NCBI RefSeq assembly: GCF_016653615.1
Contig: NZ_CP067393.1
Span: 1,503,673 to 1,567,672, forward strand
DNA length: 64,000 nt
Direction of reading: 5' to 3'
DNA from: Entomomonas asaccharolytica
GTDB lineage: Bacteria > Pseudomonadota > Gammaproteobacteria > Pseudomonadales > Pseudomonadaceae
The notes under the pieces were generated by a model. The model had not been told where the DNA came from and made no database searches. It saw only the letters and a program-made list of their open reading frames with translations. Positions 1 through 64,000 of the stretch are shown here, in pieces (the stretch's first letter is position 1; each line of letters starts with the position of its first letter). Position numbers and translations under genes: made by a program.

Positions 1-2108
1 CTGAAGAACAACCGCTATATGATTTTTTACAAGCTTCTAATAAAGTAACTTTATTTACGCAGGGTGTAACTTTACCCAATGATGGAGTGGAACATAACCA
101 ACAGAATGAAGTATTAAAGAGAATCACCTTTGCTAATGATATTGATGAACCATCCATTGCCATACACTTTAAGCAAGCAACTAATCTAATCAATCAAAAA
201 GCACTAAGCTTACGTATTCAAAATGCCATGGACTGGGATTTAAGATTATATGTGGATATTAAAGATACTTCCCAAACAACATTACTGCGAGCGACAATCG
301 CACTACCTGCTGGCCCTGCTCAAAACTTACTTATTCCGCTTAAACAAACCTCTGGACGAGTATGGGGAATGCGAGAGGGTTTATCTTCACCATGGCAAAA
401 AGATAATACACGTTATTTGCTACCTATGAGTGTGGTAGGTAAATTAGATACTAGTAAAATAGCTAGTATTACCCTATCAATGGCAAAACCAGCTATCCCA
501 CAAAGTATCTTAATAAGTAATATTAAGGCTATTGATAGTGATGCAGAGTATATGGCCTATCATCATTTGCTAGATAAATATGGTCAAAATAATACAGTTA
601 ATTGGCCAGATAAAATAACCAGTGATAAGCAATTACAGCAAGTGGCTCAAGCTGAACAAGCTCAATTAGAAGACTGGTTAAGTCATCAATTAATACAAGA
701 TAAATTTGGTGGTTTAGATGCTAAACCCCAATTTAAAGCCACTGGCTATTTTCGAACAGAAAAACATAACGGTAGATGGTATTTGGTTTCACCAGAAGGG
801 CATGCATTTATTTCTTTGGGTATTAATACAGTAGTACCAGATCAAAGCCAAACCTATATAACAGGGCGTGAATTTATGTTTGCTTCATTACCTGAACAAA
901 ATAAGCCATTGGCTAATTATTATGGCCATGCTGATACTAACAGTGGTAATGCTGCACAAGGCGGTAGAGGAATAGATAAGGGGCAATGGTATGACTTTTA
1001 CCAAGCCAATATGTATCGGGTACATGGTAAGGATGTAGTAAAAAACTGGCGTGAGCGTACCATAAATCGTTTTAAAGCATGGGGATTTAATACCATTGGT
1101 AATTGGAGTGATAAACAGCTAATTGCAGAAAAACGTTTACCCTATACCATGCCTATTTTAATTAAGGGGGATTATGCCAGTGTGCCATCGGGCATGGACT
1201 GGTGGGGATTTATGCCTGATACCTTTGACCCGAAGTTTACTGAAGCGGTGGAAAGAGCAGTGAAGTTAGCCACTAAAAATAGAGTAAATGATCCGTGGTT
1301 AGTGGGATATTTTGCAGATAATGAATTATCATGGGGTGGGCTAGATAACATACCTGCAGCTCACTATGCTCTAGCCATTAATTCATTAAGTAGAAATGCT
1401 GAAAGCCCAGCAAAGCAGGCATTTATAAAACAACTAAAAAATAAATATAAAGATATTGATAAGCTAGCAAATGCTTGGGGAGTAGCTATAAACGCATGGC
1501 AGGATATTGAGCAACAGGGTTATAGAGCACCTTTACCAACTGCTAAATACCCAGCAATTAGTGAAGATTATAGTATTTTCTTAACCAACTATGCAGATAA
1601 TTATTTCAAAACAGTAAAAGAGATGATTTATAAATATGATCCTAACCATTTATTTTTAGGTAATCGATTTGCTGTTAAATTACCTGAAGTAATAACTTCT
1701 TGCGCTAAATACTGTGATGTAATTAGTTTTAATACTTATACGCTGTTAGCAAGTCAGGGGTATGACACGGAATTAGTAGCCAGTTTAGACAGGCCGATAA
1801 TGATTAGTGAATTTACTTTTGGTTCTAAAACGACTGGCGCTTTATGGTCTGGTCCTGTAGCTGTTGCCGATGATAAAGTACGTGCTGATAGTTATCAGCA
1901 GTTTGTTAAAAATGCTTTTGAAGACCCTCATATGGTTGGGGTACATTGGTTCCAATATATAGATCAGCCTCTTACAGGGCGCTTGCTAGATGGTGAAAAC
2001 GGCAATATGGGGTTGGTTGCTATTACAGATGTGCCTTTTCATCAGTTTATTAAGCAAGTAAGGCAAGCTAATTTAGCTGTTGCAGCGTGGATATTAAATA
2101 AATTGTAA
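1..2108 (+). CDS. Agarase-like (clan GH-A, GH50-type) glycoside hydrolase, 5' end outside window
   Basis: The reading frame is open to the first base of the window, so the gene starts upstream; the GTG at 87 is only an internal candidate. Numbering from 87, an N-terminal beta-rich region (about 1-200) precedes a TIM-barrel-like domain opening with a 'GYFRTEKHNGRWYLVSPEGH' stretch typical of agarase-related enzymes. The Asn-Glu pair 'ADNELSWGG' puts a candidate acid/base at Glu413, and 'IMISEFTFGS' a candidate nucleophile at Glu575, the normal spacing for a retaining GH-A enzyme. The substrate cannot be told from sequence; true agarase activity is unlikely to be inferable. No signal peptide can be assessed because the N-terminus is missing. 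Confidence 0.75.
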   Translation, partial: EEQPLYDFLQASNKVTLFTQGVTLPNDGVEHNQQNEVLKRITFANDIDEPSIAIHFKQATNLINQKALSLRIQNAMDWDLRLYVDIKDTSQTTLLRATIALPAGPAQNLLIPLKQTSGRVWGMREGLSSPWQKDNTRYLLPMSVVGKLDTSKIASITLSMAKPAIPQSILISNIKAIDSDAEYMAYHHLLDKYGQNNTVNWPDKITSDKQLQQVAQAEQAQLEDWLSHQLIQDKFGGLDAKPQFKATGYFRTEKHNGRWYLVSPEGHAFISLGINTVVPDQSQTYITGREFMFASLPEQNKPLANYYGHADTNSGNAAQGGRGIDKGQWYDFYQANMYRVHGKDVVKNWRERTINRFKAWGFNTIGNWSDKQLIAEKRLPYTMPILIKGDYASVPSGMDWWGFMPDTFDPKFTEAVERAVKLATKNRVNDPWLVGYFADNELSWGGLDNIPAAHYALAINSLSRNAESPAKQAFIKQLKNKYKDIDKLANAWGVAINAWQDIEQQGYRAPLPTAKYPAISEDYSIFLTNYADNYFKTVKEMIYKYDPNHLFLGNRFAVKLPEVITSCAKYCDVISFNTYTLLASQGYDTELVASLDRPIMISEFTFGSKTTGALWSGPVAVADDKVRADSYQQFVKNAFEDPHMVGVHWFQYIDQPLTGRLLDGENGNMGLVAITDVPFHQFIKQVRQANLAVAAWILNKL

Positions 2109-2172
2109 ACTAATAGCTTAATTTTTAGTCATTAGTCTGTACAATAGCAGTAGTTTTTGTATGGAAATAGTA

Positions 2173-3306
2173 ATGATGTCAAACAAGCGTATTTATTTTG
2201 AAACCAATGTAGTAGAAGTTAAACCAGATGAAACGGTATTAGATGGTTTTGTTCGTAGTGGCGTTTCAATTCCTTTTTCGTGTCGTGGTGGTTCTTGTCA
2301 AACCTGTGCTGTACGTTGTTTAGAGGGTGATATTCCCGCTGATGCACAACTTGGTTTATCAGACTATCAAAAAGAAAAGGGTTATATATTAACTTGTCGT
2401 TGTATTCCAACTACAGATATGACCATTGCCCCATTAAGCCCTGATGATGTTATCACTGATGCCTTCTTAATGGCTGTAGAGCAACCGACAGCGGCACATC
2501 CTAAATATCGTTTTACAATCGAATTGGGAAGAAGCCGCAAGTTTGAAATAGGCGATACCTTTAAAATCATCGATGGTACAAACGATGAACCAGTTGTTAA
2601 AGTGGTAGCAACTGATGGCGACTGGGTGCTTACTGTTGAACTATTAGCTGATACAGCCCCTGCAACACTCACTTGGTTACAAGGTGAATTACAACCTGAT
2701 ACGATGATTCAAATTCGTGGCCCCTACTCACAACAAATACCGATGTGGTTAACGGAAGAAAAACCAGATCCAGAACCGAATTTAGAGGTGTGGCATCAGT
2801 TAGATGATGGTGCAAAGGTAAGAACGGTATTAATCGATTTTTATGATCGCGTGTATGAAGATGAACGGTTAGCCCCTTTTTTTGCTAATGTGAGCAAAAC
2901 ACGCCTAGTTGAAAAACAATTTTCTTTTATGAAATACTTGTTCACCCGTGAACATGTTCATTTTGGCCAACGTCCTCGTAATTTACATCATTGGATGGTG
3001 ATTTCTGATGATTTAATGGATCATCGTCGTACTATTTTAGATGATACCTTTAAAGATCATGGTTTAACCGATGAGCAACGCCATGTGTGGCACCAGTATG
3101 AGGAAAAATTCCGTCAAGATGTGGTAAAAGATAAGCCTTGGCCGATTAAAGTGGGTGATGAGTTTATTGACTTAGAAGCATTTGATAAAGAAGTGTTATC
3201 TTGTGCTACAGTATGCGACCACTGTGGTGAACCAGTCGATGAGGGTACAGAGGTAATCTACCATCGTCGCACAGGTAAAATTAGTTGCCCTAGTTGTAGT
3301 AAATAA
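2173..3306 (+). CDS. [2Fe-2S] ferredoxin / truncated-globin fusion protein
   Basis: I place the start at the ATG ATG pair at 2173/2176, behind a GGAAA at 2163; an ATG at 2161 has no ribosome site. Numbered from 2173, residues 1-90 form a plant-type [2Fe-2S] ferredoxin domain with ligands Cys37, Cys42, Cys45 and Cys75. Residues about 105-195 resemble the FAD beta-barrel of ferredoxin reductases (ends in 'IRGPYS') but lack an obvious RxYS flavin motif and a following NAD domain. From about 205 a truncated/bacterial globin-like domain follows ('[19 protein letters not shown]', '[16 protein letters not shown]'). The C-terminus has CxxC...CxxC, a probable zinc ribbon. A haem- and iron-sulfur-containing redox or gas-sensing protein is inferred. 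It lies 28 bp ahead of speE on the same strand. Confidence 0.75.
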
Positions 3307-3334
3307 ATTTAATTTGATATTGTGGAAAAAATTA

Positions 3335-4195
3335 ATGAATAATTATTTAGAAACCCTGTATCCAGATTATGGTCAACGTTTTAGTGTTGATGAAATGTTA
3401 TTTGAAACACAAACAGACCATCAAAAATTAGTTATTTTTCGTAACGGGAAAATGGGTACAGTAATGGCCTTAGATGGTGTTATTCAAACCACTGAGGCAG
3501 ATGAGTTTATTTATCATGAAATGATGGCACATCTTCCCATTATGGCGCATGGTAATATAAAAAGTGTATTAATTATTGGTGGCGGTGACGGTGGAATGTT
3601 ACGTGAGGTTTGTCGCCATGCAACCATAGAAAAAATTACTATGGTAGAGATTGATAGAGGAGTTATTGATCTTTGTACTCAATATTTACCTAATCACTCG
3701 GCAGGTGCTTATCAAGATCCTCGATTAGAACTTGTGATTGGCGATGGTATGGAGTTTGTAGCTAATACATCACAACGCTATGATGTAATTATTTCAGATT
3801 CTACTGACCCTATTGGCCCTGCTGAAGTGTTATTTACGGAAAATTTTTATCAAGCATGTCATCGCTGTTTAACGGAAAGAGGGGTATTAGTTACTCAAAA
3901 TGGTACACCTTTTATGCAGTTGGACGAGGTAAAGAGTACAGCAAATAAAATGCAAGGTTTGTTCGCAGATTGGCATTTTTATCGTGCCGCAGTACCTACT
4001 TATATTGGTGGCGATATGACTTTTGCTTGGGGAAGTAAGGATAAAGGATTACGTTATACTTCTCTTGAGGAATTAAAGGCTCGTTTTGCTAAAGCTAATA
4101 TTAAAACGCGTTATTATAATCCTGCTGTACATTATGCAGCATTTGCTTTACCACAATATGTATTAGAAGCGATTGGTAAACAAAATAATGATTAA
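3335..4195 (+). CDS. speE: Polyamine aminopropyltransferase (spermidine synthase)
   Basis: Transfers an aminopropyl group from decarboxylated S-adenosylmethionine to putrescine in the cytosol. The ATG at 3335 has a GGA eight bases upstream and gives 286 residues beginning '[16 protein letters not shown]', matching the family length (about 285-290); an in-frame TTG at 3314 is less likely. The nucleotide-binding glycine loop '[13 protein letters not shown]', the acidic strand end '[11 protein letters not shown]' and the '[14 protein letters not shown]' active-site segment are all present. The gene ends just before a strong stem-loop terminator at 4201. No speD lies adjacent. Confidence 0.93.
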
Positions 4196-4200
4196 AAAAT

Positions 4201-4228
4201 TATCCCCTTAGTTTTCGCTAAGGGGATA
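4201..4228. terminator. Bidirectional intrinsic terminator between speE and the 4235 gene
   Basis: Perfect 11-bp stem TATCCCCTTAG / CTAAGGGGATA with a 6-base loop. A-rich sequence on the left (AAAAAAT) and an AT-rich tract on the right allow termination from both convergent genes. Confidence 0.85.
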
Positions 4229-4234
4229 AAATTA

Positions 4235-4693
4235 TTATTTATATTTGATGCCTGAGTTCATTTCAGAGCGTTTATAGTCTGGTAAGCACCATACTTCACC
4301 CCAATCAAAAAACTCTTTTTCGTCTTTAAAAGGGCGTCCTAACTGAATTCTGTATTCAATTAAAGCAAGTAATACAGCTTCATCAACCGTTGCATTCGAT
4401 GACCAACCTGCTGCTGAACGATCTGAGTGAGCTGGAACGATAGTGATTTTTACTTCAGTTAAAATACCATTATCAATATATAAACCTAGTGTACAAGGGC
4501 ATTCACTAAATTCTATATCCTCAAAAAACATCCATTCAGTGCCATTTTTATAATCAATATTAGAACGATAAAGAGGCGTTAAAACAGTACCTATTTCCTC
4601 TCTAGTCGTACCTTTTTTAAGTATTATAGGGTAGTTCTTTATTGTTACTGATCCATCTTGTTTATTAATCTGTAAAGTATTTTTGTTCATCAT
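4235..4693 (-). CDS. Hypothetical protein, small and cytosolic
   Basis: I do not recognise this protein (about 152 residues from the ATG at 4693, which has AGGTAAG upstream; an ATG at 4717 would add 8 residues). It has no signal peptide or membrane segment, looks like a mixed alpha/beta fold, and has many acidic residues and a Cys-Pro-Cys. A middle part reads 'TEVKITIVPAHSDRSAAGW' and the end is Trp-rich ('FFDWGEVWCLPDYK'). It stands alone, convergent with speE and divergent from hemG. Size, composition and isolated position are like those of orphan immunity or accessory proteins, but nothing in the sequence proves that. Confidence 0.6.
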   Translation of the reverse strand: MMNKNTLQINKQDGSVTIKNYPIILKKGTTREEIGTVLTPLYRSNIDYKNGTEWMFFEDIEFSECPCTLGLYIDNGILTEVKITIVPAHSDRSAAGWSSNATVDEAVLLALIEYRIQLGRPFKDEKEFFDWGEVWCLPDYKRSEMNSGIKYK

Positions 4694-4894
4694 AACTAAC
4701 TTACCTGTTTTATCCATAAAGATGTAACATATTATAACAAGTGTAATATAACAATACCTTGTGTTTTGTCATTATTTTTCAGCTATTTTTCCCTAATCAT
4801 AGTTATTAATAATAATTGATATTGATTATTTATCTTAATATACTGTTCAGCATTTATTAACCAAGTAACACGACATGTTAAGAGTAAGCTCACT

Positions 4895-5440
4895 ATGAAA
4901 AAGAAAGCATTGTTGTTGTATTCAACCATTGATGGTCAGACATTTGCAATCATCTCTAAAATAGTTTTACGCATGACGGAAGAAGCTGAAGATATCGAAC
5001 ATGAAGTTTATGATTTATGGAAAATGCCAGAATTAGATTTGAATGAGTACTCTACTATCCTAATGGGAGCAGCCATTCGCTATAATAAATTTGATAAACC
5101 TTTCTTAAATTTTATTAAAAAGAATTATAAAGCGTTAAATGAGAAAAATTCGGCTTTCTTTTGTGTTAATTTAACAGCAAGAAAGCCAGGAAAAGACACA
5201 CCAGAAACGAATGGTTATGCCCGTAGATTTTTAGCAAAAACGCCATGGAAACCCAATTTAAAAGCTGTTTTTGCAGGCTCTCTACGTTATCCACGCTATA
5301 GTTGGTATGATAAGATTTTAATCAAGTTTATTATGTGGATGGATGGTGAAAAACAAGATTTAAGTAAAGAGTATAATTATACTAATTGGCAAAAAGTGGA
5401 TGAGTTTGCGCAACAGTTTATCGCTTTAGCACGTAAATAG
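4895..5440 (+). CDS. hemG: Menaquinone-dependent protoporphyrinogen IX dehydrogenase
   Basis: Oxidises protoporphyrinogen IX to protoporphyrin IX in haem synthesis, passing electrons to membrane quinone. The protein is 181 residues, the length of E. coli HemG. It starts with a flavodoxin-type FMN phosphate loop ('LLYSTIDGQT', residues 7-16), contains the 'MGAAIRYNKFDKPFLNFI' flavin region, and carries the long basic/aromatic insert ('RYPRYSWYDKILIKFIMWMDGE') that separates HemG from ordinary flavodoxins and helps membrane association. It is a single gene with its own terminator at 5458. Supplying haem fits the bd oxidase, catalase and globin genes of this window, though they are not in one operon. 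Confidence 0.9.
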   Translation: MKKKALLLYSTIDGQTFAIISKIVLRMTEEAEDIEHEVYDLWKMPELDLNEYSTILMGAAIRYNKFDKPFLNFIKKNYKALNEKNSAFFCVNLTARKPGKDTPETNGYARRFLAKTPWKPNLKAVFAGSLRYPRYSWYDKILIKFIMWMDGEKQDLSKEYNYTNWQKVDEFAQQFIALARK

Positions 5441-5457
5441 TAATATTGATACTGAAT

Positions 5458-5486
5458 AAAAGGTTCAATTATTTGAACCTTTTGTT
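5458..5486 (+). terminator. Intrinsic terminator after hemG
   Basis: Stem AAAAGGTTCAA / TTGAACCTTTT (11 bp, 4-base loop TTAT), ending in a T-rich tract. Confidence 0.85.
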
Positions 5487-5523
5487 GTTTTAGTTATTAA
5501 CTTTATGTTTTAAGGATAATTTA

Positions 5524-6123
5524 ATGACAGAAAAGCCAGTTGTTGCTGCCTTTGATTTTGATGTTACTATTACTAAAAAAGACACCTTTGTTCCCTTTCT
5601 TTATTGGGCTTTTGGTAAAGTAAAGGTTTATAAAGCATTTATTAAATTACTACCTGAAGCTGTTAAGGTAGTATTAAAAATATCTAATAGAGATTCTTTT
5701 AAAGAAAAAATAGTGGCAGAGTTATTTACAGGACAATCTGTTAAGCATTTGAAAGTACTGGGGGCAGGCTATGCCAGTTCTTTTACCCCTTTAATCAGAC
5801 CCAAGGCACTTAAACGTATTAAATGGCATAAAGAACAAGGACACCGCCTAGTAATGGTAAGTGCTTCGTTAAACCTCTATTTAGAAAAAGCAGCAAAAGA
5901 TTTAGGCTTTGATGATTTACTCTGTACCACACTAAAAGAACAAGACGATATATTTACAGGTAAATTGCAGGGTGCGAACTGTCGTTGCCAAGAGAAAGTT
6001 AATCGCTTGCAGGGATTATTGGGTGATTTATCACTCTATGAACTTTATGCGTATGGTGATTCTGCGGGTGATGAGCAGATGTTAGAGGTTGCTAACCATG
6101 CTAATTTTCGTGCTCTTGAGTAA
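5524..6123 (+). CDS. HAD-superfamily subfamily IB phosphatase
   Basis: Cytosolic or membrane-associated phosphatase of 199 residues; start ATG at 5524 after AAGGATAA. HAD motif I is 'FDFDVTIT' (nucleophile Asp11, acid/base Asp13), motif II the Ser in 'VMVSAS', motif IV 'YGDSAGDEQML'. A hydrophobic and basic cap segment (about residues 25-60) follows motif I, as in PgpC/YfhB- and SerB-like members; the substrate could be a phospholipid phosphate or a small phospho-metabolite. Motif I has Val where the family usually has Gly (DxDGT). The gene is monocistronic between the hemG terminator and the cyd terminator. Confidence 0.8.
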   Translation: MTEKPVVAAFDFDVTITKKDTFVPFLYWAFGKVKVYKAFIKLLPEAVKVVLKISNRDSFKEKIVAELFTGQSVKHLKVLGAGYASSFTPLIRPKALKRIKWHKEQGHRLVMVSASLNLYLEKAAKDLGFDDLLCTTLKEQDDIFTGKLQGANCRCQEKVNRLQGLLGDLSLYELYAYGDSAGDEQMLEVANHANFRALE

Positions 6124-6209
6124 GTAATATATCAGCTATAGTGTTACAGATATTATTAAAAATAAATGCTTTGAACTGATATTATCGTTTATTTGTGATT
6201 ATTGATGAA

Positions 6210-6238
6210 AATAGAGCCTTAGAGAATAAGGCTCTATT
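6210..6238 (-). terminator. Intrinsic terminator after cydX
   Basis: Perfect 12-bp stem AATAGAGCCTTA / TAAGGCTCTATT with a 5-base loop, 12 bp beyond the cydX stop. On the minus strand it is followed by TTTTC. It may also stop read-through from the HAD gene. Confidence 0.85.
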
Positions 6239-6249
6239 GTTACTTGTTG

Positions 6250-6363
6250 TTAATCGTTCTTGTCGGTATTTTTACCTTCAAGACGTGATTCATACCATAG
6301 CGCATTGACAACAGCGAGTAATACAGCGAAGCCAACACCTAAAAACCAAGCAAAATACCACAT
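6250..6363 (-). CDS. cydX: Cytochrome bd oxidase small subunit CydX
   Basis: A 37-codon gene found by reading the minus strand downstream of cydB. The peptide begins 'MWYFAWFLGVGFAVLLAVV', has one transmembrane helix and a short polar tail, and has the same length and N-terminal MWYFAW as E. coli CydX. CydX binds CydAB and stabilises the haem sites of the oxidase in the inner membrane. The ribosome site AAGGAGAAG lies 5 bases before the ATG, and cydB ends 11 bp upstream, so it is the last gene of the cyd operon. Confidence 0.93.
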   Translation of the reverse strand: MWYFAWFLGVGFAVLLAVVNALWYESRLEGKNTDKND

Positions 6364-6374
6364 AATGCTTCTCC

Positions 6375-7511
6375 TTAATATAAAGTCTTGTCGTTTGCTT
6401 CGATATATTCAGCATTTAATTTACCACGCATAACATAGTAAGACCATGCTGTATAACCTAAAACCATAGGTACGAAAATAAGTACTACGATTAGCATCAC
6501 GATTAAGGTGTAATAGCTTGATGAACCATCCCATAAAGTAATACTCATGCTAGGATTAACTGTAGATGGTAGTACAAATGGGAATAGTGCAACAGCAGCT
6601 GTTAAAATGGTACAGGCAATAGCTAATGATGAGGTTACAAAAGCTAATAAAGTGCGTTTAATTGCTTGTAAACCTAATGTCGCTAGAACCATTACATAAG
6701 CAAGTATTGGTATAAGCCATAAAGCAGGAACTGCTTTATAGTTATTTAGCCATGCGCCTTCTTCAACATGAGCCGTTTTCATTAATGGATTAATCACTTC
6801 TTTAGGATCTGGCATAGTATCAATTACAATACCTTTTAAGAAAAATACCCATACACCTGCAATACTGAAACATACAAGCATTAGGATACCTACAATACGA
6901 GCAACTTTTATTACCCGCGCTTGTAATGCGCCTTCAGTACGATGTGCTAAGAAAGTAGCCCCTTGTAATGTTAATAAGGTGAAACTTACTACACCACAAA
7001 TGATGGCAAATGGATGCAGTAATTGAAAGAAGTTACCATCATAGAATGAGCGCATATTGTCATCTAAATGGAATGGAATACCTAATAATAGGTTACCAAA
7101 AGCCACCCCAAATAATAATGAAGGAATCGCACTACCTACAAAAATGCCCCAATCCCAATTTCTACGCCATTTATCATTGGCTATTTTGGAACGATATTCA
7201 AAGCCAACTGGGCGAAAGAATAGGGAAGCTAACAAAAGTAGCATAGCCCAATATAGACCAGAGAAAGCAATTGAATAAACCACAGGCCATGCAGCAAATA
7301 CACCAGCACCTGCTGTAATAAACCATACTTGGTTACCATCCCAGTGTGGCGCCACACTATTGATCATAACACGACGTTCGTTATCATTTTTTCCTAAGAA
7401 AGGAAGCAAAGTACCGACACCCATATCGTGTCCATCCATGATGGCAAAGCCGATTAATACAACCCCAACTATTAGCCACCAGATCAGTTTTAGTATTTCA
7501 TAATCTAACAT
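6375..7511 (-). CDS. cydB: Cytochrome bd ubiquinol oxidase subunit II
   Basis: Inner-membrane subunit of the high-affinity quinol:oxygen oxidoreductase. At 378 residues it is essentially the length of E. coli CydB (379), with about eight to nine hydrophobic helices. The N-terminal 'WWLIVGVVLIGFAIMDGHDMGVGTLLPFLG' with the conserved acidic Asp and the 'NSVAPHWDGNQVWFITAGAG' segment are diagnostic. AAGGAGATAA precedes the ATG. It follows cydA by 18 bp and precedes cydX by 11 bp. Confidence 0.95.
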   Translation of the reverse strand: MLDYEILKLIWWLIVGVVLIGFAIMDGHDMGVGTLLPFLGKNDNERRVMINSVAPHWDGNQVWFITAGAGVFAAWPVVYSIAFSGLYWAMLLLLASLFFRPVGFEYRSKIANDKWRRNWDWGIFVGSAIPSLLFGVAFGNLLLGIPFHLDDNMRSFYDGNFFQLLHPFAIICGVVSFTLLTLQGATFLAHRTEGALQARVIKVARIVGILMLVCFSIAGVWVFFLKGIVIDTMPDPKEVINPLMKTAHVEEGAWLNNYKAVPALWLIPILAYVMVLATLGLQAIKRTLLAFVTSSLAIACTILTAAVALFPFVLPSTVNPSMSITLWDGSSSYYTLIVMLIVVLIFVPMVLGYTAWSYYVMRGKLNAEYIEANDKTLY

Positions 7512-7529
7512 GATTTATCTCCTTGCATC

Positions 7530-9074
7530 CTACTTAACTGGTTCAGTTAGTACAACAGGGCCTAAGCGAGCATATTTAAACATCAAATACATCTCTGCTA
7601 CGAGTAAGCCTGTATAGAACACAACAAAGCCAATTAATGATGCTAGTACAGAACCTGCACCAACAGAAGAAGGCGACAGATAAGTAGGTAATACACCAAA
7701 TACAGTCCAAGGTTGACGACCATATTCAGCTAGGAACCAACCACACATAATGGCAACCCATGGTAATGGAATGGCGTATAAGCAAAATTTAAGAAACCAA
7801 CGTTTTTCTTGCATGGTGTCTTTAATAGAAAGACGGAACGCATAGATAAACATAAAGATAAACAGGAAGCCTAAGGCAACCATTACACGGAATGACCAGA
7901 ATAGAGGTGTAACTTTAGGTACACTATCATGAGCAGCCTGTGTAATAATGGCAGGTGTTGCATCTTCCACTTTTTCAACGTATTGGTGAACAAGTAGACC
8001 ATAACCCAAATCTGCTTGATGTGCTTGCAGTTGTTTTGTTGCAGCAGCATGCTCAGTTGTTTTGGTTTTATCTTTTAGAATATTTAAAGCTTTAACTGCT
8101 TCAATACCACTGATAATACGTTGCTCATTTTGGGTGCGGATATCTTTGATACCTGGTAGTTTAGTATCGAAAGAACGAGTGCTGATAATACCTAACACAT
8201 AAGGAATTCTGATTTCATAATGGTTAGTTTCAGCCTCCTCATCAGGAATAGCAAATAGGGTAAAGCCAGCTGGAGCTTCTTCAGTTTCCCACATGCCTTC
8301 TAGTGCGGCTAATTTAGATTTTTGAGATTGGGTAACAGAGTACCCTGATTCATCACCTAAAATTACTACACTTAAGGAAGAAGCAATACCAAAGGCAGCA
8401 GCAATACAGAAAGAGCGTTTAGCAAATTCTATATGTTTACCTTTTAATAAATACCAGCCTGAGATACCAAGTACAAACATTGAGCCTGTCACATAGCCTG
8501 CAGAAACCGTATGGACAAATTTCTCTTGTGCCATTGGATTAAAGACGATATCAACGAAACTATTTAACTCCATACGCATAGTAATAGGGTTAAAGTGTGC
8601 GCCAAGAGGATCTTGCATCCAGCCATTAGCAATCAATATCAATACAGCAGAAAGGTTGGAGCCTAGTGCTAGTAAGATAGTGACCATTAGGTGTTTACCT
8701 TTGGATAGTCTATTCCAACCAAAGAAGAATAAGCCAATCATGGTGGATTCTAAGAAGAATGCCATTAAACCTTCAATAGCCAAGGGTGCACCAAAGATAT
8801 CACCCACATAATGAGAATAATACGCCCAGTTCGTACCAAACTGGAATTCCATAGTAATACCCGTAGTAACCCCTAGAGCAAAGTTAATTCCAAAGAGTTT
8901 TCCCCAGAATTTAGTCATCTCCTTGTAAATTTCTTTACCAGTAATAACATAAACAGATTCCATAATAACTAGAATCCATACCAACCCTAGCGTTAAGGGT
9001 ACAAAGATAAAGTGATACATCCCAGTGATTGCAAACTGCAATCTGGCAAGATCAACAGCACTACCGTCTATCAT
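7530..9074 (-). CDS. cydA: Cytochrome bd ubiquinol oxidase subunit I
   Basis: Haem-carrying catalytic subunit that oxidises quinol and reduces O2 to water at low oxygen. The 514-residue length, with a long hydrophilic insert after the fifth to sixth helices, indicates the long (E. coli-type) Q-loop. Conserved features are His21 in 'GMYHFIFVPLTLG' (haem d/b595 region), the His in 'EKFVHTVSAGYVTGS' and the Met in 'FWSFRVMVALGF' (haem b558 ligands). The start overlaps the cydP stop by 4 bp (ATGA), indicating translational coupling. Confidence 0.96.
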   Translation of the reverse strand: MIDGSAVDLARLQFAITGMYHFIFVPLTLGLVWILVIMESVYVITGKEIYKEMTKFWGKLFGINFALGVTTGITMEFQFGTNWAYYSHYVGDIFGAPLAIEGLMAFFLESTMIGLFFFGWNRLSKGKHLMVTILLALGSNLSAVLILIANGWMQDPLGAHFNPITMRMELNSFVDIVFNPMAQEKFVHTVSAGYVTGSMFVLGISGWYLLKGKHIEFAKRSFCIAAAFGIASSLSVVILGDESGYSVTQSQKSKLAALEGMWETEEAPAGFTLFAIPDEEAETNHYEIRIPYVLGIISTRSFDTKLPGIKDIRTQNEQRIISGIEAVKALNILKDKTKTTEHAAATKQLQAHQADLGYGLLVHQYVEKVEDATPAIITQAAHDSVPKVTPLFWSFRVMVALGFLFIFMFIYAFRLSIKDTMQEKRWFLKFCLYAIPLPWVAIMCGWFLAEYGRQPWTVFGVLPTYLSPSSVGAGSVLASLIGFVVFYTGLLVAEMYLMFKYARLGPVVLTEPVK

Positions 9075-9256
9075 GATTTAGCTCCTTCTGATAAAGACTG
9101 ATCTGATTGCTCGTTATAAGTGTTGTGAATACTAAATTTCACTTTATAAAGACGAATCAGTGCGTACCAGAAACAATAAAGTATCAGTACTTTTATAATT
9201 ACGATTAAAAGCAAATGTTTGCTTAATGGTGGAAACCATCGTTCTCGATTTTTCAT
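9071..9256 (-). CDS. cydP: Cytochrome bd oxidase putative small subunit CydP
   Basis: About 61 residues from the ATG at 9256, which has GGAGAG six bases upstream; an upstream in-frame start at 9292 lacks this. One transmembrane helix ('HLLLIVIIKVLILYCFWYALI') follows a basic N-terminus ('MKNRERWFPPLSK') and precedes a polar tail. Position directly before cydA with a 4-bp overlap, and the basic-then-hydrophobic layout, match the CydP group of small proteins encoded ahead of cydAB in Pseudomonadales and relatives. A role in assembly or stability of the oxidase is inferred from position. Confidence 0.75.
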   Translation of the reverse strand: MKNRERWFPPLSKHLLLIVIIKVLILYCFWYALIRLYKVKFSIHNTYNEQSDQSLSEGAKS

Positions 9257-9429
9257 CAAAACTCTCCAATCGAGTATGTAATTAACAATCACGGTGCTTT
9301 TAATTTACGAAAGCTTATGTAGGCAGAAGCGCTACTTTGTAGCACACGGCACAAACTTTCTATCAATTAAACAAACAACAAATTTATTAATTAACAATAA
9401 AAATAACGTTGAGAATATGAAAATTCTTA

Positions 9430-9888
9430 TTAAACAATTGCTTTGATTGAAGGAGGGGCGCGACTAAGAATAGACCAGTAGTTAAGGGAGAGAATGTAAG
9501 GATCAGTAACCCTAATCACAGTTTGTGATTTTGGCGTCTCGAATAGAGTTATATAAAATGCAACTAATATCGAGGCAGTATGTAATAAATCACAATAACC
9601 ACAATTAACGATAGTTGCGAAATCATCACTCTGGTTAGAAGTATGATTGGTGAAAAGGGGTGGTTCTTTTTTAGTTTCTAAAAAATCACTGGGATTTAAG
9701 TGGTTCTCTTTGTAAAACTGAGAGGCACATTCAAAATGATTTAATGAAGGGCTATGGTGAGGAGTTTTTTGATATGACTCGCCTAATAGAGCGATCGTTT
9801 GAGTAATTACTGGACAGATGGTTATCAGTAATATTGCAAACAAGCCCAAGTAAATGTTAAAACGCTGTAATGCCTTGCGTTTAAACAC
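9430..9888 (-). CDS. DUF2946 family protein
   Basis: 152 residues with one N-terminal hydrophobic segment ('IYLGLFAILLITICPVI'), a long polar middle, then 'NCGYCDLLHTA' and a C-terminal 'SRAPPS'. The CGYC motif followed by a His-containing hydrophobic stretch and the terminal RAPP are hallmarks of DUF2946, membrane-attached proteins often found near metal-uptake or copper genes in Pseudomonas. The biochemical role is unknown; the CxxC could bind copper or another metal. It is transcribed alone between the cyd operon and hcp, and its promoter region carries a long imperfect inverted repeat (9924-9980). Confidence 0.75.
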   Translation of the reverse strand: MFKRKALQRFNIYLGLFAILLITICPVITQTIALLGESYQKTPHHSPSLNHFECASQFYKENHLNPSDFLETKKEPPLFTNHTSNQSDDFATIVNCGYCDLLHTASILVAFYITLFETPKSQTVIRVTDPYILSLNYWSILSRAPPSIKAIV

Positions 9889-9923
9889 TGTACTCCTCCA
9901 GCGAAATAAAATGTTAATATTTT

Positions 9924-9980
9924 ATATGCGACATTTTCTCACATATGGCTTATTACTTATATGGACAAAATGCCGCATAT
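9924..9980. promoter_or_regulatory. Inverted 17-bp repeats upstream of the DUF2946 gene
   Basis: ATATGCGACATTTTCTC (9924-9940) and GACAAAATGCCGCATAT (9964-9980) are inverted copies identical at 15 of 17 positions, separated by 23 bp. They start 36 bp before the DUF2946 start codon. They look like paired operator sites for a dimeric regulator; the regulator is not identifiable here. Confidence 0.4.
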
Positions 9981-10044
9981 TGTTATTCTATACATTTTAT
10001 TTATGTTTGTCATGTATATAAGCTACAGAAAAATTATTATTTTT

Positions 10045-10070
10045 AAAGAGGGATAGAGAATTATCCCTCC
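10045..10070 (-). terminator. Intrinsic terminator after hcp
   Basis: Stem GAGGGATA / TATCCCTC (8 bp, loop GAGAAT) 10 bp beyond the hcp stop, followed on the minus strand by a T/A-rich run. Confidence 0.7.
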
Positions 10071-10079
10071 TAGATAAAT

Positions 10080-11729
10080 TTAAGCAGCTAAAATTTTATT
10101 AAGATCTTGTTGTGCTATTGTGGTTGGATGTAGCTCAAACTTTTCAACAATAATATTAATAAGATTAGGTGTTAAGAAGGCTGGTAGTGTTGGCCCTGCA
10201 AAGATATTTTTAACACCTAATGATAATAGAGTAAGTAAAATTACAATGGCTTTTTGTTCGAACCAAGAAAGTACCAGTGTTAACGGCAGATCATTAACAG
10301 TACAGCCTAATCTTTCCGATAAATGAACAGCTAGCATAACGGCAGAATAGGCATCGTTACATTGTCCAACATCTATTAGTCGTGGTAGCCCCTCTATATC
10401 TCCAAAACTTTCTTTATTAAAACGGTACTTACCACAGCCTAGAGTCAGAATGGCACAGTCTTGCGGAACATTCATGGCAAATTCATTATAGTAGTTACGT
10501 TCGTCACGGCTACCATCACAACCACCTATTAGGAATATATGGCGTAATTTATGTTGACTAACAAGGTTAAGAACTGTATCTGCTGCGCCTAATAAAGTTT
10601 TACGAGCAAAACCTATAGTAATTGGATGTTCCAGTTCTGTATGTTGAAAACCAGGTAGGCTTAATGCTTGTGTAATAACATTTGTAAAGTCTCTATCTGC
10701 TATGTGTTTTACATCAGGCCAACCGACCATACTACGTGTCCAAATACGGTCTTGATAGTTGCCTACATTAGGGTCAATAATACAGTTCGATGTCATAATG
10801 ATAGGGCCTGGGAAACCAGCAAATTCAGTTTGTTGATTTTGCCATGCACTACCATAGTTACCCACTAGATGCTTAAATTTATGGAAAGCAGGGTAGGCAT
10901 GGGCTGGTAACATTTCACCATGAGTATAAACATTGATACCTTTGCCCTCTGTTTGTTTAAGCAGTGCATACAAGTCTTTTAAATCATGACCAGAAACAAC
11001 AATACATTTACCTTTTACAGGTTTAGTATTGACTGTGCTAGGAATAGGATCACCAAAATTTGTGGTTTCCCCTTTATCTAATAATGCCATAACTCCAAAA
11101 TTCATCTCACCAATAGCCATCGCATTATCTAATAAGGTATTAATATCTGTTGGTTCAGTGCCAAGCCAACTCATAATTTGGTGATATTGTAAATGTATAT
11201 TATCATCAGCTTGACCTAATACGTGGGCATGTTCCATATAGGCAGCAGCACCTTTTAGTCCATATAGGCAAAGCATTCTCAAGCCATGTATATCTTCGCT
11301 TATTTCTTTTTTTGCCTTTAAAGAAAAAGCTTTAGCTTGTTCCTGTAACACTTTAATGGTATTACCTTGTAATTGTAATAAAGCGAGAGGATGTTCTAAA
11401 TGTGCAGCGGCATCTTTAGTTTGACATTGTTTGATTAAACGATCTCTTAATTGAATGGCTTCAATGGTATATTCAATAATACGGTTAGAGTCAAAATTAA
11501 CATTGGTCAAAGTCGAAAAGAAAGCTTTTGGGGAAAAAAGGTTTACTTCTTTATCAATAATATTTAATTCATTTGCCTTGATAGCCCATGCTGATAAGCT
11601 TTGTAGGGTGGCTATTAATAGATCTTGTAAGTCTGATGTTTCTGCTGTTTTACCACACATTCCTTTAGCGTAAGAACAACCATTTCCTTGTGTTGTTCTC
11701 ATTGTTTGTTCACATTGTACACAATACAT
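10080..11729 (-). CDS. hcp: Hybrid cluster protein (hydroxylamine reductase / NO reductase)
   Basis: Cytosolic Fe-S protein that detoxifies nitric oxide or hydroxylamine under low oxygen. The 549 residues begin '[20 protein letters not shown]'; cysteines at 3, 6, 18 and 25 (C-x2-C-x11-C-x6-C) give the spacing of the class II, [2Fe-2S]-type Hcp of facultative bacteria. Hybrid-cluster ligand regions '[13 protein letters not shown]' and '[11 protein letters not shown]' are present. GAGGTAGC precedes the ATG. No hcr reductase gene is adjacent, so the electron donor must lie elsewhere. A perfect palindrome 60 bp upstream may be its operator. Confidence 0.95.
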
Positions 11730-11788
11730 ATTGAGCTACCTCATCATCTACTTATATAAATTTATTACCTGTATTAGATGAGTTATCA

Positions 11789-11812
11789 ATTATTATACCA
11801 AAGTATAATAAT
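11789..11812. promoter_or_regulatory. Perfect 10-bp inverted repeat upstream of hcp
   Basis: ATTATTATAC - CAAA - GTATAATAAT, 60 bp upstream of the hcp start codon. It could be an operator for a nitrosative-stress regulator, or a hairpin in the leader. Its AT composition lowers its weight. Confidence 0.35.
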
Positions 11813-11936
11813 ATAAAAATCAATATCCTAGTAATCGTGTATGTAAATATGACTAGAATTAATTGTAGTCAAAATGATTTATAGAGTTATTTTAACTTAG
11901 CAAAGTATGATGATATTTAGTTAATATATTGATGAA

Positions 11937-13478
11937 TTAATGCTTTGCTTGTTGTTGCCAATAGTCAGCTTTTTGTAAGTCTTTATCAACCCCTAGGCCA
12001 TGTTGATAAAGATAACTTAAGGATTGCATTGCAGCATGGTTGCCAAGTTCAGCTGCTTTAGTAAGCCAGTAATAAGCCTGTTGGTAGTGAGAGGCAATAG
12101 ATTTATCGTGCAAATAAATATTTGCTATATTTAGCATAGCTTTATCATTATTTAGCGTTGCTGCCTTTTCAAACCATTGCATAGCTAGTTGCTTATTTTG
12201 CTCTACACCTTGGCCTGCTAAATAAGCGGAGCCAATAAGATTCATTGCTTGGTCATTGTTTAGTTCGCTGGCTTTTATAAACCAATTCATTGCTTGTTGG
12301 TAATCTTGGCTAAAAGGTACTGTACCGTTAGCATAAAAATTACCAATATCAATCATTGCATAACTGTCACCCGTATCAGCAGCTTTGTATAGCCAATCGA
12401 TTAGTTGCTTATTATCAATTTTTATCTTGGCAGCAGCGCATAGGTTGATATAGTTTTTTATTGCCTGTCGATTACCTGTTGCTGCTTCTTCTTTATATTG
12501 ATTAAGCTGTGTTGTATTAAGTTGGTAGGTAGCTTTCTCATGGCCTAATAGGCTTGCTTGTTTAAACCAAGATTTTGCTTGATTGGCATCTTGTTGGGTA
12601 CCTTCGCCTGTTTGATAAATAATACCAAGGTTATATATAGCATCACTAGAACCAGCCTTAGCTGCCTCTAAAAAGTAGTTTATTGCTTTACTATAATTTT
12701 GAGGGATTACTTCACCAAAATAATAGATTGTCCCTAAGTTATAGGCAGCTTTGGCATTACCTTGTTGGTAGGCCTTTTCTAACCAATAAATGGCTTCATT
12801 AATGTCTTTATCAACGCCTTCGCCTGTTAAATATAAAATACCAATATTTAACATAGCTGTATCATTATGATTTTTTGCTGCTTTTAAATATAAGTTAGCT
12901 GCTTTTTCAGGATTTTTTAAAGTGCCTAATCCATTGTCATATAAACTAGCAAGATTGACCAAGGCTTTAGTATTGCCTAGTTCAACTGCTTTTTCATACC
13001 AATATTTTGCCATCTGGTAATCAGTTTCGACAATATCGCCTGTTAGATAATGATTGGCTAGCTCATACATGGCTTCATTATCATCTTGTTCAGCTTTTTG
13101 TTTCAGTATCTCAATAATGACGTTATTAATTGTTTTAATGGCTTTGGGTTGCCCAAGTTTGGCTGCTTGTTGATACCAGTTGAGTGCTTTTGATAAATCT
13201 TGCTTTGTGCCTAGACCTCGATAATAGAGTGTTGCAAGGCTAAACATTGCATCTGGATTTTGATTGTTAGCAGATAGTTCAAACCAATAAATGGCTTTTT
13301 CTAATAAATGATCTTGTTTGGTGGAAAAGTAGTGGCCTGCAATTGCTAGTTGAGCTTTACTATCACCTTGTTTTGCCTGTTTTAAAAGAGTAGGAGATAT
13401 GCCTAGTGCATACATTTCTTTTTTATTATTAAAATAGAAAAGTTGTTTTATAAAAGATATAAAAGTCATAAATAACAC
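11937..13478 (-). CDS. Sel1-like (TPR-type) repeat protein
   Basis: 513 residues made almost entirely of Sel1-like repeats of about 36 residues, recognisable by 'A..WFEKAA..N...AM.NIA..Y..G' (for example 'QWFEKAATLNNDKAMLNIA'). I count roughly twelve. Such solenoids are scaffolds for protein-protein contacts; many act in the envelope or in host interaction, but this one has no convincing cleavable signal peptide, only a short hydrophobic start. TAGGTG precedes the ATG. It is a single gene between hcp and the small envelope gene at 13602. Function unknown beyond the fold. Confidence 0.85.
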   Translation of the reverse strand: MLFMTFISFIKQLFYFNNKKEMYALGISPTLLKQAKQGDSKAQLAIAGHYFSTKQDHLLEKAIYWFELSANNQNPDAMFSLATLYYRGLGTKQDLSKALNWYQQAAKLGQPKAIKTINNVIIEILKQKAEQDDNEAMYELANHYLTGDIVETDYQMAKYWYEKAVELGNTKALVNLASLYDNGLGTLKNPEKAANLYLKAAKNHNDTAMLNIGILYLTGEGVDKDINEAIYWLEKAYQQGNAKAAYNLGTIYYFGEVIPQNYSKAINYFLEAAKAGSSDAIYNLGIIYQTGEGTQQDANQAKSWFKQASLLGHEKATYQLNTTQLNQYKEEAATGNRQAIKNYINLCAAAKIKIDNKQLIDWLYKAADTGDSYAMIDIGNFYANGTVPFSQDYQQAMNWFIKASELNNDQAMNLIGSAYLAGQGVEQNKQLAMQWFEKAATLNNDKAMLNIANIYLHDKSIASHYQQAYYWLTKAAELGNHAAMQSLSYLYQHGLGVDKDLQKADYWQQQAKH

Positions 13479-13541
13479 CTAACAAATATAATGATGTTAT
13501 AGCAATTGTTAGTATTATTTTAATATCAATAACTATAAAAA

Positions 13542-13569
13542 AAGCTGTTTATTCTAAAATAAACAGCTT
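13542..13569 (-). terminator. Intrinsic terminator after the 13602-13958 gene
   Basis: Perfect 12-bp stem AAGCTGTTTATT / AATAAACAGCTT with a CTAA loop; followed on the minus strand by TTTTTATAG. Confidence 0.85.
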
Positions 13570-13601
13570 CTTAACAATTCATAAAACAGTGCTAAAAATA
13601 A

Positions 13602-13958
13602 CTATTGGTTATCAGCTCTGTATGGTTTATGAGTAGATGTACAACCTAGGCAGCGAGCGAAAGTTAAACGAGCAGGTTCCGCTACTAAAGCATCAGCTGC
13701 TTCACCAACATTACCACCCAATGCTGAGAAAGGTAAAGTAACTAAGAATACACCCGTTCCAATAACTGTCATTACAGCGCCTAATGGACGTGCGATTACC
13801 AAATCACCAATCATTGCATAAGCAGGTGGTGCATTGACATCAAAACGTGGGTCTTCATATTGACCTTGTTCTGTATAATCTGTAGCAGCATGAGCAGGTA
13901 CAGCAATTATACCTAGAGCAAGAACAAATGTAGTAGCAATCCGGCGAAGAGTATTCAT
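13602..13958 (-). CDS. Small exported protein of unknown function
   Basis: 118 residues with a clear signal peptide (basic start, hydrophobic core, cleavage after 'PAHA'). The mature protein has a Pro-rich start and a hydrophobic middle, 'MIGDLVIARPLGAVMTVIG', ending 'TFARCLGCTSTHKPY'. This 'DLV..RPLG....G' pattern occurs in small Pseudomonas envelope proteins sometimes annotated, without proof, as multidrug transporters; at this size it is not a transporter. AAGGATCG lies upstream of the ATG and a strong terminator downstream, so it is monocistronic. Confidence 0.75.
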   Translation of the reverse strand: MNTLRRIATTFVLALGIIAVPAHAATDYTEQGQYEDPRFDVNAPPAYAMIGDLVIARPLGAVMTVIGTGVFLVTLPFSALGGNVGEAADALVAEPARLTFARCLGCTSTHKPYRADNQ

Positions 13959-14136
13959 TAACTCGATCCTTCTTATAAGAACAATTCATAAACTTGTTAA
14001 CAGCATTATAACATAAAGTGACTATTAGCTAATAGTTGATGTTATATTTTTAACACTTATACAACTTATTTACTACCATATAGATCAATATTTTTGTAAT
14101 AAATAAGTAGTTACAGAAAAATTATACAGCATTTTA

Positions 14137-14772
14137 TTAAAAAGGAGCAGGACTTTCAAAGAATAATCTTTCTTTTGTGGTTGGATGAGTAATAGATAGT
14201 TCAGTAGCATGTAGACAAAGTCGTGGTTGTTTTTCTAAAGCATCTTCATGAGCATATAGCTTATCGCCTAAAATAGGATGACCAATAGATAATAGATGGA
14301 CACGTAATTGATGTGATCTACCAGTGATTGGTGTTAATTCTAAACGGCTATGATGATCGTGGCGTTGCAATACTTTCCAAAAGGTAAGAGCATGGCGACC
14401 TTGTTGGTAATCTACAATATGGCGTGGTTTGTTAATAGGGTCATAACGTAACGGTAAATCAATAGAGCCACTGTCTAAACTTGGTGTTCCCCAACATAAA
14501 GCAGTGTATGATTTTTGAGTTTCTCGATCTTGAAATTGTCGCGAAAGCTCTCGATGACTATCAGGATCACGTGCTATGACTAGTAAGCCAGAAGTTTCCC
14601 AATCCAGTCTATGAACTATCAAAGCTTCTGGATAGCCATTTTGTTGCAAGCGAGTGATTAAACAGTCTTTATTATCTTCAGCGCGACCAGGTACAGAGAG
14701 TAGATAGGGTGGCTTATTAACGATAAAAAAAGAAGGGCACTCATAAATTATTTCGATAGAAGATAACGGCAT
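14137..14772 (-). CDS. rluA: RluA-family pseudouridine synthase
   Basis: Converts uridine to pseudouridine in RNA; RluA proper modifies 23S rRNA U746 and tRNA U32. The 211-residue protein lacks an N-terminal S4 domain, as RluA does, and carries the catalytic motif 'VHRLDWETSG' with Asp57, plus 'LTPITGRSHQLRVH'. The opening 'VNKPPYLLSVPGRAEDNKDC' is close to RluA rather than RluC/D. It follows minE by 65 bp on the same strand, the usual Pseudomonas arrangement, and is probably the last gene of the min operon. Confidence 0.9.
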   Translation of the reverse strand: MPLSSIEIIYECPSFFIVNKPPYLLSVPGRAEDNKDCLITRLQQNGYPEALIVHRLDWETSGLLVIARDPDSHRELSRQFQDRETQKSYTALCWGTPSLDSGSIDLPLRYDPINKPRHIVDYQQGRHALTFWKVLQRHDHHSRLELTPITGRSHQLRVHLLSIGHPILGDKLYAHEDALEKQPRLCLHATELSITHPTTKERLFFESPAPF

Positions 14773-14837
14773 AAATATCTCTTTATATCAAATTAAAAAT
14801 AACTATATTGAGTAGTAAAGAATAAGGCGCTAATTGA

Positions 14838-15101
14838 TTAGCGCCCTTCAGATTCAGGTAGAGTAATATTTAACTCAAGTACTGAACAGTTATCTTGAGT
14901 GGCTAGCTCTACTTGTATTTGATCCTGTTCAATAGGAATATATTTACGAATTACATCCAGTAAATCTTTCTGTAATTGTGGTAAATAATCAGGTTGCGAT
15001 TGCCTTCCACGTTCGTGAGCAACAATGATTTGTAAACGTTCCTTAGCGATAGAAGCAGTACTAGGTTGCTTTTTGCTTCGGAAGAAATCTAGAATACTCA
15101 T
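14838..15101 (-). CDS. minE: Cell division topological specificity factor MinE
   Basis: 87-residue regulator that stimulates MinD ATPase and restricts MinC/MinD to the poles. The N-terminal amphipathic membrane-binding segment ('[11 protein letters not shown]'), the anti-MinCD helix ('[18 protein letters not shown]') and the dimerising beta domain ('LELNITLPE') are all present. Its ATG overlaps the minD stop by 4 bp, so translation is coupled. Confidence 0.96.
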
Positions 15102-15913
15102 TCATTACCTCCGAATAAGCGTTGAAAAATTCCTTTCTTAGGCAACTCTAAGAAACGGTAAGGTACAGTTTTACCTAGCAATCTATCTACAGCATCATTA
15201 TAAGCTTGGCCTGCATCACTTTGATCATCTAATACCACAGGGATCCCTTGGTTAGATGCTTTAAGAATAGCTTTTGATTCAGGAATAACCCCAATCAGTT
15301 CAATGGATAGAATTTCTTTTACGTCTTCAATACCTAGCATTTCGCCTTTTTCTACACGTTCAGGAGAGTAACGGGTAACTAATAGATGTTCTTTAATAGG
15401 TGTTTCGTTCTTTTCAGCACGGCGTGATTTACTGGCTAAGATACCTAACATACGATCAGAATCACGTACAGAAGAAACTTCAGGATTAGTCACTACCACC
15501 GCTTCATCTGCAAAATACATAGCAAGATGGGCACCTTTTTCAATACCAGCAGGAGAGTCACAGATAATATAGTCAAAGGTTTCAGAAAGTTCGTTAATGA
15601 CTTTTTCAACACCTTCTACTGTTAAAGCGTCTTTATCACGGGTTTGACTGGCTGCAAGAATAAAAAGATTTTCTACGCGCTTATCTTTAATTAATGCTTG
15701 GGTAAGCGTTGCATCGCCATTAATAACATTAACAAAGTCATATACCACGCGGCGTTCACAACCCATGATTAAGTCAAGGTTTCTTAAACCTACGTCAAAA
15801 TCAATAACAGCTGTTTTTAAACCACGCAAGGCTAATCCTGTACCTATTGCTGCACTTGTAGTTGTTTTCCCTACGCCACCTTTACCAGAAGTGACTACAA
15901 TAATTTTGGCCAA
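15098..15913 (-). CDS. minD: Septum site-determining ATPase MinD
   Basis: Membrane-associated P-loop ATPase that recruits MinC and oscillates with MinE. 271 residues, the usual length. The deviant Walker A '[10 protein letters not shown]' holds Lys11 and Lys16; switch regions '[11 protein letters not shown]' and 'CDSPAGIE' follow. The C-terminal amphipathic membrane-targeting sequence ('[13 protein letters not shown]') is intact. minC ends 101 bp upstream and minE overlaps downstream. Confidence 0.97.
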
Positions 15914-16014
15914 GCTCTCACCTCAATATAATAAATTTAGTTAATAGATGATAAAACTATAAAATTGTCGGACATGATAACCTTTTATAAACACCTTTTA
16001 AAGTCTAATCATAC

Positions 16015-16965
16015 TTAAGAAAGGGGGGTAATAGTTAATTGATTTCCTTCAAGACATAACTGTGCAGGTTTTCCCCATAGAGGATGTCGTCTCAGTTCTT
16101 CCTCAGTAATCATCTGTCCTGCAATAGAAATAAGTTCGCCCGTTAATCGGGAGCAAAAAATACGTGCTTTATTGTTACCATGAAAGCCCGCCATCGCTCT
16201 GCCGCGCATAATACCGTAAATATGAATATTGCCATCTGCTATTAGCTCTGCACCAGTACTGATATTAGAGGTTACAATTAAGTCACCATCATCAGCTTTG
16301 ATTTGTTGACCACTACGCACAGGCGTAGAAACAATCATGGTTGGTATTGCTTGCTGTTTAGCTTTGTTTGTTTCTGTAGGTGCAGTTGATGCTTGTTCGT
16401 CAAATGCGCTTTCATAAGTGATGATTGCTTCATTGCTCAGTTCAGGTATATTTTCGCTACTTGTTAGAGCAGTATCAACAGCTTGCTGTGTTTCTTCAAT
16501 AGGTAGTTGCTGTTGTCCATCATCAGGCACTTGTTGTTCAGCTTCAGGTGTTTCAACTATAGGTTCTGTTGCAGTTGGTTCTGCAACAACAGGACGGTTA
16601 ACTGCAATTTCAATAAGTTTTTCTCTAGCGCCTGTTGGAGGTAATACCACTAAACCTAATTTATGGGCTGTTGCCACTGATTTTTCATCATCTGTACGCA
16701 AGCCCATGAGCTGAATATTGAATTCTTTAAAAAGTGTAAGTAACCCTTTAAGTTCTACTCTTGTTAAAGGCATATCTAGTTTGTCAATACTCAGTACCAT
16801 AGGAATGGTACCAAAAAACTCAGGCGCCTCTTTAACCTTGGCGGTGAGTTCTTTGGTTAAGCGTTCAATATTAAAATGAGCAAGTTCAAATACAGTAATG
16901 GCGAGCATGGTTCCTTTAAGTTGAAAGGTGGGCTGTTGGGAGGTATCAGAAAATGGTTTGCTCAT
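16015..16965 (-). CDS. minC: Septum site-determining protein MinC with an enlarged linker
   Basis: Inhibitor of FtsZ polymerisation. The N-terminal MinC domain (about 1-110, 'FQLKGTMLAITVFELAHFN') and the C-terminal beta-helix domain (about 211-316, 'GELIADGNIHIYGIMRGRAMAG' region) are intact. The 316-residue total is longer than usual MinC (about 230-265); the excess lies in a Gln/Glu/Thr/Ala-rich linker of about 100 residues. It heads minCDE, 77 bp after comF. Confidence 0.92.
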   Translation of the reverse strand: MSKPFSDTSQQPTFQLKGTMLAITVFELAHFNIERLTKELTAKVKEAPEFFGTIPMVLSIDKLDMPLTRVELKGLLTLFKEFNIQLMGLRTDDEKSVATAHKLGLVVLPPTGAREKLIEIAVNRPVVAEPTATEPIVETPEAEQQVPDDGQQQLPIEETQQAVDTALTSSENIPELSNEAIITYESAFDEQASTAPTETNKAKQQAIPTMIVSTPVRSGQQIKADDGDLIVTSNISTGAELIADGNIHIYGIMRGRAMAGFHGNNKARIFCSRLTGELISIAGQMITEEELRRHPLWGKPAQLCLEGNQLTITPLS

Positions 16966-17042
16966 ACTATGTCCATTGTCAATTTAAAATTAGTGCGAAA
17001 TTATAGTACAAATCAGTGGCTAATAGATAATAAACTTAGGTT

Positions 17043-17783
17043 TTATTTAAAAGTTTGTGGTGTCCTAGCAACTGCATAAATATCCACTCTTGTAGCACCT
17101 GCTTGATAGAGTATTTTAGCTAAAGTATTAGCTGTTGCACCTGTGGTAACAACATCGTCAATAATCGCTAAATGTAAACCTTGGATATTAATAGAGTTAT
17201 TGATATTAAAAACGTTTTTTAAATTGTGTAAGCGTTTTCTAGCAGAAAGCTGCTGTTGTGGAGGTGTATCAATTACCCTCGTTAGTAGATGGTAATGAAT
17301 GGGTATCATTAAATTTTTACCTAACCATTTAGCAAGCATTTCTGCTTGGTTGAAACCTCGTCGTCGTAATCGTTTTTTAGCTTGTGGTACAGGGATTAAG
17401 TAGTGTGGTTTAGCTAAGCCATTATGATAATTTTGTTGCAAATATTCAGTTAGTAGCGATGCTAGTAAATGCCCCATAGGCCATTGTTGTTGATATTTAA
17501 ATTTAGTAATTAACTGGGCAATAGGGAAGTCATACCGAAAAGGAGCTATAACTTTATGATAATTAGGAGGCTGTTGTAGACATTGTCCACAAACACCTTG
17601 ATAAGGAATAGGAAGTCCACAATTTTGACAGCCTTGTATTATTGAAGGTAAATCGCTTCTACAATCAGTACAAATAGTTAATGTATCGTTTTTAATGGTT
17701 GTTAAACACAATAAACAACTAGGTTGTAACGTAAACCAAAAGGGCTTAAGCTTTTTGAGGATAGTAAACAAGCGATTAGTCAT
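17043..17783 (-). CDS. comF: ComF-family phosphoribosyltransferase-like protein
   Basis: Relative of the ComF competence protein, implicated in uptake or processing of transforming DNA. The 246 residues start with zinc-binding CxxC pairs ('PSCLLC', 'CTDC', 'CQNC', 'CGQC'), followed by a type I phosphoribosyltransferase domain with the PRPP loop 'LAIIDDVVTTGAT' and the ComF signature 'RRRGFNQAEMLAKWL'. greB ends 4 bp before it, implying co-transcription. In Pseudomonas comF usually sits beside bioB; here bioB is about 45 kb away. Confidence 0.88.
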   Translation of the reverse strand: MTNRLFTILKKLKPFWFTLQPSCLLCLTTIKNDTLTICTDCRSDLPSIIQGCQNCGLPIPYQGVCGQCLQQPPNYHKVIAPFRYDFPIAQLITKFKYQQQWPMGHLLASLLTEYLQQNYHNGLAKPHYLIPVPQAKKRLRRRGFNQAEMLAKWLGKNLMIPIHYHLLTRVIDTPPQQQLSARKRLHNLKNVFNINNSINIQGLHLAIIDDVVTTGATANTLAKILYQAGATRVDIYAVARTPQTFK

Positions 17784-17787
17784 AAAC

Positions 17788-18282
17788 TTAATATGTTATA
17801 TCAACAATATACCAACGTTTAATACCTGTTGGTGTTTGTACAATTACTTCTGTGTCTAATGTTTTTCCTAGTAATGCTCTCGCTAAAGGGGAGTCAATAC
17901 TAATATGGTTTTTTTTTAAATCTAGTTCATCTGGGCCAACAATACGGCAACGCATTTCTGTTCCATGCTCATCTTCTAAACTAACCCATGCAGCAAAATA
18001 AACCTTTGTTTGATCAGTGGGAGGTTGGTCTACAACTTTTAGTGCTTCCAAACGCTTAGTTAAAAAACGAACACGGCTATCTATTTCCCGTAGCATTTTC
18101 TTACCATAGGTATATTCAGCATTCTCTGAACGATCACCTTGAGCCGCTGCCTCACTAACAGACTGAGTGATCTTGGGGCGTTTTACATGCCATAGCTCAT
18201 GCAATTCGGCTCGTAGTTTGGCTTCACCTTCTGGGGTAATTAAAGCTGTACCAGCTTTTCGTGGTGGACGATAACGGCTCAT
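17788..18282 (-). CDS. greB: Transcription elongation factor GreB
   Basis: Rescues backtracked RNA polymerase by stimulating transcript cleavage. 164 residues: an N-terminal coiled coil with the acidic tip 'DRSENAEYTYGKK' and a C-terminal FKBP-like domain ('ISIDSPLARALLGK'). The basic N-terminus and 'LHELWHVKRPKITQSVSEAAAQGDRSENAEY' region fit GreB rather than GreA. It is 32 bp after the ybbP-like permease and 4 bp before comF. Confidence 0.92.
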   Translation of the reverse strand: MSRYRPPRKAGTALITPEGEAKLRAELHELWHVKRPKITQSVSEAAAQGDRSENAEYTYGKKMLREIDSRVRFLTKRLEALKVVDQPPTDQTKVYFAAWVSLEDEHGTEMRCRIVGPDELDLKKNHISIDSPLARALLGKTLDTEVIVQTPTGIKRWYIVDITY

Positions 18283-18314
18283 AAATTTTCTAATATTTCA
18301 TCAGTCTAAGTAAA

Positions 18315-20822
18315 TTATCCTTCGCGCAATACTTGTAGGGGGCTACTGTTAATAGTACGTCGAGTACCCCATACACCAATACAACCGATAAGTATTGCGC
18401 CAATCACAGGTAATATCAATAACCAAGGATGAAAGTGCCAACTGATTTTTAAAGTAAAGTGATACAGTAATCCACTAATTACTTCACAACCAATAGCAGC
18501 CAAACCACCTGCCATAGCACCTAGTAAGGCAAATTCGGCTATTTGTGTTTGTTTTAATAGTTGTCTTTTTGCGCCTAGCGCTCGTAATAAAGCACCTTGC
18601 CGAATACGATTATCCAGTGTCGACTGTAAGCCTGCAAATAGCACAGTAATACCTGCAAATAAGACAAATAATAAAATATATTCTACCGCAATGGTTACTT
18701 GGGCGAGAATGCTATTAAGCTGTTTTAATAAACCATCAATATCCAATAAGGTAACAGTGGGGAAGTTTCTAGCTAGTTCAACAATTTCTTTATCATTGCC
18801 AGTTGGGATATAAAAGCTTGTTAAATAAGTTGCAGGTATATTTTGTACACTTTCTGGGTCAAAGATTACAAAAAAGTTTGGTTGAAAATTATCCCAATTG
18901 ATTTTGCGTGTACTGGTCATAATGGTTTTATATTCAACACCACCAATAACAAAGGTTAATTGGTCGCCTATATTAGCTCCTAGGCTTTTTGCTAACTCGT
19001 CTTCTAACGAAACTTTAATTACTGATTGGTCATCACTTGTTTCAGACCACCATGTGCCACTGGTAATAATATTTTCACTGGGTAGAGTTGCTGTCCATGT
19101 CAAACTTAGATCACGATGGGTAGCATTATCCCCTCGGCCTGTTAGATTAAGTTGCGCAACGGGTGTTCCTTTAACCTCAGTTAAGCGTCCAGCGATAATG
19201 GGGTAGTAAGGCGCAATATGGTTGGATAGTTGTTTTACCTTTTGTTGAAATAGAGGTAATTCGGCATCGGTAATATTCATCGCAAAGTAGTTAGGTGCAT
19301 TTTTTGGCAATTGCTTTTGCCAAGTATCTAATAATTCACTACGTAGTAAGATAATCAACGCCATTGCCATCAAAATGACACCAAATGCTAAAATTTGGCC
19401 AATGGCACGTATTGGATAGCGGAGTAGTTGTCCTAACCCTAAACGCCAAGGTAATGAAGCTTTTGTTAGCAATTTACGTAAGCCTTTTAGTCCCCATAAT
19501 AAGAGGCCACCTAACATAGCAACGGCTATTAATCCACCGCCCATAAGCGAAAGTGTTAGCTTAATATCTAAACTGAGTCGCCACATGATAATGGCTAATG
19601 CGAGGATAGCTAGACCATAAACAAACCAACTACGAGGAGGTGTAGGAAAAATATCCTGCCGTAAGACACGGATTGGCGGTGTATTACCTAACGCTGCCAA
19701 CGGTGGAATAGCAAAGCCTGCTAAGGCAATTAAACCTGTGGCTATTCCCGCTAAGGCAGGAGTTAAGCCAACCGAGGGAAGAACTCCACTGACTAATCCA
19801 GCAAGTAATTTAAATAAACCTAATTGTACTAACCAGCCCAAAGCAGCGCCTAGGATACACGCAATTAGCCCAATATAAATGAGTTGTAGAGTATAAAGTG
19901 TTAGCACTTGCTTACGTGATAAACCTAAACAACGCAATAGTGCACTACTATCAAAGCGACGAGTAGCGAACTGATTAGCCGAGAGGGCAACGGCTACACT
20001 AGCTAATAAAATGGCTACTAGACTAGCGAGGTTGAGATAATTTTCACCTCTACTTAGCGTATTGTTTAGCTGCATATTACCATCTTTCCCTGTTAAAATA
20101 CGTTGGTGGGGAGCAATGGTTGGCGTGATTTTGGTGTGATACTGGGTAATGGTTTCTGTGTTACCTGCCCATAGTTGCCGATAACTAGCACGACTACCAG
20201 GTTGTATGGCGTTGGTGGCAGCTAGATCAGACATATTCATCAGAATATGAGGATTTAATGTATAAAAATCCATTGAGCGATCAGGTTCATAAGTAAGAAT
20301 TTTGGTGACGCGTAATTGAGCATTACCAATATGAATAATATCCCCTAGGTTAACGTTTAATGCGATAAATAAACGTTGTTCAGCCCATATTTCTCCAGCA
20401 GGAGGGCCATTAGAGGTTATTTGTTCCATTGCATCAAAAGCAGTCTTGTATTTTAGCTGACCACGTAATGGGTAATTATTATCTACGGCTTTAACACCTA
20501 CAAGTTGCATCTCATCTTGATTAATGACAACAGTGCTAAAAGAAACTGTTTTAGCTTGTTTTAAGCCTAACTTTTCACCTTCATTAATTTGTTCAGTTGT
20601 GGCAGGTGAACTGCCTCTAATTACAAGATCAGCCGCTAAAAATTCACCTGCTTTTGCTTCCATTGAAGCTTGTAAGCGCGCACTAAAGTAACCAATAGCG
20701 GTACTACAAGTAACAGCTATCATTAATGCAAAAAATAAAATACGAAGTTCACCTGCTTTTATATCTCTTAGGAGTTGCCTAAAAGCTAATGTGAACAGTT
20801 TTAAAGAAACCGACTTACTCAT
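18315..20822 (-). CDS. ybbP: ABC transporter permease, YbbP/FtsX-like
   Basis: Large (835-residue) inner-membrane permease with two FtsX-type halves, each having a periplasmic domain and a three-helix core, plus extra central helices; about ten membrane segments are visible. 'LSANQFATRRFDSSALLRCLGLSRKQ' and 'STLDNRIRQGALLRALGAKRQ' are the repeated cytoplasmic coupling motifs. It pairs with the ATPase gene 2 bp upstream. In E. coli and Pseudomonas this pair lies beside tesA, as here. The substrate is not established; lipoprotein or lipid extraction is suspected for the family. Confidence 0.88.
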   Translation of the reverse strand: MSKSVSLKLFTLAFRQLLRDIKAGELRILFFALMIAVTCSTAIGYFSARLQASMEAKAGEFLAADLVIRGSSPATTEQINEGEKLGLKQAKTVSFSTVVINQDEMQLVGVKAVDNNYPLRGQLKYKTAFDAMEQITSNGPPAGEIWAEQRLFIALNVNLGDIIHIGNAQLRVTKILTYEPDRSMDFYTLNPHILMNMSDLAATNAIQPGSRASYRQLWAGNTETITQYHTKITPTIAPHQRILTGKDGNMQLNNTLSRGENYLNLASLVAILLASVAVALSANQFATRRFDSSALLRCLGLSRKQVLTLYTLQLIYIGLIACILGAALGWLVQLGLFKLLAGLVSGVLPSVGLTPALAGIATGLIALAGFAIPPLAALGNTPPIRVLRQDIFPTPPRSWFVYGLAILALAIIMWRLSLDIKLTLSLMGGGLIAVAMLGGLLLWGLKGLRKLLTKASLPWRLGLGQLLRYPIRAIGQILAFGVILMAMALIILLRSELLDTWQKQLPKNAPNYFAMNITDAELPLFQQKVKQLSNHIAPYYPIIAGRLTEVKGTPVAQLNLTGRGDNATHRDLSLTWTATLPSENIITSGTWWSETSDDQSVIKVSLEDELAKSLGANIGDQLTFVIGGVEYKTIMTSTRKINWDNFQPNFFVIFDPESVQNIPATYLTSFYIPTGNDKEIVELARNFPTVTLLDIDGLLKQLNSILAQVTIAVEYILLFVLFAGITVLFAGLQSTLDNRIRQGALLRALGAKRQLLKQTQIAEFALLGAMAGGLAAIGCEVISGLLYHFTLKISWHFHPWLLILPVIGAILIGCIGVWGTRRTINSSPLQVLREG

Positions 20823-20824
20823 CC

Positions 20825-21493
20825 TTAGTTAGCCTCACTGATAAGTTGACCTGCTTCAATTTGAATTCTTCGTTGGCAACGTTTAGCTAGTCGTTCTTCA
20901 TGAGTAACTAGTACCAGTGTGGTAGATTGTTCTTGATTAAGCTCAAATAATAAATCACTAATATGTTCACCTGTATGGGTATCCAAATTACCTGTTGGTT
21001 CATCAGCAAATAATATTTTGGGAGTCGAAGCGAACGCACGAGCAATAGCTACTCTTTGCTGTTCTCCACCTGACAGTTGTTTAGGATAATGGTGTAGACG
21101 ATGTTTTAATCCTACTCTTGTTAATAGTTGATGTGCTTGTTGATTAGCGTTGCTATTACCTTCTAGTTCTAACGGTAACATAACGTTTTCTAGCGCTGTT
21201 AAAGTATCAAGTAGTTGAAAAGATTGAAAAACAAAACCCACATTTTCTGCTCTTACTGCGGCACGTTGATCTTCATTAAGTTGATTAAGTGTTTTGCCCG
21301 CTAGTGTAATAGTGCCAGAACTAGGTGTGTCTAAACCAGCAAGTAATCCTAATAGTGTTGATTTACCAGAGCCAGAACTTCCCACAATGGCTAAACTATC
21401 ACCTGCCTCAAGCTCAAAACTAATGTCTTGTAGAATGACAAGGTCTTGCTCACCTTTGATAACTTTTCCAACTTGCTGCGCACTCAAAATCAT
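20825..21493 (-). CDS. ybbA: ABC transporter ATP-binding protein, YbbA-like
   Basis: 222-residue ATPase of the LolD/MacB class. Walker A 'GSSGSGKST', Q-loop 'VFQSFQLLDTLTALENV', signature 'LSGGEQQRVAIARA', Walker B 'ILFADEPTGNLD' and switch 'VTHEER' are all present. It is transcribed with the permease gene directly downstream and diverges from tesA. Confidence 0.9.
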   Translation of the reverse strand: MILSAQQVGKVIKGEQDLVILQDISFELEAGDSLAIVGSSGSGKSTLLGLLAGLDTPSSGTITLAGKTLNQLNEDQRAAVRAENVGFVFQSFQLLDTLTALENVMLPLELEGNSNANQQAHQLLTRVGLKHRLHHYPKQLSGGEQQRVAIARAFASTPKILFADEPTGNLDTHTGEHISDLLFELNQEQSTTLVLVTHEERLAKRCQRRIQIEAGQLISEAN

Positions 21494-21848
21494 ACAGTTA
21501 TAACCCCTTATATATAAATAAAAATATAAAGATGACTGGTAATATTTTTATTTATATTGCCATTTCTATTTTTCAAATTAACGGCTATTTTAAAAAGTAA
21601 ATTCAGATAACTACAATATTTAATATGTATATATTTAATTCTAACGTTTAATTTCAACACTATATAACACATAATGACTGGCAGATATAAACAATCAATA
21701 TCAAATAGTTACAGTGTTGTTTTAAAAAAGTTATAAAAACACTTAATTATCAATCATGTCAGTGTAATATTTAGACAATAAACGATGGTTGTAATGAGTG
21801 GCTATGTGGTTTTAAATTGAAGGCACTTTTGCTTATAGGGTTGTTCAG
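21494..21848. other. Divergent intergenic region ybbA / tesA
   Basis: 355 bp, very AT-rich, holding both divergent promoters. The clearest structure is a perfect 15-bp inverted repeat (21513-21527 and 21542-21556, 14-bp spacer) just upstream of ybbA. I see no RNA gene or supported ORF. Confidence 0.5.
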
Positions 21849-22451
21849 ATGTTAAAAAGAGTTCTGATTGTTATCATAGCATTATTAACTATTCCCATTG
21901 CTAGCGGCAAAACATTGCTTATTGTGGGGGATAGTATAAGTGCAGGCTTTGGTATAGAAGTTGGGCAAGGTTGGGTTAGTTTACTTGAACAACGCTTAAA
22001 AGATAAACAATATAATTATCAATTAATTAATGCATCTATTTCGGGAGATACTACCACCAATGGTGTTGCTAGGTTACCTAATTTATTAGAGAAGTATAAA
22101 CCTGATGTGGTAGTAATTGAATTAGGTGGTAATGATGGCTTACGTGGCACACCACCTAAATTAATTGAACAAAATTTAACACAAATGGTAAGCCTAGCTA
22201 AGCAACAAGCAACGGTATTATTGGTTGGTATAGAGTTGCCACCAAACTATGGGCAACAATATTTAGATCGATTTGTTGCTGTTTATCAAGCAGTGGCAGA
22301 ACAGCAGCAAGTGGCTCTACTGCCCTCTATCGTAGTGAATACAGGTGCTAACCCAGATTTAATGCAAGCGGATGGGGTGCATCCAAATACTAAAGGGCAA
22401 GCAATTATAATGGAAGATGTGTGGCAGAAATTACAACCCTTATTAAAGTAA
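21849..22451 (+). CDS. tesA: Multifunctional acyl-CoA thioesterase I / lysophospholipase / arylesterase
   Basis: Periplasmic SGNH (GDSL) hydrolase that cleaves acyl thioesters and esters. 200 residues with a signal peptide (cleavage near 'IASG'). The catalytic Ser29 is in 'IVGDSISAGFG', the oxyanion Gly/Asn in 'SGDTTTNG' and 'ELGGNDGLRG', and the Asp-His pair in 'ADGVHPN'. It is divergent from ybbA, the standard gammaproteobacterial order. Confidence 0.93.
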   Translation: MLKRVLIVIIALLTIPIASGKTLLIVGDSISAGFGIEVGQGWVSLLEQRLKDKQYNYQLINASISGDTTTNGVARLPNLLEKYKPDVVVIELGGNDGLRGTPPKLIEQNLTQMVSLAKQQATVLLVGIELPPNYGQQYLDRFVAVYQAVAEQQQVALLPSIVVNTGANPDLMQADGVHPNTKGQAIIMEDVWQKLQPLLK

Positions 22452-22614
22452 AGATAAACAAATAATTAATAACTTATAAAATTGTTTTAGTTTAGTACTA
22501 TTTACTACTATAAGGTTGATTATAAAGCGGTTAGAATGATGAGCTATTATAAATAGCCAGTATGCTAATAAATTTTTAATACTTTTAATTTGTGTAGGTT
22601 GAGTGGGGTGCAAG

Positions 22615-23667
22615 GTGCGTTTGTCTAAATTTTTTATTAGTGGTCTTTTATGGGGTGCTTTGGCTACTAATGTATTTGCTGTTCAGTATAAATTACCAGC
22701 ACAGGGTGAAGATTTAGTCGGACAAATGCAAATTATTAAAGCTAAGTATGAGGATACCTTTGTAGATTTAGGTGATACTTATAGCTTAGGCTATAGCCAA
22801 ATGATTGCTGCTAACCCTGGCGTAGACGCATGGTTACCTGGTGAAGGTACTGATATTTTATTACCTACTCGCTATATTTTGCCTGATACTGCTCGTGACG
22901 GTATCGTTATTAATTTACCAGAGTATCGCCTCTATTATTATCCAAAAGGTCAAGATATTGTCTATACTTTTCCGCTTGGTATTGGTCGGGAGGGTTGGGG
23001 CTCACCTTTAGGCACCACTAAAGTGGTGGGCAAAATAAAGGATCCTTCGTGGATTCCACCTGCTTCAATACGTAAAGAGCATGCAGAAGATGGTGATCCA
23101 CTGCCAGCGATAGTACCACCTGGCCCTGATAATCCATTAGGCCCTTACAAAATACAGTTAGGTTTTAGTGGCTATTTGATACATGGTTCTAACAAGCAAT
23201 TTGGTATTGGTACCCGTACTAGTCATGGCTGTTTTAGGATGTTGAATCCTGATGTCACCTACCTTTTTAGTATTTTACCAATGGGTACAAAAGTTACTAT
23301 TGTGACTCAGCCTTATAAAATAGGAGTTGAGAATGGTAAGATTTATTTTGAAGCACACAAGGCTTTAGATGAACATCCTGCTCCTGATGTTGAGCAATTT
23401 ATTGCCAATGCGCTAAAACGCTATAATAATCCTGATTTTGTAGTAGATATGTCACTTGCTAAAATGGTAGCTAGCCACCATGATGGTATTCCTATACAAA
23501 TAGGTAATACAGAGGGTCTGCCAATGCAGGCACAAGTAGTTGAAGAAGTCCCCGCTATACCTGAAGAAGCTGCTGAACATGTTGAAAGTGAAGAGCAACT
23601 AAATATTGAGCATAAAAAGCAAGAAGCACAAAAGTTAAATAATCTAACTGAAGGTATAGAAGAATAA
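22615..23667 (+). CDS. L,D-transpeptidase (ErfK/YbiS/YkuD family)
   Basis: Periplasmic enzyme that forms 3-3 cross-links in peptidoglycan or attaches lipoproteins to it. The GTG at 22615 gives a normal signal peptide ('RLSKFFISGLLWGALATNVFA'); a GTG at 22603 is also possible. A LysM-like segment (about 30-95) precedes the YkuD domain, whose motif 'SHGCFRM' holds the catalytic Cys206. The C-terminal 60 residues are Glu/Ala-rich and probably disordered. It follows tesA on the same strand and is convergent with the next gene, sharing a terminator hairpin. Confidence 0.9.
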   Translation: MRLSKFFISGLLWGALATNVFAVQYKLPAQGEDLVGQMQIIKAKYEDTFVDLGDTYSLGYSQMIAANPGVDAWLPGEGTDILLPTRYILPDTARDGIVINLPEYRLYYYPKGQDIVYTFPLGIGREGWGSPLGTTKVVGKIKDPSWIPPASIRKEHAEDGDPLPAIVPPGPDNPLGPYKIQLGFSGYLIHGSNKQFGIGTRTSHGCFRMLNPDVTYLFSILPMGTKVTIVTQPYKIGVENGKIYFEAHKALDEHPAPDVEQFIANALKRYNNPDFVVDMSLAKMVASHHDGIPIQIGNTEGLPMQAQVVEEVPAIPEEAAEHVESEEQLNIEHKKQEAQKLNNLTEGIEE

Positions 23668-23678
23668 CTAAAGTATTA

Positions 23679-23705
23679 ATGGATAGTTATTAACTAACTA
23701 TCCAT
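23679..23705. terminator. Convergent terminator hairpin
   Basis: Perfect 11-bp stem ATGGATAGTTA / TAACTATCCAT with loop TTAAC. It overlaps the last codons of the lhgO-like gene and lies 12 bp after the L,D-transpeptidase stop. Confidence 0.6.
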
Positions 23706-24810
23706 AATTACCATAGAGAAGAGTAGCTACATAATCTGCAATAGCTAATGAAGCAGTCAATCCAGGCGACTCTATTCCAAATAAATTAATTAACCCTTTA
23801 ACTCCATGCGTTGCTACACCATCTATTCTAAAGTCCGCTGCTGCTACTCCTTGTGGGGTAATTTTGGGTCTTATGCCACTATAGGCAGCTTGTAGTGTAT
23901 TATCAGGAAGGTTAGACCAATAACTACGAATAGCAGCATAAAATTTATTACAACGTTGTTGATCTACTGTATAGTCAAGTTCAGTAATCCACTCCACATC
24001 AGGACCAAAGCGAGCTTGGCCCGCTAAATCAAGTGTTAGATGTACACCGAGACCGCCAGCTTCAGGCACTGGATAAATTAAATGAGTAAAAGGCGCTCGT
24101 TTTGTTAAACTGAAATAACTACCTTTTGCATAATAACCTTTAGGGATATATTGCTTTGGTAACCCTTCAAAGTTATCAGCTAATTGAGTGGCATACAGTC
24201 CTGCACAATTGATAACGTTTTTGGCTAATAATTGAAAAGGTTCATCTCCAGCTATTGTTAGGATTATGCCTTCTGTTGTTAATGTAGCTGATTGGACAGG
24301 GCTATTAAAAGCAATCATACCTCCGTTGCCTTCTAAATCACCTTGTAAGGCAAGCATATAACCATGACTATCAATAATACCTGTAGTGGGAGATAGTAAA
24401 GCAGATACGGCATTAAGTTCAGGCTCTAAAGTGGTGATTTGCTCCTTATCTAACCAAGTCAATGTAGGTACATTGTTTGCAGACGCTTGTTGTTGAAGAG
24501 CTTGTAACTCTTTAATTTGATCATTATTAGTGGCAACAATTAGTTTACCACAACGTTTATAGTCAACATGGTGTTGTTCACAATACTCATAAAGTAATTG
24601 GTTACCTTGTACACAAAGCTTTGCTTTTAGTGACCCTGTCGGATAGTAAATACCTGCATGAATTACTTCACTGTTACGAGAGCTTGTTTCAGTACCAATA
24701 GCTGCTTCTTTTTCAATAATAATAACATCATTACCCAGTAAAGCTAATTTTCTAGCTATAGCTAAGCCAACTACACCAGCACCAATTACAACATAATCTA
24801 TTTTATCCAT
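23698..24810 (-). CDS. FAD-dependent oxidoreductase, L-2-hydroxyglutarate oxidase-like
   Basis: DAO-superfamily flavoprotein of 370 residues. The Rossmann FAD motif 'YVVIGAGVVGLAIARKL' ends in an acidic ribose-binding residue ('IIIEKE'). 'TSSRNSEVIHAGIYYPTGSLKAKLC' and 'GYYAKGSYFSL' strongly resemble L-2-hydroxyglutarate dehydrogenase/oxidase (LhgO, L2HGDH); 'GIRPKI' and 'FGIESPGLTASLAIA' complete the C-terminal FAD contacts. A related 2-hydroxyacid or amino-acid oxidase is possible. It stands alone. Confidence 0.8.
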   Translation of the reverse strand: MDKIDYVVIGAGVVGLAIARKLALLGNDVIIIEKEAAIGTETSSRNSEVIHAGIYYPTGSLKAKLCVQGNQLLYEYCEQHHVDYKRCGKLIVATNNDQIKELQALQQQASANNVPTLTWLDKEQITTLEPELNAVSALLSPTTGIIDSHGYMLALQGDLEGNGGMIAFNSPVQSATLTTEGIILTIAGDEPFQLLAKNVINCAGLYATQLADNFEGLPKQYIPKGYYAKGSYFSLTKRAPFTHLIYPVPEAGGLGVHLTLDLAGQARFGPDVEWITELDYTVDQQRCNKFYAAIRSYWSNLPDNTLQAAYSGIRPKITPQGVAAADFRIDGVATHGVKGLINLFGIESPGLTASLAIADYVATLLYGNYG

Positions 24811-24930
24811 CTTTAAGTATTCGTTATTTATTTTGATTAGTAAATTATCTTTATAGAAGGAGTTTATATAAGATTATTATTAATATAAAGTGCTAAAAAC
24901 AGTTAATTAGCTCAATAATAAAATAACCAT

Positions 24931-25494
24931 TTATAGTTTTTGAGCTTTTTCATAAGGTACAAGTAGGTTCAGAAAAATAGAAAAAGAGTCTGCTACAAAC
25001 ACTAGTTTTGACTCATCGAAATCTAACAGACATAAATCGCTGTAGTTATATAAATAAATAGGATATGTTCCATCGTCTTTCAGTGCCATTAAATATTCGT
25101 CACCAGCTAATGTACAGGCAATAGGCAGATAGTGGTAACGACCGTCTTTAAAGAAATCTTTTTTATTAAGAATTAACAGGTCATTCATTGAGCTAGTTTG
25201 AAAGGGGCAGTTAAATGGATAAAAGTGATCAACGGTACTAGCAATAGTTGGAATATAATAATAACTTGGATAGCCCCCATTTACAGTAAGTAAAAAATTA
25301 GAATAATCTTTGGGTAACTGTATATTGGTTTGTTGTTCGAACGATGCTATCTCATCAAGGGTTGGTAGTGGCTGGTTATAAGCTTCTAATAGTTTTTTTT
25401 GAGTTTGTAAGTTGCTGTTCCTGAAACCATTAATATTTTGATCAGTTTCTGGCGATTTTACAGTATAACCAAATTTCTTAAATGTTAAGCTCAT
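24931..25494 (-). CDS. SMI1/KNR4 (SUKH) family protein
   Basis: About 187 residues from the ATG at 25494, which has AGGG upstream; a start at 25539 would add 15 residues of no evident kind. The central part 'LDEIASFEQQTNIQLPKDYSNFLLTVNGGYPS' is the SUKH signature. Bacterial members are commonly immunity proteins to secreted nuclease or deaminase toxins. No toxin gene or secretion locus lies beside it, so this may be an orphan immunity protein. Cytosolic, no signal peptide. Confidence 0.75.
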   Translation of the reverse strand: MSLTFKKFGYTVKSPETDQNINGFRNSNLQTQKKLLEAYNQPLPTLDEIASFEQQTNIQLPKDYSNFLLTVNGGYPSYYYIPTIASTVDHFYPFNCPFQTSSMNDLLILNKKDFFKDGRYHYLPIACTLAGDEYLMALKDDGTYPIYLYNYSDLCLLDFDESKLVFVADSFSIFLNLLVPYEKAQKL

Positions 25495-25664
25495 TACCCT
25501 AAACCTGCATTGTAGCAATGGACAGCTATTTTTATACACTACTAAATGGTTTGTGACAGTTCTTTGAAGTTGCTAAATATTTATAATAATTCAGTAACTT
25601 ATAAAGTTATTATTACATAAGTTAAAGGTGAGATGTAGAGAAAATTTATACAGAAAATGTCATT

Positions 25665-26279
25665 TTATGCTATAGCACCACTATGAAATCTAAAAGTATT
25701 ATCAGGGGTTTGAATAGCTTGTTTTTCAATTTCTGCAAAGAAAGTCACACGCTCATCAATTGGTTCAGGAGAGTATTTTTCAGCTAGCTTTAAATAGTCT
25801 TGATAATGGCGGCCTTCTGATTTAAGAAGGGATAGATAAAACGTTGCTAACTCATCATCTACCAAAGGTGCAACTCGATAAAAACGCTCACAAGAACGAG
25901 CCTCAATAAAAGCGCCTATAATTAAAATATCAATCATACGCTCTGGATCAGATTTTCTCAGGTGTTTACGCAGGCGTTGAGCGTATTGTGCGGCTTCTAA
26001 AAAAACATATTTAATATTACGCTTTTTCATAATATTAGCAACTTGCTCAAAATGGCGTAACTCTTCACGGGCTAACCGAGAAAGTTTATATTGTAGGTCT
26101 TCATACTCTGTATAACGAACTATTAAATTCAATGCGGTGAAAGCAGCCTTTTTTTCACAATTGGCATGATCAATTAATAAAATAGCTTCATTTTCTTTTT
26201 GTTTTGCTTGCTCTAGCCAAGCGTCAGGTGTTGGACATAATAAAAATTGTTCTATTTCAGGAAGTAGCTGTATAGTCAT
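25665..26279 (-). CDS. miaE: tRNA-(ms2io6A37) hydroxylase MiaE
   Basis: Ferritin-like di-iron monooxygenase that hydroxylates 2-methylthio-N6-isopentenyl-adenosine at tRNA position 37, using O2. 204 residues, almost all helix. Iron-ligand segments are 'DHANCEKKAAFTAL', 'LAREELRHFEQV', 'IGAFIEARSCERF' and 'LLKSEGRHYQDYL' (two E...ExxH pairs). 'LLCPTPDAWLEQA' is the typical family opening. Single gene, divergent from DUF1287. Confidence 0.93.
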   Translation of the reverse strand: MTIQLLPEIEQFLLCPTPDAWLEQAKQKENEAILLIDHANCEKKAAFTALNLIVRYTEYEDLQYKLSRLAREELRHFEQVANIMKKRNIKYVFLEAAQYAQRLRKHLRKSDPERMIDILIIGAFIEARSCERFYRVAPLVDDELATFYLSLLKSEGRHYQDYLKLAEKYSPEPIDERVTFFAEIEKQAIQTPDNTFRFHSGAIA

Positions 26280-26371
26280 TATTAAAATATAATTGATTGA
26301 TTAAAAGAATGAAATTCTAGCATTCTTGTAATTAAAACATAAAGTGGGTTTTTATAAAGAGTAATTGATAG

Positions 26372-26983
26372 ATGATAAGTATCAAAGGAAAGAAATTAAC
26401 AATATTAAATTGGTTGCAAGCTATCGTTATTATTTTTATTTGTTTGCCAATTTTTAGTTGGGCTAATAATGTGCAAATTGCAAAAGCAGCCCAACAGCAA
26501 GTCGGTAAAACCCTTGTATATGATCCAAGCTATACAGTATTAGCTTATCCAATGGGTGATATTCCATTAAATCGTGGAGTCTGTACTGATGTGGTTATTC
26601 GAGCGTTAAGAAGTAGCCATAAAGTCGATTTACAGCAGCTAGTTCATGAGGATATGCGCCAACATTTTGCGGTATATCCAAAAATGTGGGGATTAACTAA
26701 GCCTGATAAAAATATAGATCATCGGCGCGTACCTAATTTAGAAGTATTTTTCAAGCGGCAAGGGAAAAGTCTACCTGTGACCCAATGGGCTAATGACTAT
26801 CAACCAGGGGATATTGTTTCTTGGCGGTTAGATAATGGTCTACCTCATATAGGTATCGTATCAACTAATATGAACATGGATCAAACACGCCTGCTTGTAA
26901 TTCATAATATCGGTTGGGGAGCGCAAGAGGAAGATGTATTATTTGAATGGAAGATGAGTGGACATTATCGTTACTACAAATAG
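26372..26983 (+). CDS. DUF1287 family exported protein
   Basis: 203 residues with an N-terminal signal peptide or anchor ('WLQAIVIIFICLPIFSWA'). The fold resembles NlpC/P60-like amidases: a possible catalytic Cys71 in 'NRGVCTDVVIRAL' and His159 in 'GLPHIGIVS'. E. coli YijF belongs to the same family. A periplasmic peptidase or amidase acting on cell-wall material is plausible but unproven. Single gene. Confidence 0.82.
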   Translation: MISIKGKKLTILNWLQAIVIIFICLPIFSWANNVQIAKAAQQQVGKTLVYDPSYTVLAYPMGDIPLNRGVCTDVVIRALRSSHKVDLQQLVHEDMRQHFAVYPKMWGLTKPDKNIDHRRVPNLEVFFKRQGKSLPVTQWANDYQPGDIVSWRLDNGLPHIGIVSTNMNMDQTRLLVIHNIGWGAQEEDVLFEWKMSGHYRYYK

Positions 26984-27145
26984 TGTTATCCCAGAGCATA
27001 TAGGGATTTGTAAATTTAGGTTGGTTATATGCTGAAAGCTTTGTTACAAAATGAATGTAACTAAACTTAAATCAATTGCTAGGATGTGATAGGATGATAT
27101 GATTTATAATATCCTGAAAACATCTTAATTAGCCCTGAAAATATT

Positions 27146-27769
27146 ATGCCTATATTTAATTCAATGAAAGTAGTGACAGTTGGTGTGTTATTAACAAGCT
27201 TGTTAACAGTTACTGGTTGCTCTAACCCTGAACCTCAACAACAGGTTGTTGAAGTGAAAAGAGGCGGAGTTACTTATACCTCTACATCCATTAATGAAGC
27301 AATGGTTAAACAAGCTATAGCGGGTTCTAAATTTGAAATGGAAACAAGAGGCGATAGCATCGTTATTGTTATGCCAGTTAAAGCTAGTTTCAATGCCAAG
27401 CGGCAAGATGTGTTATTACCCGTGACACTAACCCCCTTAACTAAGATTGCTAAATTAGTTAAACAAGATAGTAATAGCGTAGTGGTTATCGTAGGTCACA
27501 CTGATGATACAGGTGGAGCTGCTGTTAATAATGAGCTTAGTTTAAAGCGCGCTAAAAGTGTTGGCTCTGTATTTAATGTGGCTGGTTTACCAGGTAGACA
27601 AGTTTATTCTACAGGTGTAGGTTCTAATCAACCTCTTACTACTAATAAAACTGCAAAAGGTCGTGAACAAAATAGACGTGTTGAATTAATTATTGTTCAA
27701 AAACAAGATAGAGATATAGCAACCTTAGCGAATTTATATGCAGTAACAAATTACCAGAATAATAATTAA
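27146..27769 (+). CDS. OmpA-family outer-membrane lipoprotein
   Basis: 207 residues. A lipoprotein signal peptide ends at the lipobox 'TVTGC' with Cys25 (numbered from 27146; an ATG at 27164 would keep the lipobox). After a linker, a C-terminal OmpA-like peptidoglycan-binding domain carries 'VGHTDDTGGAAVNNELSLKR', 'GVGSNQPL' and 'GREQNRRVEL' (Asp and Arg contacts to diaminopimelate). It probably ties the outer membrane to the wall. A 6-bp inverted repeat GTTACA/TGTAAC at 27043-27061 lies upstream. Confidence 0.9.
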   Translation: MPIFNSMKVVTVGVLLTSLLTVTGCSNPEPQQQVVEVKRGGVTYTSTSINEAMVKQAIAGSKFEMETRGDSIVIVMPVKASFNAKRQDVLLPVTLTPLTKIAKLVKQDSNSVVVIVGHTDDTGGAAVNNELSLKRAKSVGSVFNVAGLPGRQVYSTGVGSNQPLTTNKTAKGREQNRRVELIIVQKQDRDIATLANLYAVTNYQNNN

Positions 27770-27956
27770 TTTTTTGTTTTATTATTATCCAATAAGTATG
27801 ATCAGTTTAATTTCATTCTGCTGAACTTTGAACTGAGTTGTTGTTGTGTATCTAGTAAAATTATATGAGTTGAGAAATAGATGATTGTCACTAAAATTAA
27901 TGAAATAACTGATATTAAGTTAAAAAGATCAATTATTTTAATGGGAATTTAGTGAA

Positions 27957-28727
27957 ATGAATAAGCTGTTAGTCACTGTATTTGTATGTTTAAGTGTTAC
28001 CCATACAGTGAGTTATGCTCAACAACAGACAACTATTGTTACAGAAAATCAACCTATTACTGCCAATAACCCTACCAACAATATTAAACAAGAAAATAGC
28101 ATTGAAAATGGGCAGCCATTAGCTAATGAAGCAGTTGCCAATGATAATAATAAAAATCAAGATCAACAAGACAATCATATGGTATTGCACATTTTGGTGC
28201 AAAGTGATGATTTTTATCGAATTGATAAAGGACAAAAGGGTATATTTTTTATTATCCAAGATTTTTATAATTCAGGTGAAAAAAGAACAGATCCTTATTT
28301 GATCACCGATATAGAGCAAGCTAAACACCAAAATTTTGATGCTGTTAATTACGATCATATGGATGTTAATGGCTTATTGATTGTCTGGTTTAAAAATGGT
28401 CAAGTTGAACAAAAAGGTGTATTTGATCAAGGCCAACGAAAAGGCCTGTGGGTGTCTTGGTATGAGAATGGCCAAAAGAAAACATCAGGTCACTATAAAG
28501 AAGGACTAAAAGAGGGACAATGGACTGTATGGTACCAAAATGGCAGAAGAATGCAGAAAGGCTATTACAAAGCTGATAGAAGAGAAGGCGTTTGGATTTA
28601 CTGGTACGGTAATGGTAGAAAAAAAGAGGCAGGACGTTATCGTCAAGATGAGCGCGTAGAACGTTGGAGCTATTGGGACGATACGGGTAAATTAGTCAAA
28701 GATGTAATTAAAGAAACAGCTAATTAG
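27957..28727 (+). CDS. Exported MORN-variant (YwqK-like) repeat protein
   Basis: 256 residues: a signal peptide (cleavage after 'SYA'), a Gln/Asn-rich low-complexity linker (about 22-75), then four to five repeats of about 23 residues of the type 'G.W..WY.NG.....G.Y..G..EG' (for example 'KEGQWTVWYQNGRRMQKGYY'). The repeats match the MORN-variant family often auto-labelled 'YwqK antitoxin'; no toxin partner is present, and a signal peptide argues against a cytosolic antitoxin. A periplasmic or surface beta-structure is likely; function unknown. Confidence 0.78.
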   Translation: MNKLLVTVFVCLSVTHTVSYAQQQTTIVTENQPITANNPTNNIKQENSIENGQPLANEAVANDNNKNQDQQDNHMVLHILVQSDDFYRIDKGQKGIFFIIQDFYNSGEKRTDPYLITDIEQAKHQNFDAVNYDHMDVNGLLIVWFKNGQVEQKGVFDQGQRKGLWVSWYENGQKKTSGHYKEGLKEGQWTVWYQNGRRMQKGYYKADRREGVWIYWYGNGRKKEAGRYRQDERVERWSYWDDTGKLVKDVIKETAN

Positions 28728-28987
28728 AATACCCAGACAATGAAAGTATTGTTTAGTAGTTACTGAAAATTTTAAATAGAATAATTAATAATAAAAGCCT
28801 TACACAATTTATACCCAAATCACCTAATTAAACTAAGTAAGTTTACCTATCATTTTCTAGCAATTATTTTTTTCAAAAAGATATATGCTTTAATAAACCG
28901 AGTTTACAATGATATGATAGTTATCTCCTTTTAATTGATAAAAGGGTGTTTTTACCTTTAACGATAGATCTTTGGAATAACAACTAA

Positions 28988-30460
28988 ATGCGATTTCCCC
29001 GTTGGTTAAGAAGGTGGTTCAGACGAATAGCTAGAGTTGTTATTGTTATCGTTATAACTCTTTTAATCATTCGTATATATGATACCCAAAGGGGCGCTCC
29101 AATAGAGCTATGGCATACAGCAGTCCCTCATGAGTTAACGGCTAAACAAATTGATAGAACAGATTGGCAGGGCTATTTAACAGCAGAACAACAAGTATTT
29201 GATGAAGTTAAAAAGAAAGTAACTGATAAAATGCATAATGATGGGCGATATGTATTAAATCGTTATGCGCTGAGTAGTTCGATTTATCCTGAGCATTTTA
29301 AACAGAATTGGAATCGCTCCTTTTTGTTAAAACCTGAAGGGAAACCAAATGGCGCAGTAGCACTATTGCATGGTTTAACAGACTCTCCTTATAGTTTAAG
29401 AAATATAGCGTTCCATTATCAACAACGAGGATTTGTGGTAGTTGCTATTCGAATGCCTGCACATGGAACAGTTCCAGCCGCTTTAACAGAAGTGCATTGG
29501 GAAGATTGGCTAGCAGCTACACGTTTAGCTGTTAGGGAGGCTCAAAGTTATATTGAACCCTCTCAACCTTTACACATCGTAGGTTACTCTAATGGTGGTG
29601 CATTAGCACTTATCTATACTTTGGATGCCCTTGATAATCATCAGTTAGCAAAACCTGATCAAGTTATTTTAATATCGCCAATGATTGGTGTAACGAGTTT
29701 TGCTCGTTTTGCAGGTTTAGCAGGATTGCCTTCAATATTTCCTCCCTTTGCTAAAGCAGCATGGATAGATCTGGTGGCTGAGTATAACCCTTTTAAATAT
29801 AATTCTTTTCCTGTAAATGGCGCACGTCAATCTTATGAGTTAACAACGGCTCTACAAAAGCGTTTATTAAGTGTTGGTGAAGAGAAGATAGCGCAATTGC
29901 CACCCATATTAACCTTTCAGTCGGTGGTGGATAGTACCGTTACTACGCATTCGGTTATCACTCTTTATGGTTTATTGACAAATACCCATCATGAGTTGGT
30001 GTTATTTGATGTGAATAAAACAGTTAAATTTGGGCCATTATTAAAAGACAAAGCCTACAATGCTGTTACTGAACTATTGCCTAATCCGCCAAGGATATAC
30101 CAAACTACTGTTATTACAAATAAGTCACCTAATAGTAATCAAGCAGTGGCTAAGATTACTAAGCCATTACAAATAGCACAGCAGATTTATGATTTAGGTT
30201 TAGAATATCCAGCAGATATTTATTCGCTTTCCCATATCGCTTTACCTTTCCCAGAAACTGATTCGCTCTATGGACAATATCCAGAGAATAAGGGCGAGTT
30301 TGGTATTAGTATTGGTGCATTGGCAATTCGCGGGGAAAGAGGAGTGCTTGTAACAAGTTTAGATAATTTATTACGGGCTTCTGCTAATCCTTTTTACCCT
30401 TATTTATTAGAGCAAATAGATAATAAGATTGATATTTCATTGCAAAAAAAACAGCAATAA
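28988..30460 (+). CDS. Membrane-anchored alpha/beta hydrolase
   Basis: 490 residues. An Arg-rich start followed by one hydrophobic helix ('VVIVIVITLLIIRI') anchors the protein with the catalytic domain outside. The hydrolase core shows the oxyanion strand 'VALLHGLTDSPYSLRNIA' and the nucleophile elbow 'IVGYSNGGALAL' with Ser201, as in serine-aminopeptidase/monoacylglycerol-lipase-type hydrolases. Candidate acid and His lie in 'TFQSVVDSTVT' and 'IYSLSHIALPFPETD'. Substrate unknown; a lipid or ester is likely. Confidence 0.82.
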   Translation: MRFPRWLRRWFRRIARVVIVIVITLLIIRIYDTQRGAPIELWHTAVPHELTAKQIDRTDWQGYLTAEQQVFDEVKKKVTDKMHNDGRYVLNRYALSSSIYPEHFKQNWNRSFLLKPEGKPNGAVALLHGLTDSPYSLRNIAFHYQQRGFVVVAIRMPAHGTVPAALTEVHWEDWLAATRLAVREAQSYIEPSQPLHIVGYSNGGALALIYTLDALDNHQLAKPDQVILISPMIGVTSFARFAGLAGLPSIFPPFAKAAWIDLVAEYNPFKYNSFPVNGARQSYELTTALQKRLLSVGEEKIAQLPPILTFQSVVDSTVTTHSVITLYGLLTNTHHELVLFDVNKTVKFGPLLKDKAYNAVTELLPNPPRIYQTTVITNKSPNSNQAVAKITKPLQIAQQIYDLGLEYPADIYSLSHIALPFPETDSLYGQYPENKGEFGISIGALAIRGERGVLVTSLDNLLRASANPFYPYLLEQIDNKIDISLQKKQQ

Positions 30461-30557
30461 TGGCAATTTAATTGTAAAATTATTATTCTTTACTTGTTGT
30501 TGTATACAATCATCGTTACCATTGCGCCTTATTTTTTATTAAGCCTTATTCCTATAA

Positions 30558-31586
30558 ATGCGTGTTGCTGATTTTAACTTTGAATTACCAGATAATTTAA
30601 TTGCTCGTTATCCTTTGCAAAACAGGACGGCTAGCCGTTTGCTTGTGCTTGATGGCTTATCAGGTAAGATTGAGCATAAGCATTTTGCTGACTTATTAAG
30701 TTATCTTAATGCTGGCGATTTAATGGTGTTTAATAATACTAAAGTGATTGCTGCACGTTTGTTTGGCCAAAAAGAAACGGGTGGTAAGGTAGAGGTATTG
30801 GTTGAGCGATTGTTAGATACCTATAAGGTGCTTGCGCATGTCAAAGCAAGTAAGGCCCCTAAACAAGATACGAACATTGTATTTAATTCACAAATACAGG
30901 CTACAATGCTAGCAAGACATGGTTCATTGTTTGAGTTGGTGTTTAACCAGCCTGTATTAGAAATATTAGAGCAAATTGGTCATGTTCCTTTACCGCCTTA
31001 TATTGACCGTGATGATGAATTAGCAGATAAACAACGTTATCAAACAGTTTATGCAAAAAATGAAGGCGCTGTTGCAGCTCCCACTGCAGGACTCCATTTT
31101 GATGAGACTTTATTAGCTGCCATTAAAGAAAAAGGCATAGATAGTGCTTTTGTAACCCTCCATGTAGGTGCAGGTACTTTCCAACCCGTGCGCGTAGAAA
31201 CCATTGAAGATCACCATATGCATAAAGAGTGGTTAGAGGTTGCGGCTGAAGTTGTAGATGCCATTAAAGCATGTAAAGCAAGAGGGGGACGAGTTATTGC
31301 GGTAGGTACTACCAGTGTGCGTTCATTAGAAACAGCCGCTTTAGATGGGGAATTAAAACCTTTTACGGGCGATACAGATATTTTCCTATATCCTGGTAAA
31401 CCTTTTCATGTAGTCGACGGATTAGTGACCAATTTTCATTTACCAGAGTCTACCTTATTGATGTTGGTATCTGCCTTTGCTGGTTATGAAAATATAATGA
31501 ATGCTTATAAAGTTGCAGTGGCTGAGCAATATAGATTTTTTAGTTATGGGGATGCGATGTTTATTACTCGTAATCCAAAGGCATGA
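30558..31586 (+). CDS. queA: S-adenosylmethionine:tRNA ribosyltransferase-isomerase
   Basis: Transfers the ribosyl part of SAM to preQ1 in tRNA to make epoxyqueuosine. 342 residues, family-typical; '[24 protein letters not shown]', '[12 protein letters not shown]' and 'THVG'-type '[13 protein letters not shown]' motifs are present. tgt follows by 13 bp, so two consecutive queuosine steps are co-transcribed at the head of the yajC-secDF operon. Confidence 0.96.
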
Positions 31587-31596
31587 GGAAGGTTAA

Positions 31597-32724
<1,128 letters not shown>

Positions 32725-32756
32725 ATCCGCATTTTTGTGTTAAGGAGTTTTAATTT

Positions 32757-33104
32757 ATGAGTTTTTTTATTTCCTCTGCTTATGCTCAACAAGCAGCAGC
32801 AACGGGTGCAGCAGGTGATCCTAACGGTATTTTTACATGGGTATTCCTAGGCGGTTTTATCGTTATTTTTTACTTTATGATTCTACGTCCGCAAATGAAA
32901 CGTGGTAAAGAGCACCGTAATTTATTAAGTGCTTTGCAAAAAGGTGATGAAGTGCTTACCACAGGTGGTATTGCAGGTAGAATAGTAAAAGTATCTGATG
33001 AATTTATCGTATTAGCTGTATCAGATAATGTACAATTAAAATTTCAAAAATCAGCAATTGCTGCAACCTTACCCAAAGGTACTTTAAAAGCAATTGATGA
33101 ATAA
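32757..33104 (+). CDS. yajC: Preprotein translocase accessory subunit YajC
   Basis: 115 residues, one transmembrane helix ('FTWVFLGGFIVIFYFMILRPQ') followed by the cytosolic 'ALQKGDEVLTTGGIAGRIVKV' domain, diagnostic for YajC, a partner of SecDF-YidC. The ribosome site TAAGGAG precedes it. Upstream of secD as usual. Confidence 0.96.
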   Translation: MSFFISSAYAQQAAATGAAGDPNGIFTWVFLGGFIVIFYFMILRPQMKRGKEHRNLLSALQKGDEVLTTGGIAGRIVKVSDEFIVLAVSDNVQLKFQKSAIAATLPKGTLKAIDE

Positions 33105-33178
33105 TCACAACTGACATTATGGTTATATAAACTATTTAACCATGGTGTTTATTAATTTTTTGATAGATGGTTGGCATA

Positions 33179-35029
33179 ATGCTTAACAAATATCCTTTAT
33201 GGAAATATATCTTAATCTTAGTTGTGTTGGCTATAGGGCTACTATATTCAGCACCTAATCTGTATCCTGATGATCCTGCTGTTCAAATTACAGGTAGCAA
33301 TGTAAATTTAGTAGTTGATGATGCTACTGTAACGAGAGTTAAACAGGTTTTAACAGATGCTAAGATTGAAACAAAATCAGTAGCTATTGAAAAAGAAGCT
33401 GTTTTAATTAGATTAACCAAATTAGCAAGTCAATTACCTGCGAAAGCTGCTTTACAAAAAGCACTAGGTGATGATTATGTAGTGGCTTTAAATTTAGCAC
33501 CTACTACACCAGCATGGTTAACTAATATAGGTGCACGTCCTATGAAGTTAGGGCTTGATCTATCAGGCGGTGTTCACTTCTTACTTGAAGTGGATATGGA
33601 TAGAGCCATAAAAACGCGCCTTAATATGTACGATGGCGAAATCAGAAATCTGTTACGTGAAGAGCGTATTCGTTATCGTAGTGTTCCAAGTAAAGACAGC
33701 AGTATTCAATTTAGCTTTGCTGATGAAGCAACAGCTGCTAAGGCTGAAGCGTTAATTACAACTAAATTTAATCAATTTAATATAACGACTGCTACTGAAG
33801 AGGGTGCTCAAATACTTAAATTAGTCATGTCACCTAGTATTATTTCTGATTTATCAGAGTATGCCGTTTCCCAAAACTTACAAACCGTACGTAATCGTGT
33901 TAACGAGTTAGGTGTGGCAGAGCCTATTGTCCAGCAGCAAGGCGCTAATCGTATTGTGGTAGAACTACCAGGTGTGCAAGATACTGCTGAAGCAAAACGT
34001 ATTTTGGGTAAAACCGCTAACTTAGAGTTTCGTTTAGCAGCTAAGCCTGATGATCCTGCCATTTCAACTGAGCAGTTTGATTTTGAAGGCCGAACGGTTG
34101 CTTTAGAGCGTTCATTAATTATTACAGGCGATCAAGTTTCTAGTGCTAAAGTAGGTTTTGATCAACGTAATAATCAACCGCAAGTAGAAATTGAACTAGA
34201 TGGTCATGGTGGCGATTTAATGTTCAAAGCGACGCAAGGTAATGTTGGTCGTAGCATGGCTGTAATCTTTATTGAACAACGCCCAATTACTCACTATGTG
34301 AAAGAAGAGGGAAGTGATAAAGAGAAAGCTGTACAGGCTTATGTAGAAGATAGAAAAATTATTAGCCTAGCAACTATTCGTGATGTGTTAAGCAGTCGTT
34401 TTGTAATTTCTGGTTCTAAATCGACGAAAGAAGCTTCAGAGTTAGCCTTATTATTAAGAGCTGGTGGTTTAGCAGCCCCTATGCACTTTGTGGAAGAACG
34501 TACACTAGGCCCAAGCTTAGGTGAAGAAAATATCAAAATGGGTATTAATTCAACAATTTGGGCAATGATCTTAATTGCTATTTTTATGGTCATTATCTAT
34601 AAGTTCTTTGGCATAATTGCTACAGTAGCTTTAGCATTTAACTTAGTACTATTAACAGGCTTATTGTCAATTATTGGCGCAACACTTACCCTGCCAGGTA
34701 TTGCGGGTATTGTATTAACCTTGGGTATGGCGATTGATGCTAACGTTTTGATTTATTCTCGTATTCGAGAAGAGTTAAATAATGGTTTATCCGTCCAAAG
34801 AGCAATTCATGAAGGATTTGACCGCGCCTATACAGCGATTATTGATAGTAACTTAACAACTTTGTTAGTGGGTGCTATCTTATTCCAAATGGGTACAGGG
34901 CCAATTAAAGGCTTTGCGGTAACACTTTCACTCGGTATTATTACCTCCTTATTCACAGCTGTAATGGTTACACGTGGTATTGTAAACTTGCTGTTTGGTG
35001 GTCGTAATGTTAAGAAATTGTGGATATAA
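33179..35029 (+). CDS. secD: Protein translocase subunit SecD
   Basis: RND-type membrane protein that uses the proton gradient to pull proteins across the inner membrane after SecA action. The start at 33179 ('MLNKYPLWKYIL') matches relatives; an ATG at 33167 adds four residues. 616 residues: one N-terminal helix, the large periplasmic P1 domain ('LGLDLSGGVHFLLEVD'), and five C-terminal helices with 'GMAIDANVLIYSRIREEL' (conserved Asp). It pairs with secF 12 bp downstream. Confidence 0.97.
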   Translation: MLNKYPLWKYILILVVLAIGLLYSAPNLYPDDPAVQITGSNVNLVVDDATVTRVKQVLTDAKIETKSVAIEKEAVLIRLTKLASQLPAKAALQKALGDDYVVALNLAPTTPAWLTNIGARPMKLGLDLSGGVHFLLEVDMDRAIKTRLNMYDGEIRNLLREERIRYRSVPSKDSSIQFSFADEATAAKAEALITTKFNQFNITTATEEGAQILKLVMSPSIISDLSEYAVSQNLQTVRNRVNELGVAEPIVQQQGANRIVVELPGVQDTAEAKRILGKTANLEFRLAAKPDDPAISTEQFDFEGRTVALERSLIITGDQVSSAKVGFDQRNNQPQVEIELDGHGGDLMFKATQGNVGRSMAVIFIEQRPITHYVKEEGSDKEKAVQAYVEDRKIISLATIRDVLSSRFVISGSKSTKEASELALLLRAGGLAAPMHFVEERTLGPSLGEENIKMGINSTIWAMILIAIFMVIIYKFFGIIATVALAFNLVLLTGLLSIIGATLTLPGIAGIVLTLGMAIDANVLIYSRIREELNNGLSVQRAIHEGFDRAYTAIIDSNLTTLLVGAILFQMGTGPIKGFAVTLSLGIITSLFTAVMVTRGIVNLLFGGRNVKKLWI

Positions 35030-35041
35030 GGTGATATTACT

Positions 35042-35977
35042 ATGATTAAGTCCACTATTCATTTTATGAAAATCCGTAATGTAGCCTTTGCTATTACGGT
35101 ACTGATTACGGTTATAGGTTTAGTCAGCCTATTTCATAAGGGTTTAAATCTTGGTTTAGATTTTACAGGGGGTACTTCTATTGAGTTACTCTATGAAAAG
35201 CCAGCTGATTTAGAAAAGATACGTTTAGAATTAACCACAGTAGAGCCAGGGCAAGAGCAAAAATTTGATGATGCAATTGTACAAAGCTTTGGTTCTACTA
35301 ATAGTGTTTTAATTCGCTTAAAAAATGATGAAGCCGATGTTGGTAATTTAGTAGCTGCTAAACTACATCGTATTGATCCTGATAATAAATTTGAGCTAAT
35401 TAGTGCTGAAACTGTAGGAGCGCAAGTTGGTAAAGAATTATTAGATAAGGGTGGGATTGCCTGTTTATTAGCATTAGCAGGTATCCTGATTTATTTAGCA
35501 TTTCGTTTCCAATGGAAATTTGGTTTGGGGGCGATTGCTTCATTATTCCATGACTTAGTAGTAACCCTCGGGGTTATCGCGTTTTTCCAAATACCTGTTG
35601 ATTTAACAGTGTTTGCGGCCATATTAGCGATGATCGGTTATTCGTTAAATGATACAATCATTATTTATGACCGTATTCGTGAGAATTTCCGTGTCTTACG
35701 TAAAGCAGATATTATTGAAAATATTGATGTTTCTGTTACACAGACTTTGCTAAGAACTATCGCAACTTCAACCTCAACAGCGATGGCATTAATTGCCTTG
35801 TTAATCTTTGGTGGTCCTTCGTTAGGTGGCTTTGCATTGGTTATGTTAATCGGTGTATTTGTTGGTACATATTCTTCTATTTATATTGCAGGTCCAGTAT
35901 TAGTTTGGTTAAAACTAACGCGTGAGGATTTGCTACCACCACCTAGCTCCCAAGAGTTAAAAGAGCAGCATCCTTAA
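35042..35977 (+). CDS. secF: Protein translocase subunit SecF
   Basis: Partner of SecD; 311 residues with six membrane helices and a short periplasmic domain. 'GLDFTGGTSIELLYE' and 'GYSLNDTIIIYDRIREN' (conserved Asp) are diagnostic. Last gene of the operon; a strong terminator follows at 35996. Confidence 0.97.
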   Translation: MIKSTIHFMKIRNVAFAITVLITVIGLVSLFHKGLNLGLDFTGGTSIELLYEKPADLEKIRLELTTVEPGQEQKFDDAIVQSFGSTNSVLIRLKNDEADVGNLVAAKLHRIDPDNKFELISAETVGAQVGKELLDKGGIACLLALAGILIYLAFRFQWKFGLGAIASLFHDLVVTLGVIAFFQIPVDLTVFAAILAMIGYSLNDTIIIYDRIRENFRVLRKADIIENIDVSVTQTLLRTIATSTSTAMALIALLIFGGPSLGGFALVMLIGVFVGTYSSIYIAGPVLVWLKLTREDLLPPPSSQELKEQHP

Positions 35978-35995
35978 TAATAATGTAAGATAATT

Positions 35996-36031
35996 AAACT
36001 TCCCTGTATTTTTATGGGGAAGTTTTTTTTT
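35996..36031 (+). terminator. Intrinsic terminator after secF
   Basis: Stem AAACTTCCC / GGGAAGTTT followed directly by a run of T residues. Confidence 0.88.
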
Positions 36032-36147
36032 AATCAGTTTATAATAAGCAAAATTTCTCATCTTAGTACTAAAAAGATAAATAGGGCATAGGGAGGGGGA
36101 AATAACTGAAAATATAAAGAAAATAGTGAACTTAACCATATATCTAG

Positions 36148-36176
36148 TTGTCAATATCGAAATAACCGACTATACT
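36148..36176 (+). promoter_or_regulatory. Sigma-70-type promoter for sdhCDAB
   Basis: TTGTCA (36148-36153), 17-bp spacer, TATACT (36171-36176): one mismatch to each consensus hexamer at ideal spacing. It predicts a start near 36183 and a 5' leader of about 100 nt before sdhC. Confidence 0.65.
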
Positions 36177-36286
36177 GTGCGGCTATCTGCCACATAAGGC
36201 GGTGAGGTTAATCAAAGTTAATAATATTGACCTTTGAGTAGTTTAATTCTTTCCAATAACCGCTCCCAGATAAGGGGCTTATAAAG

Positions 36287-36676
36287 ATGAATAGAAACGT
36301 GAATAGCCAACGACCCGTAAATCTCGATCTTCGGACTATCAAGCTACCTATCACAGCTTATGCGTCCATTCTTCACCGTATTTCTGGTGTTATCCTTTTT
36401 GTTTCACTTGTTATCGCGCTTTTCTTACTAGATAGATCACTATCTGGACCAGAAGGCTTTGCCACAGTTAAATCGTGGATGTCTAACTTTTTTGTGAAGT
36501 TTATCGTATGGGGTATGTTCTCTGCGTTAATTTATCACTTAGTTGCGGGCATTCGCCATTTGATTATGGATTTAGGTATTGGTGAATCGCTTGAGGGTGG
36601 CCGTTTCGGTGCTAAAGTAGTATTAATCGTTTCAGTAATCCTTATTGTGATTGCAGGAGTGTGGATAGTATGGTAA
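36287..36676 (+). CDS. sdhC: Succinate dehydrogenase cytochrome b556 subunit
   Basis: Membrane anchor of complex II, contributing to the quinone site and haem b. 129 residues with three helices; 'RPVNLDLRTIKLPITAYASILHRISG' (Ser and Arg of the quinone site) and 'HLVAGIRHLIMD' (haem-ligand His) are present. First gene of sdhCDAB; its end overlaps sdhD. Confidence 0.95.
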   Translation: MNRNVNSQRPVNLDLRTIKLPITAYASILHRISGVILFVSLVIALFLLDRSLSGPEGFATVKSWMSNFFVKFIVWGMFSALIYHLVAGIRHLIMDLGIGESLEGGRFGAKVVLIVSVILIVIAGVWIVW

Positions 36677-37038
36677 CTAATGTCACAAATTTTTCACGCT
36701 CAGGCTTATTTGATTGGATGGCACAGCGTGTATCAGCTGTTGTTCTAGCAACATACTTTATTTTTTTAGTAGCTTTTGTTATTTGTAACCCTAATCTTGA
36801 GTACTCTCAATGGTATGGACTTTTTCATAATAAATGGATGCGTACCTATAGTTTATTAGCATTACTTTGTTTAAGTATTCATGCTTGGGTAGGTATGTGG
36901 ACAATCACTACAGACTATTTAACACGTATGGCATTAGGTAAGTGGGCAACAGGTGTTCGCTTCTTAGTACAAGCGCTATGCGGTATGTTAATGTTTGTGA
37001 TTTTTGTCTGGGGTATACAGATTCTTTGGGGTGTTTAA
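36670..37038 (+). CDS. sdhD: Succinate dehydrogenase membrane anchor subunit
   Basis: Second anchor of complex II with three helices. The ATG at 36670 (AGGAG at 36655-36659) is preferred to a GTG at 36661; it gives 122 residues and a 7-bp overlap with sdhC. 'SGLFDWMAQRVSAVVLATYF' and 'LCLSIHAWVGMWTITTDYL' carry the conserved quinone/haem-side Arg, His and Asp-Tyr residues. Confidence 0.94.
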   Translation: MVTNVTNFSRSGLFDWMAQRVSAVVLATYFIFLVAFVICNPNLEYSQWYGLFHNKWMRTYSLLALLCLSIHAWVGMWTITTDYLTRMALGKWATGVRFLVQALCGMLMFVIFVWGIQILWGV

Positions 37039-37044
37039 TAAACT

Positions 37045-38817
37045 ATGTCTACTATACGAGCTCTTTCTTTTGATGCTATTGTTGTCGGTGGTGGCGGTGC
37101 AGGTATGCGCGCCGGTTTACAATTAGCTAGTTCTGGTTATAAAACAGCAGTTGTGACTAAAGTGTTCCCAACTCGCTCTCATACCGTATCAGCACAAGGT
37201 GGTATTACCTGTGCAATTGCTTCTGCTGACCCTAATGATGATTGGCGTTGGCACATGTATGATACCGTAAAAGGTTCTGACTATATCGGTGACCAAGATG
37301 CTATTGAATATATGTGTTCAGTAGGTCCTGAAGCTGTATTTGAATTAGACCACATGGGTTTACCTTTCTCACGTACTGAGACAGGTCGTATTTATCAACG
37401 TCCTTTTGGTGGTCAATCTAAAAACTTTGGTGAAGGTGGTCAAGCAGCACGTACTTGTGCAGCAGCAGACCGTACAGGCCATGCATTATTACATACTCTT
37501 TATCAAAATAACTTAAAAAATAAAACGACTTTCTTAACAGAATGGTATGCCGTTGATTTAGTAAAAAATCAAGATAATGCTGTAGTCGGTATTATTGCTA
37601 TCTGTTTAGAAACGGGCGAAACGGTTTATATTCGTTCTAAAGCAGTAGTATTAGCTACTGGTGGTGCAGGTCGTATTTACGCTTCTACCACAAATGCTCA
37701 CATCAATACAGGTGATGGTGTTGGTATGGCATTACGTGCAGGCGTACCTGTACAAGACATTGAAATGTGGCAATTCCACCCAACAGGCATTTATGGTGCT
37801 GGTGTACTAGTAACTGAAGGATGCCGTGGTGAAGGTGGTTATCTAATTAATAAAGATGGCGAGCGTTTTATGGAACGTTACGCACCTAATGCTAAAGACT
37901 TAGCAGGTCGTGACGTAGTTGCTCGTTCTATGGTTAAAGAAATTTTAGCAGGTAATGGTGTTGGTCCTAATAAAGATCACGTTTTATTAAAACTAGATCA
38001 CTTAGGTGAAGATGTTTTACATAGCCGTTTACCTGGTATTTGTGAGCTTTCTAAAACGTTTGCTCACGTTGATCCAGTAACTGCACCAATTCCTGTAGTT
38101 CCAACTTGCCACTATATGATGGGTGGTATTGCAACTAACATTCATGGTCAAGCATTAACCCAAGATGCAAATGGCAATGATGTAGTTGTTGAAGGTTTAT
38201 ATGCAGTAGGTGAAGTGGCTTGTGTATCCGTACATGGTGCTAATCGTTTAGGTGGTAACTCATTACTTGACCTAGTTGTGTTTGGTCGTGCTACAGGTCT
38301 TTACCTTGAGAAAGCATTAAAAGAAGGTATTGAATACCGTGCAGCTAGTCAAACTGATATTGAAGCAGCTAGTAAGCGTTTGATTTCATTAAATGAGCGT
38401 GTTGAAGGTGAAGAAGTAGCACCATTAAAACGTGAGCTACAAAACTGCATGCAAAACTATTTTGGTGTATTCCGTACTGGCGAATACATGGAAAAAGGTA
38501 TTAAAGAGCTTGCTACTTTACGTGAACGTATTGAACATGTGAAAATCACAGATAAGAGCATGGCATTTAATACTGCACGAATGGAAGCACTTGAGTTACA
38601 AAACTTATTGGAAGTTGCAGAAGCTACAGCAATTGCTGCTAACGTTCGTACAGAATCTCGTGGGGCTCATGCTCGTGAAGATTATGAGGAGCGTGATGAT
38701 ACTAACTGGTTATGTCATACACTTTATTTCCCTGGGGAAAAACGTGTAAGCAAGCGAGCAGTGAACTTTGCTCCTAAGACTGTACCAGCTTTTGAACCTA
38801 AAAAACGTGTTTATTAA
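37045..38817 (+). CDS. sdhA: Succinate dehydrogenase flavoprotein subunit
   Basis: Oxidises succinate to fumarate with covalently bound FAD. 590 residues: '[19 protein letters not shown]' (FAD), '[12 protein letters not shown]' (His that carries FAD), '[21 protein letters not shown]' and the catalytic Arg region 'RDVVARSM'. Between sdhD (6 bp) and sdhB (12 bp). Confidence 0.98.
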
Positions 38818-38829
38818 TAGGGGATTGTC

Positions 38830-39537
38830 ATGCTCTCAGTAAGTGTATATCGCTATAATCCTGATCAAGATAAAGTACCTAGTATGAAGACTTACCAGAT
38901 CAATACAGGTGGTAAGGATTTGATGGTACTTGATGTGCTTGAGCTTGTAAAAGAACAAGATGAAAGTTTTTCATATCGTCGTTCATGCCGCGAAGGTGTT
39001 TGTGGTTCAGATGGTATGAATATTAATGGGAAAAATGGTTTAGCTTGTATTACTCCTTTATCAGAAGTGGTAAAAGCAGGTGAACAATTAGTTATTAGAC
39101 CATTACCAGGTTTACCTGTTATTCGTGACTTGATTGTAGATATGAATATTTTCTACAAACAATATGAAAAAGTTGAGCCTTATTTACAAAATGATACACC
39201 AGCTCCAGCTATTGAACGTCTTCAGAGTATCGAAGAACGTGATAAGTTAGATGGTTTATATGAGTGTATTCTTTGTGCATGTTGTTCAACTTCATGTCCT
39301 TCATTTTGGTGGAATCCTGATAAGTTCTTAGGTCCATCTGCTTTATTGCAGGCGTATCGTTTCTTGGCAGATAGTCGTGATACCTATACCGAAAAACGTT
39401 TAGCAATGATGGATGATCCTTTCAGTGTGTTCCGTTGTCGGAGTATTATGAACTGTGTTCATGTTTGCCCCAAAAACTTGAACCCCACACAAGCGATAGG
39501 ACATATCCGCAGTATGTTGTTACAAAGCGGAACTTAA
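38830..39537 (+). CDS. sdhB: Succinate dehydrogenase iron-sulfur subunit
   Basis: Carries electrons from FAD to quinone. 235 residues: [2Fe-2S] ligands in 'CREGVCGSDGMNINGKNGLAC', [4Fe-4S] in 'CILCACCSTSCP', [3Fe-4S] in 'CRSIMNCVHVCPKNLNP'. Last gene of sdhCDAB, followed by a perfect terminator stem. Confidence 0.98.
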   Translation: MLSVSVYRYNPDQDKVPSMKTYQINTGGKDLMVLDVLELVKEQDESFSYRRSCREGVCGSDGMNINGKNGLACITPLSEVVKAGEQLVIRPLPGLPVIRDLIVDMNIFYKQYEKVEPYLQNDTPAPAIERLQSIEERDKLDGLYECILCACCSTSCPSFWWNPDKFLGPSALLQAYRFLADSRDTYTEKRLAMMDDPFSVFRCRSIMNCVHVCPKNLNPTQAIGHIRSMLLQSGT

Positions 39538-39544
39538 AAAAATT

Positions 39545-39576
39545 AAAATGCCTCTTATAATAGTAAGAGGCATTTT
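39545..39576 (+). terminator. Intrinsic terminator after sdhB
   Basis: Perfect 13-bp stem AAAATGCCTCTTA / TAAGAGGCATTTT with a 6-base loop. Its strength implies that sucA has its own promoter within 39577-39753. Confidence 0.88.
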
Positions 39577-39753
39577 GCCATAGGCGCAAGTGTTTTACTT
39601 GTAGTTAATTTGTATTTTGAATAAACCATAGGAGCACTGAGCTGGTTTTTACACTGACTAAAGTCCACGCTGCTTTTATCACTTTGCTTAATAAAAATAA
39701 AAACAGAATGGTTTTTTCATTCAGTGCAGTGCTTTAATAGAAGGTGACCTGAC

Positions 39754-42582
39754 ATGCCCGAAAGCATGATGCAACAGTTGTGGGATAGCGCTTATTTATC
39801 TGCTGATAATGCAGACTATGTAGATGAGCTGTATGAACAATACCTGCATGATCCTAATGCAGTTCCTGAAGAATGGCGTACTTACTTCCAAAAGCTGCCT
39901 GCTACCTCAAATGGCGCAGATGTACCGCATTCTCCAATTCGTGATTACTTTGTAATGCTGGGTAAAACCCAAAACAGAGCACAACCTGTCGCTACTGCGA
40001 GTGTTTCTAGTGATCATGAGAAGAAGCAAGTAAAAGTACTGCGTTTAATTCAGATGTATCGTATGCAGGGACATCAGGCTGCTAATCTTGATCCTTTAGG
40101 TTTATGGCAACGTCCAGTACCAGTATCTTTAACTTTACAGGATAATGAGTTAACTGAAGCTGATTTAGATACTACTTTCTCTTGTGGTGATCTATTTGCT
40201 GATAAAAAAGAAGCAACGCTACGTGAAATTGTAGAAGTTTTAAAAGCCACCTATTGTAATACAATAGGTATGGAGTGTATGCATATTGTTGATACAGAAC
40301 AGCGTCGTTGGTTATTACGCCGTTTTGAGCATGTTAAGGGCCGCCAACAATATTCACCAGACATTAAGAAGCATTTATTAGAACGTTTAACTGCTGCTGA
40401 AGGCTTAGAAAAATATTTAGGCAATAAATACCCAGGTGCAAAACGTTTTAGTTTAGAGGGTGGTGATGCCCTTATCCCGATGGTTGATGAATTAATTCAA
40501 CGCTCAGGTACTTACGGTGTGAAAGAAGTTGTGATGTCAATGGCACACCGTGGACGTCTAAATGTGTTAGTGAATACCTTAGGTAAAAATCCACGTGAAT
40601 TATTCGATGAATTCGAAGGTAAGAAGCGTGCTAAAGTTGGAGTAGGCGACGTTAAATACCACCAAGGTTTTTCTTCCAATGTAATGACTCAAGGTGGCGA
40701 AACACATTTAGCATTAGGTTTTAACCCATCACATTTAGAGATTGGTTCTCCTGTAATGGCTGGTTCAGTACGTGCCCGTCAAGACCGACGAGCAGATACT
40801 ACTGGTGAGGCAGTATTACCTATTACTATTCATGGTGACGCTGCTTTTGCTGGGCAGGGTGTGGTAATGGAAACATTCCAAATGTCACAAACCCGTGCTT
40901 ACAAAACAGGTGGTACAGTACATATTGTGATCAATAACCAAATTGGTTTTACTATTAGCCGCCCTGATGATGCACGTTCGACAGAATATGCAACTGAAAT
41001 CGCCAAAATGGTACAAGCGCCAATTTTCCATGTAAATGGTGATGATCCTGAAGCTGTGCTATTTGTTACGCAAATGGCGTTAGATTTCCGTATGCAATTC
41101 CATAAAGATGTGGTGCTAGATTTATTCTGTTATCGCCGTCATGGTCATAATGAAGCTGATGAGCCTAGTGGTACTCAACCACTGATGTATCAAGCTATTG
41201 CTAAACATAATACACCTCGTAGTTTATATGCTGATGAATTAGTAAAACAAGGTGTAATTACCGAGCAAGAAGCACAGCAAAGAGTGGATGAATACCGTGA
41301 TGACTTAGATAATGGTCGTCATGTGGTAAGAAGTTTAGTAAAAGAACCTAATAAAGCATTATTTGTAGATTGGACACCTTATATTGGTCATGAATGGAAC
41401 TCTTATTATGACACTACTGTAGATCTTAAAAAGCTACAAGATCTAGCTACAAAGATGACCTCTATTCCAGAAGGTTTCGTGTTACAGCGTCAAGTAAAAA
41501 AGATCTATGAAGATCGTGAAAAAATGACGGCAGGCGCTTTACCTATTAATTGGGGTTATGCAGAAACTTTAGCCTATGCGAGTTTATTAGCAGAAGGTTA
41601 TCCAGTACGTATGACAGGCCAAGATATTGGTCGAGGTACTTTCTCTCATCGTCATGCTGTCTTACACAGTCAAAAAGATGATGCCGTTTTTGTTCCTTTA
41701 CAGCATTTATTTGATGGTCAGCCAAGAATGGATATTTATGATTCATTCCTATCTGAAGAAGCCGTGCTAGCCTTTGAATATGGTTATGCTTCAACTACAC
41801 CTAATGCGTTAGTGATTTGGGAAGCCCAATTTGGTGATTTTGCTAATGGTGCTCAAGTAGTAATTGACCAATTTATCAGCAGTGGTGAGCTTAAGTGGGA
41901 ACGTTTTAGTGGCGTTACCATGTTATTGCCACATGGCTATGAAGGGCAAGGTGCAGAGCATTCTTCAGCCCGTTTAGAACGTTACCTACAACTTTGTTCA
42001 GATCAGAATATTCAAGTGTGTGTACCTACTACACCCGCACAGATATTCCATTTATTACGTCGTCAAGTGGTACGTCCAATTCGTAAGCCATTAGTGATAA
42101 TGAGTCCTAAGTCTTTATTACGTCATAAACTAGCCATTTCTACTTTAGAAGAATTGGCAGAGGGATCATTTAAACTTATTATCCCCGAAGTGGACGATAT
42201 CAATCCTAAGAAAGTAGATCGCCTTATTTTATGTAGTGGTAAAGTGTATTACGATCTATTGGAAAAACGTCGTGCAGAAGGACAAGATAATATTGCTATT
42301 GTTCGTATAGAACAACTCTATCCATTCCCTAACGAAAGTTTAGATAGAATTATGGCGACCTATCCAAATCTAAAACGTTTAGTGTGGTGTCAGGAAGAAC
42401 CTATGAATCAAGGTGCATGGTATTGCAGTCAGCACAATATTCGTCGTGCAGCAGCCGAATACAATCCACCCCTAGATTTACAATATGCTGGCCGTGATAG
42501 TTCTGCGGCGCCTGCGTGTGGCTATCCATCAATGCATGCTGAACAGCAAGAGAAATTATTACAAGACGCATTTACTGTTTAA
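39754..42582 (+). CDS. sucA: 2-oxoglutarate dehydrogenase E1 component
   Basis: Thiamine-diphosphate enzyme that decarboxylates 2-oxoglutarate and reductively acylates SucB lipoyl groups. 942 residues. N-terminal E2-binding segment 'DSAYLSADNADYVDELYEQYL'; active-site 'MAHRGRLNVL', 'GDAAFAGQGVVMET', thiamine-binding 'GDDPEAVLFV'; C-terminal 'GYEGQGAEHSSARLERYLQL'. GAAGGTGA precedes the ATG. Forms a cluster with sucB and lpd. Confidence 0.98.
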   Translation: MPESMMQQLWDSAYLSADNADYVDELYEQYLHDPNAVPEEWRTYFQKLPATSNGADVPHSPIRDYFVMLGKTQNRAQPVATASVSSDHEKKQVKVLRLIQMYRMQGHQAANLDPLGLWQRPVPVSLTLQDNELTEADLDTTFSCGDLFADKKEATLREIVEVLKATYCNTIGMECMHIVDTEQRRWLLRRFEHVKGRQQYSPDIKKHLLERLTAAEGLEKYLGNKYPGAKRFSLEGGDALIPMVDELIQRSGTYGVKEVVMSMAHRGRLNVLVNTLGKNPRELFDEFEGKKRAKVGVGDVKYHQGFSSNVMTQGGETHLALGFNPSHLEIGSPVMAGSVRARQDRRADTTGEAVLPITIHGDAAFAGQGVVMETFQMSQTRAYKTGGTVHIVINNQIGFTISRPDDARSTEYATEIAKMVQAPIFHVNGDDPEAVLFVTQMALDFRMQFHKDVVLDLFCYRRHGHNEADEPSGTQPLMYQAIAKHNTPRSLYADELVKQGVITEQEAQQRVDEYRDDLDNGRHVVRSLVKEPNKALFVDWTPYIGHEWNSYYDTTVDLKKLQDLATKMTSIPEGFVLQRQVKKIYEDREKMTAGALPINWGYAETLAYASLLAEGYPVRMTGQDIGRGTFSHRHAVLHSQKDDAVFVPLQHLFDGQPRMDIYDSFLSEEAVLAFEYGYASTTPNALVIWEAQFGDFANGAQVVIDQFISSGELKWERFSGVTMLLPHGYEGQGAEHSSARLERYLQLCSDQNIQVCVPTTPAQIFHLLRRQVVRPIRKPLVIMSPKSLLRHKLAISTLEELAEGSFKLIIPEVDDINPKKVDRLILCSGKVYYDLLEKRRAEGQDNIAIVRIEQLYPFPNESLDRIMATYPNLKRLVWCQEEPMNQGAWYCSQHNIRRAAAEYNPPLDLQYAGRDSSAAPACGYPSMHAEQQEKLLQDAFTV

Positions 42583-42636
42583 TACTCGATCAGATGGGCG
42601 CATGGGCGTCCTCTAATAAATTTAAGGAATTTTACA

Positions 42637-43860
42637 ATGGCTCAAGAAATTAAAGCGCCTTCTTTTCCCGAATCCATCGCCGATGGTACTATTGCTAACT
42701 GGTTAAAAAAATCTGGCGAAGCCGTCAAGCGTGACGAGTTGCTGGTCGAGATTGAAACTGACAAAGTAATGTTAGAAGTAGTTGCTCCTGCTGATGGTGT
42801 GTTGACTATCGTTAAAAATGAAGGTGATACAGTTTTAAGTAATGAAGTAATTGGTAGTGTTGATGAATCTGCTAGTGCTTCTGCGGCACCAGCAGCAAAA
42901 GCAGAGGTTGCTCCTTCTGCCGCTCCTACGCCAGCTACATCAGACCCTTCTGCTGCTTCTGATGAAGATCCTATATTAGCGCCAGCAGCACGTAAATTGG
43001 CTGAAGAGAATAATATAGATCCTGCGACTATTAAAGGTACAGGTAAAGGCGGACGTATTACTAAAGAAGATGTGGTAGCAGCTATTGCTAATAAATCTTC
43101 TGCGCCAACTGCTACACCAAAAGCAGCCACAGCTCCAGTAAACGTGCCTACAGGTGATCGCGTAGAAAAACGTGTGCCTATGACTCGTTTACGTGCTAAG
43201 GTAGCAGAGCGTTTAGTTGAGGCACAATCTTCAATGGCGATGTTAACTACTTTTAACGAAGTTAATATGAAGCCTATTATGGATTTGCGCTCTAAATATA
43301 AAGATTTATTTGAAAAGAAACATGAGGGTGTACGTTTAGGCTTTATGTCTTTCTTTGTGAAAGCGGCTACTGAAGCATTAAAACGTTTCCCTGGTGTCAA
43401 TGCGTCTATTGATGGTAATGATGTTGTATATCATGGTTATCAAGATATTGGTGTAGCTGTATCAAGCGACCGTGGTTTAGTGGTGCCTGTACTCCGTAAT
43501 GCTGAGTTTATGAGCCTTGCAGAAATTGAAGGTGGCATTGCAGACTTTGGTAAAAAAGCTAAAGCAGGTAAATTAACTATTGAAGAAATGACAGGTGGTA
43601 CATTCACTATTTCTAATGGTGGTGTATTTGGTTCGTTACTTTCAACACCTATTGTTAATCCACCACAAACAGCTATTTTAGGTATGCATAAAATTCAAGA
43701 GCGTCCTATGGCAGTAAATGGTCAAGTAGTAATTTTACCGATGATGTATCTAGCACTTTCATATGATCACCGTATGATTGATGGTAAAGAAGCTGTTAGC
43801 TTCCTAGTAACAATGAAAGATTTATTAGAAGATCCTGCTCGTTTGTTGTTAGATGTGTAA
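42637..43860 (+). CDS. sucB: Dihydrolipoyl succinyltransferase (E2) of 2-oxoglutarate dehydrogenase
   Basis: 407 residues in the classic order: lipoyl domain with lipoylated Lys43 in 'IETDKVML', an Ala/Pro/Ser-rich flexible linker, the E1/E3-binding domain ('[33 protein letters not shown]'-type, about 115-150), a second linker, and the catalytic acyltransferase domain ending with '[13 protein letters not shown]' (active His-Arg/Asp). The Ala-rich linkers create long open frames on the other strand that are not genes. Confidence 0.98.
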
Positions 43861-43869
43861 TGTATCACT

Positions 43870-43888
43870 CAAGCCGCATAGCGGCTTG
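43870..43888 (+). terminator. Short hairpin between sucB and lpd
   Basis: Stem CAAGCCGC / GCGGCTTG with a 3-base ATA loop 10 bp after the sucB stop, lacking a strong T run. It may act as a leaky terminator or RNA stability element that lowers lpd expression relative to sucAB. Confidence 0.4.
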
Positions 43889-43976
43889 AAAGTTGATTAC
43901 AATTTTCCAAAGATTAAAGTAGTAATGATCTATTGATAAACATCATTCTTAATGAATTAAAGTCACTCTGTTGTAA

Positions 43977-45440
<1,464 letters not shown>

Positions 45441-45451
45441 TAACCGTCTTC

Positions 45452-45476
45452 AAATGGGGCATTTATTGCCCCATTT
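45452..45476 (+). terminator. Intrinsic terminator after lpd
   Basis: Perfect 10-bp stem AAATGGGGCA / TGCCCCATTT, 5-base loop, 11 bp after the lpd stop. Confidence 0.8.
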
Positions 45477-45574
45477 ACTCGCCAGAAAGTAATTAATAAA
45501 CAAGCTGGCAAACTAGGTGGTGATACAATTCTGTATCATCTAAACATAGCAATACCAAAGAGATAGTATAGCTT

Positions 45575-46741
45575 ATGAATCTCCATGAATATCAAGGTAA
45601 GCAGTTATTTGCTGAATATGGATTACCTGTATCGAAAGGCATCGCAGTAGATACACCAGAAGAAGCCGCTGCGGCATGTACAACTATTGGTGGTACTGAG
45701 TGGGTTGTTAAAGCTCAAGTACACGCAGGTGGTCGTGGTAAAGCTGGTGGCGTAAAATTAGTAAAAGACCCAGCTGATGCAAAAGCGTTTGCAGCACAAT
45801 GGTTAGGTAAAAGATTAGTTACTTATCAAACAGATGCTAACGGCCAACCTGTTAGTAAGATTTTAGTAGAAACATGTACTGATATTGATAAAGAATTATA
45901 TTTAGGTGCCGTAGTTGATCGTTCTAGCCGTCGTATCGTATTTATGGCGTCTACTGAAGGTGGTGTTGAAATTGAGAAAGTAGCTCATGATACCCCAGAA
46001 AAAATCTTAAAAGCGACCATTGATCCTTTAGTGGGTGCACAACCTTTCCAAGGACGTGATCTAGCGTTTAAATTAGGCTTAAAAGGCGATCAAATCAAAC
46101 AGTTTACTAATATCTTTTTAGGTTTAGCTAAATTGTTCCAAGATTATGATTTAGCTCTATTAGAAATCAACCCATTAGTAATTAAGAAAGATGGAAACTT
46201 ACACTGTCTAGACGCTAAAATTAATATTGATGGTAATGCTTTATATCGTCACCCTAAATTACGTGAAATGCACGACCCATCGCAAGATGATCCACGTGAA
46301 GCACATGCAGCACAATTTGAACTTAACTATGTAGCATTAGATGGTAACATCGGCTGTATGGTTAACGGTGCTGGTTTAGCAATGGGTACTATGGATATCG
46401 TAAATTTACACGGTGGCAAACCAGCTAACTTCTTAGATGTTGGTGGTGGTGCGACTAAAGAGCGTGTAACCGAAGCGTTTAAAATTATCCTTTCTGATGA
46501 CAATGTTAAAGCCGTATTAGTAAATATCTTTGGTGGTATCGTACGTTGCGATATGATTGCGGAAGGTATTATTGGTGCAGTAAAAGAAGTAGGCGTAAAA
46601 GTACCTGTAGTGGTTCGTTTAGAAGGTAATAACGCTGAATTAGGTGCTAAAGTATTATCTGAAAGTGGCCTAAATATTATTGCTGCAAGTGGTTTAACAG
46701 ACGCTGCACAAAAAGTGGTAGCGGCAGCGGAGGGTAAATAA
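45575..46741 (+). CDS. sucC: Succinyl-CoA synthetase beta subunit
   Basis: ATP-grasp subunit of the ADP/GDP-forming ligase. 388 residues: '[19 protein letters not shown]', '[17 protein letters not shown]', '[11 protein letters not shown]', 'GGGATKERV' and '[10 protein letters not shown]'. Its stop codon overlaps the sucD start by one base (TAATG), so translation is coupled. Confidence 0.98.
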
Positions 46742-47625
46742 TGAGCGTTTTAATTAATAAAGATACTAAAGTTATTTGCCAAGGTTTTACTGGTAGCCAA
46801 GGTACATTCCACTCAGAACAAGCCATTGCTTATGGTACTAAAATGGTAGGTGGTGTTACTCCTGGAAAAGGCGGTACTACTCATTTAGGTTTACCCGTAT
46901 TTAATACCGTAAAGGAAGCAGTAGAAGCAACGGGTGCAGATGCTAGTGTTATCTATGTACCAGCTCCTTTCTGTAAAGATTCTATTTTAGAAGCTGCATT
47001 TGGTGGTATCAAATTAATCGTTTGTATCACTGAAGGTATTCCTACTATTGATATGTTAGAAGCTAAAGTTAAGTGTGACGAACTAGGTGTAGTACTTATT
47101 GGCCCTAACTGTCCAGGTGTTATCACTCCTGGTGAATGTAAAATTGGTATTCAACCAGGTCACATTCATTTACCAGGCAAAGTAGGTATTGTTTCTCGTT
47201 CTGGTACCTTAACCTATGAAGCGGTAAAACAAACTACTGATGCAGGTTTTGGTCAATCTACTTGTGTTGGTATTGGTGGTGACCCCATTCCAGGTTCTAG
47301 CTTTATCGATATCTTAAAGCTATTCCAAGCAGACCCAAAAACAGAAGCGATTGTAATGATTGGTGAAATTGGTGGTAGTGCAGAAGAAGAAGCAGCTGCA
47401 TTTATTAAAGCTAATGTAACTAAGCCAGTAGTTTCTTATATTGCTGGTGTTACTGCTCCTGCTGGTAAGCGTATGGGCCATGCGGGTGCTATTATCTCTG
47501 GTGGTAAAGGTACAGCTGATGAAAAATTTGCTGCTTTAGAAGACGCAGGTGTTAAAACTGTGCGTTCACTTGCAGATATTGGTAAAGCTTTATCAGAATT
47601 AACTGGTTGGCCAATGAAAAAATAG
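46741..47625 (+). CDS. sucD: Succinyl-CoA synthetase alpha subunit
   Basis: CoA-binding subunit that carries the phosphohistidine. 294 residues: CoA-binding '[19 protein letters not shown]', '[17 protein letters not shown]', and the active His in '[18 protein letters not shown]'. Ends the TCA block. Confidence 0.98.
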
Positions 47626-47647
47626 TGATTAGCTTTGCTAATAAGTA

Positions 47648-47679
47648 AAAAAGACCAAGCCTTAGTGCTTGGTCTTTTT
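47648..47679. terminator. Bidirectional terminator sucD / ssuB
   Basis: Perfect 13-bp stem AAAAAGACCAAGC / GCTTGGTCTTTTT, loop CTTAGT; T run on both strands, so it can also end the convergent ssu transcript. Confidence 0.9.
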
Positions 47680-47702
47680 GTTTTATATAACTGTTGCTAT
47701 AG

Positions 47703-48482
47703 TTATATTACAAGAGAAAGTCTACGCTCGACTACTCTAGCGGTTTGTGGAATAGTAGTCTCGTGGTTTAATACGCGATTTAAAATTAGCTCTTCTAAAT
47801 CGGCTAACTGATGTGACCCTCTAGAGCGTGAACGAGATAGTTTAACAGCCAAGTCTAAACCAATCTGACCTTGTTCAATTAAAATCACTCGATCAGCCAT
47901 AATCACTGCTTCACTAACATCATGAGTGACTAATACCACAGTAAACTGATGTTGTTGCCATAGCTGCTCAATTAACTGCTGCATTTCAATACGGGTTAAG
48001 GCATCCAAGGCACCTAAAGGTTCATCAAGTAATAATAAGCGAGGTTGATGAATTAATGCTCTGGCTAAGGCAACACGTTGTTTTTGTCCACCTGATAGGG
48101 TGGCAGGCCAAACATTCGCTTTATCCGCTAAACCAACTGCTTCCAATGTTGCTAATGCTCTAGCACGCCAATTACCCGTAAGACCTAGACCGATATTATC
48201 AATTACTTTTTTCCAAGGTAATAAGCGAGAATCTTGAAACATCAACCGTGTATCAGGATGAGCTTTATTGGTTAAGCTATTATCCACCAATAACTTACCT
48301 TGAGTAGTTTGTTCAAGTCCTGCTAATAAGCGTAGCAGGGTACTTTTTCCGCAACCACTACGACCAACTATTGCCACAAACTGTCCAGCAGGAATAGTTA
48401 AATCTATACCCTTTAGTATTTGCTTATTACCAAAGCTTTTTTCAATACTATTTAAATGGAGTGTTAAACCTTGTTTGTTCAT
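47703..48482 (-). CDS. ssuB: Aliphatic sulfonate ABC transporter ATP-binding protein
   Basis: 259 residues from the ATG at 48482 (AGGAG upstream, ATGA overlap with ssuC); a longer start at 48524 is unlikely. Walker A 'GRSGCGKST', Q-loop '[17 protein letters not shown]', signature '[14 protein letters not shown]', Walker B '[12 protein letters not shown]'. The 'DSRLLPWK' segment is typical of SsuB/TauB ATPases. It energises sulfonate uptake through SsuC with SsuA. Confidence 0.9.
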
Positions 48483-49264
48483 TGTGCAACTCCTAATTGA
48501 TAAGCAGGGTGCCAACGTAAGCATATGTGCTCTAAAACACGAGCTATAACATCAGCCAACTTGCCTAAAATGGCGTATAGAATAATGGTTAATACCACCA
48601 CATCAGTTTGTAAAAACTCTCTGGCATTCATCGCTAAATAACCTATGCCTGCATTGGCTGAAATAGTTTCAGCCACAATTAGAGTTAACCACATAAAACC
48701 AAGCGCAAAACGAACACCTACTAAAATAGAGGGTAAAGCCCCTGGTAAAATAACCTGTCTAAATAAAGCAAAGCCAGATAAACCATAACTTCGAGACATT
48801 TCCAATAAATCTTTATCGATATGTTTAATCCCATGATAAGTATTTAAGTAAATGGGAAATAGTGAGCCTAATGCGACTAGAAATATTTTGGCAGATTCGT
48901 CGATACCAAACCAAAGGATGACCAAGGGTATTAAGGCAAGGTGAGGGATATTACGAATCATCTGAATGGTACTGTCTAATAACTTTTCACCCCAAGGAGA
49001 TAAGCCAGTAATCAAACCCAAAACTAGCCCAATACCTCCGCCAATGATAAAACCAATCATTGCTCGCCAAGTGCTAATAGCTAAATGTTGCCATAGTTCG
49101 CCTGTGGTGCTTAATTGCCAACCTACTGCAAATACAGCACTGGGGGCTGGTAGGGTGCGGCTAGCAATCCAACCTAATTCTACAGCCAATTGCCAAATTG
49201 CGATTAGCACAATGGGAAGCAGCCAAGGTGTAATTCTATTAAATATTTGTTGTGTATTTAACAT
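48479..49264 (-). CDS. ssuC: Aliphatic sulfonate ABC transporter permease
   Basis: 261-residue inner-membrane permease with about six helices and the coupling motif '[26 protein letters not shown]' (EAA loop). '[46 protein letters not shown]'-type sequence identifies the nitrate/sulfonate/taurine group; the ssuB/ssuD context selects sulfonate. 17 bp after ssuA, overlapping ssuB. Confidence 0.9.
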
Positions 49265-49281
49265 GACCTACAATTCCTCTA

Positions 49282-50256
49282 TTAATTGGCTTGTTTAGCT
49301 TGTTGGCTAGCAGGTGGTGTCCAAATAACATCGTCAATATTTAATTTTTTTGGAATTAACCTTAACTCAGAAAAGGTATCAGCAATTTTCTGTTGTTCTG
49401 CTACCACCTTAGGTGTGATAAATTGAGTACCATAACTTTGGCGCGTTATTGCCAGCAGCGTAATCTCTTTTGATAACCCTAAAATAAGCGCTACTAAATC
49501 TGTGACTTGATTAGGATTGTTTTTTGGCCAATCACCTACTTTTTGTATTTCTTCAACAATAGCTGTTATCACTTGTGGATGTTGCTCTGCATAAGGACGA
49601 CTAGCTAAATAAAACTGATGGTTATCAACTATATTAGAACCATCTTTTAATACTCTAGCGGATAACTGTATTTCTGCAGCTGCTAAGAAAGGATCCCAGA
49701 TTACCCATGCATCCACTCTATTACTTTCAAAGGCTGCTCTGGCATCAGAGGGTGCTAGATATACTGGTGTAATATCAGAATATTTTAAACCAGCCTCTTG
49801 TAATGCACGAACTAATAAGTAATGCACATTAGAACCTTTATTGAGGGCTACTTTTTTCCCCTTAAGCTCAGCAACTGATTGAATAGGTGAATCTTTGGTT
49901 ACTAAAATTGCTTCACTGGTAGGGGCTGGAGGCTCATTAGCCACATATACTAAATTAGCGCCAGCCGCTTGTGCAAAAATAGGCGGTGTTTCTCCCGTCA
50001 CACCAAAATCAATACTACCTACATTTAATCCCTCTAATAATTGAGGCCCTCCTGGAAACTCTACCCATTTAACTTGAATACTTTGTTTAGCTAAACGTTG
50101 TTCCAAATTTCCTTTAGTTTTTACTAACAATAAATTGCCATATTTTTGATAACCAATTCTTAACTCAGTGGCTTTTTGTTCACTGGCTGATACCTGAAAG
50201 GTAACTAGAGAAACGGCTACAATAATAGCTGTTTTTAATAAATATTGAATGTTCAT
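49282..50256 (-). CDS. ssuA: Aliphatic sulfonate-binding periplasmic protein
   Basis: 324 residues from the ATG at 50256, which has GGAG upstream and begins a signal peptide ('MNIQYLLKTAIIVAVSLVTF', cleavage near 'VSA'); a start at 50337 would put 27 residues before the signal. The mature part shows the SsuA features 'LRIGYQKYGNLLLVK', 'VKWVEFPGGPQLLEGLNVGS', 'ETPPIFAQAAGA' and 'KGSNVHYLLVRAL'. First gene of ssuACB, divergent from ssuD. Confidence 0.92.
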   Translation of the reverse strand: MNIQYLLKTAIIVAVSLVTFQVSASEQKATELRIGYQKYGNLLLVKTKGNLEQRLAKQSIQVKWVEFPGGPQLLEGLNVGSIDFGVTGETPPIFAQAAGANLVYVANEPPAPTSEAILVTKDSPIQSVAELKGKKVALNKGSNVHYLLVRALQEAGLKYSDITPVYLAPSDARAAFESNRVDAWVIWDPFLAAAEIQLSARVLKDGSNIVDNHQFYLASRPYAEQHPQVITAIVEEIQKVGDWPKNNPNQVTDLVALILGLSKEITLLAITRQSYGTQFITPKVVAEQQKIADTFSELRLIPKKLNIDDVIWTPPASQQAKQAN

Positions 50257-50436
50257 TGTAAACTCCAAGTAGTTTTTTAATTGCTGAATTCTTTGTAATA
50301 AAAGGATTTGTGAAACTTTATTAAATTCAGTATGCAAAAAAAGAAATTAAATGAAAAAGAATAAATATTAATTTATATATTTCTTTTAGTTATATAAAAT
50401 ATGTTTATTTATAATTTGTTGATATATAAACAGTCA

Positions 50437-50465
50437 AGCAACATAAGTGTTGCTATAGCAACACT
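50437..50465. promoter_or_regulatory. Palindrome array, candidate activator-binding site
   Basis: AGTGTTGCTATAGCAACACT (50446-50465) is a perfect 20-bp palindrome. Another copy of AGCAACA at 50437-50443 makes a second inverted repeat with TGTTGCT. It lies about 100-120 bp upstream of the candidate ssuD -24/-12 element, the normal distance for an enhancer used by a sigma-54 activator such as the SfnR-like protein encoded at 53414. Confidence 0.5.
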
Positions 50466-50562
50466 AAATAAACTAGCAAACCTTTTATCAATATTTCATT
50501 GTTATATTAATTAATTATAAAAATCATATTGTTATAAGTAATTTTTATTGTTTTTAAGTAAT

Positions 50563-50578
50563 TGGTATAAATATTGTT
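50563..50578 (+). promoter_or_regulatory. Degenerate sigma-54-like -24/-12 element before ssuD
   Basis: TGGTATAAATATTGTT: GG and TTG at the -24/-12 spacing, but GT replaces the -12 GC. Predicted start about 45 bp before the ssuD ATG. Weak on its own; supported mainly by the palindrome upstream and the SfnR gene nearby. Confidence 0.3.
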
Positions 50579-50632
50579 TATAGCAAATAATTCTAAAAAA
50601 ATTATTTTTTATTTACTAATGGAGATATTATT

Positions 50633-51760
50633 ATGAGTCTAGATATTTTTTGGTTTTTACCAACTTCTGGTGACACACGTTATCTTGGTCATTCTTCTAG
50701 CGCACGTGCTGCTAGTAATGATTATTTAAGACAGGTGGCAGTTAGTGCTGAAAACTTAGGTTATGATGGATTATTAATTCCTACAGGGAGTAGTTGCCTA
50801 GACCCTTGGATTACAGCAGCTAGTTTAGTACCAGTTACCCACAAGATTAAATTACTGGTAGCCTTAAGAACTTCCACAGGTAACCCCACAGTAATAGCCC
50901 GTCAAGCAGCTACCTTAGATCAAGCGTTAAAGGGTCGTCTTTTATTAAATATCGTAGCAGGTGGCGATGCCAGTGAATTTGCGGCAGAAGGTGTGTTTTT
51001 AGATCACGATCAACGCTATGAAGCAGCTGATGAATTTTTAACGGTGTGGCGTGATTTATTACAGGGAAAAACCGTTGACTATAAAGGCAAGTACATCTAT
51101 GTAGAGCAGGCTAAGAATTTCTTTCAGTCGGTTCAACAGCCTTATCCACCACTATATTTTGGTGGTTCTTCTAATGCTGCTCATGATTTAGCTGCTAAAC
51201 ATGTAGATGCCTATTTAACATGGGGCGAACCACCAGCAGCAGTAGCAGAAAAAATAGCAGATGTTAAAAAGAGGGCAGCAGCACAAGGCCGTACTGTACG
51301 ATTTGGTATTCGTTTACATGTTATTGTTAGAGAAACTAATGAAGAGGCTTGGGCAGCAGCTGAAAAACTAATCAGCCATTTAGATGATGAAACCATCGCC
51401 AAAGCACAAGCTAACTTTGCCAAAATGGATTCAGTAGGACAACAGCGCATCACTGCATTGCATGGTGGTAAAAGGGATAAACTAGAAATCAGTCCTAACT
51501 TATGGGCAGGTGTAGGGTTAGTAAGGGGTGGTGCTGGTACAGCCCTAGTAGGCGATCCACAAACAGTGGCAGCTCGTATAAAAGAATACGCTGATCTAGG
51601 CATAGATAGCTTTGTACTTTCTGGTTATCCACATTTAGAGGAGTCTATTCGTTTTGCTGAATTAGTATTCCCACTATTGCCAGGTAAAAAACCAGTGACT
51701 ATTGCCGCCACTGCAACAGGTGGTGCTTTTGATGTAAGAGCTACAGCATCAGCTAGTTAA
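50633..51760 (+). CDS. ssuD: FMNH2-dependent alkanesulfonate monooxygenase
   Basis: Releases sulfite from alkanesulfonates using FMNH2 and O2. 375 residues, luciferase-like TIM barrel: '[19 protein letters not shown]', '[16 protein letters not shown]', '[22 protein letters not shown]', 'NIVAGGD' and '[13 protein letters not shown]'. GGAGATA precedes the ATG. The flavin partner is the reductase at 52809. Followed 15 bp later by an amidohydrolase gene. Confidence 0.94.
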
Positions 51761-51775
51761 GGGAAAGTAAATAGC

Positions 51776-52621
51776 ATGAGAGTAATAGATATGCGCTGTC
51801 GGCCAGCGTATCTGCATGAGTTTTTTGGGGCTAAACCTGATACTGCAAGTTATCAGGCAGCTCGCTGGTTAAATAGAAGAGTAGGGACAAGGGGCGATGA
51901 TGAACATTTTAAGCGTTCATTAACTGCACAAGGATTTTTAGCAGAAATTCACGATGCAGGATTAACTAAAGCAGTAGTGGTTGGCAGGCACACGCCTAGC
52001 CAACATATTGCGAATGATTTTTTATATGAAATTACTAATCCCCATAAAGAATTGTTAGCAGTTGCTGGCGTTGATCCTGTATTACAAGGCGTAGATGTGG
52101 CTATACAAGAAATTGATAGAGTGATTGATCAGCTTGGTTTTGCAGGGATTGGTATTGAACCAGGCTTTGCAGAGCCTGCGCATCATCCTGATGCAGCAAT
52201 CTATTTCCCTATTTATGAGCATTTAGCTAACAAAGGTGTGCCTGTTTTTATTATGTCAGGCCCTACTACTCCTGATCTGCAATTTAATAATCCAGATCAT
52301 TTAGTGAAAGTAGCACAAACATTCCCACAATTACCCATAGTATGCTATCACGGTTACTATCCCAATACTCAGCAGTTAGTTGGGGTTGCTTTTCGTTATG
52401 AAAATGTTTTTGTGGTGCCAGATATGTATGGTTTTCTAGCGGGTAGTGAAGTATTTGTTAGTGCGGCAAATGGCTTTTTAGCAGATCAATTGCTATTTGG
52501 TTCATCTTATCCTTTTCGCCCCATTAAACAATCTATTGAAGATTTTTTACAATTAGGCTTTAAAGAAAATATTATTGATAAATTACTTTATGGCAATGCA
52601 GCTAACCTTTTAAAGTTATGA
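51776..52621 (+). CDS. Amidohydrolase-2-family protein of the sulfonate cluster
   Basis: 281-residue TIM-barrel hydrolase of the amidohydrolase 2 (ACMSD-like) type: starts 'MRVIDMRCRPAY' (in place of the usual D-x-H-x-H metal motif it has DMRCR), then 'GIGIEPGFAEPAHHPDAAIYFPIYEHLANKGVPVFIMSG', 'VCYHGYYP' and 'LLFGSSYPFRP' (terminal Ser/Asp region). The lost HxH suggests altered metal binding. Its position between ssuD and ssuE points to processing of a product of desulfonation or of a related organosulfur compound; the substrate is unknown. Confidence 0.78.
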   Translation: MRVIDMRCRPAYLHEFFGAKPDTASYQAARWLNRRVGTRGDDEHFKRSLTAQGFLAEIHDAGLTKAVVVGRHTPSQHIANDFLYEITNPHKELLAVAGVDPVLQGVDVAIQEIDRVIDQLGFAGIGIEPGFAEPAHHPDAAIYFPIYEHLANKGVPVFIMSGPTTPDLQFNNPDHLVKVAQTFPQLPIVCYHGYYPNTQQLVGVAFRYENVFVVPDMYGFLAGSEVFVSAANGFLADQLLFGSSYPFRPIKQSIEDFLQLGFKENIIDKLLYGNAANLLKL

Positions 52622-52689
52622 CTTTAAAATAAATCATTGCTATTTTTTGACCTAGTAGCACTGGCTTGAGCTTTAGTTCTATCAACAAA

Positions 52690-52705
52690 TGGCTTAAATA
52701 TAGCT
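52690..52705 (+). promoter_or_regulatory. Candidate sigma-54 promoter for ssuE-sfnR
   Basis: TGGCTTAAATATAGCT: TGGC and GC lie at the exact -24/-12 spacing (GG at 52691-52692, GC at 52703-52704). It differs from consensus in the TGGCAC and TTGC outer positions. Predicted start near 52715, about 95 bp before the ssuE ATG. Confidence 0.45.
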
Positions 52706-52808
52706 TTTATATATAAAAGTTATAATAAAAGAATTATAAATTCTTTTTAGTTATTTAATGATTGGCGTAGACTACCAGTGCTTACTTATTTTATAAGGAT
52801 GCTTAACT

Positions 52809-53390
52809 ATGTTAGTTGTTGCTATTGGCGGTAGCCCTAGCGCTAAATCACGCTCAACGGCGTTACTTAATTATGCTACAGATTGGCTAACCCAATATGG
52901 GGTAAATAGTTATACAGTGACTGTTAAAGATTTTTTAGCAGAAGATTTGTTATATGCCAATTTTGATAGTCCACAAATTAAAGAATTACAACAAAAACTA
53001 GCACAGGCAGATGGTGTAATTTTGGCCACGCCTATCTATAAAGCTGCTTATAGTGGCGCTCTAAAAACCATTTTAGATCTATTTCCTGAACGTGCTTTGG
53101 CTAATAAAGTTGTGTTGCCTATAGCCACTGCAGGTAGTAGTAATCATCTATTAGCATTAGATTATGCACTTAAACCTGTGATTGGTGCATTAAAGGCTAA
53201 AGAGATATTACAGGGGGTATTTGCCAATGATCAGCAAATCACCTATCCAACTGAAAAAACAACATTAATTTTAGCTAAAGATTTAGAGTTACGTTTAGAA
53301 AGTGCGCTGCAACAATTTTATATTAGCCTACAACAACCCAAACCGCATACACAGCAATTGTTGTCGAAAAAATTGGCAGAGGCTGTTTAA
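52809..53390 (+). CDS. ssuE: NAD(P)H-dependent FMN reductase for the sulfonate monooxygenase
   Basis: Supplies FMNH2 to SsuD. 193 residues, flavodoxin-like: '[21 protein letters not shown]' phosphate loop, '[30 protein letters not shown]' flavin region with the Tyr-containing insertion known in SsuE/MsuE. The protein could equally be called MsuE. TAAGGAT precedes the ATG; sfnR follows. Confidence 0.9.
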
Positions 53391-53413
53391 TTGTATGGAT
53401 AATGGAAAATCTT

Positions 53414-54484
53414 ATGCAATTATTTAATCTTCCCTATTCGCCTGCATTAGCGACTTCTATTAGGGCTACTGCCCAAACCTTTGAAGACCCTAAATCAAAA
53501 GAGTTATTGGCTTATTTGCAGCAAATAGCACCTAGTGAAGCCAGTGTTTTAATTATTGGTGAAACAGGCACGGGGAAAGAGTTAGTAGCTAGGCATATTC
53601 ACCAACTTAGTGAACGACATAAAGGGCCTTTTATTGCGGTAAACTGTGGGGCTTTTGCTGAAACTTTAGTAGAGGCGGAACTATTTGGTCAAAATAAAGG
53701 GGCTTTTACTGGCGCTGTTATTGATAAAGCAGGTTGGTTTGAAGAGGCAAATGGAGGCACCTTATTTTTGGATGAAATAGGGGATTTACCCTTATCTATC
53801 CAAGTGAAACTATTACGGGTGTTACAAGAAAGGGAAGTGGTAAGATTAGGTTCTCGTAAAAGTATTGCGATTGATGTACGAGTAGTGGCTGCTACCAATG
53901 TGGAGCTAGAAAAAGCTATTATTGCAGGTAATTTTCGGGAAGATTTATATTATCGGATTAATGTAGCCCATTTAAAGTTACCTCCTTTAAGAGAGCGTAA
54001 AGGGGATATCTTACCGTTAGCTAACTATTTTATTGCTGAGTATGCTAAACGTTTAGGCAAGCAAATTATTATCTTAGATAAAACGGCTGAAAAAAAGCTA
54101 TCAAGTCATACTTGGCCTGGTAATATCAGGGAATTAGAAAATGTAATACATCACACTTTATTAATTTGCCAAAGCAATGTAATTAGTGAGCAAGATTTAC
54201 ATTTTTCTAGCTTGCCTTTAAAACAACAGACCTCCTCCAATAGTATTGAAGATATAGCAATAGAGGAACTGCTCGCAAAAACTTTTGAAAGGTTATTTAA
54301 TGAGCAACCAGAGAATATCTATCAGTTAGTAGAAAAAGCTTTATTTCATACAGCTTATGACTATAGTTTTCATAATCAAGTGCACACTGCGCAGTTGCTA
54401 GGGATTAGCAGAAATATTGTGCGTGCGAAACTTATCGAGTATGGTGATTTAGTGGTAAATAAACGAGCTAATAATAGCGAGTGA
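53414..54484 (+). CDS. sfnR: Sigma-54-dependent activator, SfnR-type
   Basis: Enhancer-binding activator of organosulfur genes in Pseudomonas. The ATG at 53414 ('[20 protein letters not shown]') matches relatives; an ATG at 53402 adds four residues. 356 residues with no N-terminal sensor domain: AAA+ domain with Walker A 'GETGTGKE' (49-56), sigma-54 contact loop 'GAFTGA' (96-101), Walker B '[13 protein letters not shown]', then a Fis-type helix-turn-helix ('[20 protein letters not shown]'). Lacking a sensor, it is probably controlled by its own expression level, for example through a sulfur-starvation regulator. Confidence 0.93.
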
Positions 54485-54538
54485 TTTTATTGATGAAGAG
54501 CATTTATTTATAATGCGCAAAAGTAACAGCATAAAAAA

Positions 54539-54988
54539 TTACTGTTTTTCTAAAAATACAAACTCTAAATTATCCTTTATTTTCTCTCTTTTAAATTCCT
54601 TATAGCCATTTTTAACATAAAGCGCTAAATTTTTTTCGCTTTTTGTACTGGTAAATAGTTCATAACGTAGCTGCGGGTAATATTTCTCTATGGTCATTAA
54701 AAGTAATGTGCCTAACCCTTGATTTTGTTGATTTGGGCGTACTATAAGCTTGCCAATATAGAGCGTATTATCATCTGTATAGCCTCTTACTGAGCCAATA
54801 ATTTGATGATGGGTATCTGTAGCTTTTAAAATAATGCCTTGCTTAAACTCTTTTTCAATATCGGTAAGCGTTTGTGTAAGGGGTGGTATATTAAAGTTAT
54901 TAAGTAATTTGGCTTCACTTTGATAAGCTAATTTTTGTAGCTCTAATATGGCAGGCAGGTCTGTTATAGTGGCTGGTTCGATAAACAT
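54539..54988 (-). CDS. GNAT-family N-acetyltransferase
   Basis: 149 residues with the acetyl-CoA loop 'LIVRPNQQNQGLGTLLLMTIE' and a C-terminal 'NLALYVKNGYKEFKRE'. Substrate unknown. It is divergent from rnz and convergent with sfnR. Confidence 0.82.
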   Translation of the reverse strand: MFIEPATITDLPAILELQKLAYQSEAKLLNNFNIPPLTQTLTDIEKEFKQGIILKATDTHHQIIGSVRGYTDDNTLYIGKLIVRPNQQNQGLGTLLLMTIEKYYPQLRYELFTSTKSEKNLALYVKNGYKEFKREKIKDNLEFVFLEKQ

Positions 54989-55072
54989 TGATCATTCCCT
55001 TTGCTAATGTCTTGGGCTACTATACATAGTCAAAAAGCGGTTAGTAAAGATAAAAGTCATATCAGGAAATAT

Positions 55073-55987
55073 ATGGAATTAGTTTTTTTAGGTACTGGTG
55101 CAGGTTTACCCACTAAAGAGCGTAATGTTAGCAGCTGCGTACTTAATTTAATGGTTGAGTGCAATGCCCTATGGTTGTTTGACTGTGGGGAAGGCACACA
55201 GCACCAATTTTTACAGACAAGATTAAAAATTAATAAAATCGATAAAATTTTTATAACCCATTTACATGGCGATCATCTTTTTGGTTTACCAGGTTTATTG
55301 GGTAGTCGTTCTTTTAGGAATGAAGCGGGTGAATTAACTATCTATGGTCCAAAAGGGATTAAACAGTTTTTAGAGGTTGTACTAAAAATTTCCGAAAGTT
55401 ATATCCCGTATCCGCTTAATATTGTAGAGATTGAAGAAGGGATTGTTTTTGAAGATGAACAATTTATTGTGACTACAGCACTTTTAGATCATAGAATAGC
55501 TAGCTATGGTTTTAGGGTTGTAGAGAAGGATAAATTGGGGCGTTTAGATGTTGATTTGCTAAAAATAATGGATATTCCATCAGGCTCACACTTAAAGCTT
55601 CTTAAAGAAGGACAAATAGTTACTTTAGAAGATGGTCGTGTTATCGATGGTAAAGATTTACTTAAATCACCTGAGAAAGCAAAGGTAGTGGCTATTTTTG
55701 GTGATACAAAGCCTACGCCTTCAGCTATTGCGTTAGCGAATAATGCAGATATTATGGTGCACGAAGCTACTGTAGAAGGCTCTTTAGCAGAGAGTGCTGC
55801 AAAATATGGTCACTCATCAACTCTCCAAACAGCCACTATTGCCAAACAAGCAAAGGTTAAAAAATTAATTATTACCCATATTAGCGCACGTTATGGACTT
55901 TCGGATTATGAACGTTTAGTTGCTGAGTGTAGAACTATATTTGCTAATACTGAAATGGCAGAGGATTTCTCTGTTTTTAAGGTATAA
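55073..55987 (+). CDS. rnz: Ribonuclease Z (short form)
   Basis: Metallo-beta-lactamase-fold endonuclease that trims tRNA 3' ends. The ATG at 55073 (AGGAAA upstream) gives 304 residues; the longer frame from 55001 adds 24 unrelated residues. Zinc motif 'HLHGDH' at 63-68, 'GDTKPT' and the late 'ITHISARYG' are present. Its short length and beginning 'MELVFLGTGAGLPTKERN' resemble the bacterial Bacillus-type enzyme with a flexible arm. Confidence 0.92.
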   Translation: MELVFLGTGAGLPTKERNVSSCVLNLMVECNALWLFDCGEGTQHQFLQTRLKINKIDKIFITHLHGDHLFGLPGLLGSRSFRNEAGELTIYGPKGIKQFLEVVLKISESYIPYPLNIVEIEEGIVFEDEQFIVTTALLDHRIASYGFRVVEKDKLGRLDVDLLKIMDIPSGSHLKLLKEGQIVTLEDGRVIDGKDLLKSPEKAKVVAIFGDTKPTPSAIALANNADIMVHEATVEGSLAESAAKYGHSSTLQTATIAKQAKVKKLIITHISARYGLSDYERLVAECRTIFANTEMAEDFSVFKV

Positions 55988-55988
55988 A

Positions 55989-56008
55989 AAGGGGATTACC
56001 ATCCCCTT
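55989..56008. terminator. Bidirectional terminator rnz / dcd
   Basis: Stem AAGGGGAT / ATCCCCTT with loop TACC, directly after rnz; an A run to its left serves as the T run for the convergent dcd transcript. Confidence 0.8.
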
Positions 56009-56014
56009 AATAAA

Positions 56015-56581
56015 CTAAGCTTTTGGCAGAGTAACACCCGTTTGACCTTGGTATTTACCTCCACGATCTTTATAAGAAACTTCACATACTTCATCTGATT
56101 CTAGGAATAGCATTTGTGCCACGCCTTCATTAGCGTAGATTTTAGCAGGTAAGTTGGTGGTATTAGAAAACTCTAAGGTTACATGGCCTTCCCATTCAGG
56201 CTCTAAAGGGGTTACATTAACGATAATACCGCAGCGTGCATAAGTGCTTTTACCTAAACAAATAGTTAGTACATTACGTGGTATACGGAAATATTCAACG
56301 GTACGAGCAAGGGCAAAGGAGTTAGGTGGAATAACACAGACATCACCCACTATATCTACAAAACTCTTTTCATCGAAATGTTTTGGATCTACAGTAGCTG
56401 AGTGAATATTGGTAAATACTTTAAATTCATTGGCACAACGTACATCGTAACCATAACTAGAAACACCATAAGAAATAAGCTTTTCTGCACCTTCTGTACG
56501 AACTTGACGTTCAACAAAAGGTTCAATCATGCCATGTTCTAATGCCATACGGCGAATCCACTTATCTGCTTTTATACTCAT
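56015..56581 (-). CDS. dcd: dCTP deaminase
   Basis: Converts dCTP to dUTP for thymidylate synthesis. 188 residues, the Pseudomonas length. '[15 protein letters not shown]', '[31 protein letters not shown]' and '[20 protein letters not shown]' (catalytic Glu) are diagnostic. Single gene. Confidence 0.96.
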
Positions 56582-56722
56582 GCCAAAGATTCCAGTAGTT
56601 GTTTAAAATAAGCACTAATTTTAACAGAGACTAAAATGAGGTTCTATCATTTAAATTAACTAGCTATTGATTAGTGAGGTAGTATTAAGTAATTAATGCA
56701 TATAGTTACTTATCAATAGGCT

Positions 56723-57571
56723 TTAGTAGATAAAAATAATAAATAATGCATAGATCACATACCACAGAATAGCTGATCTAATCAGTAGATTCCATAATAC
56801 ATCCAAAGAAGATATTTGTTCTTCATCTTCACTCACTTCTTGTGATTGTATGGCTGCAATACCTGCTTTATTTATTAATTCTTTTGCAGATAGCTTTTTA
56901 TTGAAAAGTTCTTTAATAAGGACATCAAAGCAAGTGGTAAAGTGACCCACTAAGCAGAAACTATATATTAGGATACGGCTAGGCAGCCAATCTAAATAAT
57001 AGCGAATAGATGAAGCCTTTGCTCGTAACTGTTCATTAACAGTTAAATCATCCACCATTGCAATCAAACGATAGAAAAGGGGAATAAGTGGGCCAAGTAA
57101 CATATACCAGAATACAACAGCAAAAAAGCCTTCATAGCTCTGCCATAGCAGTTTGCTTTGTGCTTGATAAAGCAATTGGTTTGGGTTTTCTGTGTCTACA
57201 TCTGTTAAATCGAGATCGCGCTCAGCAGCGATCTTTAAGCCTTGTTGATCACCACGCCGCCATGCATCACGGAATGAACCAAAACGTTGTAGCAAATCGC
57301 CTCGCCCTAAGGCGTAGAGCATAACCGCAATATCAATAAAGAATAAGAAAATACCATGAAATACGTTGTGAAGCAGGAAAATAATAATCCCAATAATAAT
57401 CACAGGTAACAAGGTTAATTTAAAAATAGCATAATTTGCACTATTACCATGTGAAGTTTGATTTTCAGCTTGTTGTAGTTGATGTAGCCAAAAGCTGTCT
57501 TTTTGGATATGACCACGGCCATTAGAAAGTTTTTCTACAGCAATTAAAATAAGTAGCACCAAAAAAGACAT
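56723..57571 (-). CDS. ampE: AmpE-like inner-membrane protein
   Basis: 282 residues, similar in size to E. coli AmpE (284), with four or so membrane segments and the cytosolic/loop motif 'RGDLLQRFGSFRDAWRRGDQQG' typical of AmpE (CobD/CbiB-like). In other species it forms an operon with the amidase ampD and influences beta-lactamase induction; here no ampD is adjacent. TTAGGAG precedes the ATG. Confidence 0.87.
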   Translation of the reverse strand: MSFLVLLILIAVEKLSNGRGHIQKDSFWLHQLQQAENQTSHGNSANYAIFKLTLLPVIIIGIIIFLLHNVFHGIFLFFIDIAVMLYALGRGDLLQRFGSFRDAWRRGDQQGLKIAAERDLDLTDVDTENPNQLLYQAQSKLLWQSYEGFFAVVFWYMLLGPLIPLFYRLIAMVDDLTVNEQLRAKASSIRYYLDWLPSRILIYSFCLVGHFTTCFDVLIKELFNKKLSAKELINKAGIAAIQSQEVSEDEEQISSLDVLWNLLIRSAILWYVIYALFIIFIY

Positions 57572-57932
57572 TAGTTTCTCCTAAAGGAATATAGGATAAT
57601 GAGAATTAGATTTGTATGATAACTTAAACAATAAGTGAATAGTATGGCTGATTTATTAGTAATTGTATAACGTTGTTGCGCATACTATACAGTAAAAGAG
57701 AGTAGCTTGTTTTAATCATCAAGATAATTTTTAATCACTTTAACAGCGACAATCGCTATAATAATAACAATAACTATGGTGATAGATAGAGATAAAATAC
57801 TTGAAGTCATTAATTTGTTTCCTATTTTAGTCACTAATTTAATATAGTTAGTAACTTATTACAATCCTTGTTTATAGTTTATGTGAAGCACTAAACAAGG
57901 TTATTAGTGGCGATTTAAATAAGTATATTAAT
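57572..57932. other. Divergent region ampE / 57933 gene
   Basis: 361 bp, AT-rich, holding one supported small gene (57712-57810, minus strand). The remainder shows no other gene-like structure. Confidence 0.5.
57712..57810 (-). CDS. 32-residue single-helix membrane peptide
   Basis: A 33-codon frame on the minus strand. It starts at an ATG with AGGAAA seven bases upstream, and encodes a short polar start ('MTSSILSLS'), an unbroken run of Ile/Val/Ala forming one transmembrane helix, and a basic-then-acidic tail ('KVIKNYLDD'). The good ribosome site, proper charge order and stop make it a credible small membrane protein; homologues cannot be checked here. It lies upstream of ampE on the same strand, 140 bp away. 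Confidence 0.5.
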   Translation of the reverse strand: MTSSILSLSITIVIVIIIAIVAVKVIKNYLDD

Positions 57933-58424
57933 ATGTCTAAAGTAATTGTAAAACGGGTAATGGTTGCTTTTATTTGTGTAATTATTATTCCTAGTAGTTT
58001 TTATTTATTACTGAAAGGATTTCAGGGAGCTAGGTATTATCAGCGCTACATAGAGGCGCCAAAGCTAGCATGGAATCAAATAAAAACAATAGAAGCAGCG
58101 AATTTACCGAGTGACGCATTAATAGAAGCTAATCTAAATAGTAAAATAATAGATTGGTCTGTTAATGGCAAAAATGTTAATCGAATCATTCGCTTATTTC
58201 GTTTTAGAGAACTTGCGATAAAAGAGCAAGAAAATAAATTATTACTCTGTGATTTACAACGTTATCGTTTAAAACGCCCTATAACAAAAGATTATTATGA
58301 TGTGATTTTTAATGATAGTGCTAACGATAATAAACAAAACATGCAACAATTAAAGGCGTATTATATACAAGAAGTTAATAATAACTGGTTGCAAATACTT
58401 AATCTTTCTTGTGAGGCAAAATAA
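57933..58424 (+). CDS. Unknown membrane-anchored protein A
   Basis: I do not recognise it. 163 residues: a basic start and one hydrophobic helix ('VMVAFICVIIIPSSFYLLL'), then a mainly helical, charged domain ending 'NNWLQILNLSCEAK'. It is followed 2 bp later by a similar-sized anchored protein, so the two are probably made together. No known motif is visible; a periplasmic orientation would follow from the positive N-terminus. Confidence 0.65.
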   Translation: MSKVIVKRVMVAFICVIIIPSSFYLLLKGFQGARYYQRYIEAPKLAWNQIKTIEAANLPSDALIEANLNSKIIDWSVNGKNVNRIIRLFRFRELAIKEQENKLLLCDLQRYRLKRPITKDYYDVIFNDSANDNKQNMQQLKAYYIQEVNNNWLQILNLSCEAK

Positions 58425-58426
58425 CC

Positions 58427-58942
58427 ATGCAAAAGAAAGTGATTAATTATTTGCTAGTGCCGTTGGTTATTGTTGTTGCTTATGGTTTTTTAATGCAGCA
58501 GGCGATTGAGCAAGGGCGTTTTTATCATGCGCAAGAAGACTATTTATTAGAGGCCTCTTTGTTAGCCTATAACCCAGTAATAAATTTACTAGAGCAAGAA
58601 CGGCAAGATCAAACAACAATAGAAAAATTCTCAACGTTAAATTATATACAATTTTATGATTTGTTAATTCGTAGTAATAATATGCCTAAAACTAATTTGT
58701 TAGGCACTGTATTAGGTGTTGTGAATGATCAGATAGATACCATTCCATATACACAAAAACAACAACGTTTGATAGCTCAACAAGTAATTCCTTGTCGCTT
58801 GTTAAATCGTAAACAAAAAGGGTTAATTCCTGAAGGTGAACAGGTTTTAAAAAATTACCAAAATAACTTTGCTGACTTATTAAAATTACAATTAGATGAA
58901 AAGCAAATAGTAACCATATGGTCAAAATTAAGCTGTAATTAA
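58427..58942 (+). CDS. Unknown membrane-anchored protein B
   Basis: 171 residues with an N-terminal anchor ('YLLVPLVIVVAYGFLMQQA') and a helical, Gln/Leu-rich domain with two cysteines (one in 'VIPCRLLNRKQKG', one at the end in 'IWSKLSCN'). The terminal Trp...Leu-Ser-Cys resembles the end of protein A, suggesting that the pair may be ancient paralogues, though overall identity looks low. Its start is 2 bp after A's stop. Function unknown. Confidence 0.65.
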   Translation: MQKKVINYLLVPLVIVVAYGFLMQQAIEQGRFYHAQEDYLLEASLLAYNPVINLLEQERQDQTTIEKFSTLNYIQFYDLLIRSNNMPKTNLLGTVLGVVNDQIDTIPYTQKQQRLIAQQVIPCRLLNRKQKGLIPEGEQVLKNYQNNFADLLKLQLDEKQIVTIWSKLSCN

Positions 58943-59015
58943 TTATGATAAGTTATAAGCAATAACAAGCAGAATTTTAAAGAAATTAACTATTTATATA
59001 AGTTTGTAATACTAA

Positions 59016-59044
59016 TTGATGTTGCTAACCTTATAGGTTAATAT
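59016..59044 (+). promoter_or_regulatory. MqsA-type promoter with operator between -35 and -10
   Basis: TTGATG (59016-59021), 17-bp spacer, TAATAT (59039-59044). The spacer carries TAACCT-TAT-AGGTTA (59026-59040), exactly the palindrome AACCT-N3-AGGTT known for E. coli MqsA. This would give direct autorepression. Confidence 0.75.
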
Positions 59045-59138
59045 GACAAAAAGGTAGCAGTAATCGCTAAGCTTGTTATAGTAATTTTTGTAATAAATGG
59101 AATATTTTTATATGAAACTATATAAAAAAGGCACAACA

Positions 59139-59546
59139 ATGACTATTAATAAATGTCCAGAGTGTAGTGCAAAGCTAGTTAAAGATAAAAAAGATTTTAC
59201 CTACGTTTATAAGGGGGAAAGTGTCACCCTTAAAAAATTACCAGGTTTATATTGCACAGGTTGTGATGAAGTGATTTATGACTCAGCAATTAGTCGATTA
59301 ATTAATGATGCAGCCAATATTTTAAATAAAAAAGTAAATGCTAAAGAAATAAATCCAGAATTTATAATAAATGTTCGTAAAAAACTAGGTCTTACTCAAC
59401 AAGAGGCTGCTGATATTTTTGGTGGCGGTGTAAATGCCTTTTCACGCTATGAAACAGGTAGAGCAGTACCGCCAGTATCGGTTCTAAAACTACTTAAAAT
59501 ATTAGATAAGCATCCTGAATTATTAGCAGAGTTAAAAGAACATTAA
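59139..59546 (+). CDS. mqsA: MqsA-type antitoxin / transcriptional regulator, no toxin partner
   Basis: 135 residues from the ATG at 59139 (starts at 59097 or 59112 are possible but add residues the family lacks). The N-terminal zinc site has Cys6, Cys9, Cys39 and Cys42 (two CxxC), followed by a C-terminal Xre/Cro helix-turn-helix with 'GGGVNAFSRYETGRAVPP'; its Asn and Arg correspond to the DNA-contact residues of E. coli MqsA. The normal order is mqsR toxin then mqsA. Here the 154 bp upstream cannot hold MqsR (about 98 residues), and downstream is a convergent acetyltransferase. Confidence 0.85.
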   Translation: MTINKCPECSAKLVKDKKDFTYVYKGESVTLKKLPGLYCTGCDEVIYDSAISRLINDAANILNKKVNAKEINPEFIINVRKKLGLTQQEAADIFGGGVNAFSRYETGRAVPPVSVLKLLKILDKHPELLAELKEH

Positions 59547-59556
59547 TAACTGCCGT

Positions 59557-60024
59557 TCAAGCAAGATACTTTGCTAATAATAAGCAGGGATTAGCCTCAT
59601 TCCAAAGAGTAGTAAATACTTCTAAAGGACGAAATTGCATTTTCAGATAAAAACTTCTAGTTCTTGCATAATAGGGGTCTTTGTTTGTTTCAGCTAGCGT
59701 CTTAACTGTTAAATATTCTGTTTTGTTGGCTTTACAATATAACTCTACTTGCTTAACTAATTGCTGTCCGATACCTAAACGATGATATTTTTCTAAAACA
59801 GCCATTACATAGATTTCAGCAGTGTAGTAATTATGTTGCTTTACTGCGATAAAGCCAATGGCCTGCCTGTTATCAACAAAAGCCCAAAAGCTCATAGCTT
59901 GGCATTGCTTTGTATAGTCAACTATAGCGCTTTCAATACCAAACCAATTAGGGAGACTTCTAAGGGTGGTATTGCATATTTCCATCTTTCGTTGTGGATT
60001 GTCTATATGATTGATTTTAATCAT
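59557..60024 (-). CDS. GNAT-family N-acetyltransferase
   Basis: 155 residues with 'VMAVLEKYHRLGIGQQLVKQVELYC' (acetyl-CoA loop) and 'YYARTRSFYLKMQFRPLEVF'. Convergent with mqsA at 10 bp distance, without a ribbon-helix-helix partner, so an ordinary acetyltransferase rather than a TacT-type toxin is more likely. Substrate unknown. Confidence 0.82.
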   Translation of the reverse strand: MIKINHIDNPQRKMEICNTTLRSLPNWFGIESAIVDYTKQCQAMSFWAFVDNRQAIGFIAVKQHNYYTAEIYVMAVLEKYHRLGIGQQLVKQVELYCKANKTEYLTVKTLAETNKDPYYARTRSFYLKMQFRPLEVFTTLWNEANPCLLLAKYLA

Positions 60025-60182
60025 TTTAACTTTTCAATAATTAGTCGTGTTAATTTATAAATAAGTATAGCTTACTCAAAAACTAAATAGCCTAGTTAAG
60101 TTAGCCTAATGGGTACTATAGAAAAAAGCCAGACACTCTATAATTACGCGCAGGATTATTATTGATAATAATGAGGAGCAAA

Positions 60183-60560
60183 ATGAAAAAAATAATAGTT
60201 AGTGGTCTGGGGCTCTTACTAGCAACCAGTGTTTATGCTGCATCTCCTTACGATACGGTGATGGTTAGATCAAGTCAAGGTGAATTAAGTGCTGTTTCTG
60301 TAGCTAATAAAGCATTTTATGTAAAGAGTTTTAATGTGGAGTTAATCAATATCGGCCCCAAGCCTGTCGATCTCTCAAAAGTATGTTTTAAAGCTTATGA
60401 TGATAAAGGTAAAGAATTTAAGGTAGATACCATTGATGAAGTATTTACAACAGGTATTCTAAAGGCACAAGGACATATTAAAAGTTTTATTGAATTTGCC
60501 TCAGAAGATGATGCAGTTTATAACACGCAGATAGTCAAACTAGCCACGGACTGTGATTAA
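60183..60560 (+). CDS. Exported protein, DUF4354-like
   Basis: 125 residues from the ATG at 60183 (GAGGAG upstream); a frame from 60162 adds seven residues. Signal peptide with cleavage after 'SVYA'. The mature part is a small beta domain with 'NVELINIGPKPVDLSKVCFKAYDDKGKEFKVDTIDE' and a second Cys near the end ('LATDCD'), giving a possible disulfide. This resembles DUF4354 proteins. Function unknown. Confidence 0.7.
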   Translation: MKKIIVSGLGLLLATSVYAASPYDTVMVRSSQGELSAVSVANKAFYVKSFNVELINIGPKPVDLSKVCFKAYDDKGKEFKVDTIDEVFTTGILKAQGHIKSFIEFASEDDAVYNTQIVKLATDCD

Positions 60561-60576
60561 TATTTCACTATTAAAA

Positions 60577-60607
60577 AAGGATTGAGCTTATAGAAAGCTC
60601 AATCCTT
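60577..60607. terminator. Bidirectional terminator DUF4354 gene / catalase
   Basis: Perfect 13-bp stem AAGGATTGAGCTT / AAGCTCAATCCTT with a 5-base loop between two convergent genes, A run on the left and T/A run on the right. Confidence 0.85.
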
Positions 60608-60612
60608 AATTA

Positions 60613-62058
60613 TTATTTAATTCCTAAACCGTAAGCAACACCTTCACCATAAGCTTGGTCAGCTTTTAAGAAGTGTTCTATTTGACGACGTTGGATCGTT
60701 TCATCAATTCCTTTCATGGAATTAACAATGTTATCGATTAATAAAGCTTTTTGCTCATCATTCATTAATCTGAATAATGCACCTGCTTGGCTATAGTAAT
60801 CGCTATCTTCACGATGGTCATACTGATAAGCTGGCCCTGAGTTTGCTACTGGGTAAACAGGCTCTTTGATATTGGTTTGTTTAGGTGCATTTTCAAAACT
60901 ATTAGGTTCATAGTTTGGTGCACCGCCATTATTACCATCAAAACGCATCGCACCATCACGTTGATAAGTATGATAAGGACATTTAGGGGCGTTGACAGGT
61001 AATTGTTGATAATTAGTACCCACTCGATAACGTTGTGCATCAGCATAGGCAAACACACGACCTTGTAACATCTTGTCAGGTGATAAACCTGTGCCAGGCA
61101 CAACGTTGCTAGGTGCAAAGCTAGCTTGTTCTACCTCAGCAAAATAATTTTCAGGATTACGATTTAACTCAAATTCACCTACTTCAATTAGTGGAAATTC
61201 TTTTTGTGACCACACTTTAGTAACATCGAATGGATTTTCAGTACGTTCACTGGCTTGTTGCTCAGACATTACTTGAATATAAACTCCCCATTTTGGATAA
61301 TCACCACGCTCAATTGCATGGAATAAATCATCTTGGGCGTAATCAGGGTTAGTACCTGCTAATTCTTCGGCTTGTTTAGGATGGATATTTTTAATACCTT
61401 GCTTAGTCTTAAAATGCCACTTAACCCACGTACGCACACCATCTTTATTAATTAAACTATAAGTGTGGCTACCAAAACCGTGCATATGGCGATAACCATC
61501 TGGAATACCACGATCTGAGAATAAAATAGTAACTTGGTGTAAGGACTCAGGAGAAAGAGACCAGAAATCCCACATCATACGCGGGCATTTTAAGTTAGTT
61601 TTAGGATCACGTTTTTGGGTATGAATAAAGTCAGGAAATTTGATTGCGTCACGAATAAAAAACACAGGTGTGTTATTACCCACGATGTCAAAATTACCTT
61701 CTTCTGTATAGAATTTTAAAGCGAAACCACGTGGATCACGTGCGGTATCTGCAGAACCACGTTCACCGCCAACCGTAGAGAAGCGAACAAACATAGGAGT
61801 TTGTTTAGCTACATTGGAAAATAGTTTGGCGAAAGTATATTGAGTAATATCATTAGTCACTGTAAATGTACCATGAGCGCCTGAACCTTTAGCATGAACA
61901 CGTCTTTCAGGTATGTTTTCACGGTTAAAGTGAGCTAATTTTTCCACTAAATGAAAATCATCTAAAGTAACTGGACCACGTGGACCAGCCGTACGAGAGT
62001 TTTGATTGTCTGCTACAGGAGCACCGTTGGCTGAAGTTAAAATCGTTTTATTAGTCAT
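60613..62058 (-). CDS. katA: Monofunctional haem catalase (small-subunit, clade 3-like)
   Basis: Decomposes hydrogen peroxide. 481 residues, the small-subunit length. Catalytic His55 lies in '[18 protein letters not shown]', the active Asn in '[15 protein letters not shown]', and the haem-ligand Tyr in '[14 protein letters not shown]'. GGAGAG precedes the ATG. No signal peptide, so cytosolic. No oxyR lies adjacent. The symbol katA is by similarity; katB is possible. Confidence 0.93.
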
Positions 62059-62309
62059 GTTATCTCTCCAATGAGAACTATTTTTGTATGCTTGGAGAAA
62101 GTATAGAAATATATTATTGATTATAAAAATTAATAAAAACTAAGAATATGATTTATTTTTTATATTGGATTATTATTTGCTTGCATCTTATGAATCTAAT
62201 GCATTGCTATATAATGAATTTTTATAAATAAAATAAATTAATAGCGGCTGATTTCAATATATTCTATTAGTATAAAAAATTAATATGATATTGATTAATA
62301 ATTAATCAT

Positions 62310-62341
62310 TGGTAAACTCACGATATAAAAATAGTTGACAG
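62310..62341. promoter_or_regulatory. BirA-like biotin operator
   Basis: TGGTAAACT (62310-62318), 14-bp spacer, AGTTGACAG (62333-62341). The arms pair at seven of nine positions, and the core GTAAAC...GTTgAC matches the E. coli bio operator pattern (TTGTAAACC-N14/16-GGTTTACAA). The right arm contains the bioB -35 box. Confidence 0.55.
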
Positions 62342-62362
62342 TTGCTAGGGTATTCCTATTAT
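62335..62362 (+). promoter_or_regulatory. bioB promoter
   Basis: Consensus -35 TTGACA (62335-62340), 16-bp spacer, -10 TATTAT (62357-62362). Predicted start near 62369, about 40 bp before the bioB ATG. It overlaps the BirA-like operator. Confidence 0.65.
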
Positions 62363-62408
62363 CATTAGCTAATTATTAGCCTGTAATTACTATTTTAAGG
62401 ATACTTAA

Positions 62409-63458
62409 ATGACATTAGGTGCTATTCGCCATGATTGGACATTAGCAGAAGTTCACAATTTGCTTACCATGCCCTTTAATGATTTGATATTTCAAGCTCA
62501 AACAGTACATCGTCAGTACTTTGATGCTAATCAGGTGCAAGTATCCACATTGTTATCGATTAAAACTGGCGCTTGTCCAGAAGATTGTAAATATTGTCCA
62601 CAATCAGGCCACTATGATACAGGACTGGATAAAGAAAAATTATTAGAAGTTCAAAAGGTACTAGAAGAAGCCAAAGTAGCTAAGGAAATTGGTTCTACAC
62701 GTTTTTGTATGGGGGCTGCGTGGAAACATCCAACGGTCAAAGATATGCCCTATGTACTAGAAATGGTGAAAGGTGTTAAAGCATTGGGTTTAGAGACATG
62801 TATGACGCTAGGTCGTTTAAGCCAAGAACAAGCAATGCAATTAGCCGATGCAGGCTTAGATTACTATAACCATAACTTAGATACTTCGCCTGATTTTTAT
62901 ACCAATATTATTACTACCCGTACCTATAGCGAACGATTACAAACACTTTCTTATGTCCGTGAAGCGGGTATGAAAATTTGCTCAGGTGGCATTTTAGGGA
63001 TGGGGGAGACATTGGATGATCGTGCCAATTTATTAATTCAATTAGCTAATTTACCTGAGCATCCAGAGAGTGTACCTATTAATAATCTAGTAAAAGTAAA
63101 AGGTACTCCCTTAGAGAATGCAGAAGATGTAGAGCCTTTTGATTTTATTCGAATGCTTGCTGTAGCAAGGATTATGATGCCGAAATCCCATGTTCGCTTA
63201 TCCGCAGGACGTGAGCAAATGAATGAGCAAATGCAGTCTTTAGCTTTCTTAGCGGGTGTTAATTCAATTTTTTATGGTGATAGATTATTAACTACCTCTA
63301 ATCCACAAGCAGAAAAAGACCGCGCGTTATTTAAAAAATTAGGCATTAAGCCTGAGCAAAGGCAAGATCATGCAGACGAAGTACATCAGGCAGCGATTGA
63401 ACAAGCAGTCTTAGAACAACGTCAATCGAATATATTTTATGATGCTGCAAAAGCTTAA
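62409..63458 (+). CDS. bioB: Biotin synthase
   Basis: Radical-SAM enzyme that inserts sulfur into dethiobiotin. 349 residues: the [4Fe-4S]/SAM motif Cys56, Cys60, Cys63 in '[17 protein letters not shown]'; [2Fe-2S] ligands in '[11 protein letters not shown]' and 'GLETCMTLG' and Arg in 'VRLSAGRE'. TTAAGGATA precedes the ATG. bioF follows 12 bp later, starting the biotin operon. Confidence 0.97.
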
Positions 63459-63470
63459 ATCGAGGTTAGT

Positions 63471-64000
63471 ATGAGCTTTGATTTAGCGGCACGTTGTGCT
63501 GAGCAAAAGGCAAAACATCTCTATCGTAGTCGTTTAAATTTACAAAGCCCACAAACACCAGAGGTTAAAATAAATGGCCAAGATTATTTGGCTTTTTGTA
63601 GTAATGACTACCTAGGTTTAGCTGCCCATTCTAAAGTAATTGAAGCGTTACAGCTAGGCGCAAAACAGTGGGGAGTGGGTGGTGGTGCTTCTCATTTAGT
63701 AATTGGACACAGCGAGCCACATCATCAACTAGAACTTGAGTTAGCAAAATGGACTAAGCGTGAGCGAGTATTATTATTTACCACAGGTTATATGGCTAAC
63801 TTAGCAGCAGTTACCAGTTTGGTAGGTAAGCAAGACACTATTTTAGAAGATCGTTTAAATCATGCCTCATTATTAGATGCTGGTTTATTAAGTGGCGCTC
63901 GTTTTTTTCGTTATCAACATAATAACCCTGCTAATTTACAATTACGCTTAAAAAGAGCACAGGGAGATACATTGATTGTAACTGACGGTGTATTTAGTAT
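63471..64000 (+). CDS. bioF: 8-amino-7-oxononanoate synthase, 3' end outside window
   Basis: PLP enzyme that joins pimeloyl-ACP and alanine. The ATG at 63471 has GAGGTTAG upstream; 176 codons are visible before the window ends. '[21 protein letters not shown]' and '[21 protein letters not shown]' are diagnostic for the alpha-oxoamine synthase BioF, and '[18 protein letters not shown]' holds a PLP-contact His. The catalytic Lys lies beyond the edge. Confidence 0.95.

Follow-up and report, generated by a model that had tools for sequence, protein, structure and literature searches.

What might a bacterium do with a protein that places a ferredoxin, a reductase-like barrel, a globin, and a pair of CxxC motifs in one chain, and from where would such a chain take its electrons? 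The question is raised by an open reading frame in a 64,000-nucleotide stretch of Entomomonas asaccharolytica DNA (contig NZ_CP067393.1, positions 1,503,673 to 1,567,672; hereafter the window). The frame lies on the forward strand at 2173 to 3306, is open throughout, and encodes 377 amino acids, or 381 if translation starts at the ATG at 2161 rather than at 2173. Three genomes of the same genus carry orthologues, at 95% (G002), 77% (G001), and 75% (G003) identity, and comparison with G002 gives a dN/dS of 0.043 overall and 0.019 for the linker and globin: the gene is under purifying selection. The orthologues and the dN/dS together establish a real and maintained gene and rule out a chance reading frame, and a frameshifted remnant of a longer gene is ruled out by a frame that is open and keeps its length in G001 and G002. 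The G003 copy (L003/L050, about 1078-2205) carries an internal stop within the barrel region, which may be an assembly error since this metagenome-assembled genome is a draft, 77% complete; as an interrupted frame it contributed its 3′ part alone, to alignment A2, and is absent from the motif table and trees below. The window protein has matches in 49 of the 57 relatives searched, and among the matches listed the full-length ones are confined to the genus, those elsewhere covering the ferredoxin half except for one globin match in G052. Neither Pfam nor NCBIfam has a family that spans the whole chain, and PADLOC gave no match to it.

The initial annotation had described four parts in this order, and Pfam, a structural model, profiles, and motifs all bear that layout out. 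Residues 1-95 (2173..2457, forward strand) form a plant-type [2Fe-2S] ferredoxin domain, as the annotation had it: Fer2 matches with 61.5 bits (Pfam cut-off 21), the modeled residues match ferredoxins with VIA Z scores of up to 13.5, and the four cysteines predicted to hold the cluster are present (Cys 37, 42, 45, and 75, with codons at 2281, 2296, 2305, and 2395). The C-x4-C-x2-C pattern and the fourth cysteine recur in 19 of 19 aligned ferredoxin-bearing relatives, and the window protein probably binds a cluster.

Residues 96-187 (2458..2733, forward strand) are a degenerate FAD-type barrel. The window protein has no Pfam match to an FAD or NAD domain, and both the RxYS flavin motif and the NAD motif are absent from it in our motif table. 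When a profile of three same-genus sequences is aligned to the FAD domain of full-length relatives, hhalign nonetheless gives a score of 29.7 (E 8e-5, probability 61%), against 21.6 for the best of 100 column-shuffled controls and 8-12 for NAD, ferredoxin, and globin controls; to judge from these profiles, the window barrel and the FAD domain of the full forms share a common ancestor. Foldseek ranks benzoate dioxygenase reductase first for the window model (1krh, E 7.8e-12 over 221 columns) and also matches 5ogx; the TM of 0.22 and rmsd of 12.4 to 1krh mean that the domains cannot be superposed as one body. The barrel fold is assigned from the profile together with Foldseek, because the VIA matches listed (50 rows) barely cover residues 95-203 and include no reductase. 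Set beside the ferredoxin-FAD-NAD combination of BenC-type reductases, the window protein falls short, whereas relative L055 has all three, keeping FAD_binding_6 (37 bits) and NAD_binding_1 (63 bits). The proposal of a reductase piece without a flavin motif is thus confirmed, and that of a lost NAD module is supported. The barrel is also the loosest and most variable part of the protein, with 55% identity to G001 compared to 88% for the ferredoxin, 81% for the globin, and 84% for the tail.

The third part, residues 204-320 (2782..3132, forward strand), is a truncated globin of group 1 type. An AlphaFold2 model built on 23 family members has a mean pLDDT of 80 and a pTM of 0.52, so that its domains are credible and their arrangement relative to one another is not. 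Within it the predicted globin-like domain takes a truncated-haemoglobin fold (VIA Z 14.6-13.1 over 110-114 residues), a match that does not by itself separate group 1 from group 2 since 1ux8 scores 13.2. The sequence does separate them: a profile of 17 globin-Cys4 regions retrieves group 1 proteins first (Tetrahymena, E 4.6e-15), with B. subtilis YjbI (1ux8) at 0.0044. Alignment to the Tetrahymena protein and its Y25F, Q46E, and Q50E mutants places TyrB10 at Y224 (2842), LeuE7 at L245 (2905), GlnE11 at Q249 (2917), and HisF8 at H272 (2986). The B10, E11, and F8 residues and the nearest sequences are those of group 1, and the 2/2 fold agrees. Y224, H272, and the HHWMVI segment at F8 are invariant across the family (alignment A4). 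Bac_globin (PF01152) hovers around its cut-off of 21 in the window protein, at 20.1 bits in one search and 22.5 in another, and reaches 35-43 bits in relatives L055, L056, and L122; the window gene is the sole PF01152 match in its genome (G000). We expect the domain to bind haem. One suggestion of the initial annotation has to be given up, namely that the protein is a rearranged flavohaemoglobin, because the globin is of another lineage, a 2/2 group 1 domain toward the C-terminus rather than an N-terminal 3/3 globin, and because the reductase half of the full-length relatives is closest to ferredoxin-fused reductases of the PRK05713, BenC, and GcoB types.

The chain closes with a tail (3133..3303, forward strand) that carries Cys 348, 351, 372, and 375 (codons at 3214, 3223, 3286, and 3295) in a CxxC-x20-CxxC arrangement found in 23 of 23 aligned members. 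This had been called a zinc ribbon; the motif and its four invariant cysteines hold, and the zinc identity draws no support from a search of the L055 tail against the PDB, which returned no significant match (best E 0.087).

These features define a rare family with three architectures: a full chain of ferredoxin, FAD domain, NAD domain, globin, and Cys4 tail (17 of 28 members), the short chain of the window (7), and a globin-Cys4 protein without the rest (4). Pfam cut-offs are passed by L055 for Fer2, FAD_binding_6, NAD_binding_1, and Bac_globin alike. The motif table has 23 aligned rows, of which 12 show the ferredoxin, RxYS, [TS]G[TS]G, HHWMV, and Cys4 motifs, 7 are short forms with ferredoxin, globin, and Cys4 and neither of the reductase motifs, and 4 are globin-Cys4 proteins. 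RxYS and the NAD motif thus always come together, both in 12 and neither in 7 of the 19 ferredoxin-bearing rows. The count of 28 adds five rows (L110, L115, L112, L113, and L059), among them L110, which starts at a contig end with its ferredoxin outside, is counted as full by its NAD motif, and is omitted from the ferredoxin tree, and L115, whose start is uncertain; both are in the globin tree. L123 (G996) and L061 encode other truncated globins and were left out.

A globin-Cys4 profile finds the family in 5 of 369 genomes sampled from the class; 27 pass 1e-6, the non-family ones at 55 bits or less being other globins. Family members make up 11 of the 12 loci from a scan of GTDB contigs, and within the families or order of known members the protein is found in 7 of 24, 3 of 57, 1 of 97, and 4 of 40 genomes; six of the last set pass the threshold, two of them as partial matches (to positions 148 and 139 of 176). 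In a sample of the phylum, 50 of 398 genomes pass 1e-15 with profile A3, a near-complete match over the 176 positions occurs only in G000 and G422, and the others listed score 89.5 bits or less. Viral contigs gave 26 pattern matches and none encodes a relative, and none of 249 matching plasmid records covers more than 80% of the query, those listed being annotated as 2Fe-2S or FAD-binding proteins. Other truncated globins turned up along the way: genomes of family f226 (e.g., G445, G477, G617, and G665) have several matches each, some close together on one contig, and L026, L029, L037, and L038 encode a fusion of about 300 amino acids in which a half that looks globin-like by eye precedes a truncated globin.

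How the architectures are related can be read in part from trees. In the globin-Cys4 tree, six short forms, from the window genus, Corticibacter, Aquabacterium, and a Comamonadaceae MAG, group in a single starred clade (100/98), which has a full-length Nitrosomonadales pair as its sister (84/82), and the Gallionella short form (L056) sits elsewhere. A tree with all short forms in one clade survives the AU test (p 0.366), leaving one or two losses of the reductase according to how L056 is placed, and so does a tree that unites all full forms (p 0.165). The ferredoxin tree is without resolution, and a single origin of all the family's ferredoxin domains is not rejected either (p-AU 0.367). That the short form would derive from the full chain by losing the NAD domain and the capacity to bind FAD is the best reading rather than a proven one, given the ferredoxin tree, the AU tests, and the program's warning of long branches meeting in the globin-Cys4 tree.

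Beyond the chain itself, the relatives share a genomic setting. The fetched flanks of the globin gene hold a Roadblock-like protein without a Pfam match, here RB134, at 21 of 27 loci, a fusion of an ABC ATPase with a DSP/tyrosine-phosphatase domain at 19, and a Ras-like GTPase at 16. Less often the flanks also encode another protein of Roadblock type (Robl_LC7, 54 bits), one with a CxxCxxCC motif, and one of 370-390 amino acids without a Pfam match. These counts are not independent events, since L108-L114, seven loci in all, belong to a single genus and the four loci L057-L060 are close copies of one another. One of the six loci without RB134 is cut by a contig end (L110), and the other five (L051, L106, L107, L117, and L118) have RB134 elsewhere in the genome. 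RB134 is present in 9 of 9 genomes searched, G000 and G003 included (213-249 bits), and the GTPase profile matches in 7, with no match in G003 (77% complete) or in Gallionella G1001. The globin gene lies away from this set in the window genus, Corticibacter, G841, and G422. In the window genus the set is scattered in the chromosome: in G000 the ABC-phosphatase and RB134 genes form a pair beside an ahcY-like gene near 2.737-2.739 Mb, and two GTPase-Roadblock pairs, also distant from the globin gene, map near 2.063 and 2.323 Mb.

Presence in the genome tells a similar story. RB134 occurs in 8 genomes of the class sample, and these include each of the 5 that have the globin family, a hypergeometric P of 1e-9 that ignores relatedness and includes 3 genomes of 5 in which adjacency was the means of discovery. 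The figure is partly circular, because RB134 was found beside globin genes and G180 and G366 each contributed to its profile; when these two and G252 are set aside, the association is 2 of 2 versus 5 of 366 (P 1.5e-4, relatedness again ignored). The ABC-phosphatase fusion (e.g., L111:3363-4724 and L138:7236-8777) and RB134 also occur together in three globin-less genomes (L149-L151), and the pair is apparently an unnamed module. PADLOC gave seven matches to the ABC-phosphatase, the best of them mad3 (54 bits), which we took as shared ATPase motifs. At one further locus (G834, L116:7945-8934) the globin gene is followed by a Roadblock protein (24 bits) and a 208-amino-acid protein without a Pfam match.

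The immediate surroundings of the window gene are of a different kind. Next downstream is speE, for spermidine synthase (3314..4195, forward strand), and upstream a glycoside-hydrolase-type gene with GH42/agarase-CBM domains (87..2108, forward strand), both in place in the three same-genus genomes. A terminator-like site follows speE at 4200-4229; such sites number 3 against 1.2 expected from shuffles, and promoters 4 against 9.0 expected. Farther along lie a menaquinone-dependent protoporphyrinogen IX dehydrogenase gene of hemG type (4895-5440, forward strand, 224.8 bits), which serves haem synthesis and lies 1.6 kb beyond the globin gene, a cydA-like gene (7530-9074; 761 bits, below its equivalog cut-off), and hcp, for hybrid cluster protein or hydroxylamine reductase (10080-11729, reverse strand, NCBIfam 779.7 bits).

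The reading we favor, and to which we would give an even chance, is that an ancestral chain gave rise to the full and short forms of a haem-redox protein whose most likely use, since most members lie beside the Roadblock-like protein, the GTPase, and the ABC-phosphatase, is as the haem or redox input of a small-GTPase switch. The ancestor would have been a self-sufficient chain running from NAD(P)H through FAD and [2Fe-2S] to a truncated globin and a Cys4 tail, and in today's full forms NAD(P)H would reduce FAD, which would pass electrons to the [2Fe-2S] cluster and on to the globin haem. With the NAD domain gone and the barrel presumably left as a spacer in the window genus, the ferredoxin domain would have to draw electrons from a separate reductase. 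Two other ferredoxin-like matches in G000 (at 563233 and 572295) may be sources for the short form, and in Gallionella, whose protein is also short, its gene is followed after about 2 kb by one for a complete ferredoxin-FAD-NAD reductase (L056:8744-9697). The ferredoxin could then hold the haem in its ferrous form, ready for O2 or NO, and the Roadblock/GTPase set would read out which state (O2, NO, or redox) the haem is in. What the sequences establish is the domain anatomy with its missing FAD and NAD motifs, the gene linkage, and the co-occurrence; cofactor binding, the path of the electrons, the ligand, and the coupling to the GTPase are inferences. An outside electron donor or a sensing role had been proposed for the window protein; both are sensible consequences of its layout, and the gene link favors signaling. 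In its most general form, which we put forward tentatively, the proposal is of haem-redox-controlled GTPase signaling in Proteobacteria, in which a globin with its own wiring, or a stripped one with borrowed electrons, would inform the switch of O2, NO, or redox state, perhaps via the Cys4 tail.

Some of the same observations can be read as enzymology. The globin could be an NO dioxygenase, an analogue of flavohaemoglobin built from a group 1 truncated globin, of which the short form would be a two-component version with its reductase in trans; we consider this possible, if on the unlikely side. The TyrB10/LeuE7/GlnE11 pocket is that of M. tuberculosis trHbN (whose B10 Tyr and E11 Gln are named in PDB titles), a truncated haemoglobin with NO-dioxygenase activity, and is thus compatible with an enzyme. 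Turnover would need just the NAD(P)H chain that 17 of 28 members have, and the Gallionella reductase gene would fit a two-component enzyme. In Legionella, a truncated-haemoglobin gene is reported to be paired with a ferredoxin reductase gene under NsrR (PMC3820574). The same reading gains from hcp and the cydA-like gene about 4-8 kb downstream in the window and from ORFs resembling both near the G002 orthologue, and loses from the stretch fetched from G001, which showed neither an hcp nor a cyd ORF. Detoxification would also leave the invariant Cys4 tail and the RB134 link unexplained, and that the recurrent neighbors over 27 loci are signaling genes speaks weakly against it.

The link could instead be hitch-hiking, with an ordinary multidomain redox protein in a neighborhood to which it owes nothing. 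The loci at which the gene lies away from the set would then be expected, as would the 3 of 8 RB134 genomes that lack a globin of this family. Yet genomes with a displaced globin gene still have RB134, and only 3 of 364 globin-negative genomes in the sample do, so we think this improbable. Less probable by far is that the short form is a decaying gene on its way to loss; the divergence of the barrel and the stop in G003 would suit it, but selection on the gene is strong, above all in the linker and globin, short forms persist in several genera, and the stop comes from the incomplete draft.

Whichever use proves right, this one family contains a complete NADH-to-haem chain, a chain with a dead barrel, and a globin with nothing but the Cys4 tail, and comparing the three can test what electron supply does for truncated globins. 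To our knowledge, the signals that feed bacterial Roadblock/Ras-like GTPase systems are mostly unknown. If the gene link reflects function, the family would offer a concrete haem or redox input for such systems and a signaling role for truncated globins.

Among known systems, group 1 truncated haemoglobins (Tetrahymena 3aq5, Paramecium 1dlw, M. tuberculosis HbN 1idr) are alike in the 2/2 fold, TyrB10, GlnE11, and HisF8, and differ in that the globin here is fused behind a ferredoxin and barrel and ahead of a Cys4 tail, with HHWMVI invariant in its family at F8. Flavohaemoglobin (Hmp) resembles the full relatives in joining NAD, FAD, and globin in one chain, but its 3/3 globin is N-terminal and it has no ferredoxin or Cys4 tail, and the window protein for its part lacks RxYS and the NAD domain. 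Ferredoxin-fused reductases (BenC 1krh, GcoB 5ogx, PRK05713) have the ferredoxin-FAD-NAD order of the full relatives; they carry no globin, and the window protein keeps only their ferredoxin and a barrel remnant. Globin-coupled sensors join globin and transmitter in one protein, and Pfam detects no transmitter domain in the window protein or its relatives, the link to signaling being one of gene neighborhood only. HGbRL of Methylacidiphilum fuses a globin to a Roadblock/LC7 domain (PMC4476040) and likewise ties a globin to Roadblock-type regulation; there a different kind of globin shares a single polypeptide with the Roadblock domain and a redox chain is lacking, whereas here the genes are separate and the globin truncated. 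The pairing of Roadblock and Ras-like GTPase genes that marks Streptomyces conservons is found at relatives' loci such as L055, and conservons have cytochrome P450 accessory proteins and so also place a haem protein beside a Roadblock and Ras-like GTPase set (PMC13343842); they include the sensor kinase CvnA and the CvnC protein where our loci have an ABC-phosphatase fusion and a globin. In its main text, a survey of prokaryotic Ras GTPases mentions neither globins nor ferredoxins (PMC4316618), and our searches of the open-licence PMC literature listed no paper recognizable, by its title and the opening of its abstract, as describing a ferredoxin-reductase-truncated-globin chain or such a globin beside Roadblock, GTPase, and ABC-phosphatase genes. 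Precedents thus exist for a globin with Roadblock, for a haem P450 in conservons, and for a truncated haemoglobin beside a ferredoxin reductase gene, and what appears to be new, on these searches, is this chain together with this gene set.
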